A DNA stretch of 61,217 bases from contig PMUI01000085.1 of the NCBI GenBank assembly GCA_003166955.1, positions 1 to 61,217 of the forward strand, read 5' to 3'. Origin of the DNA: Acidobacterium sp. (GTDB taxonomy: Bacteria > Acidobacteriota > Terriglobia > Terriglobales > Acidobacteriaceae). The number at the start of each line of letters is the position of its first letter. The first letter of the stretch is position 1. Under the pieces are notes generated by a model. It did no database searches, had not been told where the DNA came from, and worked only from the letters and a program-made list of their open reading frames with translations. This document shows, one piece after another, positions 1-61,217 of the stretch. Position numbers and translations under genes: made by a program.

Positions 1-183
1 CGCAAGCGCAGAACTCAGGATGGCCGCAAGCTCCGCCGCTATCGAAAACGCTGGAAAGTGGAGCGGCGCTTTGCCTGGATGCACAACTTCCGCCGCCTCG
101 TCACTCGATGGGAATACCACATCGAGAACTTCCTCGGCTTTGTCCACCTTGCCTGTCTTCACCTGCTGCTCAGACATTTATGA
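1..183 (+). mobile_element. IS5-type transposase, C-terminal remnant (5' end outside window)
   Basis: Frame 1 is open from the first base to the TGA at 181-183 and encodes about 60 residues. They include [40 protein letters not shown] and the ending LHLLLRHL. This Arg/Trp-rich stretch, with the E of a Y-x(2)-R-x(3)-E-like signature followed by a helical [17 protein letters not shown] tail, is typical of the C-terminus of IS5-family DDE transposases. Only the last part of the gene is visible, so whether the element is intact cannot be decided. No terminal inverted repeat was identified downstream. A REP-like element begins about 60 bp after the stop codon. Confidence 0.8.
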
Positions 184-243
184 GACCAGTTCTAGTGTTG
201 TGGCTCTGAAGCTCGTTAATGAATTGTTCTTTGGTTTTGTATC

Positions 244-306
244 AGGGCACGACTTCAGTCGTGCCGTAAATGGCGCAAAATCAAATGGGCTTTAGCCCCT
301 GAGGAA
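244..306 (-). repeat. REP-like two-hairpin element, copy 1
   Basis: Two short palindromes lie about 20 bp apart: GGCACGACTTCAGTCGTGCC at 246-265 and GGGCTTTAGCCCCTGAGG at 286-304. The same pair in the opposite orientation recurs at 30443-30508 and 33451-33516. The hairpins could fold in RNA or serve as REP-type sites. They lie between the transposase remnant and the DUF4062-like gene. Confidence 0.85.
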
Positions 307-352
307 TGGTTCTCGAAGGCTCAATCAGAGCTTCCCCGGGGTCAACTTCGAC

Positions 353-889
353 TTATCCCGGCGCAGGTGACACCGACTTATCCGCCGCAGTCTTCGCAAG
401 CTCAATCGCATCCCGAGCCCATCCCTCGCAAATACTTCTCAGGTGCTCTTTCAGCAAATCAATCGATCCGTAACGAAAGACCCGAATATTCGGAATTTCT
501 TCAAGCTCCTTGCGAAAAGCCAGTATCTCCGGGTTAGTTTCGCGCGGCGCATCCTTCAGGCAAACCACTACGTCACGCATCGGCATCGCCGGATCGTCGC
601 GGCACTCCACCGCCAGCAAAAATAGCTTGCGAAACAGATCCCGCGGTCCCCAGTCGTCCTCGAACAACTGAATAAAGTAAGTGCTCCAGCGGACATTATC
701 CGAAACGATGCTGCGATGGCCGCTGATCTGCTCGTTATCCCGCAGTCCTACTTCAACCAGCAGCACCTTCGCCGGCATAGCGGTAGATTCATTTGCTTCT
801 GCAATGGCGTCATGACAAGCCTGGCGATCCCGCTCCAGATCGCCTGGCGCCGAAATAAATACACGATACGCTTCGAATCCGTGAGGCAT
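353..889 (-). CDS. DUF4062-like protein
   Basis: The 178-residue product opens with YRVFISAPGDLERDRQACHD, the VF(I/V)S-x-P-x-DL-x(2)-ER pattern seen at the start of DUF4062-type domains. These are often found in NTPase/STAND-like signalling or defence proteins; here the domain stands alone. No transmembrane segment or signal peptide is apparent. Translation could start 17 codons upstream at 940, but those residues carry no family resemblance and the internal ATG at 889 (MPHGFEAY) directly precedes the conserved strand. It lies downstream of, and on the same strand as, a giant secreted protein, with a 133-bp gap, and is probably transcribed separately. The partner, substrate and role are unknown. 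Confidence 0.55.
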   Translation of the reverse strand: MPHGFEAYRVFISAPGDLERDRQACHDAIAEANESTAMPAKVLLVEVGLRDNEQISGHRSIVSDNVRWSTYFIQLFEDDWGPRDLFRKLFLLAVECRDDPAMPMRDVVVCLKDAPRETNPEILAFRKELEEIPNIRVFRYGSIDLLKEHLRSICEGWARDAIELAKTAADKSVSPAPG

Positions 890-1022
890 AGAGGGAACCC
901 AGCATAGTTCACTCGGCGAATCGAGACAAGCTCGGAGCACCCTCGGGCGCCTCTACCGCCGCGGGCGCGATGCCCCCCAAAGCCTGTGCCACGATCCAGA
1001 CAGCAGACCGGCCGCTATTGAT

Positions 1023-4000
1023 TCAGGGCTTCGCGCCGGTCGTACCGTTCGCCGCCGCCGTCGTCAGCGGAGCCACCGGCCCAGCCACTCCCAGAATCCT
1101 GGTCACGCTGTTGTTGCCCGTGTTCGCAATCCACACACTCCCGCCCAGGTCCACCGCAATTCCGCCCGGCGTCGACAACAGCGTCGGATCCATAATTCCT
1201 CCGGAAGGCGAAATCACCGACGCCGAGTTCGAGAACAGACTCAACGCCCCACTCCCATCCGTCACCCACACCTGACCGTTGCCGTCGATGGCGACCCCCG
1301 CCGGCGTGTTCAGCCCACCGCCCGAGGTGATCGTGTTCTGCGCCGTCCCCACTTGGGTCGTCTCCTTCACCAGCGGCCCCGTCCCCACACTCCACACGTT
1401 GCCCGCGTTGTCGATCGCCACCGCCGCATTCGCTCCAGTATCGGCGCTCGACGTGATGCCCGCACCATTCCCCGCCAGCTCACTCGTCCCGCCGGCTCCG
1501 GAGTTCACAATCCAAACACTCTCCCCACTCACCACCAGCGTCGCCTGCGCGCTGTTCGCCGACCACGCAGCAGGATTCGTCGGCGTAAAGTTCGCCGTAA
1601 TCGTATAAGTGCCCGCCGCCAGACCCGACGTGGAACTGATCCCTACCGGCGGGGTGTGAAATCCGCCCTGGCTCTCCGTATAACTGAACGTGCCACAGGC
1701 CCCGCAACTCGGCGTGGCAGTCAGCACTCCCGTCCCCGCGTCGCCGGCGATGATCGTCCCCACCGGCGTCCAGTTAATCGTCATCGCCGAAGGGCTCACC
1801 GTCAGCGTGAAGCTCTGCGTCGCGTTGGTGCCAATCCCGTTCGAAGCCGTAATCGTGATCGGATACGTGCCGCCCGTCCCCGCCGCCGGGATCCCAGACA
1901 ACGACCCGGCAGGCGACAGCGTGACATTACTGGGCAGAGGTCCGGTTTCGCTGAAAGTAGAAGCCGGATACCCCGAAGCCGTCACGCTGAAGCTCCCGTT
2001 TGTCCCCGGCGTAAACGTCGTGCTGTTCGCGCTCGTGATCGTCGGAGGCTCATCCACCGTCAGCGTGAAGCTCTGCGTCGCGTCGGGACTCACCGCGTTG
2101 GAAGCCGTAATCGTAATCGGATACTGGCCACCCGTTCCCACCGATGGCGTGCCCGAGAGTAGCCCCCCGGTTGACAAGGTGACAACGTTGGGCAGCGGTC
2201 CGGTTTCGCCAAAAGTTGGCGCCGGCGTGCCCGTGCCCGTCACGCTGAACGACCCTGCGCTCCCCACCGTAAAGGTCGTGCTGTTCCCGCTGGTGATGGC
2301 TGGCGGTATGTCAATCGTGATCGCGTCGGTATTCGAATTGGTCAAAGCCGCTCCAGCCCCGCTCACCGACACGCTGTTATCAATCGTCCCGCTCGCGCTC
2401 CCGCTCACGTTCACGTCGATGGTCAGCGTCGGGTAGTCGTCCCCGTCGGCAATCGCGCTTTCATTCGTGCACGTCACCGTTTGCCCGGCCGCCCCGCAGC
2501 TCCACCCGGAGCCGGTGAAGCCCGCATAACTGAAGGCCGAGCTCAGATTGTCGACCACCGTCATCGGGTTGGTCCCAGTGGGATCGCCGGTGGACCCAGG
2601 GCCGGTGTTCTCGATGGTCAGCCCGAACTGCCCCGTCTGCCCCTGCGTGAATGTGCTGGTGGACGGCAGGTTGGCGGTCACCACCGGCGCATTCGCGGTG
2701 AGATTTACGCACCAGGATTTCATGCTGCTGTTGGCGGACTGGTTATCCTGGTTGAGGTACAGACTCCAGGTGCCATTGGGATTCTGACTGTCGAAAACGT
2801 CGCCCAGCGTGGTGCTGCTGAACGGCTCGGCGTATAGATACGGCGAAGAGGGTGGCGTATAGAATCCGTCCGCGCTGGCGAAGAATGTGTCGCTGCCTTT
2901 CCCGCTGGTGGGCTTGAAGGAGCTCGCTGTCAGGGGCGATCCCGCACTTCCGGTGCCCAAACTCGAAGCGGCGTTGTCATCAAGCGTCACATTCACAGCC
3001 GAAGTCATCGGAGTAGAGCCGCCCACATCCGAGAAGAAATCCAGGCTGTCGGCGGTGGTGTTCAGCGGGCCAACGAGCAGCGAAGTCAGGTAGTACGGGG
3101 TTGAAAGCTCCACGCCGTTCAGCGTGATGGTGACCTGCTTGATCGTCCCCGGTGCATTGGCCACAAAAATATTGGATGGATTCGGACTGGCCTGTCCTTC
3201 GTCGGTCGAATTGCTCAGGCTGGGAATCGTAATTGTGCCCGGGTTGCAATACGAGATAACGCCGCTATTGATGCTGCTGGTGGTCGTGCTGTCCACGCGC
3301 TGGATCTTATTTCCGAAGCTCAGGGCGTAGGTGTTGGCTACGCCGTTATAAGTCGCAAGAATGTTGTGATCGCCCTCGGGCAGAGCCGTGGTGCTGAAGC
3401 TGGCCTGTCCGCTGCTGTTCACAGACACTGGGCTGGCCGGGCCACCGGCTACGTTCTGGCCATTCTCGGTAAAGGTCACCGTGCCCATCGAATTGATCGG
3501 GTTGCCTCCGCTCTTCACGGTCGCGGTCACAGTGACGCTGACGCTGGTTAAAGACGGGTCAGGGGCCGTGGTGACCGTGGTCGTTGTAGCCGCACCCGAT
3601 GCCTGGGTGATGTCGAGGCACCAGCCGCCGGTAATGGAACCGCTGGCGGTGGTGCCGGCGTCGTCGTAAACAAAGAGCGCCCATGCGCCGTTGGCTGTGG
3701 CTCCGTTAAAGGTGTTTTCGAACGTGCCCGCACTTGGATTTCCCCTCGGGGCCGCGACCGTGAAACTGCCCGGAACCTGGGGTGCGGGAGTCGGCGGTTG
3801 CGGCGTAAATACGTCCTCGGGAGGGGGAGGGACGGTGTATACCGCCGGCTGCCAGGTACCAGGGGAGAGAGCACCCTCTTCGTCCGCTTCCGTTATTTGC
3901 GTTCCGGTGTCGGTAAAAATGTAGTTTCCGGCGCTGGCGTCGGTGGTGGCGGCGAAAAATTCGAAGGCCTGGTTGCTCGGCGCCACCAGCAACAGGTGGA

Positions 4001-5255
4001 CGGCATTCGCGCTCGGACTCCAGGAGAAACCGTTGAGTGTTAGAGAAACAGTAGCCACCGCATTGCTGATCCCAGTCACGTTGACGACCGAGGGATAGGG
4101 AGAAGTGTCGCCCTGTCCAGGCATCGTAATGCCGCCGGCATTGCAGAAAGCGCCCGACGAAGTTGTGGTTGGAGTCTCCACAAATTGGCTGAGCGAGCCT
4201 GTGCTGCCGGCAAAGCTTCCGCTGCCGCTGTACATAGCTGTGAGTGCATGACTGCCCTGGGTGGTGAATGTCGTGACGCATTGGGCAGAGCTGCCCGACA
4301 GGGCCACACCGGAGCAGCCCGAAATTGTAGATGTCCCGTCCTTGAATGCAACCGTCCCGCCGCTGGGTGAGGGGCTGCCCGTCACAGTTGCCATCAGCGT
4401 CACCGAGCTGCCGGTTCCCGAGGTGAAGGATGGATTCGTGCCGGAGCTCAGCGCGGTTGTGGTCGAGGTCTGGGTCTGGTTCAGCGTGAAGATGAGGCTC
4501 CATCCGCTGATGGAGATATCGTCGTCAATGGAATACTCGCCCCCGTCGTCAACAAGGTACAAACTCCAGCTGCCGTTGAGATCGGTGCTGCCAAAGCCGT
4601 CGAACATGCCAAGCGTAGCCGCGCCAAACGGCGCGGCCGCTGTTCCGTGAGTAATCGTTCCCGGCCCGGATGGGGGGTAGGTGTCATAGTTGTTGCCTAA
4701 CGGGCAGGAGGTGGGAGCAAAGGTGCCTTCGTTAAATCCACCCGATTCGACGGGGTGAGGCCATCCGGCGCCGCTATTATTCGTGCAGGGAGAGTCGCCC
4801 GAATAGGGCATGGGGGTGGCGCCATCCTGGATGGTCAGCGTGACGCCTCCATTGGACCAGTCCTCGAGGTTGTTGGCGCCGCAGTTGCCGGCGAGCCCCA
4901 TCAGTTCCATGTACGTGCCATTCGGGGCTTTCAGCAGGACCCCCAGGTCGGCTGTACCGCACCCACTCCCGGTAGCGTTCGAGGTCAGGCCGTGCAGCTG
5001 GACACTGACGGCGCTGATGGTGCCGCTGAGCCCGCTGACGGTGAGATTGGAGGGATAATTGGTAGCCGGCACCACCCAGGTGCCAAAACCCGTGCCGTTG
5101 GGGCCAGCGGGTATCGACACACTCTGCGTCTCCGTGCACGTGTACGGGTTGCTCCCTGTACATTGCGCGTTTGCGCGGCCCGCCACCAATCCAGAAAATG
5201 CCCCCACGGTCAGCAATATCCCGACCATGGAACGAACCATCGTCCCTGCCCTCAT
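1023..5255 (-). CDS. Secreted mosaic protein: three P-domain-like modules, Ig-like, DUF11, NHL tail
   Basis: The product is about 1,410 residues and presumably exported. The start at 5255 (MRAGTMVRSMVGILL) gives a normal Sec signal peptide ending in GRANAQ; an in-frame ATG at 5345 would add 30 unrelated residues. Module order is: P-like domain (GSWSLYLVDDGGEYS), Big_3/5-type Ig repeat (SGTNPSFTSGTGSSVTL), second P-like (NGAWALFVYDDAG), Ig repeat, third P-like (NGTWSLYLNQDNQS), a DUF11-type repeat (FTQGQTGQFGLTIENTGPGS), two He_PIG-like Ig repeats, and about three NHL blades (AIDNAGNVW, AIDGNGQVWV, AVDLGGSVWIANTGNNS). It ends in TTGAKP, like its paralogues in this window. No protease catalytic domain and no LPXTG or membrane anchor were seen, so it is likely a surface or matrix protein. 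Function unknown. Confidence 0.8.
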   Translation of the reverse strand: MRAGTMVRSMVGILLTVGAFSGLVAGRANAQCTGSNPYTCTETQSVSIPAGPNGTGFGTWVVPATNYPSNLTVSGLSGTISAVSVQLHGLTSNATGSGCGTADLGVLLKAPNGTYMELMGLAGNCGANNLEDWSNGGVTLTIQDGATPMPYSGDSPCTNNSGAGWPHPVESGGFNEGTFAPTSCPLGNNYDTYPPSGPGTITHGTAAAPFGAATLGMFDGFGSTDLNGSWSLYLVDDGGEYSIDDDISISGWSLIFTLNQTQTSTTTALSSGTNPSFTSGTGSSVTLMATVTGSPSPSGGTVAFKDGTSTISGCSGVALSGSSAQCVTTFTTQGSHALTAMYSGSGSFAGSTGSLSQFVETPTTTSSGAFCNAGGITMPGQGDTSPYPSVVNVTGISNAVATVSLTLNGFSWSPSANAVHLLLVAPSNQAFEFFAATTDASAGNYIFTDTGTQITEADEEGALSPGTWQPAVYTVPPPPEDVFTPQPPTPAPQVPGSFTVAAPRGNPSAGTFENTFNGATANGAWALFVYDDAGTTASGSITGGWCLDITQASGAATTTTVTTAPDPSLTSVSVTVTATVKSGGNPINSMGTVTFTENGQNVAGGPASPVSVNSSGQASFSTTALPEGDHNILATYNGVANTYALSFGNKIQRVDSTTTSSINSGVISYCNPGTITIPSLSNSTDEGQASPNPSNIFVANAPGTIKQVTITLNGVELSTPYYLTSLLVGPLNTTADSLDFFSDVGGSTPMTSAVNVTLDDNAASSLGTGSAGSPLTASSFKPTSGKGSDTFFASADGFYTPPSSPYLYAEPFSSTTLGDVFDSQNPNGTWSLYLNQDNQSANSSMKSWCVNLTANAPVVTANLPSTSTFTQGQTGQFGLTIENTGPGSTGDPTGTNPMTVVDNLSSAFSYAGFTGSGWSCGAAGQTVTCTNESAIADGDDYPTLTIDVNVSGSASGTIDNSVSVSGAGAALTNSNTDAITIDIPPAITSGNSTTFTVGSAGSFSVTGTGTPAPTFGETGPLPNVVTLSTGGLLSGTPSVGTGGQYPITITASNAVSPDATQSFTLTVDEPPTITSANSTTFTPGTNGSFSVTASGYPASTFSETGPLPSNVTLSPAGSLSGIPAAGTGGTYPITITASNGIGTNATQSFTLTVSPSAMTINWTPVGTIIAGDAGTGVLTATPSCGACGTFSYTESQGGFHTPPVGISSTSGLAAGTYTITANFTPTNPAAWSANSAQATLVVSGESVWIVNSGAGGTSELAGNGAGITSSADTGANAAVAIDNAGNVWSVGTGPLVKETTQVGTAQNTITSGGGLNTPAGVAIDGNGQVWVTDGSGALSLFSNSASVISPSGGIMDPTLLSTPGGIAVDLGGSVWIANTGNNSVTRILGVAGPVAPLTTAAANGTTGAKP

Positions 5256-5406
5256 CCGGAGCCCCCCGCAAAATCGCGCACAGCCGCGCTCTGCCCACAC
5301 CGGTCCGTGTGACAGTCTGGAATTACGCCTGACAAAAGAGCGCACAATCCGCCTGGAGCGTGTTGAGCTGTTCGTTCGGGGATCGCTACACGTCGATGTC
5401 GCAGAA

Positions 5407-5453
5407 CCGGGTGGCCAACTCTACCACATCCGCACTTTAGCGGAAAACAATCT
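5407..5453 (-). promoter_or_regulatory. Shared promoter-like element (copy 1) upstream of the 1023-5255 gene
   Basis: Read on the minus strand, GATTGTTTTCCG is followed about 20 nt later by GGATGTGGTAGAGTTGGCCA and then CCCGG. TGG-TAGAGT fits an extended -10 promoter (TGn plus hexamer). Very similar blocks precede other secreted mosaic genes at 10200-10245, 12425-12451, 46804-46847 and 50758-50804. Confidence 0.55.
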
Positions 5454-5457
5454 CCCG

Positions 5458-6558
5458 CTACGGCTTTGCTCCCGTCGTGTTATTCGCCGCCGCCGTCGCC
5501 AGCGGACCCGCCGGCGCTGCCCCTCCCAGGATTCTCGTCACGCTGTTGTTGCCCTTGTTCGCGATCCAAACGCTCCCGCCCAGATCCACCGCAATCCCGC
5601 CCGGCGTCGACAACAGCGTCGGATCCATGATCCCTCCGGAAGGCGAAATCACCGACGCCGAGTTCGAGAACAGACTCAACGCCCCACTCCCATCCGTCAC
5701 CCACACCTGACCGTTGCCGTCGATCGCGACCCCCGCCGGCGTGTTCAGTCCGCCGCCCGAGTTGATCGAGTGCTGCACGATCCCTGTCTGGCTGGTCTCC
5801 TTCACCAGCGGCCCCGCGCCCACACTCCACACATTGCCCGCGTTGTCGATCGCCACCGCCAGGTTCGCTCCCGGGTCGGCGCTCGACGTGATGCCCGCAC
5901 CATTCCCAGCCAGCTCACTCGTCCCGCCCGCTCCGGAGTTCACGATCCACACACTCTCCCCACTCACCGTCAGCGGGTTCGTCGCGCTCGTCGTGGCGTA
6001 CGTATTCGCGCTTGGATTAAACGTCGCCGTGATCGTGTAACTTCCCGCGACCAGACTCGTTGTCGTCGCGATACTCGCCGGCGACCCGCCATTCGGCGTC
6101 GCCGTGTAGGTGATCGTCCCGCACGCCGTGCAGCTCACCCCGGCATTCAGCACATTCGCGCCTGCGTCGCCGAAGATCACCGTCCCCACAGGCGTCCACG
6201 TAATCGTCGGCGTGATCGCCGCGTTCGTCATGCTGAACGATGCGCTCGCCGAACCCGTCGTCGTCGACACCGACACGTTATACAACCCGCTGTTCAGGTT
6301 CGCCGTGAGCACACCCGGATCCGCAACCCCCGACCCATTCGTGCTCAACGTGATCGTCCCCGTGCTGTTCGAAAAACTCCCCGTCGCGCCGGAACCGGCC
6401 ACGCCCGCCGTGAACGTGACCGACGCATAATTCGGAATCACCACCCCGCCCGCATCCTTCACCGTCACCGCCAGGCTCCCAAACGCCGTGCCCACCTGCG
6501 CCGATTGCGTCTGGTTCCCGTTGATCGTGATCGTCGCCGGCACCTGCACCACTGGCAC
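5458..6558 (-). repeat. Inverted-repeat arm 1: shared NHL-tail cassette
   Basis: From the codons for VVQVPATITI to the stop, this 1,101-bp block matches 54262-55362 in inverted orientation with no length difference. Encoded residues differ at only a small number of positions (e.g. AGHEAGS-type changes near the Ig segment; GITSSADPGANL versus GITSSADAGANT). The last few hundred bases also resemble the ends of the 1023-5255 and 47913-50732 genes. This is long enough for homologous recombination. Confidence 0.85.
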
Positions 6559-9500
6559 GTTCGCATCCGTGCTCGCCACTGCCGTCCCCAGGCTCGTATG
6601 CGTCAGATCCCCACCGCCATAGGCGTCCGCTGTATTCGACACCGAGGTCGGCGAATTCGTCGGCACAGTCACGGTCAGCGCCAGCGTCGTAAACGACGAC
6701 CCTCCCGCCACCCCCTGCGTCGACGTGCACGTCACCGTTCCTGTCCCCGAACAGCTCCAGCCCGCGCCGGTGTAGTTAAACAGCGTATAGCCCGCCGGCA
6801 GGGTGTCGCTCACCGTGACCGTGCCGGTAGTCATGCTGGCCGCCGCCGCCGTATTGCTCACCGTGATGTCCCACACTGCCGTCGATCCCTGCGTGAACGT
6901 CCCCGTATGCGTCTTCGTCACCGACAACACCGGCGCCGGATCGACATTGATCGTGTCGCTGCCCGAGTTGTTGCTCACTCCGCCGCCGCTCACCAGTACC
7001 GCATTGTTGAAGCTCGACGGCGCAGAGCCCGCCACGTTAACGTCGATGGTCAGGGTCGGATAGCTCGCGCTTTGTGCCACGTCGCTGTTGTTCGTGCACG
7101 TTACCACCGGCCCACTCGCCGAACACGACCACCCCGTCCCCGAGAAACTCGCATAGGTCAGCGGAGTGTTCAGCAAGTCGGTTACCGTCAGCGGATGCGC
7201 GCCGTCCGGATCGCCCGTCGAGCCTGTTCCGTTGTTCGTAATAGCCGCAGTAATCTGCGCGCCCTGCTCGCCCTGCACAAAGTTGCCGCTGTGCCCATCG
7301 CCATCGTGGCCCGCCGTCACGGTCACCGTCACCGGTGTATAGGTCAGGTTCATGCACCACGTCGCCGGATTCAGCGCACCCTCGTGCGTGTTCTGGTTGA
7401 AGTAGAGGCTCCAGACGCCGTTGCCGTCCGTTCCCTGATACACCCCGCCGCCTGTCCCCGAAACATACGTCCCGGTGCTGAACGTGAAGCCGCCCTCGTC
7501 GGTCGCGCGCTGCACCGTCCCCGGCAACGTGTAGAACGAACTCGCCGTGTACGACGAGATGCCGTTACTGGTCGGCCCCACCTGGGAGCCCAGCGAGTAG
7601 TTGGAACCCAGCGTCGCCGGGATCGTCGCCGCCCCGTCCACAAACGTCACCGTCTCATTGACCGGTTGCACGTAACTGGAATCGGTAGACGTGATCGGCG
7701 AGAAGAAGTCCAGCGTCTGGCGCGTGGTCGGCGCCGATCCGCCATTCGGACCGACCAGCAGCGTCGCGATAGCGCCCGGGACCTCAAGGTCCAGATTCTT
7801 CAGGGTCACACTGGCCGCTGCCACCATCCCCGGCAGACTGCTCACGACAACATTGGACGGGTTCGGTTCCGCAGGCCCGATGTCGTTGATCCCCGCGCCG
7901 CCCGGTATCGTGATACCCGAGGTGTTGCAATAGCTCCATGTCGTGCCGCTCAGCGTCGGAGTAGCCGTCGCCGCATCCACGCGGAAATTCTCCGTCCCAT
8001 TGTTGTCGTCGAACGAGCCCCCGCTGTCGGTGTACGCCGCCGTGATCGTCTGGTCACCCTCGGGCAACGTGCTGGTCGAAACGCTCGCCTGCCCGCCGGA
8101 AACCGCAACCGATCCCAGCGACGTAATCCCACCCGTCACCTTGTTCGCAACGCTGAACGCAACCAAGCCCTCATTCACCGTGCCCGTGCTCGTGACCGTA
8201 GCGGTGAACGTGATTGGGCTGCCTTTGGTCGCATACGTCGTCGGCGTCGTCGTCACGCTCACCGTCGTCGCCGACCCGGTCGCCGGTGTAATGTCGATGC
8301 ACCATCCGGTGAGCGTGGTGTTGAAACTCGAGCCCGACTCGTTCGCCAGGAACAGCGACCATGGCCCGTTCGCCGTCGCTCCCGTGAACGAACTCAGGAA
8401 CGTCGCAGTTCCCTGCGTCGGCGCAATTCCGAAGCTTCCCGGAATCTGTGGACTCGGCGCGGGGTTGTCCGGCAGTAACTCGCTGAACGTGTCGAACACC
8501 GACGGGCCATACGTTCCCGGCGAAAGCGCAGGACCCACAAACGCGCTCGGCATCAGCGTCGCGTTATCCTCGATGGTGTAGTTCCCCGTCGAACTCGTCG
8601 CTCCCACACCCGTGAAGCCCCAGAACTCGTAAGCGTGCGTCCCGTCAGGAGCCACCAGCAGCATCTCCATGTCATTGGTATTCCCGCTCGACAGGCTCTG
8701 CAGCGTCACCGACACCGTTTCCACCGCGTTGTTGATCGACGGGCTGCCCGAGGTGCCATCGCCCACGTAAATCACCGAAGGATACGGCGCTGTGGGGCTG
8801 TTTCCATCCGCCGCGATCCCGTTCTCGTTGCAATACGTCGTCCCGCTGCTCGTCGCGTGGTTGTAGACAAAGACGCCGGCGCTGCCCGAGCTCGATTCGT
8901 ACGTGCCGTCCCCGGAGTAACTCGCCGTGTAGGAGTGATAGCCTTCCGAAGAATTACTCCCATAGGTGATCGAGCACGTCGCCTGACCCCCGCTCAGTGT
9001 CGCCGGATTCCCCCCCGAGCATGTCAGATTCGTAGCACCTTCCTTGAAGGTCACCGTCCCCGTCGCGCCAGAAGTCACCGTTGCCGTCAGCGTCTCCGTG
9101 TCGTTCGGGGACGTCGCAAACGGACCACTCGGATTGGGGCTCAGCGTCGTCGTGCTCGGCGTGGAAGCCCCCGAATAAGTAATTGTGACGGACCACGAAG
9201 CAAAACTCACGCTGGTGTAAAACGAGTCGTCACTCACCAGATACAGGTTCCAGGTCTCGCCATTCACCGGCGCGCCCGTAAACACGGCGAAGGTGCTTAC
9301 AGGAACGGTTGTGTTCGGCGGGAAGGCGTCGCTCGGCCCTGTTCTGCTGCCTCCCACCAGCGTCGGAACGTTGAGGCCCGTGCCCGGTACGGAAAGCGTC
9401 GTAAGGTTGCTGCCGATCATCCCAGCCAGCGCCGAGAGCGAGTTGTAGTTCGGCTCCGTCTCCACGTCATCGAACGTCCCGTAGTCGGCAATCGCGTAGG

Positions 9501-10134
9501 TTCCGCCGCTGGGCGTCCACTCTGCGGCCGGGCCAACCTCCGTGGCGTTGAAATAGGTAACCCCGCCGCAAGAGGTCCCGTCGCCAATGGAGAGCGCCCC
9601 GGCGGTGCCGGGATTGACCAGGGTGAAGCTGCCATTCTGCACCGCGGCGTTACCGCTCGAGTCGACTCCGCCCACGCAGCGCAGCAGTTCCAGGTTCGTT
9701 GTCCCGCCGCCCGACTTCGGTCCCGTCAGCAGCAAACCGATCGCCATCGAGCCGCTGGACGGAGTACCCGCCCCATCGACCGCCGTTCCTCCCACCGACA
9801 CATAGTTGTGCAGGGTGACGCTGACGTTCTGCACCGTGACGCCCGCCGGCGCCCCGGAAATCGTGATGGCCGTTGGGAAAGGGCTGCCGGCAACCGTCGG
9901 CGCAATTGTAAGAGCGGTTCCATCGACTGGATTGGTGAGGCCCGTATTAACCGAGAGGATCAGATCGTCCGTATCTGTAACCGACGCCCCCGGCCCGCCC
10001 GTGCATGTCACCTGGTTCGCGCCCGGAGAGTTATTCGTGCACGTAACCTGCGCCTCAGCCGCCTTGCTGGAAAAACCAACCAGGCACACAGCCGCAATTA
10101 CGGCTCCAATGAGCGTCGTCTTTCGAGCTGCCAT
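5458..10134 (-). CDS. Secreted mosaic protein: P-domain-like, Ig-like, two DUF11, NHL tail
   Basis: The product is about 1,558 residues. The start at 10134 is chosen because GAGG lies just upstream and because MAARKTTLIGAVIAAVCLVG begins a classical signal peptide ending in KAAEAQ; the in-frame ATG at 10212 would precede the shared promoter element's downstream side. Three P-like modules (e.g. NGPWSLFLANESGSS, NGVWSLYFNQNTHEG) alternate with Ig repeats. Two DUF11-type repeats follow (FTQGSTAVWDITVSNTAAAA), then Ig-like segments and an NHL tail of about three blades ending NNTTGAKP. Its last 1,101 bp are nearly identical to the end of the 50949-55362 gene on the other strand. It is intact, unlike the plus-strand relatives. 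Probably a cell-surface or released structural or adhesive protein (inference). Confidence 0.8.
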   Translation of the reverse strand: MAARKTTLIGAVIAAVCLVGFSSKAAEAQVTCTNNSPGANQVTCTGGPGASVTDTDDLILSVNTGLTNPVDGTALTIAPTVAGSPFPTAITISGAPAGVTVQNVSVTLHNYVSVGGTAVDGAGTPSSGSMAIGLLLTGPKSGGGTTNLELLRCVGGVDSSGNAAVQNGSFTLVNPGTAGALSIGDGTSCGGVTYFNATEVGPAAEWTPSGGTYAIADYGTFDDVETEPNYNSLSALAGMIGSNLTTLSVPGTGLNVPTLVGGSRTGPSDAFPPNTTVPVSTFAVFTGAPVNGETWNLYLVSDDSFYTSVSFASWSVTITYSGASTPSTTTLSPNPSGPFATSPNDTETLTATVTSGATGTVTFKEGATNLTCSGGNPATLSGGQATCSITYGSNSSEGYHSYTASYSGDGTYESSSGSAGVFVYNHATSSGTTYCNENGIAADGNSPTAPYPSVIYVGDGTSGSPSINNAVETVSVTLQSLSSGNTNDMEMLLVAPDGTHAYEFWGFTGVGATSSTGNYTIEDNATLMPSAFVGPALSPGTYGPSVFDTFSELLPDNPAPSPQIPGSFGIAPTQGTATFLSSFTGATANGPWSLFLANESGSSFNTTLTGWCIDITPATGSATTVSVTTTPTTYATKGSPITFTATVTSTGTVNEGLVAFSVANKVTGGITSLGSVAVSGGQASVSTSTLPEGDQTITAAYTDSGGSFDDNNGTENFRVDAATATPTLSGTTWSYCNTSGITIPGGAGINDIGPAEPNPSNVVVSSLPGMVAAASVTLKNLDLEVPGAIATLLVGPNGGSAPTTRQTLDFFSPITSTDSSYVQPVNETVTFVDGAATIPATLGSNYSLGSQVGPTSNGISSYTASSFYTLPGTVQRATDEGGFTFSTGTYVSGTGGGVYQGTDGNGVWSLYFNQNTHEGALNPATWCMNLTYTPVTVTVTAGHDGDGHSGNFVQGEQGAQITAAITNNGTGSTGDPDGAHPLTVTDLLNTPLTYASFSGTGWSCSASGPVVTCTNNSDVAQSASYPTLTIDVNVAGSAPSSFNNAVLVSGGGVSNNSGSDTINVDPAPVLSVTKTHTGTFTQGSTAVWDITVSNTAAAASMTTGTVTVSDTLPAGYTLFNYTGAGWSCSGTGTVTCTSTQGVAGGSSFTTLALTVTVPTNSPTSVSNTADAYGGGDLTHTSLGTAVASTDANVPVVQVPATITINGNQTQSAQVGTAFGSLAVTVKDAGGVVIPNYASVTFTAGVAGSGATGSFSNSTGTITLSTNGSGVADPGVLTANLNSGLYNVSVSTTTGSASASFSMTNAAITPTITWTPVGTVIFGDAGANVLNAGVSCTACGTITYTATPNGGSPASIATTTSLVAGSYTITATFNPSANTYATTSATNPLTVSGESVWIVNSGAGGTSELAGNGAGITSSADPGANLAVAIDNAGNVWSVGAGPLVKETSQTGIVQHSINSGGGLNTPAGVAIDGNGQVWVTDGSGALSLFSNSASVISPSGGIMDPTLLSTPGGIAVDLGGSVWIANKGNNSVTRILGGAAPAGPLATAAANNTTGAKP

Positions 10135-10199
10135 GAGGAACCTCGAACAGCGGTCCTCGCACACAAGTTTGGCCGCACAGCTGGGATTGGGTGTCTGGA

Positions 10200-10245
10200 C
10201 CGGGTGGCCCACAATATCACATCTGCAATAGCCCCGAAAACAACC
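10200..10245 (-). promoter_or_regulatory. Shared promoter-like element (copy 2) upstream of the 5458-10134 gene
   Basis: On the minus strand GGTTGTTTTCGG is followed by GCAGATGTGATATTGTGGGC and CACCCGG. TGA-TATTGT fits an extended -10. The element ends 66 bp before the chosen start codon and occupies the gap after the 10251-12378 pseudogene. Confidence 0.55.
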
Positions 10246-10250
10246 TCCCC

Positions 10251-12378
10251 TTACGGCTTCGCCCCTGTGATGTTATTCGCAACCGCCGTCGCCAGCGGAG
10301 CCACCGGCCCAGCCGCGCCCAGGATCCGCGTCACGCTGTTGTTCCCCTTGTTCGCGATCCAGACGCTGCCGGAGAGATCGATGGCGATGCCGGCTGGCGT
10401 GGAGAGTCCCGAGGCTTTAAAGCCGCTGGAGGGTGAGAGCGGCGAACCTGAGTTCGCGAAGAGGCTGACGCTGTTGTTGCCGTTGGCGGTCCAGACGTGG
10501 CTGGCGCCGTCGATGGCGATGGCGGTTGGGGAGACGAGGCCACCGGTGTTAGCGGCGATCTGATTCACCAACGTGCCGGAGGCGTTTGTCTGTTCGAGTG
10601 GCGGTGTGCCGGAGCCGATAGTCCAGACGTTGCTACTGCTGTCGACGGCGAGGGCGAGGTTCTCACCGGGATCGGCGCTGGACGTCATGCCGGTTCCACT
10701 GCCGTTCAACTGGCTGGTGCCGCCGGTTCCGTCGACGATCCACACACTGACAAACATTACGGTGACGGTAGATGATCCAGTGGTGCCGGCGTAGAGCGAG
10801 GAGCTGGAGGAGTCCGGTGTATAAGTGGCCGTCAGCGTGTCGTCGCCGACTGCCAATTGCCCGGCCGGGATGTTGATGATTGCCGAGCCGGCGGTCAGCG
10901 TCGTGGATGCCGAAGTATAGCTGCCACTGCTCAGCGTCACCGAACCGGTCGGGGTTGGATAACCGCTGTACCAGTTCACAGTCACGGTGACCGAGAGCGG
11001 CTGAGTAGTGGTGATGTTCGACGGAGAAGGAGTGAGCTTGACGAACGGGTAGCCATACCCCGGGTCGGCGATGCCGCTCAGCGCAACGCTCTGTGTGGCG
11101 TAGGTCACGTAGAGGTTGTTGTCGGTGAGAACCAGCGATCCAGAGATCTGCCCGACTGTCTCGGGGACGAAAGCCACGTAAAGTTCGCAGTTCGCTCCCG
11201 CCGCCAGCGTGCCAGCCGAGGACGACGGGGTGATCTCGGGACAAGTCGTCCCTTCCTGCAGAGTAAAACTCGCGGGCACGCTGGGATTCTCGCCGGAGCT
11301 GGGAACCGGGAAGGTCAGGGGTGTGTTGCCGATGTTGCGCAGCATCAATGACAAGCCGTTTACGCCACCAACGTCAGTAAAGAAGTTCATGTTCGGCGGA
11401 CTGGACAGGATCTCCTGGTTCACCACATGGTTAAATTCCGAGTAGATATTGCCGGCCGCGTCCACCGCTATGCCGAAGTTGTCTTCATCGCCGCCCACCT
11501 CGGTGACGCAGGCGAACGAAGTGCATCCGGGGGGCATCTCGAACACTCCATCGTGTCCGGCGGTATAGATGTTGCCGCTACCGTCCACTGCCACGCCGTT
11601 GGGACTGAACGAGCGTTCTGACCAGTCGCCGCCGAGCAGCGTGACGCAGCTCGCCGAAGTGCAGCCCGCGGGGATCGCCTTCACCGCGTCATTTCCGGCG
11701 TCGGCGACATACACATTCCCGCATGCAGCCCGGTGGCATCTCCTTGATCCAGTTGTTCCAGTAGGGATCGGCGACATAGACGTTGCCGCTGCGGTCAACC
11801 GCTACGCCCGGAACGGCGTGGAACCCGCCGCCCAGCCTCGTGGCGCAACTGGATGAATTGCAGCCGGAAGGGATCTCATCCACCACGAGGTCTTCGTAAT
11901 CGGCGACGTACACGTTGCCCTGGCTGTCTACCGCGATGCCTTCAGGATGGCCGAAGGTGTCCTCCAGCGTAATGACGCAACTCGAGGAACCGCAGCCGGC
12001 CGGTATCTCGTACGCCCTGTCGGTGGTGGAATCGGCGGTATAGACGTTGCCGTTCGCATCGACCGCTATGCCATAGGGAGCGCGGAATCCGCCACCCAGT
12101 GTTGTCACACAACTCGAGGAAGCGCAGCCGGGGGGCATTTCCTTCACGGCCTGGTCGACTTCATCGGCCACGTAGACGTTGCCACGTCCGTCCACCGCTA
12201 CGCCTCGGGGGAGGCTGAAGCCGCCGCCCAGCGTCGTCACTGCACCGGAGAAATATGCTGTCTGGGCCTGAAGCGGCGACAGAGCAAGGCCGCCCAGTAG
12301 CAGAATGCCAAAAAATGAAAACACCACCCGCCCTGCCGCATACTTCCCTGGCCCCTGGCCCCACAGCGTCCACTTCAT
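10251..12378 (-). pseudogene. Secreted NHL-repeat protein, frameshifted
   Basis: Two overlapping minus-strand frames form one gene. The first (12378-11689) has a signal peptide (FFGILLLGGLALSPLQAQ) and NHL modules with a 44-residue period, e.g. GVAVDGRGNVYVADEVDQAV then KEMPPGCASSSCVTTLGGGF. The second (to 10251) resumes with CGNVYVADAGNDAVKAIPAG, carries more NHL blades, an abnormal-spindle-like/choice-of-anchor segment (NTPLTFPVPSSGE, CELYVAFVPETVGQISGSLV), a Big_3-like repeat and the family's NHL tail ending NNITGAKP. At about 11725-11730 the module jumps from PPGC to GNVYV with 4 nt where a full module has 72 nt. This fits a 68-bp deletion within a tandem module, which shifts the frame. 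It is either a real lesion or an assembly error in a repeat. Confidence 0.75.
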
Positions 12379-12424
12379 GCCACACCTGTCTTCAGCAGTG
12401 CTCGTCAGTCAATAGGAGGGGGAA

Positions 12425-12451
12425 GGACTGGCGATACTACCACGCATCCAC
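12425..12451 (-). promoter_or_regulatory. Shared promoter-like element (copy 3, divergent) upstream of 12378
   Basis: On the minus strand GTGGATGCGTGGTAGTATCG is followed by CCAGTCC. It resembles the block before the other secreted mosaics, with one extra base and TGG-TAGTAT as the extended -10. The TTGTTT portion seen in four other copies is not evident. It lies about 47-73 bp upstream of the start codon. Confidence 0.4.
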
Positions 12452-12515
12452 TTGCTTCTTTATCCCTAATAACGAAAACGAACGGCGAAACCCTGTCCGC
12501 CGCCGTTGTCCCCGT

Positions 12516-12655
12516 CCAAATGTGGAAAAATGTCAAGTCCCAAGCCTTTGCACCGAAGTAATGACCCCTCATTCCACACGACTTCCAAGCCACCGAACCC
12601 AAACAAATTTGGCAGGTTTTTAGGCCAGACTTGGTATCCTGATAATAGGGAGTAA
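12516..12655 (-). repeat. Dispersed ~140-bp repeat, copy 1
   Basis: Reading the minus strand, the block runs from TTACTCCCTATTATCAGG to CCACATTTGG. It matches 46636-46777 on the plus strand at roughly 90% identity with one or two small indels. It points toward the 12378 gene and ends 137 bp before its start codon. Both forward frames are open through it in both copies, with no clear selection on one frame, so a nucleotide-level or RNA element seems more likely than a protein. Confidence 0.8.
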
Positions 12656-12688
12656 AGTTTCTTTTCTCCCCTCTCAATCGGGATTACA

Positions 12689-12713
12689 AGAGCCTCGCGC
12701 ACGCGAGGCTCTT
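12689..12713. terminator. Hairpin, possible bidirectional terminator
   Basis: AGAGCCTCGCG and CGCGAGGCTCT form an 11-bp stem around a 3-4 nt loop, followed by TTT. It sits between the ~140-bp repeat and the 21-bp tandem repeat, far from any gene end, so it may belong to the repeat element rather than terminate lysS. Confidence 0.5.
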
Positions 12714-12752
12714 TCATTGCCGGGAGAAACACCGTGAACTGCGATTGCCCAA

Positions 12753-12983
12753 TCCGCTCCGCCGAGTTTGCATCAAACCCGGCCGCGCCTGCAGCAAACT
12801 CAGCCGCCTTTGACGTAAACCCGGCCGAGTCCCCGTCAAACTCGGCCAACCATGCATCAAACGCGGCCGAGTTACGAATGACCTGCCATGAATCATCTGC
12901 GCCCAACTCGGCCGAGTTTGAGGCAAACAAGACCGAGTCTGAGTCAAACGCAGCCAGGTCGCTATCTGATAGGTCCGCAGTCA
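12753..12983. repeat. Degenerate 21-bp tandem repeat, about 11 units
   Basis: Units such as CAAACTCGGCCGAGTTTGA begin every 21 bp (12774, 12795, 12816, 12837, 12858 and so on to about 12983). The core CTCGGCCGAG is itself palindromic. Because 21 is a multiple of 3, long open frames run through it on both strands, giving Asn/Ser/Ala-rich heptads. No start signal or family likeness supports a gene. The rest of the 12379-13197 gap holds A/C homopolymer tracts (13041-13080) and a run of TTCCTGTTCCC-like short repeats (about 13156-13217). No gene is seen there. Confidence 0.8.
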
Positions 12984-13197
12984 CTTCCCGGAACCACCGA
13001 ACCGCGCAGTTCTGCCAACCCGATGAAAACAAGTCACCGGCCAAAAAAAAAGACCCCCCCAAAATCCCCCCCCCAAAAAATTCCCAAAGAATTTCCAAGG
13101 ACCGCCGCGATCCTCGGAGCTGCCCAATCTCCCGATCAGGAAAAAGTGCCCAAGGTCTGTTCCCTGTTCCCAGCTTCCACTTCCAGCTTCCTGCTTC

Positions 13198-14901
13198 CTA
13201 TTCTCTGTTCCCTGTTTCCAGCGGCTTCAAAAGGGGAAACAAAATCACGTCCCGAATCGACTTCGCCCCGGTCAGCACCATCGTCAGCCGGTCGATCCCG
13301 ATTCCTTCGCCCGCTGTCGGAGGCAGCCCGTAAGCGAGCGCCCGCACGTAGTCGACGTCCATCTGATGAGCCTCTTCGTCGCCCCGCTCGTGCTGCTCGA
13401 GTTGCTCCTTGAACCGACGGAACTGCTCCTCGGGATCGTTCAGCTCGCTGAACGCATTCCCCAGCTCGAAACCGCCGATGTAGAACTCAAACCGCTCCAC
13501 CCAATCCGGCTCATCCGGCTTCTGCTTCGACAAAGGAGAAACCGCCAACGGAAACTCATAAATAATCGTCGGCTGAATCAGATTCTCTTCCGCAACATGT
13601 TCGAAAAGTTCGGCAATGATTTTGCCAAGCGGCTCACCTTTTGCGAGCCGCTCAGCTGCTTCACCACACCACGCACTGAGGAAGAAGGCGCGGTTTCGAA
13701 CTCGTTCGTCATCTTCGGGAGCCTTGGCCGACGAGGTATTCGCAAGCAGGAAAGCGCTAAGAGATTCTTCGCTCGTGAGGTCAGCGAAGTTCGGGTTCTG
13801 GGGCATGCCGGGCCACCACCACTTGATGATGGCCTCGCGCATAGTGAGCTTTTCCCACTTGCCCAGATCAATTACGTCACCGTCGAAGTTACAAATTAGA
13901 CTTCCGTTCACTTCAAGCGCGACGGTTTGGATCAGTTCCTGCGTCAGCACGATCAGGTCCTTGTAATTCGCATAGGCCTGGTAAAACTCGAGCATCGTGA
14001 ACTCAGGATTGTGCTGCGTCGAGATGCCCTCGTTCCGAAAATTGCGATTGATCTCGTAAACGCGATCGAAGCCGCCAACCACGAGCCGCTTCAAATAAAG
14101 CTCCGGCGCAATGCGGAGAAACAAATCGATGTCGAGCGCGTTGTGATGCGTGATAAACGGCCGAGCCATCGCGCCGCCCGCGATCGGCTGCATCATCGGC
14201 GTCTCGACTTCGATGTAATTGCGAGCATCGAAGAACTTCCGAATCGCCCGCAGAATCTGCGCCCGCTTCACAAAGACGTCGCGAACCGCAATTTGACTGG
14301 GCTCGCCTTCGTTCAAAAGCGAGTTCATAAACAGATCGACATACCGCTGCCGGTACCGCAGCTCAATGTCGGCCAAACCGTGGTACTTCTCCGGCAGCGC
14401 CAGCAGCGCTTTGGCCAGAAAGGTGATCGTCTCAACGTGAATCGTCAGTTCGTTGGTCCGCGTGCGAAACAAATAACCCGTCACGCCGATGTGATCGCCC
14501 AGGTCGAGCAGCTTGTACAGCTCGAAAGCCGGGTCGCCGACCGCATCTTTGCGCACGTAGATTTGCAGCCGCATTCCATTTTGCTGCAGCGTCGCAAACC
14601 CGGCCTTGCCCTGCTGCCGAATCGCCATGATCCGCCCCGCCACAGCAACCGGAACCCGCGTCGCTTCAAACTGCTCGCCGATCCACGCGTCATACGCGGC
14701 GCGAATCTCCGGAATCGTCCGCAGCGGATGATCGGCAGGCGGCGCAAACGTGTTGGGATAGCTCTTCTGCCCCAGATCGGGGTCCCCGGCAAGCCCGGTG
14801 TTGGCTTGCTGGGGTGGGAGCGCCTCAATCGCCTTCAGTTTTTCCTGGCGAAGCGCATAAAGGCTCCGCTCAAACTCGGATTCGAACTCGTCGTAGCTCA
14901 T
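13198..14901 (-). CDS. lysS: Lysyl-tRNA synthetase, class II
   Basis: The 567-residue enzyme charges tRNA-Lys with lysine in the cytoplasm. An OB-fold anticodon-binding region ([20 protein letters not shown]) is followed by a class II core. The core shows motif 2 ([20 protein letters not shown]) and motif 3 ([14 protein letters not shown]) near the C-terminus, plus [13 protein letters not shown], typical of LysS. The start at 14901 ([13 protein letters not shown]) is preferred. The longer frame from 15009 would overlap the start of the divergent atpZ gene and adds 36 residues with no family likeness. Length is slightly above the common 490-510 residues because of an N-terminal extension and an Ala/Pro/Glu-rich insertion around [18 protein letters not shown]. 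Housekeeping gene; single-gene transcription unit here. Confidence 0.95.
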
Positions 14902-15007
14902 TCGTTTGCGGTCTCGTTCGAGTATAACTTTCGCGGACTCCGCAACTTGCCTGCGGAACCCGAATCGTCTCGTCGCGGGTGTATAACAGTGCGGGAACTG
15001 GAGCTTC

Positions 15008-15271
15008 ATGCCGCAGGATTCGCCTCAAAACGGCCCAAAGCGCTCGGGCGCGATGAACAGCATCGTTCGCGCCGAGCGCCTCACCCAGATCGCCTTCATT
15101 CTGCCCGCCGCTGTGGTCGTCGGCTGGCTCGCCGGCGCCGGCCTCGACAAATGGCTGCACCAGCACTGGATCTATTTGGTCGGCATCGTCTTCGGTTGCA
15201 TCGCCGGCTTCATCCAGATCTTCCGCCTCGTGCAGAACAACGAAAAGCAAATGGAGAAAGAGGACCAGTGA
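15008..15271 (+). CDS. atpZ: AtpZ-like F0F1 ATP synthase accessory membrane protein
   Basis: This 87-residue protein has two hydrophobic segments ([20 protein letters not shown] and [18 protein letters not shown]) joined by [10 protein letters not shown]. That is the layout of the AtpZ/ATPase_gene1 family, with a charged C-terminus ([15 protein letters not shown]). AtpZ-type proteins accompany AtpI at the head of ATP synthase operons and are implicated in c-ring assembly or divalent cation supply. It is the first gene of the operon; its stop overlaps the GTG start of the next gene by 3 bases (GTGA), so translation is coupled. It diverges from lysS with a short shared promoter region (14902-15007). 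Confidence 0.8.
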
Positions 15272-15693
15272 GCCCCGAAAACGGGCCCGTTTCGAACCTC
15301 GCCGGCGCCATGACCGACGAAGATCTACGCGAGATGCTCCGCCGTGCCCTGCGGACGGTGGTCATTCTCGCTCTGATCCTGTTTCTCGTCTTCACCTTCA
15401 CTCTGGGCTGGCAATCCGGCCTGCTGGAACTCGCCGGAGCGCTGATCTCTTACACCGGAATCCGCGAATGGCGCAATCTCGCGCTGCTGGTATTTGCCAA
15501 GCTCGACAACCAGCAGCCGGCCCTCCCGACGGGCCGCACTTTAGTCATGTTTTTTCTCCGCCTCGGCGTCGTCGCGGCCATTCTGTATGCTAGTCTAAGA
15601 TGTTTGAACGGTAGTGTTTACGCATTGATAGCGGGCATCGGATTAGCAGTCGTTGCCCTTTCCTTCGAGGCTCTTCGCCTCCTCCGCAACTAA
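15268..15693 (+). CDS. atpI: ATP synthase subunit I-like protein
   Basis: This 141-residue integral membrane protein has about four hydrophobic segments (VVILALILFLVFTFTLGW; a weaker second; TLVMFFLRLGVVAAILYASL; VYALIAGIGLAVVALSFEAL), the shape of the ATP-synt_I family. GTG at 15268 overlaps the atpZ stop; an alternative ATG at 15310 would shorten it by 14 residues. AtpI acts as a chaperone-like helper for c-ring assembly in several bacteria. It is followed after 9 bp by atpB. Sequence conservation of this family is low, so the name rests on topology and position. Confidence 0.75.
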   Translation: MSPENGPVSNLAGAMTDEDLREMLRRALRTVVILALILFLVFTFTLGWQSGLLELAGALISYTGIREWRNLALLVFAKLDNQQPALPTGRTLVMFFLRLGVVAAILYASLRCLNGSVYALIAGIGLAVVALSFEALRLLRN

Positions 15694-15702
15694 CGGAAAC
15701 CC

Positions 15703-16446
15703 ATGCTGGCCTGGATCAATTTTCTCACTCGATTACTGAACCACTGGTTCGCCGCTCCCGTCGATGCTTTGCTGGGCAAACTCGGCATTCATGCCGCAAA
15801 TCCGGGCCATCCCATCGGCAATACGCTGACGCTCGAGCTCATCGTCCTCACCGGACTGGTCCTCTTCTTCATCGCGGTCCGGCTCCGGCTCAGCGTCGAA
15901 AAACCTTCCAACACGCAGCATCTCGCCGAAATCGTGCACGAGTTCGTCGACGGCCAGGCCGAGCAGGTCATGGGCCATGGTCACGAGCGGTATCTCCCCG
16001 TTCTGACCTGCCTGCTGCTCTTCATCCTCCTCTGCAACCTCGTGGGGTTGTTGCCTGGCGTCGACACGCCTACGTCGAATCCATCCGTTCCGCTCGCGCT
16101 CGCCGTCTTCGCCTTCGTCTACTACAACTGGAACGGCATTCGCGCCCAGGGGCCCATTCGCTATCTGAAGCATTTCATGGGTCCGGTCTGGTGGCTCGCG
16201 TGGCTGATGTTCCCAATCGAGATCATCTCGCATCTGGCGCGCATGATGTCACTCACCATCCGTCTTTACGCCAACATGTTTGCCAGCGATCTCATCACGC
16301 TCATCTTCTTCTCGGGCCTTCCCCTGGCCATCCCGATCGTCGGCCTCGGCCTGCATACATTTGTCGCCCTGATTCAGGCGTACATTTTCATGCTGCTTAC
16401 CACCATCTATCTCGCGGAGGCGACCGCGCACGCAGAGCAGCACTAA
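15703..16446 (+). CDS. atpB: F0F1 ATP synthase subunit a
   Basis: The 247-residue membrane subunit forms the proton half-channels against the c-ring. The diagnostic helix ISHLARMMSLTIRLYANMFA carries the essential Arg at about residue 187 within SLTIRLYANM. Further segments are LYLPVL/LTCLLLFILLCNLVGLLPGV and the C-terminal LHTFVALIQAYIFMLLTTIY. Length and motif order are normal for the family. It lies between atpI and atpE in one plus-strand operon. The remaining subunits (b, delta, alpha, gamma, beta, epsilon) are not in this window. Confidence 0.95.
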   Translation: MLAWINFLTRLLNHWFAAPVDALLGKLGIHAANPGHPIGNTLTLELIVLTGLVLFFIAVRLRLSVEKPSNTQHLAEIVHEFVDGQAEQVMGHGHERYLPVLTCLLLFILLCNLVGLLPGVDTPTSNPSVPLALAVFAFVYYNWNGIRAQGPIRYLKHFMGPVWWLAWLMFPIEIISHLARMMSLTIRLYANMFASDLITLIFFSGLPLAIPIVGLGLHTFVALIQAYIFMLLTTIYLAEATAHAEQH

Positions 16447-16569
16447 CAGAATTTCCGCCGGAGAGCCACTTCCACTCCGGTAAGGAAAAGCCGTTCAGCG
16501 TGAGGGGGCCAGCACGGTGAGCTTCAACCACCCACTGGCGGCAATCTTACGGAAGCAGGAGAAACATCA

Positions 16570-16878
16570 ATGCGGAAACTGCAATATGCACTCATGGCGC
16601 TGGCCGCGCTGTTCATGGCGTCCCCGGCGTTCGCACAAGCAACGGGTGGTGGTGCTGCCACACCCAGCTGGGTGCCGATCGGCGCCGGCATCGGAATGGC
16701 CATTGCCTCCGGCCTCTGTGGTCTCGGACAGGGCCGCGCAACCGCTTCAGCCACCGAAGCTCTCGCCCGTAACCCCGGTGCTCGCGCCGGCATTTTGACC
16801 ATGCTGATGCTGGGCCTTGCCTTCATGGAATCGCTGGCCCTCTTCACCCTGGTCATTATCATTGTCAAGGTGAAGTAG
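16570..16878 (+). CDS. atpE: F0F1 ATP synthase subunit c with signal-like N-terminus
   Basis: The 102-residue rotor subunit is longer than the usual 70-90 because of an N-terminal MRKLQYALMALAALFMASPA-FAQ leader resembling a cleavable signal peptide. The hairpin is normal: helix 1 with GLCGLGQGRA, polar loop ALARNPGARA, helix 2 with AFMESLALFTLVI carrying the ion-binding Glu at residue 87. Gln54 and Ser88 match positions used by Na+-type c-rings, but the next residue is Leu rather than Thr, so proton use seems more likely (inference). CAGGAG precedes the ATG by 8 nt. Last gene of this partial operon, followed by a strong terminator. Confidence 0.93.
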   Translation: MRKLQYALMALAALFMASPAFAQATGGGAATPSWVPIGAGIGMAIASGLCGLGQGRATASATEALARNPGARAGILTMLMLGLAFMESLALFTLVIIIVKVK

Positions 16879-16895
16879 TCTTTCCACGGAGCAGC

Positions 16896-16931
16896 AAAAA
16901 CTCCCTGCCGCGTGATCGCGGCAGGGAGTTT
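16896..16931 (+). terminator. Rho-independent terminator after atpE
   Basis: CTCCCTGCCGCG (16901-16912) pairs with CGCGGCAGGGAG (16917-16928) around TGAT, flanked by AAAA and TTT. The 12-bp GC-rich stem lies about 20 bp after the atpE stop. It also serves the convergent cytochrome c gene (A-tract on the other side). Confidence 0.85.
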
Positions 16932-16947
16932 CCGCTTCGATGGAACC

Positions 16948-17385
16948 TTACTGCTGGAGAGTCTTGAGGTAATTCGTCAGATTCGCGAGCCTCTGGTGCT
17001 CTTCCATCTCAGGCGATGGACTGCCTTTGTCGAGCGATCGAAGCGCAGGACCCCATATCGGCATGTCCTTCGAGCCATGAGCTGTTGTTTCCATCCCGAA
17101 CTGCAGGACGGAATAAATGTGAGCGTCGGGAAACTTTCCGCCGTTGTCCCTGGCAAGCTGCGCCAGGTTTGTCGGACGTTCCTTCAGGGCCGCAGCGGCC
17201 GGTCCGCTCCCCTTACCGTCCACTCCGTGGCAAACGGCGCAGTAGGTGGAGTACATCTGTTTCCCGGATGCGGGCGAGGTGGACTTCATTGGAACTTCTT
17301 TGATGACTGGTACTGTCTGGGCTATCCCGAAAGCGGCGGTGGCAAGAAGCCCCGCCACGAATGCGACGTGGATTCGATTCGGCAT
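16948..17385 (-). CDS. Exported class I cytochrome c
   Basis: The 145-residue protein starts at 17385 (MPNRIHVAFVAGLLATAAFG), giving a signal peptide ending near IAQ; a longer frame from 17463 lacks one. A single haem site CAVCH sits at residues 49-53, and the probable axial Met is in KDMPIWG near residue 108. The spacing and NYLKTLQQ ending fit small cytochrome c / cbb3-type CccA-like electron carriers in the periplasm. Separate unit convergent with the ATP synthase genes; it may carry electrons to a terminal oxidase not in this window. Confidence 0.9.
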   Translation of the reverse strand: MPNRIHVAFVAGLLATAAFGIAQTVPVIKEVPMKSTSPASGKQMYSTYCAVCHGVDGKGSGPAAAALKERPTNLAQLARDNGGKFPDAHIYSVLQFGMETTAHGSKDMPIWGPALRSLDKGSPSPEMEEHQRLANLTNYLKTLQQ

Positions 17386-17760
17386 AATACCCTCCTTTCC
17401 GGAATTTAATGCTGCTCTTTCGTGCGAACGGCTGTATGTGATCGCGGGCACAGTAAATGCCAATTGAGTAACAAAAAAGTGTCATGATGGGCTCCGAATT
17501 GTGTTGAAAATGGACAGTTTTCGAGTCCCCGAGACCCACCACCGCAGAGGTATCCGCGACCTCGTTTTCCGCCCTCGGTTGTGAACGACTCATGAATGCC
17601 GCTTGAAATTTTTCCCGAGCTGTGTAAAGAATGAAGGACCATGTTTATCCGTCGCCCAATGTGGAACACAGAAATGCCTTCCCAGTCAGAATGGCAGATC
17701 CACTGCGACGGCCTTCCTTGTCGAAGAATCTCCTAGCTAAAAAGAACTGAATGTTCAGGA

Positions 17761-17814
17761 CGCAGCGCTTTAGCTGCGCCGCTCAGGATCGCTGCATCAC
17801 GGGCGCACCCGTGA
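17761..17814. repeat. Paired-hairpin element upstream of the TonB receptor
   Basis: CGCAGCGCTTTAGCTGCGCC (17761-17780) and TCACGGGCGCACCCGTGA (17797-17814) are two small palindromes about 16 bp apart. This is the same architecture as the REP-like elements elsewhere in the window but with different sequence. It lies 28 bp before the receptor start codon, inside its likely leader. The rest of the 17386-17842 gap shows no convincing gene; a GGAGG-like site (17830-17835) precedes the receptor. Confidence 0.55.
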
Positions 17815-17842
17815 CAGGCCCACCATTTTTTGGAGGTCGTAT

Positions 17843-20800
17843 ATGAGGATTTCTTTGTCGGGCATCGTCTCCGGACTAGCCCTCGTTCTTCTTCTCGCTT
17901 CTTTAACCCTCCACGGCCAGACCTTCCGTGGCGGCATCAACGGCACCGTCACCGACCCATCCGGCGCAGTGGTTCCCGCCGCCGATGTCGAAGCCGCGAA
18001 CGCCGCCACCGGCGTTTCTTATAAGACCGTCAGCTCCAGCGCCGGTGAATTTCAGTTCCAGGATCTCCCGCTGGGTGCCTACGTTGTCACCGTCGCCAAA
18101 GCCGGCTTCAAAGTCGAAAAGGTTGAGAACGTTCCCGTCTCGGCTGGCACTATCTACACCCTGCCGGTGAAGCTGAGCATCACCTCCACCGCCCAGACCA
18201 TCGAAGTGTCGGCCAACGAGCTCGCCCTCGACACCACCTCCACCACTCAAACCACCGTGCTGGGCAGCGCGCCGCTCCAGGACACTCCGCTCAACGGCCG
18301 CGACTTCACGCAGCTAATCATTCTCGCGCCTGGCTTCGCCAATTCCGGCGCGGGCGGCTACGGCTCTCTGAACGGCACTCGCGCCAATCAAATCAATTGG
18401 CAGATTGACGGCATCGACAACAACGACCTCTGGCACAACATCCCCGCCGTCAACCAGGGCGGCGTCTCCGGCATCGCCGGCATCGTCCTGCCCATTGACG
18501 CTGTCGATCAGTTCTCTTCACAAACGCAGGCAGCTCCGGAGTCGGGACGCAATCCAGGCGGCAGCGTGAACCTCTCGTTGAAGGCCGGCACCAACGCCTT
18601 GCACGGCAGCCTCTACTACTACGACCGCAACGAATTCTTTGGCGCCACCAACCCCTTCACCGCCCCTGTCAAGCAGGAAGTCCGCAACTACAACTACGGC
18701 TATTCCGCAGGCGGCCCGCTCATCAAGGACAAGCTCTTCTGGTTCACGACCTTTGAGCATCAACGGTTCGTCATCGGAGTTCCGGACCAGTCCACGCAAC
18801 CCTCCGCCGCCTGGCAGGCCGCCGCGAAGACTGTCCTCGCCAACCACGGCGTCGCCGTCAACACCGTCTCCGCCAACCTGCTCAAGACCCTCTGGCCTTC
18901 CACCGCCACCGGCGCCCTCGCGCCAGACGGCAACAGCATCGCTCAGAAAGATTTCACCTCCACCGATCCCGAGTACGGCTACAGCTACAACGGTCTCGCC
19001 AAGATCGACTACAACATTAACGAGAAAAACAGCCTCCAGGCTCACTGGTTTGTCGGCCAGGGCAATCAGGTTGCGCCCGTCGGTTCCTCGCTCAAGTGGT
19101 ACTACGAGGTCGCTCCCATTCACGTCCAGAATTACGCCCTCGTCTTCAACCACGTCTTCGCGCCCACCATCACCAACCAACTGCTCGCCGGCGTCAACTA
19201 CTTCAACCAGGTCTTCAACGACTTCAACAACGGCTTCGACACCGCCAGCCTCGGCCTCGTCACCGGCTCCAGCCTGCCCGGCGCTCCCAATATTCAGATC
19301 ACCGGCTTCGATCCCGTCGGCGAGACGCCTCCCGAGGGCCGCAACGACATCACCGGCCACCTCACCGAAGATCTTGCCTGGACCGTCGGCAGGCACCAGT
19401 TCAAATTCGGTGGCGAGTTTCGCCAGGCGCAGCTCGACGAGTTCTACCACCGCCACGCCCTCGGCAGCTTCACCTTTGACGGTTCGCAGGGTCCCGGTGG
19501 AACCGGGGATGCGTGGGGTGGCATCGCCGCCTACAGCGCGACCAACGGCCCCCTCGTCAACTCCCTCGCCGATTTCCTCGCCGGCGACGTCAAGACTTCG
19601 TCAATTGCCCTCGGCGATCCTGACCGCCAGGTCTTCGTGAATACCTTCGACGTCTTCGGCCAGGATTCCTGGCAGCTCACGTCAAAGCTCAACGTCAACT
19701 ATGGCCTTCGTTGGGACTACGAAGGCCCGCTTCACAATTCCCAGAAGGACCTCTCCGTCTTCCGGCCCAGCCTTGGCGGCGTCGTCTATCAGGGAGCGCA
19801 GATCAGCACCCTCTACGATCCGACCTACCTGAACTTTAGCCCGCGCCTCGGCCTCTCATACCAGGCTACGCCGAAGACCGTCGTCCGCGCAGGCGGCGGC
19901 CTCTACTTCGATACGCCGAACCTCAACCCCTTTCTTGATAATCGTCCCGGAAACAGCGCGCCCAACGGCGTAGAGGGCAACCCAGGAGGCCCTGATCCCG
20001 TCACCACCGCGACGGCCGGTGGCTACACCATCAAGAGCGGAGTCGACCCCTTCACTTCATCGACGCCTTCGAACAGCATCTATTCCATTGCGAAGAATTT
20101 CGTTCCTTCGCACAACATGAACTACAACCTGCAGCTCGAGCAGAGCATTTCCAACAACGTCGTCGCTCAACTCGGCTACGTTGGCAGCGAAGGACGGCAC
20201 CTGCTGTCGATTCTCGATATCAATCAGGCCGCGCCCGGCGTCTATGCTTCCGAAGCGCAGCAGAACGCCACGCGTCCCTTCTATGCGCAGTTTCCTCAAT
20301 ACACCTTCATCAACGAGGTCCGTAGCATCGGCACCTCGAACTACAACGCGCTGCAGGCGACATTGCGCGTCTCCAACATGCACGGATTCACCGCCCAGGC
20401 CGCTTATACCTGGTCGCACAGCTTCGATGAAGTTACGGCTTACCGCGGCGCTCTTCCGCAGGACAGCACGAACTTCAAGGGCGACTATGGTAACAGCGAC
20501 TTCAACATGCACAACATCTTCGTTGGGGCGATCACCTACGACATTCCTGGAGCTTCCCACTGGAAAGGTCTGACAAACAGCTGGCAATTGAATAGCCTGC
20601 TGACGTTCCACGGCGGGCTACCCTTCTCGGTGTACAGCTCCAGCGATACATCGGGAACGGATGATGAGAACCAGCGTGCCGACGTTGTTGCGGGCGTCGA
20701 TCCGTATCAGGGCGGCCGGCAGGAAAAGGTCGGCGGCGTTTGGCTGAATCAGAACGCCTTTGTCGACGCTGCGCCAGGAACCTGGGGCGACTCGCGCCGC

Positions 20801-21076
20801 AACGCCTATTACGGTCCCGGCGTGAGCGACGTCGACTTCTCCGTCTTCAAGAACAACCACATCGGCGAGCGCATCACCACGCAATTCCGCGTAGAGATGT
20901 TCAACCTCTTCAACCGCACCAACTACGCGCCGCCGCTGACGGGCAACTTTAACCCGTCGTACACCTACGACAACACGCTGACGCTGTTCACCACCATCGG
21001 CAGCTTTAACGGCGCTCCCGGAATAGGCGCGGGCGAGCCATTCAATACCCAACTGGCTCTCAAAATTTTGTTTTAG
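17843..21076 (+). CDS. TonB-dependent receptor, Oar/CarboxypepD_reg type
   Basis: This 1,077-residue outer-membrane protein has a signal peptide (SGLALVLLLASLTLHGQ), then a carboxypeptidase regulatory-like fold at roughly residues 28-115 (GGINGTVTDPSGAVVPAADV, LPLGAYVVTVAKAGF). A plug-like region follows (PLNGRDFTQLIILAPG, NQINWQIDGIDNNDLWHNIP), then a long Tyr/Asn-rich beta-barrel with QDSWQLTSKLNVNYGLRWDY and terminal LALKILF. TonB-dependent receptors of this group are abundant in Acidobacteriota and are thought to import glycans, peptides or other large solutes; substrate unknown. GGAGGTCGT precedes the ATG. It is a single gene with its own terminator, placed upstream of the exported amine oxidase operon, which hints at nitrogenous substrates (weak inference). 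Confidence 0.93.
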   Translation: MRISLSGIVSGLALVLLLASLTLHGQTFRGGINGTVTDPSGAVVPAADVEAANAATGVSYKTVSSSAGEFQFQDLPLGAYVVTVAKAGFKVEKVENVPVSAGTIYTLPVKLSITSTAQTIEVSANELALDTTSTTQTTVLGSAPLQDTPLNGRDFTQLIILAPGFANSGAGGYGSLNGTRANQINWQIDGIDNNDLWHNIPAVNQGGVSGIAGIVLPIDAVDQFSSQTQAAPESGRNPGGSVNLSLKAGTNALHGSLYYYDRNEFFGATNPFTAPVKQEVRNYNYGYSAGGPLIKDKLFWFTTFEHQRFVIGVPDQSTQPSAAWQAAAKTVLANHGVAVNTVSANLLKTLWPSTATGALAPDGNSIAQKDFTSTDPEYGYSYNGLAKIDYNINEKNSLQAHWFVGQGNQVAPVGSSLKWYYEVAPIHVQNYALVFNHVFAPTITNQLLAGVNYFNQVFNDFNNGFDTASLGLVTGSSLPGAPNIQITGFDPVGETPPEGRNDITGHLTEDLAWTVGRHQFKFGGEFRQAQLDEFYHRHALGSFTFDGSQGPGGTGDAWGGIAAYSATNGPLVNSLADFLAGDVKTSSIALGDPDRQVFVNTFDVFGQDSWQLTSKLNVNYGLRWDYEGPLHNSQKDLSVFRPSLGGVVYQGAQISTLYDPTYLNFSPRLGLSYQATPKTVVRAGGGLYFDTPNLNPFLDNRPGNSAPNGVEGNPGGPDPVTTATAGGYTIKSGVDPFTSSTPSNSIYSIAKNFVPSHNMNYNLQLEQSISNNVVAQLGYVGSEGRHLLSILDINQAAPGVYASEAQQNATRPFYAQFPQYTFINEVRSIGTSNYNALQATLRVSNMHGFTAQAAYTWSHSFDEVTAYRGALPQDSTNFKGDYGNSDFNMHNIFVGAITYDIPGASHWKGLTNSWQLNSLLTFHGGLPFSVYSSSDTSGTDDENQRADVVAGVDPYQGGRQEKVGGVWLNQNAFVDAAPGTWGDSRRNAYYGPGVSDVDFSVFKNNHIGERITTQFRVEMFNLFNRTNYAPPLTGNFNPSYTYDNTLTLFTTIGSFNGAPGIGAGEPFNTQLALKILF

Positions 21077-21085
21077 CCTCCCTGA

Positions 21086-21124
21086 AGCCCGTGGTTCTTG
21101 TCTCCGGCCACGGGCCTTTTTTTT
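21086..21124 (+). terminator. Rho-independent terminator after the TonB receptor
   Basis: GCCCGTGG (21087-21094) pairs with CCACGGGC (21108-21115), followed by a run of eight T from 21117. It lies 10 bp after the receptor stop codon. Confidence 0.85.
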
Positions 21125-21187
21125 GAGGTTGGGGCAAGCTATGGCACAATGATCGCGTTCCCCGGGATCAGAGGAAAAGTTCAAAGT

Positions 21188-22762
21188 ATGGGTCTCACCA
21201 GACGCCAGTTTCTGATGCGCGTGGGCCAGGCCGGCGGTTACAGCGCCGCCTTCGTCATGATGCAATCGCTCGGTCTGCTTGCGATTCCGGAAGCTTCAGC
21301 GGAATCGAACAAGCTCCGGCTCGTGAACGGAAAAGGAACTCACGTCGTTATTCTCGGCGCCGGCATCGCAGGCCTGGTCGCGGCGTATGAATTGACCAAA
21401 GCCGGCTGGTCCTGTACCCTCCTTGAGGCTCGCGAGCGATGCGGCGGCCGCAACTGGACGATCCGCGGCGGCTCAGACGTAGAGTTCACGAGTGGTGTCC
21501 GCCAATCCTGCAGCTTCGACGAAGGCAACTACTTCAATGCCGGACCGGCACGTCTTCCTTCGATTCACCACACCATGCTTGGCTATTGCCAGGAGCTGGG
21601 CGTAGCGCTCGAGGTGGAAGTCAACTCCTCGCGCGGGGCGCTGATGCAGTGCGACAAACTGAATGGTGGCGCTCCGGTCACCGAGCGGCGCGCTGTCAAC
21701 GACACGCGCGGCCACGTTTCCGAACTGCTCGCCAAATGCATTCGCAAAGGCGCTCTCGACGAGGAGATCACCGCCGAAGACCGCGAGCGCATGATCGCCT
21801 TCCTCAAGCAGTATGGCGATCTGAAAGACGACCTTTCCTTCAAGGGTACGGAACGATCCGGCTACAAAGTCGACCCCGGAGCCGGAAAGGCGATGCCCGA
21901 AGCCCTCGATCCTCTGCCGATGCACGCGTTGCTGGATGCGGACCTGTGGCAGGGCATGCTGGCCGAGGAAGTGATCGACTGGCAGCCGACGATGTTTCAA
22001 CCCATCGGCGGCATGGATCGCATTCCCGCTGCGTTCGAGAAAAAGCTCGGCAGCGTGTTACGGTCTGGAGCGGTCGTTCGCAGCATTCGCCAGTCGGCAT
22101 CCGGCGTCACGGTCGTCTATCGCGATCGCGCCAGCGGCACGGACCAAACGATCCAGGCCGACTACTGCATCTGCGCCATGCCGCTGACGATTGTTCGCAC
22201 GCTGGACGCCGATTTCAGTCCTGCGGTCCGGGAAACCATCGACAGCACCAGTTACGACTCGGCCTACAAAGTTGCCTGGGAAGCGCCGCGATTCTGGGAG
22301 AAAGAGAACGGCATCTACGGCGGTCTCTCCTATTTGCAACAGACCGTGAACGTGGTGTGGTACCCGAGTGCGCGGCTGTTTTCGGATCGCGGGATCGTTG
22401 TCAGCGGCTACTCCATCGAGAACGGAACGGCGTTTGGCAAACTTCCCGACATCGACGCCAAGCTTGCGGCGTCGCGACAGGCGATTGAGCTTCTGCATCC
22501 GGGGCACGGCAAGGACCTGTCAAAGCCGGTCTACATCAGCTGGGGCCAGATTCCCTACAACCTGGGATCGTGGATCAGCGGATTCGGCCACGCAGGGCAG
22601 GGCTCGCTCGATGTTCTGCTCAGTCCGGACCGTCGCGTGTACTTTGCGGGCGATCACACGAGCCACCTCGTGGCCTGGCAAGAAGGGGCAGCGCTGTCGG
22701 CCTATAGAGTCATCAACCAGCTGGGGGCGCGGATCGAGAATGGAGGCAACCTTGCTTCGTAA
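21188..22762 (+). CDS. Tat-exported flavin amine oxidase
   Basis: The 524-residue flavoenzyme starts at 21188 (MGLTRRQFLMRVGQAGGYSA), a twin-arginine signal with the RRQFL motif; the ATG at 21098 would put 30 residues before it. A dinucleotide-binding motif VVILGAGIAGLVAAYELTKA, then EARERCGGR, and a C-terminal RVYFAGDHTSHLVAWQEGAA give the flavin monoamine oxidase / L-amino acid oxidase fold. The family oxidises an amine or amino acid to an imine with release of H2O2. It is the first gene of a three-gene operon: its end overlaps the RidA-like gene by 23 bp. Exported as a folded FAD protein, it would act in the periplasm. Substrate unknown. Confidence 0.88.
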   Translation: MGLTRRQFLMRVGQAGGYSAAFVMMQSLGLLAIPEASAESNKLRLVNGKGTHVVILGAGIAGLVAAYELTKAGWSCTLLEARERCGGRNWTIRGGSDVEFTSGVRQSCSFDEGNYFNAGPARLPSIHHTMLGYCQELGVALEVEVNSSRGALMQCDKLNGGAPVTERRAVNDTRGHVSELLAKCIRKGALDEEITAEDRERMIAFLKQYGDLKDDLSFKGTERSGYKVDPGAGKAMPEALDPLPMHALLDADLWQGMLAEEVIDWQPTMFQPIGGMDRIPAAFEKKLGSVLRSGAVVRSIRQSASGVTVVYRDRASGTDQTIQADYCICAMPLTIVRTLDADFSPAVRETIDSTSYDSAYKVAWEAPRFWEKENGIYGGLSYLQQTVNVVWYPSARLFSDRGIVVSGYSIENGTAFGKLPDIDAKLAASRQAIELLHPGHGKDLSKPVYISWGQIPYNLGSWISGFGHAGQGSLDVLLSPDRRVYFAGDHTSHLVAWQEGAALSAYRVINQLGARIENGGNLAS

Positions 22763-23261
22763 GCGAATGGCCATCGCAATGCTGGCTGCTCTCATGAGCG
22801 GCGCGGGCGCAATTGCCGCTGCGCAGAACACCGTCACCCGCATTCCGCTGCCGAATTCCAACTTTCCTATCTCCGAGGGCGTTTGGGTTGGGGAAACCCT
22901 GTATTTGAGCGGGATGCTCGATTCCTCGGTGGCAAAGAGCACGCCGGGCGATACCGAAACGCAGACGGTTCACACCCTGGATGCGATCAAGAAGGCGCTG
23001 GAGGAACAGCACCTTTCGATGGGTGACGTGGTGCTGATGCACGTCTACCTCGCGGGCGATCCGGCTCAGGGTGGCAAGATGGATTTCGCCGGATTTATGA
23101 AGGGCTACACCCAATATTTTGGTACAAACGATCAACCCAATAAACCGGCGCGCAGCGCCATGCAGGTGGCGGCGCTTGCACTCCCAGGCGCTCTGGTGGA
23201 AATCGAAGTCACAGCGGTCAGCGGTCATCGTAATCAGGCACGCGCTCATTTGGGCAAGTAA
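22740..23261 (+). CDS. Exported RidA/YjgF-family protein
   Basis: The 173-residue protein has a Sec-type leader (KRMAIAMLAALMSGAGAIAA-AQ) followed by a RidA fold. The fold shows NFPISEGVWVGETLYLSGML near the N-terminus, TLDAIKKALEEQHLSMGDVV in the middle and ALALPGALVEIEVTAVSGHR at the C-terminus. RidA proteins hydrolyse reactive enamines/imines produced by PLP enzymes and amino acid oxidases, and are normally cytoplasmic; an exported version is unusual. The usual catalytic Arg before the last strand is not obvious: the local context is KPARSAMQVAALALPGALVE, where the R of PARSA could serve. The start at 22740 overlaps the amine oxidase; 22767 is an alternative that keeps the leader. Confidence 0.82.
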   Translation: MEATLLRKRMAIAMLAALMSGAGAIAAAQNTVTRIPLPNSNFPISEGVWVGETLYLSGMLDSSVAKSTPGDTETQTVHTLDAIKKALEEQHLSMGDVVLMHVYLAGDPAQGGKMDFAGFMKGYTQYFGTNDQPNKPARSAMQVAALALPGALVEIEVTAVSGHRNQARAHLGK

Positions 23262-23295
23262 AGGGACCCCCGATTTCAAAATTCAGGAGGCGCTG

Positions 23296-24516
23296 ATGAA
23301 CACGAATCTCTCTCGCCGCACCTTCTTCGGATTAGCCGCCGCCGCAACGGCCGCGGCTGCCGTGCCGATTCTGACTGAGCCGCAATTGGCGCTCGCACAG
23401 CGTCGACGCATTGCCCGCGATTACGCTCCCGGAGCGGTGCGCATCGACGCCAACGAGAATCCGCTGGGGCCTTGTAGCGGCGCGTGCGCGGTGATGAGCA
23501 GCTTGTTGCCGGAAGGCGGCCGCTACGATTTCGAGCTGACGCAGAAACTGGTCGACGCCTTCGCCGGGATCGAGGGGCTGAAGTCCGAATACGTGCTGCC
23601 GTATGCCGGATCGAGCGAGCCTCTGCACTATTCGGTGCTGGCATTCACGTCGAAGGATCGCAGTTATGTGACGGCGGATCCGGGCTATGAGGCGGGCATG
23701 TACGCGGCGAAGGTGAGCGGGGCAAACATCGTCAAGGTTCCACTGGCGAAGGACTATTCGCACGACGTGAAGGCGATGATTGCTGCCGATCCGAATGCCG
23801 GTGTGTTCTACATCTGCAATCCGAACAATCCGACGGGGACGATCACGAGCCGGACCGACATCGAGTGGGCGCTGGCGAACAAGCCGAAGGGTTCGATCCT
23901 GCTGGTGGATGAGGCGTACATTCACTTTTCTGACGCCACGCCGTCGATCGATCTGGTGAAGGCGGACAAGGACCTGATCGTGCTGCGGACGTTTTCAAAG
24001 ATCTACGGCATGGCCGGGCTGCGCTGCGGGTTCGCGATCGGGCGGCCGGATCTGCTGGCGAAGATCCAGACCTACGGGATGAACTCGATGCCGATTCTGG
24101 CGGTGGCGGCGGCGACCAGCAGTCTGCAGGTTCCGGAGCTGGTGCCGGAGCGGCGAAAGATCAACACCGACATTCGCAACGACACATTCTCGTGGCTGAC
24201 GGCGAACAACTACAAGTTCATTCCCTCGCAGACCAACTGCTTCATGGTCGATACCGGGCGGCCGGGAAAGGATGTGATCGCGGCGATGGCGGCGAAGAAC
24301 GTCTTCATCGGGCGGGTCTGGCCGGTTTGGCCGACTTATGTCCGGATCACGGTGGGAACGCGGAGCGAGATGGAGAAGTTCCAGCAGGCGTGGAAGGAAG
24401 TGATGAGCGCGCCGGCTTCGGCGTCGGAGCCAACTCGGCGGGCGTCGCCTACGCTGGCTCGACTGGGCGCTCGGGATTTGCCGCCCGGGATGCAGCGGGA
24501 GGAGTTCCTTTCCTGA
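23296..24516 (+). CDS. Tat-exported PLP aminotransferase, HisC-like fold
   Basis: The 406-residue protein starts at 23296 after a perfect AGGAGG. The leader MNTNLSRRTFFGLAAAATAA is a twin-arginine signal. The class I/II aminotransferase core follows: DANENPLGP, PYAGSSEPLH, CNPNNPTGT, LLVDEAYIHF and the Schiff-base Lys (about K235) in TFSKIYGMAGLRCGFAIG, with the phosphate-binding Arg in the same segment. The closest fold is histidinol-phosphate aminotransferase, but the export signal and neighbours argue against histidine synthesis. A 35-residue Pro/Ala/Arg-rich tail follows the last fold element (VRITVGTRSEMEKFQQAWKE). Last gene of the exported trio; a hairpin follows. Confidence 0.88.
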   Translation: MNTNLSRRTFFGLAAAATAAAAVPILTEPQLALAQRRRIARDYAPGAVRIDANENPLGPCSGACAVMSSLLPEGGRYDFELTQKLVDAFAGIEGLKSEYVLPYAGSSEPLHYSVLAFTSKDRSYVTADPGYEAGMYAAKVSGANIVKVPLAKDYSHDVKAMIAADPNAGVFYICNPNNPTGTITSRTDIEWALANKPKGSILLVDEAYIHFSDATPSIDLVKADKDLIVLRTFSKIYGMAGLRCGFAIGRPDLLAKIQTYGMNSMPILAVAAATSSLQVPELVPERRKINTDIRNDTFSWLTANNYKFIPSQTNCFMVDTGRPGKDVIAAMAAKNVFIGRVWPVWPTYVRITVGTRSEMEKFQQAWKEVMSAPASASEPTRRASPTLARLGARDLPPGMQREEFLS

Positions 24517-24575
24517 GGTCGTCGGCCTTGGAAATCGGCCTCTTCCGGAGCGGCCGAAAAAGGGGTGGCGACGCT

Positions 24576-24675
24576 TAAGTATTTGATTCCATGGATGCGG
24601 GCCGATTTTTGTCGGCCCGCATCCATTTGAAAACAGGATTGTTTGCGGGCAAACAAATGTGGAATCAGATACTTA
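24576..24675 (+). repeat. Nested palindrome with strong terminator hairpin
   Basis: An inner stem ATGGATGCGGGCCGA (24591-24605) pairs perfectly with TCGGCCCGCATCCAT (24612-24626), a likely terminator for the aminotransferase operon. It is enclosed by outer arms TAAGTATTTGATTCCA (24576-24591) and TGGAATCAGATACTTA (24660-24675), one mismatch. Related TTTGATTCCA fragments recur to about 24750. The remaining 24760-25236 sequence holds only open frames without start signals or family likeness; I see no gene there. Confidence 0.75.
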
Positions 24676-25236
24676 GGATGTACTTCGAAAATCGGTGGAA
24701 TGTAAGAATCTGATTCCAAAGTAGAAACTGTCTACAGATTTGATTCCACTGTACTTGCGGAATTTCGGTCCTGCTGGGATTGCGACATTCGGGTGTGTTT
24801 CTTTCTTCCCTGGATCGCCGTGAGCCGCGAGTTTAGACGCTGGAGCGCGCTGAGATTTCAAAGAGCCGTGAGCCTGGTGTTCCTTCGGCATTCGGGGATC
24901 AAGTAGCGGAGACTTCGCGCACAAGGTACCCGAAAATGCGAAGGGATCGTCCGCTTGGGCAGACAATCCCGACTGTTTCAAGTGTGTAAGAAACGGGGAT
25001 TTCGAAGGCAAGGAGAATCGGCCGGTCGGACGGTACGGAAGTACTGGCGCGCCACTGGCCGGAGTCTCCAGAGCGCTTACTCGGGAATCAATCCGATGGA
25101 TGCGAGCCACGTCTCCACGAACTGGGTTCTTTGGCGCAACTTCGAGCGCCATCGGCGATTCCGGATACGGGCTCGATTCTCCAGCCGCAGGCACACGAGC
25201 CAAGGCAATAGAAACGTCCCCGAAGCAACGGGATTT

Positions 25237-27183
25237 TCATGGGCGGGTGGCCAGATTGCTGGCGCCGCCGCTGACGGTGGGAACGACGGGCAACCCGGCG
25301 CAGATGGGGGTGATGACCGGTACAGCGGCGCCGATCAGTTCGGTTACGGTGCTGCCTAAATAGTTGGTAATCCAGACGTCTCCGGAGCCGTCGATGGCTA
25401 AGTCATAGGGAACATCCTGTGTTCCGCCGGTGTAGCCGCCGCTTCCTGTGATGGGCGAACCAGATTTCGAGAGCTCGGATACGCTATTGATGAAAAAGTT
25501 GTTGGAGACCCAGACATTACCAGCTCCATCGAGCGCGATGTTGTTGGGCGCATCCATTCCACCGCCGGTGTAGCCGTCGGGGCCGGATGAGATGGGCGTT
25601 CCGGAGTTCGAATACGCGGAAACGCCGTTATTCCCGGCGTCCGCAGCCCAGGCGTTCCCGGAGCTGTCCAGGGCTACGCCGAAAGGTGAGCTTGTTCCCC
25701 CGCCAAGATAGCCGGTGGCGCTGGTAACGGACCCTCCGGAGTTGTTGAGCACGATGAGGTTGGCACTGCCGTAGTTGGCGATCCAGACGTATCCGTTGCC
25801 GTCGATGGCAATGCCCTGGGGATCGTCGAGACTGGTGTAGGCGTAGCCTCCGCCGGGCGAGAGAGCGGTGCCATCGTTTGCAAATTTGGATACGCCCTCC
25901 AGGGGGGGATCCGAGACCCAAACGTCGCCCTGGCCGTCAATGGCGACCCAGGCGGGGCTGTTGAGGCCTCCGCCAGTGAAGCCGCCGGCGGGCTCGCCCA
26001 ACGGCAAGCCACCAGAACTGTTCAGCTCGGTGAGGGTACTGGTGGTGTTGTTCGCGACCCATACATTCCCGAGGGTGTCGATGGCGAGGCCACGGGGACG
26101 AGTGATGCCACCGACGGTGTACCCGGTACTGCCGGACAGGAGAGTTCCCACCGGAGAGAGCTCAACGACGCTGTTGCCGAAGGTGTTTGCGATCCAGGCG
26201 TTGCCGGATGCGTCGATAGCGATGTCCTCCGGGAGGTGGAGGCCGCCGCCGGTGAAGTTGATGCCGACGGTCCAGTCATTCGGCCCGGCGTATCCTGAGG
26301 ACCCTGTCAGGTAGGGCTGGAACGGCGCAGTGGGTGTCACCAGCCCATACAAGGCAGCCACGTTGGCGCCCGGATTATGCGCAATGTTGATGGCCGCCGT
26401 GGCTGTGTCGGCCGGCTCGGTGCTGCCGTTTTTGGCGTTCTCGAACAGCGTAGTGCAACCAGACGAAGTGGGCCCTGTGCTGTTGATGCACGCCGCCAAT
26501 ATATCGGCCAGCGTGTTGATCTCAGTTTGCGGCACCGTTCCGTTGCCCGCCAGCGTGGTCGCCAGCGCCTGGCCGGTGCCCAGGTTGGCCAAATTGGCGG
26601 CATTCAGTGCCGCGTTAGCCATACCCGTTGCCGCCAGCGTCGTGTTCGATCCCGACATGTCGGTGGCATCGGCGGCGTAGCCGGCCAGAGCGTAGGCCGC
26701 GGCTACTGTCGTTACTTCATTCATCTGGATCGTCGCGGGGAGACCGGAAAAGGTGCCTGGCGCTGTGCAGTTACCCAGCACGGCCATTAATCCTGCGGCG
26801 GAGTTCGGCCCGTTCACCTGGGGGTTGCCACCTACAGAATATAGATAGACTTGCTCACCGGTCGTGCAGCCGTAGTCGCCGGCCGCGATCGTGAATCCGC
26901 CGTTGTCGTCGGTCGTCACATAATACCGGCCGCCGGCCTCGTTACCGGTGTTGCTGTTCAGCAGCGAGGTCGACGAGCCGGGGTATCCGCTCGTCGACAA
27001 GGCAAACAGGTAGACACTCGCTTGCTGGATGGGCTGCTGCCCGCCGTGGACGATGCCCTTGACCGGGGTCGTCGACATTGCGGCCACGGGTTCGGAGACG
27101 GGCGATTTTGATGCGATATCAGCTACCGAGCAGCCGGTAAGGAGAAATGCGGAGCTGGCCAACAGCCTCCAGGCGAGACACAT
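25237..27183 (-). CDS. NHL-repeat lipoprotein
   Basis: This 648-residue protein has a lipoprotein signal (WRLLASSAFLLTGC, lipid Cys at residue 18). The N-terminal ~280 residues contain a carboxypeptidase-regulatory-like strand pattern (VKGIVHGGQQPIQQASVYLF) and a helical Ala/Asn-rich region (MANAALNAANLANLGTGQAL). From about residue 300 there are roughly seven NHL/Vgb-type blades: LPEDIAIDASGNAWIANTFG, RPRGLAIDTLGNVWVANNTT, SPAWVAIDGQGDVWVSDPPL and so on, enough for a closed propeller. It is likely anchored to the inner or outer membrane facing the periplasm, binding a protein or glycan ligand (inference). It lies downstream of the nuo operon on the same strand with a 193-bp gap (27184-27376) containing nothing recognisable. 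It lacks the GAKP tail of the mosaic family. Confidence 0.85.
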   Translation of the reverse strand: MCLAWRLLASSAFLLTGCSVADIASKSPVSEPVAAMSTTPVKGIVHGGQQPIQQASVYLFALSTSGYPGSSTSLLNSNTGNEAGGRYYVTTDDNGGFTIAAGDYGCTTGEQVYLYSVGGNPQVNGPNSAAGLMAVLGNCTAPGTFSGLPATIQMNEVTTVAAAYALAGYAADATDMSGSNTTLAATGMANAALNAANLANLGTGQALATTLAGNGTVPQTEINTLADILAACINSTGPTSSGCTTLFENAKNGSTEPADTATAAINIAHNPGANVAALYGLVTPTAPFQPYLTGSSGYAGPNDWTVGINFTGGGLHLPEDIAIDASGNAWIANTFGNSVVELSPVGTLLSGSTGYTVGGITRPRGLAIDTLGNVWVANNTTSTLTELNSSGGLPLGEPAGGFTGGGLNSPAWVAIDGQGDVWVSDPPLEGVSKFANDGTALSPGGGYAYTSLDDPQGIAIDGNGYVWIANYGSANLIVLNNSGGSVTSATGYLGGGTSSPFGVALDSSGNAWAADAGNNGVSAYSNSGTPISSGPDGYTGGGMDAPNNIALDGAGNVWVSNNFFINSVSELSKSGSPITGSGGYTGGTQDVPYDLAIDGSGDVWITNYLGSTVTELIGAAVPVITPICAGLPVVPTVSGGASNLATRP

Positions 27184-27376
27184 GGGGAAATCTCCATTCG
27201 CTTTTGGAATCCTTATGATTCAGGGGCCGGGGGAGCCTGGGGGCACGGGAAACGGGGGAATGCCGTGCAGCTAAGCATAGCCCTCTGCGCGTGGTCCAGC
27301 AATCGAAGATCATGGCGGCGACTTCGAGACAGACGAGTCCAGACTGCCATTGGCCGCCAGTCGGAGATGGCGAAGA

Positions 27377-28840
27377 TTATTTGACGGAGGAGTAGGTTTG
27401 GGCGGCGGCCTGGGCGGCGTGGAGGACGTTGCCTGGGGCGATTCCCAGGATCAGGGTCGCGACGGCGGTGAGGAAGATGGCGAGCAGGAGCGGGAATGAG
27501 GGGCGTTCGACGGCCATGATGGGCGATGCCCCGGTGGGTTCGGAATAGAGCGCGGCGACGACGCGGAGATAGTAGAAGGCGGCGATGCCGCTGTTGATGA
27601 GGCCGATGATGGTGAGCCAGACCATTCCGCTGTTGAGGGCAGCGGAGAAAACGTAGAACTTGCCGAAGAAGCCGCCGGTAAAGGGGATGCCGATGAGGGA
27701 GATGAGGAAGAAGGCCATGACGGCGGCGAGGAGCGGTGAGGCGTAGGCGAGGCCGCGGTAGTCGTCGATGAGGGTGAGGTGGTCGTCGTAGCCGCCGGTG
27801 TGGCTGACGATGGCGAAGATGCCGACGTTCATGGCGGCGTAGGAGACGGCGTAGAAGCTGGCGGCGGCGATGCCGTCGGGAGAGAGCGCGGTGAAGGCGA
27901 CGAGGATGTAGCCTGCGTGAGCGATGGAGGAGTACGCGAGCATCCGCTTGACGTTGCGCTGGCGGAGAGCGCCGAGGTTGCCGAGGGTCATGGAGATGAC
28001 GGCGAGCCACCAGAGGATGGGAACCCAGTGGTCGTGGAGCTGCGGCAGGGCTCCGTAGGCGACGCGAAGGAGGACGGCGAAAGCTGCGGCTTTGGGGCCG
28101 GTGGACATGAGCGCGACGACGGGCGAGGGTGCGCCTTCGTAGACGTCGGGGGTCCAGACATGGAAGGGCGCGGCGGAAACTTTGAAGCCGAGGCCGACGA
28201 TGATCATGGCGAGGCCGATGTAGAGGAGCGGATTGATGTGCGCTCCGGCGACGGCCTGGGAAACGGCTGCGGCGATGGCGTCGATCCGGGTGGTGCCGGT
28301 GGCTCCGAAGACGAGGGCGATGCCGTAGAGGAAGAAGGAGGTGGCGAAGGAGCCGAGGAGGAAGTATTTGAGGGCCGACTCGGGGCTCTTCACGCTTTTG
28401 CGGCGGTAGCCCGCCATGATGTACGTCGAGATGGAGGATATTTCGAGGGCGACGAAGACGAGGAGGAGCTCGACGGCGCTGGACATGAGCATCATGCCGA
28501 CGGCGCCGAACTGCATGAGAGCGAAGAGCTCACCGAGGCTTTCGGTTGCGGAGGTGACGGCGTCGAGGGTGATGAGCAGCGAGGCGAGAACGATGCCGGC
28601 GATGAGGACGTGGAAGAAGACGCTGAAGGCGTCGGTCTGGACGACGCCGTAGTACGCGGTGCCGGCGGGGAGCTGGGCTTGCCAGAAGCTGGCGGCGAGT
28701 GCGGCGAGGGCTCCGAAGACGGCGAGCCAGCCGAGGGGCCTGCGGTTCGCGGCTTTGGGCAGGAGCGCGTCGGCGATCATGACGACGATGCCGCCGAGGG
28801 TGAAGACGATTTCAGGCAGGATGCGGAGGGCGTCGTTCAT
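27377..28840 (-). CDS. nuoN: NADH-quinone oxidoreductase subunit N
   Basis: The 487-residue antiporter-like subunit of complex I has about 14 membrane helices. It is recognised by [20 protein letters not shown] and [20 protein letters not shown] (Lys and the PFHxWxPDVYEG signature of ND2/NuoN) and [17 protein letters not shown]. Together with NuoL and NuoM it pumps protons. Its ATG overlaps the nuoM stop (4 bp), indicating translational coupling. It is the last gene of the operon; no obvious terminator was seen before the NHL lipoprotein. Confidence 0.95.
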
Positions 28841-30396
28841 TGCGTGCCCCCCCCGGTTACGTGGGCTGGATCGGGTGGCGCGGGCGTGGCGTGCATGAGG
28901 ACGTAGGTGCTGCCGTGGGCCTGGCGCTCGGCGACGGCGGGGAATTGCAGGACGCCGCTCTGAATACCTCTGATCCAGTAGGGCGAGAGGACGCCCATGG
29001 CCAGCATGAGGATGGCCATGGGCCAGAGGGTGACGTGCTCGCGGAAATTGAGGTCGGGCGCGGGGCGGTTGAGGATGAGTGAGGACTCGCGACCGTAGAA
29101 GATGCGCTGGACCATCCAGAGCATGTAGGAGGCGCTAAGGATGACGCCGATGGCGGCGGCGGCGACCCAGCGAGGATGCGAGGCGAAGGAACCGCTGAGG
29201 ACGAGGAACTCGCCGATGAAGCCGTTGAGCAGAGGCAGGCCGATGAGGGCGAGCGAGGTGATGACGAAGAGGGTGGCGAGCCAGGGGAGACGGGCGGCGA
29301 GTCCGCCGTAGAGGGTCATGTCGTAGCTGTGATAGCGCTCGTAGAGGAGACTGACGAGGACGAGGAGGGCGCTGCCGGTGAGTCCTTCATTGAGGGTCTG
29401 GAAGACTGCGCCGTTTAAGCCCGCGAGGGCGAAACAGAAGATGCCGAGGATGCAGAAGCTGAGGTTGCTGAGGATGGAGAAGGCGATGAGGCGCTTCATG
29501 TCGATTTGCGCGAGTGCGATGAGGGCGCCGTAGAGGATGCCGATGACAGCGAGGACGATCATGAGCGGGGCGATGGCGCGGGATTGTTCGGGGAAGAGTC
29601 CGAGGTTGAAACGGAAGATGGAATAGAGGCCGAGTTTGCCGGCGACAACCATGGCCATGGCGGTGGGCGCTTCCTGGATGACGTCGGAGAGCCAGCCGTG
29701 GAGCGGGAAGATGGGGACTTTGACGGCGAAGGCGACGAGGAAGGCGAGCGACAGCCAGGAGAGCGCCTGGGGTGCGATGCCGAGGGAGCCGGCGGCGAGG
29801 GCGCTCTGGAGCTGGGCGAAGTCGAAGGTGCCGGCTTTGGCGTAGAGGTAGAGAATCGCGACGAGAAAGAGGGCGGACGGGATGAAAGTGTAGAGGAAAA
29901 ATTTGATGGCTGCCTGGCGGCCGCGGTTCGGTCCGAAGAGGGCGATCAGGATGGCCATGGGGACGAGGGACAATTCCCAGAAGCCGTAGTAGAGGAAGAG
30001 ATCGAGCGCGACGAAGACGCCGATCATCGCGGTCTGCTGGAGGAGGAAGAGGAAGTAGAACTCTTTGGTGCGATCTTTGATCGCGGACCAAGAGACGAGG
30101 GCGCCGATGGGGCCGAGGAAGGTGGCGAGGAGAACGAGCCAGAGGGAGAGGCCGTCGACGCCGAGGTGATAACGGATGGCGGGGCTCGCGATCCAGGGGT
30201 TGTTCTCTTCGAATTGGAAGCCGCGCTGCGCGGAGTTGAAATGCGCGGGGAGATGCAGGGAGAGGATGAAGGTGGCCAGCGTGACGAGGAGTGTGAAGAC
30301 CTGGATGGCACGGCCTTTGCGCGGCAGAAACGCGACGACGACTGCGCCCGCGGTGGGGACGAACGTGATCAGCGTGAGGATGTGGTCGGTCAGCAC
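28837..30396 (-). CDS. nuoM: NADH-quinone oxidoreductase subunit M
   Basis: The 519-residue antiporter-like subunit has hallmarks [60 protein letters not shown] and [20 protein letters not shown]. The start is taken as GTG at 30396 ([12 protein letters not shown]) because GGAGAG lies 8 nt upstream and the sequence then begins with the first helix. The ATG at 30441 adds residues (MHFVGLRYRFWRDST) that run into a REP-like element. A 148-bp gap holding that element separates it from nuoL. Confidence 0.93.
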
Positions 30397-30442
30397 GGTC
30401 GAGTCTCTCCAGAACCTATAGCGAAGGCCGACGAAATGCATC

Positions 30443-30508
30443 CCTCAGGGGCTAAAGCCCGAGCGAATTCGCGGAGATCGCGGCACGACTGAAGTCGTGC
30501 CCCTTCAA
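30443..30508 (+). repeat. REP-like two-hairpin element, copy 2
   Basis: CCTCAGGGGCTAAAGCCC (30443-30460) and GGCACGACTGAAGTCGTGCC (30482-30501) are separated by about 21 bp. Same element as at 244-306 and 33451-33516. It lies in the nuoL-nuoM gap of the complex I operon. Confidence 0.88.
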
Positions 30509-30544
30509 AGCCAGGACTTATGCGACGTGCTGTTGATCGTGGGT

Positions 30545-32557
30545 TCATCGCAGTGAGAAGTGGGCCGTCCATCCGAACCAGGAGATGGCGAGGAGAATGG
30601 CGGCGAAGAGGGCGAGCCATCCTGCGTAGGAGCGAATATTGCCGGATTGAATGCGGACGACGAGGGCTCCGAAGCCCTGCGCGGTGTAGCCGGTGATGAG
30701 GCCGCCGCCGTCGATCACGCCGCGGTCGATGAGCACGCCGAGGATCCAGCGGGCGATGAAGAGGACGGGCGTGACGATGAGGACTCCGTAGATTTCGTCG
30801 ACCCAGTATTTGTTTTTGACGAGCAGGTAGAGGGCGTGGAGTTGGGAGGCGAGGCGCGCGGGGAGTTCGGGCTTGGCGTAGTAGAGGATGTGGGCCACGA
30901 GCCAGCCGGTGAATGCTACGAGGGTTGAGAGGCCGGCGAGCATTAGCTCGAGGTGGTTGTCGCCTATGGGCGCTCTGTTGCTGGTGGCGACGGCGGGCGC
31001 GAGGAAGTGGGCGAACCAGTTGCTGCCTCCGAAGGCTTCGGGCCATCCCATGAAGCCGCCGATCACCGAGAGGATGGCGAGGATGACGAGCGGTCCGAGC
31101 ATGACCCATGGGCTTTCGTGGACTGGGTGGGCGGCGTGAGGTGGTTCGGCTTCGAGGACCAGCTTGGTATCACGGCGGGAGTGGACCGGGGCAAGGTCTT
31201 CTTCGTGATGCGCGGCTGCAGCGCGGGATTCGCCGAAGAAGGTGAGGTACCAGAGCCGGAACATGTAGAAGGAGGTGAGTCCGGCGGTGAGGAGTCCGAC
31301 GGCCCAGAGGATTTTTCCGCCGTTGGGCGCGATGAAGGACTGGTAGAGGATTTCGTCCTTGCTGACGAAGCCGGCCAGCGGCGGCGCGCCGGAGATGGCG
31401 AGGACGGCGGCGGTCATGGTCCAGAAGGTGATGGGAATTTTGGTGCGGAGGCCACCCATGAAACGCATGTCCTGTTCGTTGGAAAGGGCGTGAATGACGG
31501 AGCCGGCGGCGAGGAAGAGGAGCGCTTTGAAGAACGCGTGCGTGACGAGGTGGAAGATACCGGCAGAGTACGCAGCGACTCCGCAGCCGAGGAACATGTA
31601 GCCGAGCTGCGAGATGGTGGAGTAAGCGAGGACGCGCTTGATGTCGGTCTGGACGATTCCGATGGTGGCGGCGAAAAACGCCGTGGCGACGCCGATGATG
31701 GCGACGACGGAGAGAGCCAGCGGGGAGCGGTCGAAGATGACGTGTGTGCGGGCGACCATGTAGACGCCTGCGGTGACCATGGTGGCGGCGTGGATGAGCG
31801 CGGAGACCGGGGTCGGACCTTCCATCGCGTCGGGGAGCCAAACGTAGAGCGGAATCTGCGCGGATTTGCCTGTGGCGCCGAGGACGAGGAAGAGGGCGAT
31901 GGCGGTGAGGAGGCCACCCTGCCATGCGGGATGCGCGCCGATCTGGTTGAAGAGCTCGGTGAAGCTGAGGGAGCCGAAGTGTGCGATGAGGAGGAACATC
32001 GCGATGAGGAAGCCGAAGTCGCCGATGCGGTTGACAATGAAGGCTTTTTTGCCGGCCTTCGCGGCGGAATCGCGCGTGAACCAGAAACCGATGAGGAGGT
32101 ACGAGGCAAGGCCCACGCCTTCCCAGCCGACGAACATCAGCAGGAAGTTCTCGGCGAGGACCAGGGTCAACATGAAGAAGAGGAAAAGGTTCATGTAGGC
32201 GAAGAAACGCCAGTAGCCTTCCTCCTCGGCCATGTAGTCGACGGAGTAAACGTGGATGAGGAATCCGACCCCGGTGACGACGCAGAGCATGACCAGGGTG
32301 AGCTGATCGAGCTGGAAGGAGAAGTCGGCGTGGAAGGCGCCGGAGCGGATCCAGGTGCCGAGGTTCTCTCCGTAGGGAAGGGTGAGGGAGCCGAATTTTG
32401 TAACGATGACTGCGACTTGTACAAGCGGAATCAGCGATGCGACGAGAGCGACGGTAGTGACCAGGGCCTTCGGGAACTTGCGGCCGAGGAGACCGTTCAC
32501 CAGAAATCCGGCGAAGGGGACGAGCGGAATGAGCCAGAGGTGAAGGTCGGGGTTCAT
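30545..32557 (-). CDS. nuoL: NADH-quinone oxidoreductase subunit L
   Basis: The 670-residue largest membrane subunit of complex I is recognised by [76 protein letters not shown] and [20 protein letters not shown]. The C-terminal long lateral helix region (after about residue 480, [20 protein letters not shown]) is present, so the protein is complete. It overlaps nuoK by 4 bp at its start. Confidence 0.96.
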
Positions 32558-32874
32558 AGTTTCATCAGGTCGATGGAATCGACGTTGAGGGTGTTGCGGG
32601 CACGGAAGACAGCGATGATGATGGCGAGGCCGACGGCGGCTTCAGCCGCGGCGACGACCATCACAAAGAAGACGAAGATCTGGCCGTTGACCTGGAGATG
32701 GCCGGTGACCTGGCTCCATTGGCGCGAGAAGGCGATGAAGGCGAGGTTGACGGCGTTGAGCATGAGCTCAATCGACATGAAGACGGTGATGATGTTGCGC
32801 TTGATGAGGAAGGCGGCGACACCGATGGAGAAGAGGATGGCGCTGAGGACGAGGTAGTACGCGATGGGGACCAC
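32554..32874 (-). CDS. nuoK: NADH-quinone oxidoreductase subunit K
   Basis: This 106-residue, three-helix complex I subunit has [40 protein letters not shown] (conserved Glu in [10 protein letters not shown]) and [20 protein letters not shown] with the second conserved Glu. Length and motifs are standard. Start is 3 bp after the nuoJ stop; its stop overlaps the nuoL start. Confidence 0.96.
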
Positions 32875-32877
32875 GGC

Positions 32878-33381
32878 TCAGTGCTCCTTTCGTGCGAGCG
32901 CCACGGCGCCGAGGATAGCGATGAGGATGAGGACGGAGGTGACTTCGAAGGGCAGCAGGAGATCCTTGAAGAGGACGCGGCTGAGGTCGCTGGTGGTGGC
33001 GAGGTATTCGCCGAGGCGGGCCTGGCCGAAGCTGGAGCGGCGCGAGATGAAGATAAAGGCGAGGAGGCCGAGGAGGGCGGCGGCGCCGGGGAATCCAGCG
33101 ATGTAGGCGAGTTTGCTGCCGTGGGTGCGCTCTTCTTTTCCGGCATTGAGCAACATGATGACGAAGGTGAAGAGCACCATGATGGCGCCGGAGTAGACGA
33201 TGACCTGGGCGGCGGCGAGAAATTCGGCTCCGAGGAGCAGGTAGAGAACGGCCAGCGAGCTCATGACGACGATGAGCGAGAGCGCGCTGTTGATGGGGTG
33301 GCGCTGGAGCAGGAGGTTCAGCGCACCCGCTACGCACAGCCCCGCGAAAATGATGAAGAGAGCCAGATGCATGGTTTTCAA
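32878..33381 (-). CDS. nuoJ: NADH-quinone oxidoreductase subunit J
   Basis: The 167-residue, five-helix subunit of complex I has ALNLLLQRHPINSALSLIVV and LGAEFLAAAQVIVYSGAIMV followed by LFTFVIMLLN, the conserved NuoJ/ND6 core. In most nuo operons nuoI sits just upstream. Here the 180 bp up to nuoH contain only a REP-like element and no ferredoxin-type gene. Confidence 0.94.
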   Translation of the reverse strand: MKTMHLALFIIFAGLCVAGALNLLLQRHPINSALSLIVVMSSLAVLYLLLGAEFLAAAQVIVYSGAIMVLFTFVIMLLNAGKEERTHGSKLAYIAGFPGAAALLGLLAFIFISRRSSFGQARLGEYLATTSDLSRVLFKDLLLPFEVTSVLILIAILGAVALARKEH

Positions 33382-33450
33382 CTAATCCGCAACCTGCGGG
33401 GCACAGCGAACAGAAGCTTTTGAGAAACTGGGTACTTTCCGAAACTACAG

Positions 33451-33516
33451 CCTCAGGGGCTAAAGCCCCGGTTTTTCTTTTGCTCTTATGGCACGACTGA
33501 AGTCGTGCCCTTTCAA
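33451..33516 (+). repeat. REP-like two-hairpin element, copy 3
   Basis: CCTCAGGGGCTAAAGCCCCG (33451-33470) and GGCACGACTGAAGTCGTGCC (33490-33509) form two hairpins. It lies between nuoH and nuoJ, exactly where nuoI would be expected. Confidence 0.88.
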
Positions 33517-33561
33517 ACCGGATTGTGAAACGACCTCCAGTTGCCCAAAACAGAAATCGTA

Positions 33562-34623
33562 TTACTGCATGGGCAGGCGCAGTCCGATGCAGAAGCTGGT
33601 GACGACGATATTGGCGACGGCCACGGGCACGAGGAATTTCCATCCAAAGCCCATGAGCTGGTCGTAACGGAAGCGCGGCAGCGTCCCGCGCACCCAGATA
33701 TAGAGAAAGAGGAAGCCGAAAACTTTGATGACGAACCAGAAGATGGAGAGCAGCGAGATGAGAATCTGGTTGTGCGGCTGCGGCAGCAGGTTGCCGAAGG
33801 GGCTGGTCCATCCACCGAAGAAGAGCAGCGTGGCGACGCAGCCGACGGTGATCATGTTGCCGTACTCGGCCATGAAGAACATGGCGAATTTCATGGAGCT
33901 GTATTCGGTGTGGTAGCCAGCGGTGAGTTCGCTCTCGGCTTCGGGCAGGTCGAAGGGGGAGCGGTTGGTTTCCGCGTACGCGGCCATTAGATAAATAAAG
34001 AAGGCGACGAACTGGAATCCGCCGAAGAAGTTCCAGGAGAGCAGGCCATGTGTGGCCTGGACACCGACGATGTCGCGGAGGCGGAGCGATCCGGAGCGGA
34101 GGACGACGCCGACGAGGGAGAGGCCGAGGGCTAGCTCGTAGCTGATGACCTGGGCGGAGGCGCGGAGGGCTCCAAGCAGCGAGTATTTATTGTTCGATGA
34201 CCATCCGGAGAGGGCGATGCCGTAGACGCCGACGGAGGTGATGCCGAGGAGGATCAGCAGGCCGATGTTGGTGTCGGAGATTTCGAAGAGCTGAACACCG
34301 TGCCATTTGATGTCGGAGCCGAAGGGCACGACGGAGATGGACATGAGCGCGCAACCGAGCGCAATGATAGGCGCGAGGATGTAGAGCGGGCGGTAGACCG
34401 CCTCGGGCATCAGATCTTCTTTGAGGAACAGCTTGGCGCCGTCGACGAGAGGCTGCAGGAGGCCGAAGGGGCCAACGCGGCTGGGTCCCCAACGATTTTG
34501 AATGCGGCCGACCAGCTTGCGCTCGAGCAGCACGGTGTAGGCCACAGACATGAGAAAGATGACCACGACGACGATGACCTTCGCGAGGTTGATCAGCAGA
34601 AACGGAATCAGGTGGGTTTCCAT
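33562..34623 (-). CDS. nuoH: NADH-quinone oxidoreductase subunit H
   Basis: The 353-residue membrane subunit lines the quinone site of complex I. Motifs seen are LLERKLVGRIQNRWGPSRVG near the N-terminus, LQPLVDGAKLFLKED, YAETNRSPFDLPEAESELTA and GYHTEYSSMKFAMFFMAEY, all diagnostic of NuoH/ND1. It has about eight helices. It starts 23 bp after the nuoG stop. Confidence 0.96.
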   Translation of the reverse strand: METHLIPFLLINLAKVIVVVVIFLMSVAYTVLLERKLVGRIQNRWGPSRVGPFGLLQPLVDGAKLFLKEDLMPEAVYRPLYILAPIIALGCALMSISVVPFGSDIKWHGVQLFEISDTNIGLLILLGITSVGVYGIALSGWSSNNKYSLLGALRASAQVISYELALGLSLVGVVLRSGSLRLRDIVGVQATHGLLSWNFFGGFQFVAFFIYLMAAYAETNRSPFDLPEAESELTAGYHTEYSSMKFAMFFMAEYGNMITVGCVATLLFFGGWTSPFGNLLPQPHNQILISLLSIFWFVIKVFGFLFLYIWVRGTLPRFRYDQLMGFGWKFLVPVAVANIVVTSFCIGLRLPMQ

Positions 34624-34646
34624 TGAGCTTTCCAGAGGTTAATCCG

Positions 34647-37013
34647 CTAAGACCCCATCACGCCAACGGCGGGCGCGCCGGGGGCCCCTGCTGCAGTTTC
34701 GACGGGTTTGTGCGATTCGAGGACGGAGTGGAGGGTTTTGCTGTAGAGGCCCAGCGAACCGGAAGTGAAGAGCGTGTCGTTGGAGGGGAGGATGAGGTCG
34801 GGGCGGTCTGCACTGATGGTTGGGGGCGTTGAAGGACGCAGGTGCTGATCGTTGCCGGCGAGGAGGTCCATTCGCGGGACGGCGTAGGCGGGGACGAGGC
34901 GCTGGATTTCGTCGAAGATGGCGAAGGGATCGAAGGGGCTGAGTTTAGGCTCGAGATGATGCGCGGAGAGCCAGACGCCGTGACGGTCGGCTTCGCCGGA
35001 TTGCGCGCCGCGGGCCTGGCCGAAGTCGGCCCGCACGGCGCCGGTGCTGAAGGGGACGAGCTTTTTTACGTCGGCGCCCATGGCTGAGGCGATGCGGACG
35101 ATGAGCTCGAAGTCAGTGCGAACGCCGGCGCGGTCGGCAGCTTTTTTGACGAGCTGGAGATCGCCGAAGGTGTTCGTGACGGTGCCGGATTTCTCGTAGA
35201 GGTTGGCGGCGGGGAGGATGACGTCGGCGAACTGCGCGGTTTCGGTGAGGAACATGTCCTGCACGATGATGAAGGTGTTGTGCAGGGCCTCATTGTGGCG
35301 GGCGTAGCGGGCGACGGGATTTGCGCCGACTATATATAAGGCTGCGAGCCGGCCGGCTTCGGCGGCGTCGAACATCTGCAGGAGGTTGAGGCCGGGCTCG
35401 GCGGGGAGCGCGAGGTATTCGTCTTTGAAATGCGCGGCGGCGGAGACGGGGACGTAGCCGGGCAGCAGGTCGGGATAGAGGCCCATGTCTGCCGCGCCGC
35501 GGGAGTTGGCGTAGTCGCCGAGGCAGGCGAATTTAACGTTGGGCAAGGTTGCGCCGTATTTGACGAGGGCTTCGATGTCGCGGCCACGGAACTCGGAGCC
35601 GAAGACGATGACGAGCGATTCTTCTTTGCGCAGGGCGTCTCGGAAGGTGACCGCATCTTTGTCGTCGTCGAGGGGAGCGGATGCGCCTGCGAGCCATGCG
35701 ATGAGGCCGGCGTAGCCGTCTTCGGGAATTTGCAGGAAGGCGGTTGCCTGGCGGCGAAGCTTGATGAGGTTGTGATTCGCGACGTAGAGGCGGGCCTGGT
35801 TGAGGCGGACGTTGGTGCGAATCTGCCAGGCGAGGCCGGGATGCTGTTCAGTGGGGTCGTTGCCGAGGAGGAGGATGGCTTTCGCGGCGCCGATGTCGCG
35901 GAGCGAGGCTTCGGGCTGGTTCTTCAGGGCCGCGGCGAAGGCTGGGTAGTCGGCGGTGCGGTGGTGGTCGATGTTGTTGGTACCGAGAACGGTGCGGGCG
36001 AACTTTTGCAGCAGGTAGGATTCTTCGTTGGTGGTGCGGTTGGAGCCGATGACGCCGATGGCTGAGCCGCCCTTCGCGTCGCGAATCTCGCGGAGCTTGT
36101 TGCCGGCGAATTCGATGGCCCGCTCCCAGGAAACCTCTTCGAGGCGGCCGCTGGCCTGGCGGATCATGGGTTTGGTGAGGCGGTTCTCGCGATTCGCGAA
36201 GTCGAATGCGTAACGGCCTTTGATACATAAGAAGTCGCCGTTGATGCCGGATTTGTCGCGGTTGTCGCCGCGGACGATTTCCATGCCGTCGTTGGAGCGG
36301 CGAACGCCGAGGGTGGTCTTGCAGCCGTCGCCGCAATGGGTGCAGACGGTGCCGACGTGGGACATTTCCCAGGGGCGGGTTTTGTAGCGATAAGCGCCGG
36401 AGGTGAGCGCGCCGACGGGGCAGATGTCGATGCACATGCCGCACTCTTCGCACTCGAGGTGATCCTGTTTGTTGGGCGCGATGACGGAGCCGGCGCCGCG
36501 GTTCTGGATGCCGAGGGCCCAGACGTCCATGCCTTCGCCGCAGACGCGGACACATCTGTAACACAAAATGCAGCGGGGGCGGTCGAAGAAGACGACGGGG
36601 GACCACTGCTGCTCTTCGCGATGCTGCTTGATCTCAACGAATTTGGATTCGTGCGCGCCGTACTTGAAGGTCATGTCCTGCAGTTCGCACTCGCCGCCAG
36701 CGTCGCAGACGGGGCAGTCGAGGGGATGATTGCCGAGCAGGAGTTCGATGGTGGCCTTGCGGGTCTGCGCGATTTCGGGGCTCTCGGTGGTGACGACCAT
36801 GCCTTCGGCGACGGGCGTGGTGCAGGCGGTCTGGAGCTTGGGGACTTTTTCGAGGCGGACGACGCACATGCGGCAGGCGGCCTGGAGGGAGAGGCCGGGG
36901 TAATAACAGAAGGCGGGAATCTCGATGCCGTGGGCGCGGCAGGCTTCAATGAGGAGCGTGCCCGCAGGTGCGGTGAGCTTTTTGCCGTCGACGGTGAAGG
37001 TTAGGTCAGCCAT
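34647..37013 (-). CDS. nuoG: NADH-quinone oxidoreductase subunit G
   Basis: The 788-residue iron-sulfur subunit has an N-terminal [2Fe-2S] ferredoxin fold (AFCYYPGLSLQAACRMCVVR), the His/Cys cluster region (CPVCDAGGECELQDM), two [4Fe-4S] sites (CILCYRCVRVC, CEECGMCIDICP), then a molybdopterin-oxidoreductase-like domain. That domain begins CTHCGDGCK with a further Cys in GDFLCIKGRY, so the extra N7-type cluster ligands may be present. The C-terminal half carries MoCo-fold motifs (LLLGNDPTEQHP, FADVILPAANLYEKSGTVTN) but no catalytic Mo site is expected. It passes electrons from NuoE/F toward the quinone module. It follows the HicB-like gene by 8 bp. Confidence 0.95.
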   Translation of the reverse strand: MADLTFTVDGKKLTAPAGTLLIEACRAHGIEIPAFCYYPGLSLQAACRMCVVRLEKVPKLQTACTTPVAEGMVVTTESPEIAQTRKATIELLLGNHPLDCPVCDAGGECELQDMTFKYGAHESKFVEIKQHREEQQWSPVVFFDRPRCILCYRCVRVCGEGMDVWALGIQNRGAGSVIAPNKQDHLECEECGMCIDICPVGALTSGAYRYKTRPWEMSHVGTVCTHCGDGCKTTLGVRRSNDGMEIVRGDNRDKSGINGDFLCIKGRYAFDFANRENRLTKPMIRQASGRLEEVSWERAIEFAGNKLREIRDAKGGSAIGVIGSNRTTNEESYLLQKFARTVLGTNNIDHHRTADYPAFAAALKNQPEASLRDIGAAKAILLLGNDPTEQHPGLAWQIRTNVRLNQARLYVANHNLIKLRRQATAFLQIPEDGYAGLIAWLAGASAPLDDDKDAVTFRDALRKEESLVIVFGSEFRGRDIEALVKYGATLPNVKFACLGDYANSRGAADMGLYPDLLPGYVPVSAAAHFKDEYLALPAEPGLNLLQMFDAAEAGRLAALYIVGANPVARYARHNEALHNTFIIVQDMFLTETAQFADVILPAANLYEKSGTVTNTFGDLQLVKKAADRAGVRTDFELIVRIASAMGADVKKLVPFSTGAVRADFGQARGAQSGEADRHGVWLSAHHLEPKLSPFDPFAIFDEIQRLVPAYAVPRMDLLAGNDQHLRPSTPPTISADRPDLILPSNDTLFTSGSLGLYSKTLHSVLESHKPVETAAGAPGAPAVGVMGS

Positions 37014-37021
37014 TCATATCC

Positions 37022-37339
37022 TTATGCGGACAACGATGAGGTGCCCGTTGAAGCTTCTCGTCCGCCTGGTGGAAACTCAATTTTCAGACGCTCGATGATC
37101 CAATACTCTATGCCGTGCCCCTCGCTGGGATGGGGAAAATGCACAGTTGTTGTGGTTGACCGTGAAATCGGGTCACCAATTTTCGCACTCTCTGCCAGCC
37201 GAATCTGGAGCACTACGCGCAAGTTTCCTCGAGTTTCGTCGAGCGAGTTGCCATACGAGACGGAACCGGGGATGTCGGGCGAAAACGCGCTCCAATTTGT
37301 CTCGCGTTTTTCGTAGACTGCCATAAATTCTCGCGTCAT
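37022..37339 (-). CDS. HicB-like small protein inside the nuo operon
   Basis: This 105-residue protein has an N-terminal part MAVYEKRETNWSAFSPDIPG followed by SVSYGNSLDETRGNLRVVLQ, resembling the HicB antitoxin fold (acidic/aromatic strand, PDxPG, then a helix). There is no C-terminal DNA-binding domain and no HicA-like toxin next to it. The rest (about residues 55-105) is polar. It lies between nuoF and nuoG, 29 bp after the preceding unknown gene and 8 bp before nuoG, so it should be cotranscribed. A GGCGGG-like site precedes the ATG; residue 6 is an alternative Met. Whether it regulates the operon, assists assembly or is a stray insertion cannot be told. Confidence 0.65.
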   Translation of the reverse strand: MTREFMAVYEKRETNWSAFSPDIPGSVSYGNSLDETRGNLRVVLQIRLAESAKIGDPISRSTTTTVHFPHPSEGHGIEYWIIERLKIEFPPGGREASTGTSSLSA

Positions 37340-37368
37340 TTTGGTCCCGCCTTCCTCAGCATATGGTC

Positions 37369-37740
37369 CTATGGGCAGTCGATTCTGAAATAAGTTCGCC
37401 CTCTGAGAGGAAGGCCATCCTTCTCATAGCGCCCCGAAGCCCAGCAGTCGGGATGGTCCATTACAACTTGCCAAACGATGAGTCCGAAGAACCTTGCGGC
37501 AGCTTCTTGGTCCTGACCACATGCGTGGTATATCGGGTCATACACGGTTCCGGTCCAATCAGCGCCCGGGATCCAGCTAGAGGTATCGATTTCCTTTCCG
37601 TTGAAATTCTGAAGCAAGACCGCATGAATCCTGTCGAATGCTGTCGGATCGATCCGATCCAGCGCGTGCCGCAGGTGGAGATAATCCTGGAAGTACGGAA
37701 CACTGTCGATCCTTTTCATGTCCGGCACTGAGTACAGCAT
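37369..37740 (-). CDS. Unknown 123-residue protein inside the nuo operon
   Basis: I do not recognise the family. The protein is soluble in appearance, without signal or membrane segments. It has YFQDYLHLRHALDRIDPTAF, DWTGTVYDPIYHACGQDQEA and FFGLIVWQVVMDHPDCWASG; the two Cys and His residues are not arranged as a clear metal site. GAGG precedes the ATG by about 8 nt. It starts 18 bp after nuoF and is followed by the HicB-like gene, both on the operon strand. Confidence 0.65.
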   Translation of the reverse strand: MLYSVPDMKRIDSVPYFQDYLHLRHALDRIDPTAFDRIHAVLLQNFNGKEIDTSSWIPGADWTGTVYDPIYHACGQDQEAAARFFGLIVWQVVMDHPDCWASGRYEKDGLPLRGRTYFRIDCP

Positions 37741-37758
37741 TGCAATTCCTCATTCTCT

Positions 37759-39072
37759 TCAGACCAGCGCGGGTTCTGGCTCAGGCGCGCGGTGGTACGG
37801 GCAGCCTCTGCCCTCCAGGTGGTCTTCAAACTCCTTGCGAAACTTTTGGACGAAGGCGATGGTGGGCATGGCGGCTGCGTCGCCGAGGGGGCAGAAGGTG
37901 CGGCCCAGCATGTTTTCGGCGAGGTAGCGGATGTTGTCGATGTCTTTGTCGACGGCGCCGCCTTCATGTAACCGTGTGAGTGACTTTTTGAGCCAGTCGG
38001 TGCCTTCGCGGCAGGGGATGCACCAGCCGCAGCTTTCGTGCGCGTAAAACTTCATGGTACGGAGGGCGAATTCGACCATGCAGGTGGTTTCGTCGAGGAC
38101 AACGACGCCGCCGGAGCCGAGCATGGAGCCGGCTTTGCCGACCTGATCGAAGTCCATGCCGATGTCGATTTCGTCGGCGGTGAGGGCGGGGGTCGAGGCT
38201 CCGCCGGGGACGACGGCTTTGAGCTTTTTGCCGTTCGGGATGCCGCCACCGACCTCGTAGATCATCTTTTTGAGGTTGTAGCCCATGGGCAGCTCGTAGA
38301 CGCCGGGGCGTTCAACGTGGCCGCTGAGACAGAAGAGGCGTGTGCCGCCGTTGCGCTCGGTGCCGAGCTTCGCGTATTCAGCTCCGCCGATGCGGAAAAT
38401 GTGCGGGACGGTGGCGATGGTCTCGGCGTTGTTGATGATGGTGGGTCCGCCGTAGAGTCCGACGACCGCGGGGAAGGGCGGACGGATGCGAGGGATGCCG
38501 CGCTTGCCTTCGAGCGATTCCATGAGCGCGGATTCTTCGCCGACTTCGTAGGCGCCGGCGCCGGTTTGGGTGACGATGTCGAAGTCGGTGCCGGAGCCGA
38601 AGATGTTTTTGCCGAGGAAGCCTTTCGTGTAGGCCTGGGCGACGGCGCGCTCCGCGATCTGGAGGAGGTAGCGGTATTCGCCGCGCAGATAGATGAAACC
38701 CATTTTGGCCTGGACGGAGAGGGCGGCGATGATGGTGCCTTCGATGACGGAGTGGGGGTCCTGCTCGAAGATGAGGCGGTCTTTGCAGGTGCCGGGCTCG
38801 GACTCGTCGCCGTTGACGAGAACGTATTTCGGCTTCGTAGATTGCTTGGGGACGAAGGACCACTTGAGGCCGGTAGGGAAACCTGCGCCGCCGCGGCCGC
38901 GGAGGTTGGATGCTTTCATCTCGCTGATGATGCCGTCGGGGCCGAGGGCCAGGGCTTTGCGGGCGGACTCGTAGCCACCGAGCTGGATGTAGCGTTCGAT
39001 CTCGGCGGCGCCTTTGCCGAAGCGGTACGAGACGACGGTGACGCAGTCGGGATGGGTGGTGAGCGTCGCCAT
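37759..39072 (-). CDS. nuoF: NADH-quinone oxidoreductase subunit F
   Basis: The 437-residue NADH- and FMN-binding subunit shows the FMN/NADH loop GRGGAGFPTGLKWSF, then GDESEPGTCKDR, GAGAYEVGEESALMESLEG and the [4Fe-4S] site ESCGWCIPCREGTDW with a later Cys in RTFCPLGDAA. The start at 39072 overlaps the nuoE stop (TAATG); a longer frame from 39192 would run into nuoE and adds Arg-rich nonsense. This is the electron entry point of complex I. Confidence 0.96.
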   Translation of the reverse strand: MATLTTHPDCVTVVSYRFGKGAAEIERYIQLGGYESARKALALGPDGIISEMKASNLRGRGGAGFPTGLKWSFVPKQSTKPKYVLVNGDESEPGTCKDRLIFEQDPHSVIEGTIIAALSVQAKMGFIYLRGEYRYLLQIAERAVAQAYTKGFLGKNIFGSGTDFDIVTQTGAGAYEVGEESALMESLEGKRGIPRIRPPFPAVVGLYGGPTIINNAETIATVPHIFRIGGAEYAKLGTERNGGTRLFCLSGHVERPGVYELPMGYNLKKMIYEVGGGIPNGKKLKAVVPGGASTPALTADEIDIGMDFDQVGKAGSMLGSGGVVVLDETTCMVEFALRTMKFYAHESCGWCIPCREGTDWLKKSLTRLHEGGAVDKDIDNIRYLAENMLGRTFCPLGDAAAMPTIAFVQKFRKEFEDHLEGRGCPYHRAPEPEPALV

Positions 39073-39581
39073 TATTTCGCAGCCTTTGCGCGGTAATCTG
39101 CGAGGACTTTGTCGATGGAGTCGGGGGTGAGGTTCTCGTGGAAGTCGTAGTTGACCTGCGCGGCGGGGGCCCAGCTGCAGGCTCCGATGCATTCGACTTC
39201 TTCAAGGGAGAAGAGGCCGTCCGCGGTGACGCCTTTATTCGGGACGCCGAGCTTCTTTTTACAGTGGTCGAGGATTTCGTTGCCGCCGCGGAGCATGCAG
39301 CTGATGTTGGTACAGACCTGGACGTGATATTTGCCGGCGGGCTTGGTGCGCAGCATCGAGTAGTAGCTGATGACGTTGCGGACCTCGAGCTCGGAGATGC
39401 CAATACGTTCGGCGACTTCGGCGATGACGGGGTCGGAGAGGTAGCCGATTTCGTCCTGGGCGTAGAGGAGCATGGGGACGAGGGCGGAACGCTTCACTGG
39501 GTAGAGGGTGACGAGCTTGTTGAAGCGGGCGGCGAGCGCGGGGGAGAAGAGGGTGGCGGATTGTGAGGGCTGTGTGCTCAT
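39072..39581 (-). CDS. nuoE: NADH-quinone oxidoreductase subunit E
   Basis: This 169-residue thioredoxin-like [2Fe-2S] subunit has cluster ligands in VCTNISCMLRGG and ECIGACSWAPAAQVNYDFHE. The N-terminal helical part includes ALVPMLLYAQDEIGYLSDP. Its start overlaps the 39578-39931 gene by 4 bp (ATGA) and its stop overlaps nuoF, giving an unbroken translationally coupled chain. Confidence 0.95.
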   Translation of the reverse strand: MSTQPSQSATLFSPALAARFNKLVTLYPVKRSALVPMLLYAQDEIGYLSDPVIAEVAERIGISELEVRNVISYYSMLRTKPAGKYHVQVCTNISCMLRGGNEILDHCKKKLGVPNKGVTADGLFSLEEVECIGACSWAPAAQVNYDFHENLTPDSIDKVLADYRAKAAK

Positions 39582-39931
39582 CGTTCGTTTCTCGCTGATG
39601 CTGCGGCAGCGCTCATCAGAGACGCGACCAAATCGATGGCGGCGTGATCCAAATCGAGTGCGTTGCCATCGACGGCGATGCGACCTTCGGGCAGTAACGT
39701 AAGCTGACCTCGTCTCTCCAGACTACCGCCGCTGCTTAAACACCAACTGCCGCCCCAGCTGTGGGGATGAAGAGTCAGTTCCATGGTTGCATTTCCTGCT
39801 ACGATCCGAATCAAATCCCCCTTTTGCATTACATCCGCCGATTCCGCTTTGTTCAGACCCCTGGCTGCAGTATAGGAACGCAGCAACGAAGCGAAAGAAA
39901 TCCAGAGCTCGGAGCTGAGTCGATCAGTCAC
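39578..39931 (-). CDS. Unknown 117-residue protein coupled to nuoE
   Basis: Family not recognised. The protein has an N-terminal helical stretch (ELWISFASLLRSYTAARGLN), then DLIRIVAGNATMELTLHPHS and GRIAVDGNALDLDHAAIDLV, suggesting a small alpha/beta fold. No signal peptide, membrane helix or cluster motif. ATGA overlaps join it to the upstream unknown gene and to nuoE, so its synthesis is tied to complex I production. A role in complex I assembly or regulation is inference from position only. Confidence 0.7.
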   Translation of the reverse strand: MTDRLSSELWISFASLLRSYTAARGLNKAESADVMQKGDLIRIVAGNATMELTLHPHSWGGSWCLSSGGSLERRGQLTLLPEGRIAVDGNALDLDHAAIDLVASLMSAAAASARNER

Positions 39932-40329
39932 CCTTTCAAATCGACCACTGCTTTGATCACGACCGTGGCAACGGCAGTAACGTCAACAAGGCTGGAACCG
40001 TCCACACCTGGCAGAAGCGGAGTACCGGCAGCGAGCTTCTGAGGCTCCTCGGTGAGGTTGAAATTGTAGATCGTTCGATCCATTGCTACGGACACGGCTC
40101 GCGCATGAGCATCGAGATGGAAGGACGCCTTCCTATTCAAATTGGAAGTAACGGAGATCATGTCGGCGGTTTCCTCCAGCGCCAGTTTCGTCTGTGACTT
40201 TCCTCCCAGAACTTTGTTCACTTCACTGATGGCCTTATGCAACTGTCGAGACAGTTCGGACCAGGTTGCCGTAGTCTTCGCTTCGCTCTTCAGGATCTCG
40301 TGCGCGAATTCAGTTGCCCAGTCTTCCAT
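39928..40329 (-). CDS. Unknown 133-residue protein coupled to the nuo operon
   Basis: Family not recognised. It shows an N-terminal helix (MEDWATEFAHEILKSEAKTT), a helical ELSRQLHKAISEVNKVLGGK, then strands such as DMISVTSNLNRKASFHLDAH and VSVAMDRTIYNFNLTEEPQK, ending in a Val-rich DVTAVATVVIKAVVDLKG. No membrane segment. It begins 19 bp after the nuoD stop and overlaps the next unknown gene by 4 bp. Together the two form a small cassette between the Q-module (nuoCD) and N-module (nuoEF) genes. Confidence 0.7.
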   Translation of the reverse strand: MEDWATEFAHEILKSEAKTTATWSELSRQLHKAISEVNKVLGGKSQTKLALEETADMISVTSNLNRKASFHLDAHARAVSVAMDRTIYNFNLTEEPQKLAAGTPLLPGVDGSSLVDVTAVATVVIKAVVDLKG

Positions 40330-40348
40330 GACTTATCTCCGTTTGACT

Positions 40349-41605
40349 TTACCGGTCGATTTCTCCGAGGACGATGTCGATCGATCCAATGACGGCGACG
40401 ACGTCGGCGATGAGGCGGCCGACGCACATGGTTTCGAGCGCCTGGAGGGTGGCGAAGGAGGGGTTGCGCATGTGGACGCGGTACGGTTTGGCGGTGCCGT
40501 CCGAGACAGCGTAGTAGCCCATTTCGCCGCGGGGCGATTCGACGGCCTGGTAGACTTCGCCGGCCGGAACCTGGAAGCCTTCGGTGACGATTTTGAAGTG
40601 GTAGATAAGGGCTTCCATCTGCGTCTTCATCTTTTCGCGGTCGGGGAGGACGACATGGGGCGCGTCGGCTTTGATGGGGCCTTCGGGCATGCCGTCGAGA
40701 GCCTGCTGGCAAATCTTGACGGACTCACGCATTTCGCGGAGACGGACGATGTAACGGGCCCAGACGTCGCCTTCGCTGGAGACGGGGACTTCGAACTTGA
40801 ACTTTTCGTAGCTTGAGTAGGGCATGTCGCGGCGGAGATCCCAGTCAACGCCGGAGGCACGAAGGGGCGGGCCGGTGACGCCGAGAGCGATGGCGTCGTC
40901 GGGGCTGAGATAGCCGACATTCTTGAGGCGGTTGATGAAGATGGGATTACCGGTGAGCAGGTTCTCGTACTCATCGATTTTCTCGGGCAGGATTTTAATC
41001 AGCGCCTGGACCGAGTCGAAGAAGTCGAGGGGCGGATCGAGCGCGAGGCCTCCGATGCGGAAATACGAGGTCATCATGCGCTGGCCGGAGACGTGCTCGA
41101 AAATGCGGAGGATTTCTTCGCGCTCGCGGAACGTATAGAGGAAGACGGTCAGCGCGCCGATGTCCATGGCATGGGTGCCGAGCCAGACCAGGTGCGAGTT
41201 GAGGCGGGTGAGCTCGTTGAGGAGGACCCGCATCCACTGCGCGCGCTCGGGGATCTCCAGCTGGAGGAGCTTTTCGATCGCTAGGCAGTAGCAGAGGTTG
41301 TTGGTCATCGGCGAGAGGTAGTCGATGCGGTCGGTAAGCGGGACGACCTGCTGATAGAACTTGGCCTCGCAGGTTTTCTCGATGCCGGTGTGGAGGTAGC
41401 CGATATCCGGGACGAGCTTGATGACGGTTTCGCCGTCGATTTCGAGGACGACGCGGAGGACGCCGTGGGTGGAAGGATGCTGCGGCCCCATGTTGAGGAC
41501 CATGGTGTGGTCCTTCGAGCCTTCTTCGGGGCGCGGCGTGACGAGGGTGGCGGTCTCGACGAAGCCGGGGATCTCAGGCGCACGCTGATTATCGATATCA
41601 GGCAT
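40349..41605 (-). CDS. nuoD: NADH-quinone oxidoreductase subunit D
   Basis: The 418-residue 49-kDa subunit forms the quinone pocket. Motifs: MGPQHPSTHGVLRVVLEIDG, DIGYLHTGIEKTCEAKFYQQ, DYLSPMTNNLCYCLAIEKLL, HLVWLGTHAMDIGALTVFLY and the C-terminal GSIDIVLGEIDR. The start at 41605 overlaps the nuoC stop (TGATG); an in-frame ATG at 41656 lies inside nuoC. It normally contacts NuoB, which is missing from this cluster. Confidence 0.96.
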   Translation of the reverse strand: MPDIDNQRAPEIPGFVETATLVTPRPEEGSKDHTMVLNMGPQHPSTHGVLRVVLEIDGETVIKLVPDIGYLHTGIEKTCEAKFYQQVVPLTDRIDYLSPMTNNLCYCLAIEKLLQLEIPERAQWMRVLLNELTRLNSHLVWLGTHAMDIGALTVFLYTFREREEILRIFEHVSGQRMMTSYFRIGGLALDPPLDFFDSVQALIKILPEKIDEYENLLTGNPIFINRLKNVGYLSPDDAIALGVTGPPLRASGVDWDLRRDMPYSSYEKFKFEVPVSSEGDVWARYIVRLREMRESVKICQQALDGMPEGPIKADAPHVVLPDREKMKTQMEALIYHFKIVTEGFQVPAGEVYQAVESPRGEMGYYAVSDGTAKPYRVHMRNPSFATLQALETMCVGRLIADVVAVIGSIDIVLGEIDR

Positions 41606-42099
41606 CAGCGATAGCCCTCCACGGGATAATCTTTGCGGAGCGGGTGGCCTTCCCATTCTTCGGGGAGCATGATGCGGCGCAGGCCGGGGTGGCCGTTGAA
41701 GCGGACGCCAAAGAGGTCCCAGACCTCGCGTTCATAGAAATTGGCGGAGGGCCACACGGGTACGATGCTGTCGACGGAGGGGTCGATGGATTCGACCATA
41801 GCGTGGAGGCGAACGCGCTCTTTGAGCTTATGGGAAAGGATGTGATACGTGACCTGGAAGCGCGGCTCGGCGGGATACCAGTCGACGCAGGTGACATCTT
41901 CGAGGAAGTTGTAGCCGGCGGTCTGCAGGGTTCGGCAGACGGCGCGAATCTGGTCGGCGGCGATGACGAGGGTGAGCTCGCCGCGGTCGAACTTAGCGTT
42001 GGTGACGGCGTCGGGATGCGCGGCGCGCAGGGCCTGGATGGCCACGTTCTGCGCGAGGCTTTCGAACACAGCCTGTTTGGTGAGCAGCGCTTCTCCCAT
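41605..42099 (-). CDS. nuoC: NADH-quinone oxidoreductase subunit C
   Basis: This 164-residue 30-kDa-type subunit carries VTCVDWYPAEPRFQVTYHIL, SANFYEREVWDLFGVRFNGH and RRIMLPEEWEGHPLRKDYP, the family signature. Length is standard for an unfused NuoC. Only 30 bp separate it from nuoA, leaving no room for nuoB, which usually lies between them. Confidence 0.96.
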   Translation of the reverse strand: MGEALLTKQAVFESLAQNVAIQALRAAHPDAVTNAKFDRGELTLVIAADQIRAVCRTLQTAGYNFLEDVTCVDWYPAEPRFQVTYHILSHKLKERVRLHAMVESIDPSVDSIVPVWPSANFYEREVWDLFGVRFNGHPGLRRIMLPEEWEGHPLRKDYPVEGYR

Positions 42100-42129
42100 A
42101 GCTCCGTCTTGCGATGTTGGAGGTTGGCG

Positions 42130-42534
42130 TTACAGGTCTGCCTTGTCGGAGGCCCAGTCGAGGATGCCTTTCTTCCAGACGTAGAAGACGCCGAGGACGA
42201 CGAAGCCCAGGTAGACGAGCATTTCCCAGAAGCCGAACATGCGCGAACCTGTGATGTGGGGCAACTGGCGGTAGATCACGGCCCAGGGAAGCATGAAGAC
42301 TGCTTCCACATCGAAGAGAATGAACAGCATGGCCACCATATAGAAGCGCACGGAGAACCGGCCGCGCGCATCGCCTTCGGCGGGAATGCCGCATTCGTAC
42401 GCTTCGAGTTTTTCTTTAATGTTGCGATGGCGGCCGATGAACCAGGACATGCCGACCATGCCGCCGGCCAGGGCGCCCACGACTACGACCTGCATCAGCA
42501 GGGGAAGGTAATTCCAGATGTAGGGGGTCTGCAT
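42130..42534 (-). CDS. nuoA: NADH-quinone oxidoreductase subunit A
   Basis: The 134-residue, three-helix membrane subunit starts at 42534 (MQTPYIWNYLPLLMQ) with GGAGAA about 7 nt upstream; the ATG at 42624 would add an unrelated leader. The signature KLEAYECGIPAEGDARGRFS and FYMVAMLFILFDVEAVFMLP are typical of NuoA/ND3. First gene of the operon; the promoter should lie in 42535-42703. Confidence 0.95.
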   Translation of the reverse strand: MQTPYIWNYLPLLMQVVVVGALAGGMVGMSWFIGRHRNIKEKLEAYECGIPAEGDARGRFSVRFYMVAMLFILFDVEAVFMLPWAVIYRQLPHITGSRMFGFWEMLVYLGFVVLGVFYVWKKGILDWASDKADL

Positions 42535-42703
42535 GGGGCCGTTCTCCTGAGGGACAAAAGAGCGGAGGGGTAGAACTGCCGCTGCCTCCATTTCGAGACT
42601 AAGTCTGCGGTTGTCAAGAGTCAAGTTACGGGCTTCACGCTCGCGTCAGCGAGCGGGAAGCCAGCCCGTAGCCGGTAGCCCGTAGCCGGTAGCGGAAAGC
42701 GGC

Positions 42704-44287
42704 CTAGCTGGTGCGGGGGCCGGCTTGGCGGACGTATTCGGGCACGTCGAACTTGCGGAAATTCTCTGCGAACTTTGCGGCGAGCAGGCGGGCCTGCGCG
42801 TCGTAAGCATTTTTGTCGTGCCAAGCATTGCGCGGGTTCAGGAGCTCGGCGGGAACGCCGGGGCAGGTGGTCGGGATGCTGAGACCGAAGGCTTCCTCGG
42901 TGGTGAACTCGGCGTGCTTGAGAGCACCGTTGAGGGCGGCGTGGACGATGGCTCGGGTGTGGGGCAGGCTCATGCGCTTGCCTACTCCGAAAGCGCCGCC
43001 GGACCAGCCTGTGTTGACGAGCCAGCACTGCGCGCTGTGCTCGCGCAGGCGGCGGCCGAGCATCTCCGCATAGACGTGGGGCGCGAGGGGCAGGAAGGGC
43101 GAGCCAAAGCAAGTAGAGAATTCGGGGACGGGCTCGCTGCCGAGGCCGGCTTCGGTTCCGGCGAGCTTGGCGGTGTAGCCGGAGAGGAAGTGGTACATCG
43201 CCTGATCGGGTGTGAGTTTGGCGATGGGAGGGAGAACGCCGAACGCGTCCGCGGCGAGGAAGAGGACGTTGTGCGGATGACCGCCGATGCCGGGGATGAC
43301 GGCGTTGGCGATGAAATCGACGGGGTAGGCGGCGCGGGTGTTTTCGGTGTAGCGGATGTCGGAGTAGTCGGGCTCGCCCGAGCGCGGATCGAGGACGACG
43401 TTTTCGAGGACGGAGCCGAAGCGGATGGCGTTGCAAATCTGCGGCTCTTTCTCGAGGGTCAGGTCGACGCACTTGGCGTAGCAGCCGCCTTCGAAGTTGA
43501 AGACGCCGTCGGGGCTCCAGCCATGCTCGTCGTCGCCGATGAGGCGGCGGTCGGGGTCGGCGGAGAGGGTGGTTTTGCCGGTGCCGGAGAGGCCGAAGAA
43601 GAGCGCGGTGGCGCCGTTGTCGCCGATGTTGGCGGAGCAGTGCATGGGGAAGACGTTGCGCGGCGGGAGGAGGTAGTTCATGACGCCGAAGATGGACTTC
43701 TTCATCTCGCCGGCGTATTTGGTGCCGCCGATGAGCACAATTTTGCGGGTGAAGTCGGCGAGGATGAAGGTCGAGGAGCGGACGCCGTCGCGCTCGGGGA
43801 TGGCTTCAAACTCCGGAGCGGCGATGACGATGAATTCGGGCTGGTGCGTGGCGAGCTGGTCGGGCTCGGGACGGACGAAGAGCTGCTTCACAAAGAGGGC
43901 GTGCCAGGCGTATTCGCAGATGACCTGGATGGGGAGGCGGTAGGTGGGGTCGGCGCCGGCGGCCAGATCCATGATGTAGAGGTCGCGCTCGGCCATGTGG
44001 CGGAGGACGCGCTGCAGGAGTGCTTCGAATTTTTCGGGCGGGAAGGGCTGATTGACTTTGCCCCAATCGACGCGGTCGCGGGTCTGGTCGTCCTCGACGG
44101 TGAACTTGTCGCGGGGAGAGCGGCCGGTGCGGGCGCCGGTCATGGCGACGAGAGCGCCGTTGGCGGCGAGGCGGCCTTCACCGCGGGCGATGGCGGTTTC
44201 GACCAGCTGCGGAGTGGACAGATTGCGATGAGCATGCAGGCCTTCGGTGAGGCGCTTGAGGTCGTGCATGGTGAGTGTCGCTCCCAT
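42704..44287 (-). CDS. pckA: ATP-dependent phosphoenolpyruvate carboxykinase
   Basis: The 527-residue enzyme converts oxaloacetate plus ATP to PEP, CO2 and ADP (gluconeogenesis). The kinase-1a P-loop [20 protein letters not shown], the metal-binding [20 protein letters not shown] and [20 protein letters not shown] are diagnostic. Substrate-binding [13 protein letters not shown] is near the N-terminus. Start is ambiguous between 44287 and 44269 (second Met). It lies 169 bp upstream of nuoA on the same strand but probably as its own unit; the gap holds a GCTCGC/GCGAGC hairpin (about 42638-42651) and short GTAGCCG repeats. Confidence 0.95.
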
Positions 44288-44417
44288 CGTGGGGGGAAGC
44301 CTCCGTGGGTCGGAAGGAACAAATTATTGTCCCATCCGGGGCAGCGGATGCAAAGGGCAAAAGGTGGTATTGAAACGCGGCGGGGCTGGCGGGCGCTACG
44401 GCCTTCGCAGCCGTTCT

Positions 44418-44834
44418 TCAGACCTGGGGCTGGGCGTCGTCGAGGGGGATGAGGTAGGGCAGGTTGTGCGTGTGACCGGCTTCGTGGAGGACGGCGTCCA
44501 CTTGCTGGAGAACCTCTTCGATGGTCATGGTGTACATCTCGCGGCCGTTGTCGTAGCCGGATTCGATGGCTTTTTTCAGGTAGCGGCCGGCGGCCTGGGC
44601 TGCGAGGGAGTCGGTGATGGCGTGGCCGGTGCGCTTCTTGTGTTCGACCCAAGCGAGGCAGGGCATGGCGATCCAGACGGGACGGGCGTTGACGTCGAAG
44701 CGGATGTCGACCGCGTCTGCGTGGCGAGTGGCTATGGCAACGATATTGGCCTTCCAGCGGCAGTGCAGGTCTTCGCCGGTCCAGCGGTCGGTGGAGTGGA
44801 AATCTTCGTACATGACTTCTTCAGCGTAGAGCAT
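44418..44834 (-). CDS. Unknown 138-residue protein
   Basis: Family not recognised. It is a soluble protein with WTGEDLHCRWKANIVAIATR, AVDIRFDVNARPVWIAMPCL and the helical GRYLKKAIESGYDNGREMYT, ending with an HEAGHTHNLPYLIP segment. HEAGH resembles a zincin HExxH core but lacks a following third ligand in a sensible place and lies at the extreme C-terminus, so I do not call a protease. An internal Met (44813, MYEDFHSTDRW) is an equally good start. Divergent from the DksA-like gene with a 189-bp shared upstream region. Confidence 0.6.
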   Translation of the reverse strand: MLYAEEVMYEDFHSTDRWTGEDLHCRWKANIVAIATRHADAVDIRFDVNARPVWIAMPCLAWVEHKKRTGHAITDSLAAQAAGRYLKKAIESGYDNGREMYTMTIEEVLQQVDAVLHEAGHTHNLPYLIPLDDAQPQV

Positions 44835-45023
44835 TTCGGGTTCGGGCGCATCCTATAGTGGAACGCATTTGATGAACCAGCGTGATGTCGCGGGTTCGGG
44901 ATGGCCGGGTTGACTAAAAAATAACGGTGGGAAAGTGGGAAAAGAAAACAAATCTTACGGGGGTTTGTGCGTCCAATGTATGTCTGCAAGGCCGACCAGC
45001 CCTGATCCGAGGAGTCTTATTCA

Positions 45024-45410
45024 GTGACCAGTCCATCGCAAAACCCCAAACTACGGCGATTTGAGGAGCGGCTTCGCCATCAACAGCAGCAACTGGAGCA
45101 CAGCATGCTGAACGCGGCGAAAGAGGGCCGCAGAACCATGGCCGAAGACACGCTGGACGTGGCGGATCAGGCGGTTCAGTCGTATCAGAAAGAGCTGATC
45201 TTCAGCCAGGGGACCGAGGGGCACAGCCAGCTGTCGCTGGTCCGGCTGGCGCTGGAGCGATTGCGCGACGGTACGTTCGGCGAGTGCATGCACTGCGGAA
45301 AAGCCATCGGCGAAAAGCGGCTCGACGCACTGCCGTCGACTCCGTACTGCATCGAGTGCCAGGAGAAGATCGAAACCGGGCAGATCGAAGGCGTGGTGCG
45401 CGCGGCGTAG
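45024..45410 (+). CDS. DksA/TraR-family zinc-finger protein
   Basis: The 128-residue protein starts with GTG after AGGAG. The N-terminal half is a Gln/Glu-rich coiled coil (RFEERLRHQQQQLEHSMLNA) and the C-terminus a four-Cys zinc finger: CMHC at 88-91 and CIEC at 109-112, with the helix LVRLALERLRDGTFGE before it. DksA-type proteins bind the RNA polymerase secondary channel and tune transcription with ppGpp. The acidic pair at the coiled-coil tip (here AEDTLDVADQ) is broadly kept. Single gene, divergent from the unknown 44418-44834 gene. Confidence 0.85.
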   Translation: MTSPSQNPKLRRFEERLRHQQQQLEHSMLNAAKEGRRTMAEDTLDVADQAVQSYQKELIFSQGTEGHSQLSLVRLALERLRDGTFGECMHCGKAIGEKRLDALPSTPYCIECQEKIETGQIEGVVRAA

Positions 45411-45557
45411 GGCGGGCGGCGAGGACGCCGAGCTCCGATGAGCGTGGTAGACTGAGACGTATTTTGTGGGAATGCCGGCGCGGAGTTGTGCGTTCGCAAC
45501 TATCGCAGCTACCTTGCCCAGGAACCTGGGCCGCCCAAAGGAAATTCGGGGAATTCG

Positions 45558-46268
45558 GTGGACACACAGACCCGTCACGCGCTTAAACAGGACAAATTCG
45601 TAACTGCGACCACCTCCGGACTGGAATGGATTGGCGAACACCGGAGCCACGTTGTGGCGTGGGCGGTGGGCGTGTTGGTGGCCGTGGCCGTCGTGGTGGC
45701 CAGCGTTTTCGTGTATGAAAAGCGCGACGCGGCGGCGAACCAGATTCTCGGCCAGGCGATGGACATCTACGAAACACCACTGACTCAGCCGAATCAGCCG
45801 GTCGAGCCGGGCGCGAAGACCTATGCGACGGCAGCGGAGCGCGCGAAGGCGGCAAACCCGCTGTTCAAGCAGGCGGCGGACCAGTACGGCTGGCTGACGG
45901 CGGGCGAGATGGCTCGCTACTTCGCGGGCGCGACCGAGCTGGACATGGGACAGCAGCCGGCGGCGGAAGCGGATCTGGACAAGGCGACGCGGGCCAGCAA
46001 CAAGAATCTGGCGGCGCTGGCGAAGATCGCGCTGGCGAATTTGTACGCGCAGACGGGCCGGAGTTCGCGGGCGGTGACACTGTTCCAGGACGTGATCGCG
46101 CATCCGACGACGACGGTTCCGAAGGCGGCGGCGCAGCTGCAGCTGGCCGCGATGTACGAGACGACCCAGCCTGCCGAGGCGCGGCGTCTTTACGCGGAGA
46201 TCAAGGACCATAACAAGGACACTGAGGCTGGTCAGATCGCTACGCAGAAGCTGCAGGGCGCGAAGTAG
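45558..46268 (+). CDS. Membrane-anchored TPR protein, YfgM-like
   Basis: This 236-residue protein has one N-terminal membrane helix (HVVAWAVGVLVAVAVVVASV) after a cytoplasmic start, then a helical periplasmic part with TPR-like repeats (AALAKIALANLYAQTGRSSR, AAAQLQLAAMYETTQPAEAR). This layout matches the TPR_21/YfgM family, an ancillary factor at the SecYEG translocon. The start is probably GTG at 45558 (VDTQTRHALKQDKF) with GGGGA upstream; the ATG at 45486 would add a Pro/Gly-rich stretch. It would suit a neighbourhood with many exported proteins, though the link is only positional. Confidence 0.7.
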   Translation: MDTQTRHALKQDKFVTATTSGLEWIGEHRSHVVAWAVGVLVAVAVVVASVFVYEKRDAAANQILGQAMDIYETPLTQPNQPVEPGAKTYATAAERAKAANPLFKQAADQYGWLTAGEMARYFAGATELDMGQQPAAEADLDKATRASNKNLAALAKIALANLYAQTGRSSRAVTLFQDVIAHPTTTVPKAAAQLQLAAMYETTQPAEARRLYAEIKDHNKDTEAGQIATQKLQGAK

Positions 46269-46484
46269 AAAAACCAGGAACAGGCAACAGGCAGTAGGGA
46301 ATAGAAAAGCCCCCTCTTGCTCCCCTGGGGTCACCCTTTTGACTGGTTGATTGATTCGACGCTACTTACGATTTCCTCCTTTGGGCCCATTTGACTCAGG
46401 TGATGGGAACGAGATCACTTGCTACGAGCCCTAAGAGCAGGCAGTAGCCGGGTAGCCGGGTAGCCGGTAGCGAACAGGCAATGG

Positions 46485-46630
46485 AAAAAGGCCGCTTGGG
46501 AAGAAAACCACGCAATCCGAGGCTCTGGTAGAGGCAAAACGAAAGCCGCCGTTCTTCGAATTGAACGGCGGCGTCGGGTTTCGCGGCGTCATGCAGGGCC
46601 TTGCGTGGTTTTCTTCGGGAGCGGCCTTTT
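46485..46630. repeat. Long interrupted inverted repeat
   Basis: AAAAAGGCCGCTTGGGAAGA-AAACCACGCAA (46485-46515) pairs with TTGCGTGGTTTTCTTCGGGA-GCGGCCTTTT (46601-46630), with two mismatches. An inner perfect palindrome GCCGCCGTTC/GAACGGCGGC (46545-46554 / 46563-46572) sits within. It directly abuts the ~140-bp repeat copy 2. The preceding stretch 46269-46484 has short GTAGCCGG and CAGGCA repeats and no gene. Confidence 0.75.
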
Positions 46631-46635
46631 TCTTT

Positions 46636-46777
46636 CTTACTCTCTATTATCAGGATACCAAGTCTGGCCTGAAAACCTGCCAAATTTCTTTGGGTTTGCT
46701 GGCCTGGAAGTCGTGTGCAATGAGGGGTCATTACTTCGGTGCGGAGGCCTGGGACTTGACATTTTTTCCACATTTGG
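46636..46777 (+). repeat. Dispersed ~140-bp repeat, copy 2
   Basis: It runs from CTTACTCTCTATTATCAGG to CCACATTTGG and matches 12516-12655 in inverted orientation at about 90%. It points toward the secreted-protein array that begins at 46942 and ends 164 bp before that start codon, mirroring copy 1. Confidence 0.8.
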
Positions 46778-46803
46778 CGAGGAACAGCGTACAGCGCCGA
46801 AGC

Positions 46804-46847
46804 GTTGTTTCCGGTGAAGTGCGGATGTGGTAGAGTTGGCCACCCGG
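46804..46847 (+). promoter_or_regulatory. Shared promoter-like element (copy 4) upstream of 46942
   Basis: GTTGTTTCCGG (from 46804) is followed by GCGGATGTGGTAGAGTTGGC and CACCCGG. TGG-TAGAGT is the extended -10 candidate. It is nearly base-for-base the element at 5407-5453 and ends 94 bp before the start codon. Confidence 0.55.
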
Positions 46848-46941
46848 TACGGCGATGCCCCCACAGGCGACTGCGGGATTTCGGGTAAGCAAGGCTAATC
46901 GCTGTGCCAGACTCGATTTTCAGCACGCCAGCGAGGTTGCG

Positions 46942-47615
46942 ATGACGCTTCCCCACTTTTCCCAGATCGTGTGCGCTGTTCCGGCGGCAATCTTTTTGTT
47001 GGGCGGTTCGGGCCCTGCGGCGCGGCCTGCGGCGCCCGCAGTGCCGCCACCAGTCGCGACGATTGCACCGGAGCCAGATTGCACCGAGCCAGATTCCGGC
47101 GGGCACGACTGCGGCGAGTACGGGCAAGCCGCTGGTGAACCTGCGCAATGCGCGGACGATGACGATAGAACCGAGCGGGTCGCCGGAGGTGGTGCGGGCG
47201 CTTGGATCGTCGACGCCGACGGCGCTGGCGGTTGGGGATTTTGACGCCGATGGCGCGCCGGATCTGGTGGCCGGGTACAGGACTGCCGACGGTGGAGTGG
47301 TGACGCTGACGCGCGGCAATCCCGATGCGTTCGCGCCCACGGACCTGAGTCTTTACCACAAGGCGGCGCAGGGGCAGATGCCGTCCACTTTTATGCCGAC
47401 GGCTACGGTTTATGCGGTGCCGGAATCGCCGGATTTCATCGCGACAGGCGATTTTGATCGCGACGGTTACAGAGATGTGCTGGTGGGAGCAAACGGGGGC
47501 GGTCTGTATCTATATAAAGGGCGACGGGCACGGAAACCTGGGCGCCGCGACCCCCGTTCCGCTGCCCGGGCAGGTGACTGCGCTGGATGGAACGAATGCA
47601 AGGGCTGATCGCTGT
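46942..47615 (+). pseudogene. Secreted FG-GAP/VCBS-repeat protein remnant, two frameshifts
   Basis: The start (MTLPHFSQIVCAVPAAIFLL) gives a signal peptide. At about 47075-47095 a near-duplicate GATTGCACCGGAGCCA / GATTGCACCGAGCCA differs by one G and shifts the frame. The next frame carries GKPLVNLRNARTMTIEPSGS and FG-GAP repeats (ALAVGDFDADGAPDLVAGYR, FIATGDFDRDGYRDVLVGAN). At about 47518-47525 (AAAGGGCGACGGG) a second shift moves GDGHGNLGAATPVPLPGQVT to another frame. After about 47610 similarity to the family ends, so the C-terminal part is lost. The N-terminal GKPLVNL segment resembles that of the 47913 gene. Confidence 0.75.
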
Positions 47616-47760
47616 CCGCAAGGAAGCGGCTGCAAAGGGCTGCTTCCGAGCTCACCCACTCTCTTCGGATGGCTCGTGTTTTTCCGTACACGCTGCCTGA
47701 CAAAGAGGCGCCCAAGTCGCAACATGTTGCATCTTGACTTGCTTCCATAAATGGAGGAGT

Positions 47761-47916
47761 ATGCCAACCGCGACCACGAGGGCTTTTGGCCCGAGTGCTA
47801 TCGCTGTCTCGGGAACCCAGGAAATTCAACCTTCAGACGCCGGCGAACGCTCCGTGCCTGACGCGCCGCTGCGGCCTGCACTGGTTGCAAGGCCACAGGC
47901 GCGGAGACTGTCATGA
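47761..47916 (+). CDS. Possible 51-residue leader ORF
   Basis: A good GGAGG lies immediately before the ATG. The ORF ends in TGA overlapping the ATG of the 47913 gene (ATGA), an arrangement typical of translational coupling. The peptide ([20 protein letters not shown] and so on) has no recognised family, and its Pro/Ala/Arg-rich end looks like unconstrained high-GC coding. A perfect 12-bp palindrome GCAACATGTTGC (47719-47730) lies 30 bp upstream and could be an operator. It may be a chance ORF. Confidence 0.35.
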
Positions 47917-50732
47917 CGAAGCGCCCTCGTCTGAGTCGTCCTTTCTGCGTCAGCATGCTCGCCCTTGCTGGCCTTCTTGTTGTTTCCTATTTCCCGTTGA
48001 GCAGAATTCGAGCGGCGAATACGGGCACGACGATTCTTCCCAGCGCGGGGAAGCCTCTGGTCAACCTGAAGACCACGCAAACTCTGAAGGTGACCTACAC
48101 CGGATCCTCTGACGCGGTCGCGGCGCAGGCGCCGGCTCCCACGTCCATCGTGGTGTCTCCGGCGAATCCGGCCATCGCGGCCGGGACATTACATACCTGC
48201 GCGCTGGCGGGCGGGACGGTCGAATGCTGGGGCAACAACAGCTATGGCCAACTGGGCAACGGCACCACCAACAATTCGAGTGCGCCGGTGGCAGTGAGCG
48301 GGCTGACGGGAGCGACCGCCATCGCTGCCGGGTTTGCGCACACCTGCGCGCTGCTGGCGGAGGGGGCGGTCGAATGCTGGGGCGACAACGGCTATGGCCA
48401 ACTGGGCAACGGCACCACCAACAATTCCAGCACGCCGGTGGCAACCAGCGCGCTGGTTAATAGCGTGGCCTGGACGGACGCCCCCCCCGCTGTGGGTGCG
48501 CCTTTCAGCTGCCCGAGCGAGATCGACTTCCTATCGCAGGGCACCCCTGACACCCAGCTTTATGAGGGGAGTTACGGGGCCGGGTCGGTACCCTTCTCCA
48601 CGTTCGGTTCGGCCCAGCCCGAGACCTATAACGCGCTCGGCTACGACCCGATCAACAGCTACCTCTACGCGATGGACTTAGACGGGCTTGGTTCCGGCAC
48701 GGCCGGCACCCTCTACCAGATCGACAACACCGGTACTGCAACGTCGCTGGGAGTTGTCAGCGGCTACACGCCCAGCACTAACGCACCGGCGGACGGCGCG
48801 TTCGACGCGTCAGGGAACTACTGGATCACGGGCGGTAACGGCTCGACCACCGCCTATGAGATCAACGTCACCTCAACGCCGCCAGCGGTGATCAAAACTC
48901 TTACGCTGAGCGCGTCCTGGGCACCGATCGATTGGACGTATAAAGCCGGGTTCATGTGGGGGATGAGCGGCACAACCATCTACCGCGCTGACCTCTCTTC
49001 AGGCACGGTGTCCACCTTCGCTGCCCCGATCGGAGTCACGAGTGGGAACTACGGCGCGAATTGGACCTATACCAACGGCGACCTCGGGTTCTCCAACAAC
49101 GGGAATGGCGACATCTACATTATCGCTATCGCCAACGCATCCGGCAGCGCCCCGACTTTCGCGCTGATGGGCAGCTTCACCGGACCGGTCGCCGGAACGA
49201 GCAACGACGGCGCCGCATGCACCGGCACCGCGAATGTCGACTTGGGAATATCCAAGACAGGCCCCGCCGAGGTCTCTCCCGGCGGCTCCATCACCTGGAC
49301 GCTGACCGTCACGAACCACGGGCCGGGCAACAGCTCGTTCTTCTCCGTCTTGGACGACGTTCCCGCTGGTGTTACCAACGTGGCGACGACCACTGCCGGC
49401 TGCGTCGTCACGGGCAACAACCTCCTCTGCTCGGAGGGTGTCCTGAACGATGGCGGCACGTTCGTCGCCACCCTCACTGGGACCGCGCCGACGTCGGGCT
49501 TTACCTGCATCACCAACACGGCAACGGTCATCGGCAACGAGAACGACCCCAACTCGGCGAACAACAACTCGAGTCAGCAGACGTGCGCCCCAGCCCCGGC
49601 AGTAAGTCTGGTGAAGAGTGTGGCCTCGACCGGGCCATACGACGCGGTCGGCCAGGTTATCTCCTACCAGTTTGTCGCCACAAATACGGGGAACGTGACG
49701 CTGACCTCTGTCGGGGTCAGCGATACCCAGACGGCCCCCGCAGGCTCTTTAACCTCCGGTCCGACTTGCCAGTCTCTGAGCAGCCCAACTGGGACATGCT
49801 CGGGGTCCACAACAACTCTCGTATCGGGGCAGAGCGCAACCTTTACTGCCACTTACACCATCACGCAGGCCGACTTAGACAATGGATCTGTCAACGACTC
49901 GGCGACGGCAAGCGGAACCCCTCCAACTGGTTCCCCTGTCACTTCGACCCCTTCCACGGCAACGGTAACCACAACCTCGGCCCCGGCCATCAGTTGGACG
50001 CCGGTGGGGACGATCATCGCCGGCGATGCGGGTGCTGGTGTCCTGAATGCGTCAGCGAGTTGCGGGGCTTGCGGCAGCTTCAGTTACACGGAGAGCTAGG
50101 GCGGGGCACCGGTGGGGATCGCTTCGACGACATCTCTGGCAGCGGGCAGTTACACCATTACGGCGAACTTCACGCCGACGAATCCCGCTGCGTGGTCGGC
50201 GAACAGTGCGCAGGCGACGCTGGTGGTGAGCGGGGAGAGTGTGTGGATTGTCGATGGCGCCGGCGGGACGAGTGAGCTGGCGGGGAATGGGTTTGGGATC
50301 ACGTCGACCGCCGATCCTGGGGCAGATGGGGCGGTGGCCATCGACAACACGGGGAATGTCTGGAGTGTGGGCGCGGGACCGCTGCTCGAAGAGACGAGCC
50401 AGACAGGGATCGTGCAGCAGTCGGTTAACTCGGGTAGCGGCCTCGATGCGCCGGCGGGGATTGCTATCGACGGCAACGGGCAGGTGTGGGTGACGGACGG
50501 GAACAATGCGGTGAGTTTGTTCTCGAACGCGGCGTCGGCGATTTCGCCTTCCGGAGGGATTGTGGATCCGTCGGTGTTGTCGACGCCTGCGGGGATTGCG
50601 GTGGACCTGGGCGGGAGCGTGTGGATCGCGAACACGGGCAACAACAGCGTGACGAGGATACTGGGAGGGGCAGCGCCGGTGGCTCCGTTGGCGACGGCGG
50701 CGGCTGGCGGGAATACGGGGGCGAAGCCGTAG
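47913..50732 (+). pseudogene. Secreted mosaic (RCC1-like, DUF11, NHL tail) interrupted by in-frame TAG
   Basis: The product would be about 939 residues. A signal peptide ([20 protein letters not shown]) is followed by [13 protein letters not shown], two RCC1-type repeats with a 50-residue/150-bp period ([20 protein letters not shown] and [20 protein letters not shown]), a DUF6923-like segment ([15 protein letters not shown]), two DUF11-type repeats ([40 protein letters not shown]), an Ig-like strand set and the family NHL tail ending GGNTGAKP. The frame continues without shift across TAG at 50097-50099. The paralogue at 1023-5255 has Gln at that place (SYTESQGG versus SYTES-stop-GG), so CAG to TAG is the simplest change. 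Either a nonsense lesion or suppressed readthrough. Only two of the usual seven RCC1 blades remain. Confidence 0.8.
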
Positions 50733-50757
50733 CTGGGCAGACATGGCCGGCCCCGAG

Positions 50758-50804
50758 GTTGTTTCCCCGGCAATAGTGGATGTGGTAAAGTTGGCCACCC
50801 CGGT
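50758..50804 (+). promoter_or_regulatory. Shared promoter-like element (copy 5) upstream of 50949
   Basis: GTTGTTTCCCCGG (from 50758) is followed by GTGGATGTGGTAAAGTTGGC and CACCCCGG. TGG-TAAAGT fits an extended -10. The TTGTTT-to-hexamer spacing is about 20-21 nt, as in copies 1, 2 and 4. Confidence 0.55.
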
Positions 50805-50948
50805 CCAGTGGCAACTTAACAGGCGTCGAGACCCGATCGAGGCGGTTTCGGCCCCCGCGTCGCCCGCTCGTGGTGTACCGAACGGCTGCGGCAGCTGACT
50901 TGATCGGCGTACGCACTGCAAGTGTGCGTTGTGGAGGGGGCGGCTGCG

Positions 50949-53900
50949 ATGAAGGTAAAGAGAATCGTCTCGTTCACGATGCGGATTGGTCTGCTTGCCG
51001 GGTTGGCTTGTGGATTGGCGGCAACGGGCGCCCATGCCCAGACCTTCGGGCCGGGCGCGGCGATGAATTTGACCAGCGGGACTGTGCAGAGATCGACGAT
51101 CAGCGTCGGTTCGGCCGGGACGGTAACCAGCGTCTCGGTGGAGCTCGACGGGGTGGCGGCGACGGGGAGCAGCGGGGACTGCTGCTTCGGGCTGCAGGTC
51201 ACCTGGTTCATTCTGAGTCTCCGACAGGGCAGAAACTGGTGCTGATGGGGGACACGGGCGACGGCCTCGAGGTCGTCAGCGGGATGACTGTGACGTACAC
51301 AGACAGCGCCACTCATCCGACGGCGATCTCGGATCCACCGCTGGCAGCCGAGTGGCATTCGGTTGCTGGCTATCCGACTGTCAGCGTAAAGCCGGATTCT
51401 TTCTGGAACAACCAGGGAGGGGCGCTGGGGCAGCCGTATCCGGACAATACGCCGGCAGCAGACTCGCCGCTCACCGACGGGTCGGCCACGTTCGCCAGCC
51501 AGTTCACGGGCGTGGCGGCAACCGGGACGTGGACGCTGCTGGCGGAGGATGACTGCAACGCGGTCTTCGGCGCCCCGTGCAGCACTGACGATGCGGTGTC
51601 GATCACGGGGTGGAAGCTGACGCTGGGAATCAATAACACATTAAGTTCGACGACGACCTCGCTGAGTGCCGGCACCAATCCGGTGAAGACGGGGATCTCG
51701 GACAGATTACAGCGACGGTGAGCAGCTCAGGCGGAACGCCGACCGGAACGGTTACGTTCACCGGCAGCATTGTGGATGTGAACGGCAACACGCAGACGTC
51801 GACGCTGTGCAGCGCGGTGACACTGAACGGGTCGGGGCAGGCGAGCTGCAATGCGACCTTTTCCACGCAGGGCATTAACGCGGTGAACGCGACGTATTCG
51901 CCGACGGGCTCATTCGCGGGGAGCAGTACCACGTCGGCGCTGGATGTGCTGGTTGAGCCGGGGTCGGCGTCGATTACGACGAGCGGGAACCAGTGGTGCA
52001 ACACAGCGCAGATCGTGGTGCCGGGGTCGTTCGGGAGTGGACCGCCGATTCTGTATCCGTCGATCATTCCGGTGACGGGGATCGGCCAGAGCGTGGCGGA
52101 CGTGACGGTGAGCCTGAAGGGAATTTCGGCAGCACTAAGCGTGTTCGACGGGATGGAGTTTCTGCTGGTGGGGCCGGGCGGCAGCACGCACAACCTGGAT
52201 TTTCTGTCGAAGGCCTTCAGCGGGGCGGCGGACAGCGGTTTGAATTTGACGATTGAAGACGGTGCGGGGCAGACCGCGACCGAGACGACGGCGGCTACGT
52301 CGGGGAACTGGGATCCGAGCAACAACGGCGCGTTTGTTTCCCCACCGTTGTTCGCAACGTCGACGGCGCCAACGATCGATTCGCAGATACCGCAAGTGCC
52401 GGGGACGATCACGCTGGCTCCGCCAATCGGGGCTTCGACGAACACGCTGCAGCACTCGTTCAACGGGTCGGCGGCCGACGGCGACTGGTCGCTGTACATC
52501 ATGAACGACAACGGGACGGGGACCGGGGAGGGGCTGACGATGGCGAACGGGTGGTGTGTCGACTTCACGCTGAATACGGGCGTGGCGACGACCACGGAAC
52601 TGGCGACGAGCGCGAATCCGGCGACCACCGGGACGGCGGTGCCGTTTACCGCGACAGTGCAGACGGGCGGCAATCCAGTGTCATCGGGAACGGTGACGTT
52701 CCTCGATAACGGCGCGACGCCGGCGGGAACGGTCAGCGGCAACAACGTGGTCCCGCTGAACGGCAGCGGTCAGGCGACATTCAGCACGAGCGCGCTGTCG
52801 GAAGGGGATCATCCGATGACCGCGACGTTCAACGGGACGGCGGGGGATAACGTCAGCACCTCCCCGACGCTGGTGGAGCGGCTGGATAATGCGTCGACGA
52901 AGACGAATCTGAACACGAATCCGGTGACGTTCTGCAATACGGGAGCGATTACGCTCCCCGGTGCGCAGCCGCCGAACAATACCGGGCCGGCGAGTCCGAA
53001 CCCGTCGAATATCTTTGTGGCGAATGTGCCCGGCACGCTGGCCGGGGTCGACCTGACGCTGGAGAATTTCTCGGCGCCCAACCTGCAGAACGTGGATCTG
53101 GAATCGTTGGTGGTGGGGCCGGGGAATGCGACGGGGCCGGCGCTGGACTTCTTCTCTTACACTTGCGGCACGGGGGAAACCACCGGACCCGCAACGGGCA
53201 ACTTCGTATTCCTCGACGGCGGCGGGGCAATGCCCACGAACGCCGACATCGCGCCGGGGAGCTATGAGGCCTCGAGTTATCACAACAGCGCGGATACTTT
53301 CTTTGCGAGCACGAGCGGGTTCTACACTCCGCCGGCATCGTTCAACTACGCGCAGAGCAAGGGGAGCTCGACGTTTGCATCGACGTTCGCGGATAAGGAT
53401 CCGAACGGGACCTGGAGCCTGTACTTCAACGAGAACACCTTCACCAACAACATCTCCAGCCCAGCCAACGGCTGGTGCGTGCAGCTGACGGAGAACGCGC
53501 CGGATATCGCGCTGGGGGCGTCGGCGGATTTCAACCCGGGCACGTTTGTGAAGGGCGAGAGCGGCACGGTGACGTACCAGGTGACGAACAATGGTCCGGG
53601 GCCGACGGGGGGAACGCTGACATTGCTGGCGACACTGCCGACAGGGCTGAGCTACACAGGGTCCAGCGGGACGGGATGGAGCTGCACGGCGGGGAGTCCG
53701 GTGAGCTGCTCGAACAGCACGGCGGTTGCGTCGGGCGAGGGCTACAACGCGCTGACCATCGACGTGAGTGTGGCGAGCAATGCGGGCAGTCCGCGGACGG
53801 TGGGATCGAGCCTCTCGGGGAGCATGGATAAATGCTCGACGAAATGCAGCGGGAGCGACCAGGTGGACGTGATTCCCCCGCCTGCGCTCTCGGTGACGAA

Positions 53901-55362
53901 GTCGCATACGGGGACCTTCACGCAGGGGCAGACGGCGCAGTGGTTGGTGACAGTGAGCAACGCGACGGGGTCGGCGACGACCTCGGACGGCCTGAATGTT
54001 GCGGACACTTTGCCGACGGGATACACGCTGGCCTCCTATACGTCGACAGGGAGTGCGTGGACGTGCAGCGGGACGGGCACGAACTCGGTGCTGTGCGGAT
54101 CGACGACGGCGATTGCGGGTGGCGGGAGCTCGGCGATCACACTCACGGTGAACGTAGCGGCGAGCTCGGCGACGTCGGTCTCCAACACGGCGAGCGCGTG
54201 GGGTGGAGGCGATCCGGGCCACACGTCACAGGGGACGGCGGCGACCGGCAGCGATTTGGCCGTGCCAGTGGTGCAGGTGCCGGCGACGATCACGATCAAC
54301 GGGAGCCAGACGCAGTCGGCGCAGGTGGGGACGGCGTTTGGGAGTCTGGCGGTGACGGTGAAGGACGCGGGCGGAGTGGTGACCCCGAACTATGCGTCGG
54401 TCACGTTTACGGCGAGCGAGGCCGGTTCCGGCGCGACGGGAAGTTTCTCGAACAGCACGGGGACGATCACGTTGAGCACGAATGGGTCGGGGGTTGCGGA
54501 TCCGGGGACGTTCACGGCGAACCTGAACAGCGGCTCGTATAACGTGTCGGTGTCGACGACGACGGGTTCGGCGAGCGCATCGTTCAGCATGACGAACACG
54601 CCGATTACACCGACGATTACGTGGACGCCCGTGGGGACGGTGATCTTCGGCGACGCAGGCGCGAATGTGCTGAATGCCGGGGTGAGCTGCACGGGGTGCG
54701 GGACGATCACCTACACGGCGACGCCCAATGGCGGGTCGCCGGCGAGTATCGCGACGACAACGAGTCTGGTCGCGGGAAGTTACACGATCACGGCGACGTT
54801 TAATCCAAGCGCGAATACGTACGCCACGACGAGCGCGACGAACCCGCTGACGGTGAGTGGGGAGAGTGTGTGGATTGTGAACTCCGGAGCCGGCGGCACG
54901 AGCGAGCTGGCGGGGAATGGGTTCGGGATTACGTCGAGCGCCGATGCTGGAGCGAATACGGCGGTGGCGATCGACAACGCGGGCAACGTGTGGAGTGTGG
55001 GTGCCGGGCCGCTGGTGAAGGAGACGAGCCAGGTGGGGACGGTGAAGAACACGATCACCTCGGGCGGTGGGCTGAACACGCCGGCGGGGATTGTGATCGA
55101 CGGCAACGGTCAGGTGTGGGTGACGGATGGGAGTGGGGCGTTGAGTCTGTTCTCGAACTCGGCGTCGGTGATTTCGCCTTCCGGAGGGATCATGGATCCG
55201 ACGCTGTTGTCGACGCCGGGCGGGATTGCGGTGGATCTGGGCGGGAGTGTATGGATCGCGAACAAGGGCAACAACAGCGTGACGAGAATCCTGGGAGGGG
55301 CAGCGCCGGCGGCTCCGCTGGCGACGGCGGCGGCGAACGGGACGACCGGCGCGAAGCCGTAG
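50949..55362 (+). pseudogene. Secreted P-domain/Ig/DUF11/NHL mosaic, two frameshifts near the 5' end
   Basis: The first frame starts at 50949 (MKVKRIVSFTMRIGLLAGLA, signal peptide ending AHAQ) and runs into a P-like domain. Near 51200 the frame shifts (FGLQVTWFILS becomes HLVHSESPTGQKLVLMGDTG). Near 51700 it shifts again (ISDRLQRR-stop becomes QITATVSSSGGTPTGTVTF). From there to 55362 it is open: Ig repeat, P-like modules (DGDWSLYIMNDNGTG, NGTWSLYFNENTFTN), two DUF11 repeats (FVKGESGTVTYQVTNNGPGP, FTQGQTAQWLVTVSNATGSA), Ig, NHL tail ending NGTTGAKP. Module order matches the intact 5458-10134 gene. The 1,214-residue third frame lacks a signal, so export of a full product would need the frameshifts to be errors or programmed. 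Confidence 0.8.
54262..55362 (+). repeat. Inverted-repeat arm 2: shared NHL-tail cassette
   Basis: This is the 1,101-bp partner of 5458-6558, in inverted orientation and of equal length. The two arms enclose about 47.7 kb including lysS, the ATP synthase genes, the nuo operon and pckA. Confidence 0.85.
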
Positions 55363-55363
55363 C

Positions 55364-55400
55364 AGGTTACAGGCTGCGGGTTACAGGTTGCGGGTTAGAG
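55364..55400. repeat. Short tandem repeat after the mosaic gene
   Basis: GCAGGTTACAGGCTGC-GGGTTACAGGTTGC-GGGTTAGAG is a run of imperfect 14-15 bp units. Similar low-complexity runs occur at about 13156-13217, 42660-42695, 46440-46475 and 57481-57515, each in a gap at a gene end. Confidence 0.6.
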
Positions 55401-55519
55401 AACCTGGCGCTGGGCCGGGCATGCGCTGATGATGCCCGGGTCTCAAAGGCGTGCCCTGACGCAGGGCGAGTCGTTTCGGTTTCGGCGGGAGTCTATAGAG
55501 TGCGCTGAGGGCAGAGACG

Positions 55520-56134
55520 ATGGACAGGGACGAGAAGGAGAGCGGGCGCAGCGGCCGGGGGACGGTGAGCAGGCGGGTGTTCATTGTTTCGGCGGCAGCA
55601 GCGGTGAGCGGGGTGGTGTGGCTTGCGATGCGGGATCGTCTGCTGCTGGCGCCGCGGCCGGTGCATGCGGCGAAGGCTGGGGAGAGGGTGAGCATCGTGC
55701 AGTTTTCCGACGATGGGCGGAAGACCGGTACGGTGACGGTGCCGGTAGTGGTGAAGAGCGACGAGGAGTGGCGGAGGGAGTTGGGGGCGATGTCGTATGA
55801 AGTGACGCGGCAGGCGGGCACCGAGCGCGCGTACTCGGGCGCGACGTGGGATCTGCACGAGAAGGGGATTTTTCGGTGCATCGGCTGCGCGACGGCGCTG
55901 TTTAGGTCGGAGACGAAATTCGATTCGGGGACGGGGTGGCCGAGTTTTTGGGAGCCGATTGCGAAGGAGAATGTGGTGGAGACGCATGATCCGAGCCTGG
56001 GAATGGATCGGGTAGCGGTCTCGTGCCGGCGGTGCGATGCGCACCTGGGGCATGTGTTCGACGATGGGCCGGCGCCGACGGGGTTGCGGTACTGCATGAA
56101 CTCGGCGGCGATGCGGTTTGTGAAGCTGGCGTAA
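55520..56134 (+). CDS. msrB: Exported/anchored peptide methionine sulfoxide reductase B
   Basis: This 204-residue protein has an N-terminal SRRVFIVSAAAAVSGVVWLA export or anchor segment (Tat-like RRVF), unlike cytoplasmic MsrB. The domain has zinc ligands CIGC and CRRC, FDSGTGWPSFWEPI, GHVFDDGPAPTG and the catalytic Cys in RYCMNSAAMRF (usual RYCINSASLRF). It reduces methionine-R-sulfoxide in proteins, here outside the cytoplasm, where it could repair the abundant exported proteins. Separate unit, downstream of the mosaic gene. Confidence 0.92.
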   Translation: MDRDEKESGRSGRGTVSRRVFIVSAAAAVSGVVWLAMRDRLLLAPRPVHAAKAGERVSIVQFSDDGRKTGTVTVPVVVKSDEEWRRELGAMSYEVTRQAGTERAYSGATWDLHEKGIFRCIGCATALFRSETKFDSGTGWPSFWEPIAKENVVETHDPSLGMDRVAVSCRRCDAHLGHVFDDGPAPTGLRYCMNSAAMRFVKLA

Positions 56135-56220
56135 GGGCGCGCGGGCGGGCTGCGGCTCTCGCCGCGCAGCAGCGCCAGGCCTGGCCCGGTCCTTGTGGGC
56201 CGGTTCCGAGGGCCCGGTCC

Positions 56221-56412
56221 TTAGGCGAGCTTCTGCTGCTCGACCTCGGCGACAACTTCGAGGTCGGCGCCGCGGACGAGCTTTTCTTCGTGGCGGGAGG
56301 CATCTTCGAAGAGGACAACATAGACGTCGTCCAGGGAGGTGAGCTTTTTCTCGACCGTCCCGACGATCTTTTTGTCCCTGATGCGGACCCGCTGTCCATG
56401 TTTGAAGTTCAT
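56221..56412 (-). CDS. Small unknown protein, SH3-like
   Basis: The 63-residue protein MNFKHGQRVRIRDKKIVGTV is followed by EKKLTSLDDVYVVLFEDASR. The pattern of GxxVRIRDKKxxGTV strands suggests a small KOW/SH3-like barrel (inference). No signal or membrane segment. It lies convergent to msrB (86-bp gap with repeated GGCCCGGTCCTT). The following 56413-56678 gap shows nothing recognisable. Confidence 0.6.
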   Translation of the reverse strand: MNFKHGQRVRIRDKKIVGTVEKKLTSLDDVYVVLFEDASRHEEKLVRGADLEVVAEVEQQKLA

Positions 56413-56678
56413 GGGAAGAGGCTAGGCTGGGGAGTGGGCTATCCACTATCCCAAGAATGGGTTAAGGGAGGTGCCGGACAGTAACCCAATGGTTTGCACG
56501 AAGGTGCCGGAGGGTGCGTTTTTGCTGGCGGTTACGAGCGTTGGAAAAAACGGGTGCTGTGGATCGTATTCGCCTTTTATTCTCCTATACTGGGTGAGGT
56601 TGAGGTGGCGGCAGTGTTCGATCCTAACGCGCATATGCCGCGGATCAACCGGCAGGTGCGAAGCATTCCAGCGGGGCA

Positions 56679-57476
56679 CTATTCGCCGAGGAGCAGACGT
56701 TCGGTGGAGAGGGCGTGGCCGGTGGCGGGGTCGCATTTTATTAGGAGCGCGGCCATGCGTGGATCACCTTTGGCGGCTTCGAATTTCGAAGGCATGGAGG
56801 TGAGGAAGCGCTCGAGGACGAGTTCTTTTTGGACGCCGATGATGCTGTCGTAGGGGCCGCTCATGCCGACGTCGGTTTGGTAGGCGGTGCCGTTGTTGAG
56901 AACGCGGTTGTCGGCGGTGGGGATGTGGGTATGGGTGCCGATGACGGCGGTGACGCGGCCGTCGAGATACCAGCCGAGAGCGCATTTTTCCGAAGTGGCT
57001 TCGGCGTGGAAGTCGACGACGATGATTTTGGCCGTGATCGAGGAGAGAAGCTTGTCAGCGGCGCGGAAGGGGTCTTCGTTGTTGGCCATGAAGACGCGGC
57101 CCTGGAGAGAGAGGACGGCGTAGGCGAGGCCGGAGGGCAGAGTGCCTTCGTAGAGGCCGTAGCCGGGTGTGCCGGGCGCGTAGTTGGCGGGGCGCAGGAT
57201 GCGGCGGGGGCGGTCGTGGCTGTCGGGCGCGGCAGATTTGAGGTAGTCGATGATTTCTTTTTTGTCCCAGACGTGATTGCCGGTGGTGAGGACGTGGGCG
57301 CCGAGATCGAAGAGCTCGTCGGCAATGGGAGGGGTGAGGCCGAATCCGCCGGCGGCATTTTCTGCGTTGATAATGACGAGATCGACATTATGGCTCGCGA
57401 TGACGTGGCCGATGTGTTCACGAACGATGCGGCGGCCGGCGCTGCCGAAGACGTCGCCGACGAAAAGAATGCGCAT
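56679..57476 (-). CDS. ymdB: YmdB-family metallophosphoesterase
   Basis: The 265-residue protein starts at 57476 (MRILFVGDVFGSAGRRIVRE); the long upstream frame is non-coding. Calcineurin-like metal-binding motifs are GDVFGSAGR, NAENAAGG, TTGNHVWDKKE, VDFHAEATSEK and GTHTHIPTAD, as in the TIGR00282/YmdB family, which hydrolyses 2',3'-cyclic nucleotides and influences motility and biofilm decisions in Bacillus. Length is standard. Divergent from the Rrf2-type gene; the shared upstream region 57477-57578 contains a CAGGGTA-type tandem repeat. Confidence 0.9.
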   Translation of the reverse strand: MRILFVGDVFGSAGRRIVREHIGHVIASHNVDLVIINAENAAGGFGLTPPIADELFDLGAHVLTTGNHVWDKKEIIDYLKSAAPDSHDRPRRILRPANYAPGTPGYGLYEGTLPSGLAYAVLSLQGRVFMANNEDPFRAADKLLSSITAKIIVVDFHAEATSEKCALGWYLDGRVTAVIGTHTHIPTADNRVLNNGTAYQTDVGMSGPYDSIIGVQKELVLERFLTSMPSKFEAAKGDPRMAALLIKCDPATGHALSTERLLLGE

Positions 57477-57578
57477 GCAAGCAGGGTACAGGGTGCAGGG
57501 CGCAGGGTACAGGGACAGGTCACGGGGATTGTTACAGATTTTACGTGGTGTGGAAAAAGCTGTGATAGGTTGGGATGC

Positions 57579-57992
57579 ATGGCCGCAAATACCCGATTCG
57601 CAACCGGCGTTCACGCCATGGTCCTGCTTGCTGTTGAACCGGAAGGACTGCAGACTTCGGAAGACGTAGCAGGCAAGCTCAGCATCAATCCAGTTGTTAT
57701 TCGACGTGTGTTTTCGCTGCTGCACCAGGCGGGGCTGCTGGAGAGCCAGAAGGGTCCGCATGGCGGATCGAAGCTGGCGCGCTCGGCGAAGACGATCACG
57801 CTGGCGGACATTTACCAGGCGCTCGACGGCGGGGATCTGTTCCACGCGGCGGCGCTCACGGGGCAGACGTCGAAGGTGGGCGGAGCGCTGAAGAAGGTGT
57901 TCGAGGGCGCGGAAGGGGCGCTGCGCGAGGAGTTGGAGAAGACTACGCTGAACGATCTGGCGAAGAAGGCTGGGAAGAAGGCTAAGAAGTAG
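57579..57992 (+). CDS. Rrf2-family transcriptional regulator lacking cysteines
   Basis: The 137-residue protein is a winged-helix regulator: N-terminal TRFATGVHAMVLLAVEPEGL, recognition helix region INPVVIRRVFSLLHQAGLLE, wing SQKGPHGGSKLARSAKTITL and the ADIYQALDGGDLFH dimer helix typical of Rrf2. There is no Cys in the whole sequence, so it cannot hold the Fe-S cluster of IscR or NsrR. It resembles cluster-free members such as YwnA/CymR in that respect. A Lys-rich tail (AKKAGKKAKK) ends it. Target genes unknown; ymdB is the divergent neighbour. Confidence 0.85.
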   Translation: MAANTRFATGVHAMVLLAVEPEGLQTSEDVAGKLSINPVVIRRVFSLLHQAGLLESQKGPHGGSKLARSAKTITLADIYQALDGGDLFHAAALTGQTSKVGGALKKVFEGAEGALREELEKTTLNDLAKKAGKKAKK

Positions 57993-58042
57993 TTGCGCGG
58001 CGGCAGGCGATTAGCTAAACTGGATTAGCTAAGGGGATCTGT

Positions 58043-58273
58043 ATGACCACCGTCACCATTCACGAGGCAAAGACAAATCTCTCTCGCCTGATCCAGAAAG
58101 TCTCTGCCGGCGAGGAAGTCGTGATTGCGCGGGGATCGAAGCCCGTAGCCCGGCTGGTTCCGGTGGGCGAGGTAAAAGGCAAACGTCAGCCGGGATCTTT
58201 GAAGGGCAAACTCCACGTGGGTCCTGAGTTTTTTGAGCCGCTTCCCGCAGACGAGCTTGAACGCTGGGAGTAG
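58043..58273 (+). CDS. Phd/YefM-type antitoxin
   Basis: This 76-residue protein is MTTVTIHEAKTNLSRLIQKV followed by GEEVVIARGSKPVARLVPVG, the Phd/YefM fold (N-terminal DNA-binding part, C-terminal toxin-binding tail LKGKLHVGPEFFEPLPADEL). It would repress its own operon and neutralise the PIN toxin encoded 6 bp downstream. A TTAGCTAAxxTGGATTAGCTAA inverted repeat (TTAGCTAA at 58011-58018 and again 58025-58032) lies just upstream and is a plausible operator. Confidence 0.9.
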   Translation: MTTVTIHEAKTNLSRLIQKVSAGEEVVIARGSKPVARLVPVGEVKGKRQPGSLKGKLHVGPEFFEPLPADELERWE

Positions 58274-58279
58274 CCAAAT

Positions 58280-58666
58280 TTGCGAGCTCTGCTCGATACT
58301 CACGCATTGCTCTGGTGGCTTTCGGACAATCCAAAACTGACGAAACCGGCTGCGCGTGTGATTGCGGATACCCGCAATACCGTGATTGTCAGCGCCGCGT
58401 CGGTTTGGGAAATTGCGACAAAGGTTCGTCTGGGTAAGCTGCCGACCGCAGCGGATCTTGTTGCGGATTTTGTCGGACAAATGGAGCGCGAGGGGTTCGA
58501 ACTGCTGGCTGTGTCGGTCGAACACGCCATTCGCGGCGGTCTGTTGCCGGGTCCGCACAAGGATCCCTTCGACCGCATGCTGATTGCGCAGGCTCAGGCC
58601 GAGCATCTGCCGATTGTCAGCAATGAAACTGTGTTTGACGCTTATGGCATTAGGCGCGTGTGGTAG
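58280..58666 (+). CDS. PIN-domain toxin (VapC-like)
   Basis: The 128-residue ribonuclease toxin starts with TTG, 6 bp after the antitoxin. Acidic PIN residues are present: D in LLDTHALLWWL, E in SAASVWEIATK, D in HKDPFDRMLIAQA and the final strand pair PIVSNETVFDAYGI. It cleaves RNA when free of its partner. It is the subclass commonly paired with Phd-type antitoxins. The pair looks intact. Confidence 0.9.
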   Translation: MRALLDTHALLWWLSDNPKLTKPAARVIADTRNTVIVSAASVWEIATKVRLGKLPTAADLVADFVGQMEREGFELLAVSVEHAIRGGLLPGPHKDPFDRMLIAQAQAEHLPIVSNETVFDAYGIRRVW

Positions 58667-58734
58667 GTGCTGTAAGTGACTTCCTTGAATCGCTGAGTCA
58701 GCGGGCGCTCAACACTGGTTTTCTTGCCTCCGCA

Positions 58735-59550
58735 TCATTGCTCAACTGATTGACCAAGTACCCCCCCAGCCGTTAGCAGTTTCTGACAGTTTGCGTGCGG
58801 ATATGCCTGGCCACCATCCATCTTTCCTTCCACCGCAACGCAGGTCAGCACCTTACGCCCAGCAAACGAGGTCTCCACGAGCGTCTCGCCGATATGGACG
58901 GGCCGCAGCCCGCCTGTTTGCTCGTCCACTTCAACCGAAAGTATCGCATCAGCGGATATCACTCTGAATCTCGCATACGACGCATCGATCGAGAGTGGAG
59001 AGTCGATACCGTTAAATACCGCGTAGACGTTCAGTGAATTCTGCGATCCGAATCCACTTAAGCCGAGCAATATTCGTGGCGTTGACTGTGCCGCATCGCC
59101 AGCCTGGGCAACAATGATTCTTGCGGCCGGCTGGTGCGGCGGGCCAACCTGCACTGACCCGTGCTTCACCGCGAAACCACAATCGGAATATCCGCAAAAA
59201 AAGTTCAGCTTCAATATACCGAGACGCCGAGGCACCACAGTAACGTAGGCCGCCCCACCGTGATATTGAATAAGAAGGCTCATCACGCTTCCTTCAACAG
59301 AGCGGTGGACTCCATATCTCATCGTCTCGACCTGCTCAACGCTCACATTTACCAGACCAGGAGCCTCTACTTGAAGCGGGATCTCAACTGGGGTTGCCAA
59401 TGCGGCAGTGGTCGGCACAAGCACATCGATTCGTTCGTCGGCCCTAAAAGCTTTAGATTTTCCGATCGGTTGCTCTCCGGCTGCAATCTCTGAACAGATC
59501 GAAAGGCTCACGAGCAGCAAACATCTCCAATTCGTCCGCAGAGTTCGCAT
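58735..59550 (-). CDS. Exported protein of unknown function
   Basis: This 271-residue protein has a signal peptide (TNWRCLLLVSLSICSEIAAG). The body is beta-rich: ATPVEIPLQVEAPGLVNVSV, MSLLIQYHGGAAYVTVVPRR, LGILKLNFFCGYSDCGFAVK, then DASYARFRVISADAILSVEV. The strand pattern suggests one or two Ig-like domains. Cys pairs (CGYSDC) may form a disulfide. Family not recognised. Separate from the toxin pair (convergent). Confidence 0.65.
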   Translation of the reverse strand: MRTLRTNWRCLLLVSLSICSEIAAGEQPIGKSKAFRADERIDVLVPTTAALATPVEIPLQVEAPGLVNVSVEQVETMRYGVHRSVEGSVMSLLIQYHGGAAYVTVVPRRLGILKLNFFCGYSDCGFAVKHGSVQVGPPHQPAARIIVAQAGDAAQSTPRILLGLSGFGSQNSLNVYAVFNGIDSPLSIDASYARFRVISADAILSVEVDEQTGGLRPVHIGETLVETSFAGRKVLTCVAVEGKMDGGQAYPHANCQKLLTAGGVLGQSVEQ

Positions 59551-59640
59551 CAGAGATTGCCTTCCCTCGCGGACGGGTCCGCTTCATCTATCGTCCAGCG
59601 CTGTCCTTCTCTTATCCATGCCCCTTTTGTCGCACACTGT

Positions 59641-61080
59641 TCAGGCGGCCAGTGGCCTGCGGGAATCCTTCAGCCAGCGGGCAATGAGGACGAGCGCGAT
59701 GAGGATGAGGGAGACGGTGAGGCCGGTCCAGAGGCCGGAGAGTCCCCACTTGAGGCGGAAGCAGAGGAGCGCGCCGAAGGGGAGGCCGAGGATCCAGTAG
59801 CCCGCAAAGTTCATGAGCATGGGGAAGCGGGTTTCGCCGAGGCCGCGGAGGGCACCGGTGGAGACGGTCTGGATGCCGTCGAAGATCTGGAAGCCGGCGA
59901 CGATGGCGAGGATGTGCGCGCCGAGGATGAGGACGCGGGTGTCGCTGGTCCAGATGGAGATGATGGGCTTTGGAATGACGATGAGGAGGATGGCCATGAG
60001 GGCCATGAAGCCTGCGCCGATGGCGATGGCGAGGATTCCGGCGCGGCGTGCGCGCGCGGGATTGCCGGCTCCGATGGCGTGGCCGACGGCGACCGCGGCG
60101 GCCGCGGAGATTCCGAGCGGAACCATATAGGTGTAGGCGGCGACGCTGAGGACAATTTCGTGCGTGGCGAGCGCGATGGGGGTGAGGTGCGCGGCCATGA
60201 CGGTGACGGCTCCGAAGGCGGCGACTTCAAGGACGACTTGTGAGGCGGCGGGGAGGCCGAGCTTGAGGAGGGCGCGGATGCGGGTCCAGTCGGGTGCGGG
60301 CCAGTGCTCGAAGAGGGCGTGGCCGCGATCTTTCTCATGCGCCCATGCGGCGTAGACCAGGACCGCGGCCATGTAGACGCGCGCGAAGACGGTAGAAAGC
60401 GCGGAGCCGCGCACGCCGAGGGCACGGAAGCCGAAGTGGCCGTAGATGAAGATCCAGTTGCCGGCGACGTTGACGAGGTTGGCGGTGACGAGGGCGAAGG
60501 TGACGGGGCGGACGCGGCTGACTCCCTGGAGGTAGCGTCGGAATCCACCATAGACGAGCAGCGGGAAGGTGCCCCAGTTGAGGATGCCGACGTAGGAGCG
60601 AGTAAGGACGGCGACGGTGGGATCGACGCCGCGGCCGGTGAAGATCCACTGCGCCGCGAGCATGAAGATCATGAGCAGGGGCGTGAAGGCGACGGCGATA
60701 TAGAAGGCCTGGGCGAGGGAGCGATGGCAGTCGTCGAAGCGGCCGGCGCCCCAGGATTGCGAGACGAGGGTGTCGAGGCCGAGAAGGAGGCCGATGCCGA
60801 AGAGCGAGGGCGCGTAGTAGATGGCGTTGCCGAGGCCGACGCCGCCGATGGCGTCGGGGCCGAGGCGGCCGACCATGATGAGGTCGACGATGGTCATGGT
60901 CATCCAGCCGAGTTCGGAGAGGACGACGGGGATGGCGAGGGTGAGGAGGGCGCGAAGTTCTTCACCGAGATGGGAGGGATGCGCGTGCTGCTCGAAGACC
61001 TCGAGTTCGGGCGAGGGAAGGTTGCTGGCCTCGACGGGGAGGTCAGGTATTTGTCCGGCCTGGATTTCGTCGGGGGACAT
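59641..61080 (-). CDS. MATE-family multidrug/Na+ efflux transporter
   Basis: The 479-residue inner-membrane protein has about 12 helices. MATE signatures: LALTLAIPVVLSELGWMTM-like first helix (here LLTLAIPVVLSELGWMTMTI), VDLIMVGRLGPDAIGGVGLG, LLGLDTLVSQSWGAGRFDDC and, in the second half, GISAAAAVAVGHAIGAGNPA. It exports cationic drugs or metabolites in exchange for Na+ or H+. Start at 61080 follows a short upstream region before a tRNA-Ser on the other strand. N-terminal ~40 residues are polar and precede the first helix. Confidence 0.92.
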   Translation of the reverse strand: MSPDEIQAGQIPDLPVEASNLPSPELEVFEQHAHPSHLGEELRALLTLAIPVVLSELGWMTMTIVDLIMVGRLGPDAIGGVGLGNAIYYAPSLFGIGLLLGLDTLVSQSWGAGRFDDCHRSLAQAFYIAVAFTPLLMIFMLAAQWIFTGRGVDPTVAVLTRSYVGILNWGTFPLLVYGGFRRYLQGVSRVRPVTFALVTANLVNVAGNWIFIYGHFGFRALGVRGSALSTVFARVYMAAVLVYAAWAHEKDRGHALFEHWPAPDWTRIRALLKLGLPAASQVVLEVAAFGAVTVMAAHLTPIALATHEIVLSVAAYTYMVPLGISAAAAVAVGHAIGAGNPARARRAGILAIAIGAGFMALMAILLIVIPKPIISIWTSDTRVLILGAHILAIVAGFQIFDGIQTVSTGALRGLGETRFPMLMNFAGYWILGLPFGALLCFRLKWGLSGLWTGLTVSLILIALVLIARWLKDSRRPLAA

Positions 61081-61198
61081 GGGGATGGACTATTGTAGAC
61101 GGGCGCGGCGGAGGTGCTGAGAGGGCGGCAACCAGCTGAGGAGTTGCGGGGACCGTGTGGCCGATTTCGGGTGGTAGATTAGAAGTAGAGCGCGTTGC

Positions 61199-61217
61199 GG
61201 AGAGATGGCCGAGTGGC
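61199..61217 (+). tRNA. tRNA-Ser, 5' end only (cut by window edge)
   Basis: GGAGAGATGGCCGAGTGGC matches the acceptor stem start and D-arm of bacterial class II tRNAs, most like tRNA-Ser. The anticodon is outside the window, so tRNA-Leu is not fully excluded. Confidence 0.75.

Follow-up and report, generated by a model that had tools for sequence, protein, structure and literature searches.

Three adjacent genes with export leaders in Acidobacterium: a conserved oxidase-Rid pair and a linked, optional aminotransferase

Introduction

Transamination is usually regarded as a cytoplasmic process. In a 61,217-nucleotide contig of the soil bacterium Acidobacterium sp. (GenBank assembly GCA_003166955.1, contig PMUI01000085.1; hereafter, the window), a gene for an aminotransferase (AT) with a Tat-type leader follows genes for an L-amino-acid-oxidase-like flavoenzyme (OX) and a Rid protein (Rid), both with leaders of their own. 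The locus raises the question of whether amino acids are deaminated outside the cytoplasm and whether AT takes part. On balance, we favor a reading in which the trio forms a periplasmic amino acid deamination module that includes AT.

Gene layout and junctions

The features of the locus, all on the forward strand, are as follows.

21188 to 22762, + strand: OX, L-amino-acid-oxidase-like flavoenzyme with an export leader (Pfam, 2jae match, R122)
21188 to 21301, + strand: Tat-type leader of OX, TRRQFL, with a probable cut after ASA (residue 38; cut placed by eye)
22742 to 22746, + strand: ribosome-binding site GGAGG of the Rid gene, within the 3' end of OX (by inspection)
22752 to 23261, + strand: predicted exported Rid3-type imine deaminase (Ribonuc_L-PSP, closest solved Rid chains, conserved start)
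22752 to 22823, + strand: Sec-type leader of Rid (conserved hydrophobic stretch; cut placed by eye)
23285 to 23290, + strand: ribosome-binding site AGGAGG of AT (read from the sequence)
23296 to 24516, + strand: AT, predicted exported PLP aminotransferase of subfamily PRK09105 (NCBIfam NF006580; K235)
23296 to 23397, + strand: Tat-type leader of AT, SRRTFF, with a probable cut after ALA (residue 34; cut placed by eye)

The three open genes run in the order OX, Rid, and AT (21188 to 22762, about 22752 to 23261, and 23296 to 24516) and matched Pfam Amino_oxidase (1.9e-39), Ribonuc_L-PSP (1.6e-19), and Aminotran_1_2 (5e-34), respectively. The initial annotation had described three consecutive genes with export leaders, which the ORFs, the Pfam matches, and the leader motifs bear out at the level of sequence; the AGGAGG that it placed before the third gene is present at 23285 to 23290, and CAGGAGGC was found upstream of AT in 5/5 relatives compared. 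The 23-bp overlap that it gave for OX and Rid assumes a start at ATG 22740. This codon was present in only 4/11 loci compared, while position 22752 was a start codon in 11/11 (8 TTG, 2 GTG, and 1 ATG), and GGAGG, which lies five nucleotides 5' of 22752, preceded the Rid gene in all 11. Because the 22752 start codon is so conserved, TTG 22752 is most likely the start of Rid, and the predicted overlap is 11 bp. A simple sigma-70 scan detected no consensus promoter.

An oxidase of the L-amino acid oxidase kind paired with a Rid3-type protein

The flavin amine oxidase domain (PF01593) spans residues 60 to 508 of OX, i.e., the mature protein. The best solved chain was the Rhodococcus-type entry 2jae, R. 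opacus L-amino acid oxidase (LAAO; 3.9e-88, residues 49 to 516), and the second best was an ancestral LAAO (3e-32); 5ttj, which we take to be NicA2, was a weak match (2.7e-10). A polyamine or putrescine oxidase identity was rejected, as putrescine oxidase scored 7.4e-12 versus 3.9e-88 for LAAO. Judged by these matches, OX is LAAO-like and not a general amine or polyamine oxidase; the initial annotation had called it an amine oxidase. R122 of OX aligned with the GATRIP arginine of 2jae and was conserved in 67/67 rows (residue counts were taken from 67 of 68 rows). The substrate-carboxylate residues of 2jae-type LAAOs are presumably Arg84 and Tyr371; the arginine corresponds to R122 in the alignment, and Y408 of OX, aligned with the LAAO tyrosine by manual count, was Y in 39 rows, F in 27, and a gap in 1 (n = 67). 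A structure prediction for OX from seven rows was too poor for use (mean pLDDT, 46).

The closest solved chains to Rid were PSPTO3006 (4.2e-29) and PFL1385 (1.5e-27), which are Rid3 proteins from pseudomonads; Rid3 proteins deaminate imines produced by L-amino acid oxidase (PMC5619798). Rid3 is described as keeping the catalytic Arg and Glu of the family, with Ile in place of the RidA active-site Tyr (PMC4433059). The putative catalytic residues of Rid, equated with this Arg and Glu by reading of the alignments, were conserved in 58/59 rows (R138) and 54/59 rows (E156), and I44, an Ile where RidA has Tyr, was invariant in 6/6 rows. The match to Escherichia coli YjgF (1qu9) runs from residue 37 of Rid and residue 10 of YjgF; if gapless, it places I44 at residue 17, which we take to be the RidA active-site tyrosine (Tyr17).

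Among 399 genomes of the class, 41/57 Rid sites lay directly downstream of OX, all on the OX strand and with gaps of -14 to 168 bp. The remaining 16/57 had no OX within 1 kb, which we counted against the preferred explanation. In the best 30 Rid loci, examined with 1.5-kb flanks, OX matched at >500 bits in 26/30 and AT was present in 7/30; L073 had a weak 31-bit OX match, and L077, L084, and L089 had none. The pair is thus strongly conserved, and the proposal of a leader-bearing imine producer followed by a leader-bearing imine hydrolase, as predicted from these families, gains from that conservation. Also counted against the preferred explanation were the 33/65 oxidases in the tree (the window plus 64/68 OX loci) with no linked Rid, AT, or cytochrome c, some of them on short contigs. 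A peptidase M19 gene stood beside OX or OX-Rid in 7/68 loci, many of which stop at contig ends, and beside Rid in 2/30 Rid loci, one of which, assigned by Pfam, was the source of the query. Four of these peptidases had a leader-like N terminus by eye. The M19 neighbors were counted in favor of the preferred explanation.

We consider it likely, with good confidence, that L-amino acids are deaminated by OX and Rid in an extracytoplasmic compartment. The initial annotation regarded an exported module of this kind as unusual; exported LAAO-Rid pairs have already been published (PMC5053998, PMC10805672), and what appears to be new is the partnership with AT. As in the lao-cccA-ridA operon of Gluconacetobacter diazotrophicus, where a Tat-leader LAAO gene and a ridA gene share one operon (PMC5053998), the window carries codirectional genes for a Tat-leader LAAO-like enzyme and a Rid protein. 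The G. diazotrophicus LAAO was modeled on R. opacus LAAO, and a periplasmic location was proposed (PMC5053998). That cluster has a cytochrome c gene, whereas OX and Rid overlap with none between them, and the window has AT, whereas the available text of PMC5053998 mentions no aminotransferase for lao-cccA-ridA. In Chlamydomonas, the extracellular L-amino acid oxidase LAO1 and the RidA protein LAO2, which is placed in the periplasm, likewise produce oxo acids and ammonium extracellularly, although the organism is a eukaryote and the available text of PMC10805672 mentions no exported aminotransferase.

Electron acceptor of the oxidase

The acceptor of OX would be either O2 or an unlinked cytochrome c. 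One candidate for the latter lies in the window.

16948 to 17385, - strand: cytochrome c with a leader (Pfam Cytochrom_C)

We regard it as possible, if tentatively so, that OX is a cytochrome-c-reducing dehydrogenase that passes electrons to the respiratory chain via a periplasmic cytochrome c encoded elsewhere, such as this one. In a sister clade from Pseudomonadota and Gemmatimonadota, whose 12 OX loci form one clade on the OX tree, a gene with a cytochrome c motif and a leader-like start lay directly 3' of OX in 11/12 loci; a motif scan found no cytochrome c near OX in the twelfth, L159. Among flavoprotein amine oxidoreductases, a Tat leader together with an adjacent CytC gene predicts a dehydrogenase, in a protein set built around NicA2 (PMC12224317). 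Of the Tat proteins tested there that lack a neighboring CytC gene, most reacted well with O2, with one exception (PMC12224317). OX resembles NicA2/CycN and related dehydrogenases as a Tat-leader flavoprotein of the amine oxidoreductase superfamily; dehydrogenases of the NicA2 kind use an operon-encoded cytochrome c (PMC12224317) and combine a Tat leader with a neighboring gene for a Sec-leader CytC, whereas OX has the Tat leader but no adjacent CytC. The nearest cytochrome c found to OX is the gene above, 4 kb off and on the opposite strand, and within the genus its position tracks atpE, even in L053, where OX is missing. A role as dedicated partner of OX is therefore unsupported, although the protein is a possible electron acceptor. 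Dehydrogenase activity would be a variant of the preferred explanation and would leave its other steps unaffected.

Linkage and identity of the aminotransferase

AT scored 532 bits against NCBIfam NF006580 (cutoff, 444), and its PLP lysine, K235, was present in 16/16 rows. The second-best NCBIfam match was the PtaA equivalog model NF051461, at 419 bits and below its cutoff of 500. The best subfamily name reveals no substrate, which was counted against the preferred explanation. In the class sample, AT lay within 2.2 kb of OX in 12/57 OX genomes, for which nearly all AT candidates were scored, versus about 0.15 expected; thus, chance clustering near OX was rejected. The linked genes occurred in two orientations, mostly convergent. 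In the near sample, five of whose genomes are the same contigs as L092 to L095 and L112, AT was codirectional with OX in 6/9 OX genomes. On the AT tree, linked copies clustered (4 label changes versus a shuffled mean of 9.9), with near-copies contributing.

These observations bear on whether AT is instead a separate tailoring transaminase, comparable to PtaA and its siderophore side chain, that is kept near OX-Rid incidentally. PtaA of pseudomonads, like AT, is a Tat-leader PLP transaminase, and it works in the periplasm on the pyoverdine side chain (PMC6206403); AT falls below the PtaA cutoff and lies beside an LAAO. The 419 bits from the PtaA model speak for a tailoring role, as does the wider distribution of AT, which was found in at least 164/399 genomes (E <= 1e-90) versus 57 for OX (E <= 1e-100), in class searches that scored at most eight, three, and four first-look candidates per genome and may have missed copies. 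So does the sister genome G011 (85% complete), in which AT occupied the same site without OX and Rid and no OX was found at E <= 1e-60; AT standing alone there was counted against the preferred explanation. An incidental association fits poorly with adjacency that recurs in two orientations, with the codirectional arrangement in the near sample, and with the clustering of linked copies on the tree. We rate a separate tailoring role as rather unlikely and give somewhat better than even credence to AT acting in the same pathway as OX and Rid.

Membership of AT in the trio, as first suggested, thus holds in part: AT is linked to the pair beyond chance yet optional, being within 2.2 kb of only 11/41 OX-Rid pairs in the class sample. 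The 30/41 pairs with no AT in that range were counted against the preferred explanation. Scattering of the three genes in relatives had been named as grounds for doubt; they are scattered in part of the relatives and together in the rest.

The upstream receptor and the fate of the products

Two further features precede OX.

17843 to 21076, + strand: outer-membrane TonB-type receptor (Pfam CarboxypepD_reg and OMP_b-brl_4)
21087 to 21124, + strand: intrinsic-terminator-like hairpin followed by T8, between the receptor and OX

The initial annotation placed a TonB receptor immediately upstream. The receptor is indeed the neighboring gene, ending at 21076, but the hairpin (-17.7 kcal/mol; z = -2.83) intervenes. 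A hairpin with T8 also separates the receptor from OX in L092, L094, L095, and L112. The simple terminator scan, whose four terminator-like sites equaled the shuffled mean of 4.0, missed the hairpin at 21087 to 21124, because the loop exceeds the limit of the scan. Because this conserved terminator separates the receptor from OX, the receptor was rejected as the first gene of the operon for the genus; the two are associated but probably belong to separate transcripts. A receptor homolog was directly upstream of OX in 11/68 loci. The receptor differs between sister genomes, and none was matched in the stretch of G006 examined (L045 and L093).

Oxo acids bind iron. The module may serve to release products (oxo acids such as indole pyruvate for auxin, iron-binding oxo acids, or H2O2) and not to feed the cell, a reading that we think unlikely. 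A receptor homolog within 5 kb of OX in 19/68 loci would suit such a role, and there is precedent for it: Gluconacetobacter requires the related lao-cccA-ridA cluster to make indole acetic acid, and transposon insertions in lao there lower cccA and ridA transcripts and abolish indole acetic acid formation from tryptophan (PMC5053998); LAO1 is needed for algal auxin (PMC10805672). However, the receptor belongs to the CarboxypepD_reg/OMP_b-brl_4 type, gave no Pfam match to Plug at E <= 0.001, stands behind a terminator, and varies among sister genomes, and the three genes include no decarboxylase-like gene.

Export leaders

Both Tat-type motifs are rare by chance: TRRQFL arose in 15/100,000 random 40-mers of the composition of OX, and SRRTFF in 21/100,000 of that of AT. 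Among the OX loci, RRx[FLVIM] was present in 67/68 and the strict form [ST]RRxF in 65/68. The sole RRx[FLVIM] miss was L112, in which an ambiguous base interrupts the gene and only its C-terminal piece was scored. The motif [ST]RRxF was present in 16/16 OX-linked AT rows, with a weak 50-bit match in L131 set aside. A hydrophobic stretch preceded the Rid core in 29/29 and 30/30 rows of two samples that share two rows. On its own, the hydrophobicity of the window Rid leader was unexceptional (reached by 1,069/20,000 random draws), and the hydrophobicity of a single leader was rejected as proof of export because 5 to 11% of random draws match it; the argument for the Rid leader hence rests on conservation. 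A TatC gene was found in the genome. Export is predicted here from sequence alone, so the leaders might be decorative and the proteins cytoplasmic; given leader features in 67/68 OX, 59/59 Rid (two duplicates), and 16/16 linked AT rows, with the rows being related, and given the TatC gene, we consider this very improbable.

Proposed deamination module

In the preferred explanation, OX would fold with FAD, exit via Tat, and oxidize L-amino acids to imino acids. Before these could react with their neighbors, the co-exported Rid3 protein would hydrolyze them to ammonium and 2-oxo acids. AT, folded with PLP and exported via Tat, would catalyze amino-group exchange among these amino and oxo acids, likewise outside the cytoplasm. 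Of the possible roles of AT, the likeliest is that it takes the oxo acids from OX and Rid as amino acceptors, which would drain amino compounds beyond the reach of OX by way of those within it; we put this use of the oxo acids, and the direction of AT that it implies, forward as a tentative suggestion. A full periplasmic transdeamination cycle, in which AT would transfer amino groups from a range of amino compounds to oxo acids while OX and Rid oxidize the amino acids so formed, regenerate the oxo-acid acceptor, and release ammonium, is more doubtful still. If true, the cycle would furnish an acceptor whose availability to periplasmic transaminases is otherwise taken for granted.

As far as excerpts from the open-licence PMC literature extend, the union of an exported transaminase with LAAO and Rid was not found. 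The OX-Rid pairing is known elsewhere, and the new element appears to be the recruited exported aminotransferase. A review describes the periplasmic reactions of PtaA and PvdN as surprising and, in its available text, leaves PLP regeneration there open (PMC6206403). A Tat-leader transaminase beside an exported generator of oxo acids offers a concrete, testable answer to how PLP is regenerated in the periplasm. The LAAO-Rid pair is now extended to Acidobacteriota, whose cells could thereby gain nitrogen from amino acids or peptides without importing them.

Gene organization and predicted export

In the window, part of a 5.4-Mb genome (G000), genes for a receptor and three enzymes are flanked by ATP synthase genes on one side and nuo genes on the other. 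The enzymes are an L-amino-acid-oxidase-like flavoenzyme (OX), a Rid3-type imine deaminase (Rid), and a PLP aminotransferase (AT).

17843-21076: TonB-type outer-membrane receptor, just before the trio
21188-22762, plus strand: OX, flavin amine oxidase (Pfam/NCBIfam)
About 22752-23261, plus strand: Rid, Rid protein (Pfam/NCBIfam)
23296-24516, plus strand: AT, class I/II aminotransferase, subfamily PRK09105 (Pfam/NCBIfam)

Leaders are predicted on all three proteins, in agreement with the initial annotation. The Tat-type motifs TRRQFL (OX) and SRRTFF (AT) arose by chance in 15 and 21 of 100,000 random draws, respectively, and are conserved in 67/68 OX rows and 16/16 rows of OX-linked AT copies. 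Taken alone, the hydrophobicity of the window Rid leader was not exceptional relative to random draws; a hydrophobic leader was present in 29/29 and 30/30 Rid rows of two samples with 2 rows in common. TatC is encoded in the genome.

The annotation had also proposed that OX and Rid are coupled by a 23-bp overlap. The genes do overlap, but likely by 11 bp, because Rid most likely starts at TTG 22752 rather than ATG 22740. The former lies 5 bases past GGAGG, with TTG, GTG, or ATG there in 11/11 loci; the latter was found in 4/11. Similarly, the receptor does lie upstream of the trio as claimed, but a hairpin with T8, kept in four further loci (L092, L094, L112, and L095), intervenes before OX. 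The transcription unit is thus probably OX-Rid-AT only. A perfect 15-bp inverted repeat (6-nt spacer) occurs 3' of AT (24591-24626). By eye, the ATP synthase c subunit gene (16570-16878) seemingly has a signal-peptide-like N-terminal extension.

Among solved structures, OX is nearest to the R. opacus L-amino-acid oxidase (LAAO), with an Arg aligned to an LAAO Arg kept in 67/67 rows; the predicted OX structure (mean pLDDT, 46) was too poor for use. Rid is closest to two solved Rid proteins assigned to Rid3 in PMC5619798, and its Arg, Glu, and Ile pattern matches the Rid3 description in PMC4433059. The PLP lysine of AT is kept in 16/16 rows, and AT scores under the PtaA equivalog cutoff (NCBIfam). 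AT proteins of this genus end in a C-terminal extension bearing the conserved pattern LA-LG-RDLPP (window 24415-24513), which is absent from the other genera aligned. One near-genome AT (L094, genome G002, 6616-7758) is chimera-like, its first half near the window AT and its second like another HisC-type enzyme, which may reflect misassembly or recombination.

Conservation of the trio and its receptor

With a separate E-value threshold for each gene, OX, Rid, and AT were retrieved from 9, 7, and 23 of 61 near genomes. Rid adjoins OX in 7/7 cases, and codirectional OX-Rid-AT occurs in six genomes (G000, G002, G005, G006, G008, and G010). Across 399 genomes of the class, OX, Rid, and AT were present in 57, 45, and 164; of 57 Rid sites, 41 are immediately 3' of OX. 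Of the 57 OX genomes, 12 carry AT no more than 2.2 kb from OX (11 of these 12 convergent with OX), against a chance expectation of about 0.15 pairs; in a thirteenth, the distance is 3.7 kb. No AT was found within 2.2 kb for 30 of the 41 OX-Rid pairs. At the same chromosomal site in G011 (L053, 877-3008), a cytochrome c gene precedes AT, with no match to receptor, OX, or Rid. These last two results count against a tight trio: OX and Rid form a conserved pair, with AT linked to it but optional.

The nearest named relatives of the window OX are in Acidobacteriaceae MAGs. Among 68 OX loci from named records, Rid accompanies OX in at least 29 and AT in at least 9; these are lower bounds, since contig ends truncate many of the loci. 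On the OX tree, 33/65 oxidases had no linked partner, which also counts against a tight trio. Three sphingomonad oxidases (L123, L136, and L139) fall within the acidobacterial clade, suggestive of interphylum transfer.

A receptor homologue occurs within 5 kb of OX in 19/68 loci (on the OX strand in 18/19) and directly 5' of it in 11/68. The window receptor shares 49 to 51% identity with those of sister genomes (L092, L094, L112, and L095), which are 81 to 85% identical among themselves, whereas the corresponding OX proteins are 81 to 90% identical to the window OX. The same place beside the trio seems to be occupied by a different receptor in the window.

Electron acceptor

A cytochrome c-motif gene lies 3' of OX in 11/12 loci of one OX clade, namely those of Collimonas, Caulobacter, Duganella, Pseudoduganella, Massilia, Pseudaquidulcibacter, a Hyphomonadaceae MAG, and one of two Gemmatimonadota loci; Rid comes next in 9/12. 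These 12 oxidases form a single branch, separate from the acidobacterial copies. According to PMC12224317, a Tat protein with an adjacent CytC is a dehydrogenase, while most tested Tat proteins lacking one react with O2, with one exception. As no cytochrome c gene follows OX in the window, we lean toward an oxidase rather than a dehydrogenase. In an acidobacterial MAG (L111, 5308-10551), OX comes after a gene whose product combines cytochrome c with NHL repeats (Pfam); the gene before that one looks, by eye, like a PQQ dehydrogenase gene.

Precedents and proposed pathway

Exported LAAO with RidA is already known from Gluconacetobacter (export predicted; PMC5053998) and Chlamydomonas (PMC10805672), and a 2015 paper (PMC4433059) described Rid genes clustering with those for amine oxidases. 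Exported transaminases, PtaA and PvdN, are likewise described in PMC6206403. We did not find an exported transaminase combined with exported LAAO and Rid in a literature search of open-licence PMC papers; the pair and the transaminases are known separately, and their union is apparently new.

L-Amino acids would perhaps be supplied by M19 dipeptidases, whose genes adjoin 7/68 loci (the Pfam assignment comes from one Rid locus). OX would convert them to imino acids, and Rid would hydrolyze these to oxo acids and ammonium; the basis for both steps is the family membership of the two proteins, together with publications on Rid3 paired with an amino-acid oxidase (PMC5619798) and on the lao cluster (PMC5053998). 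From gene linkage, we infer that AT may act on the same pool, shuttling amino groups between its amino acids and oxo acids.
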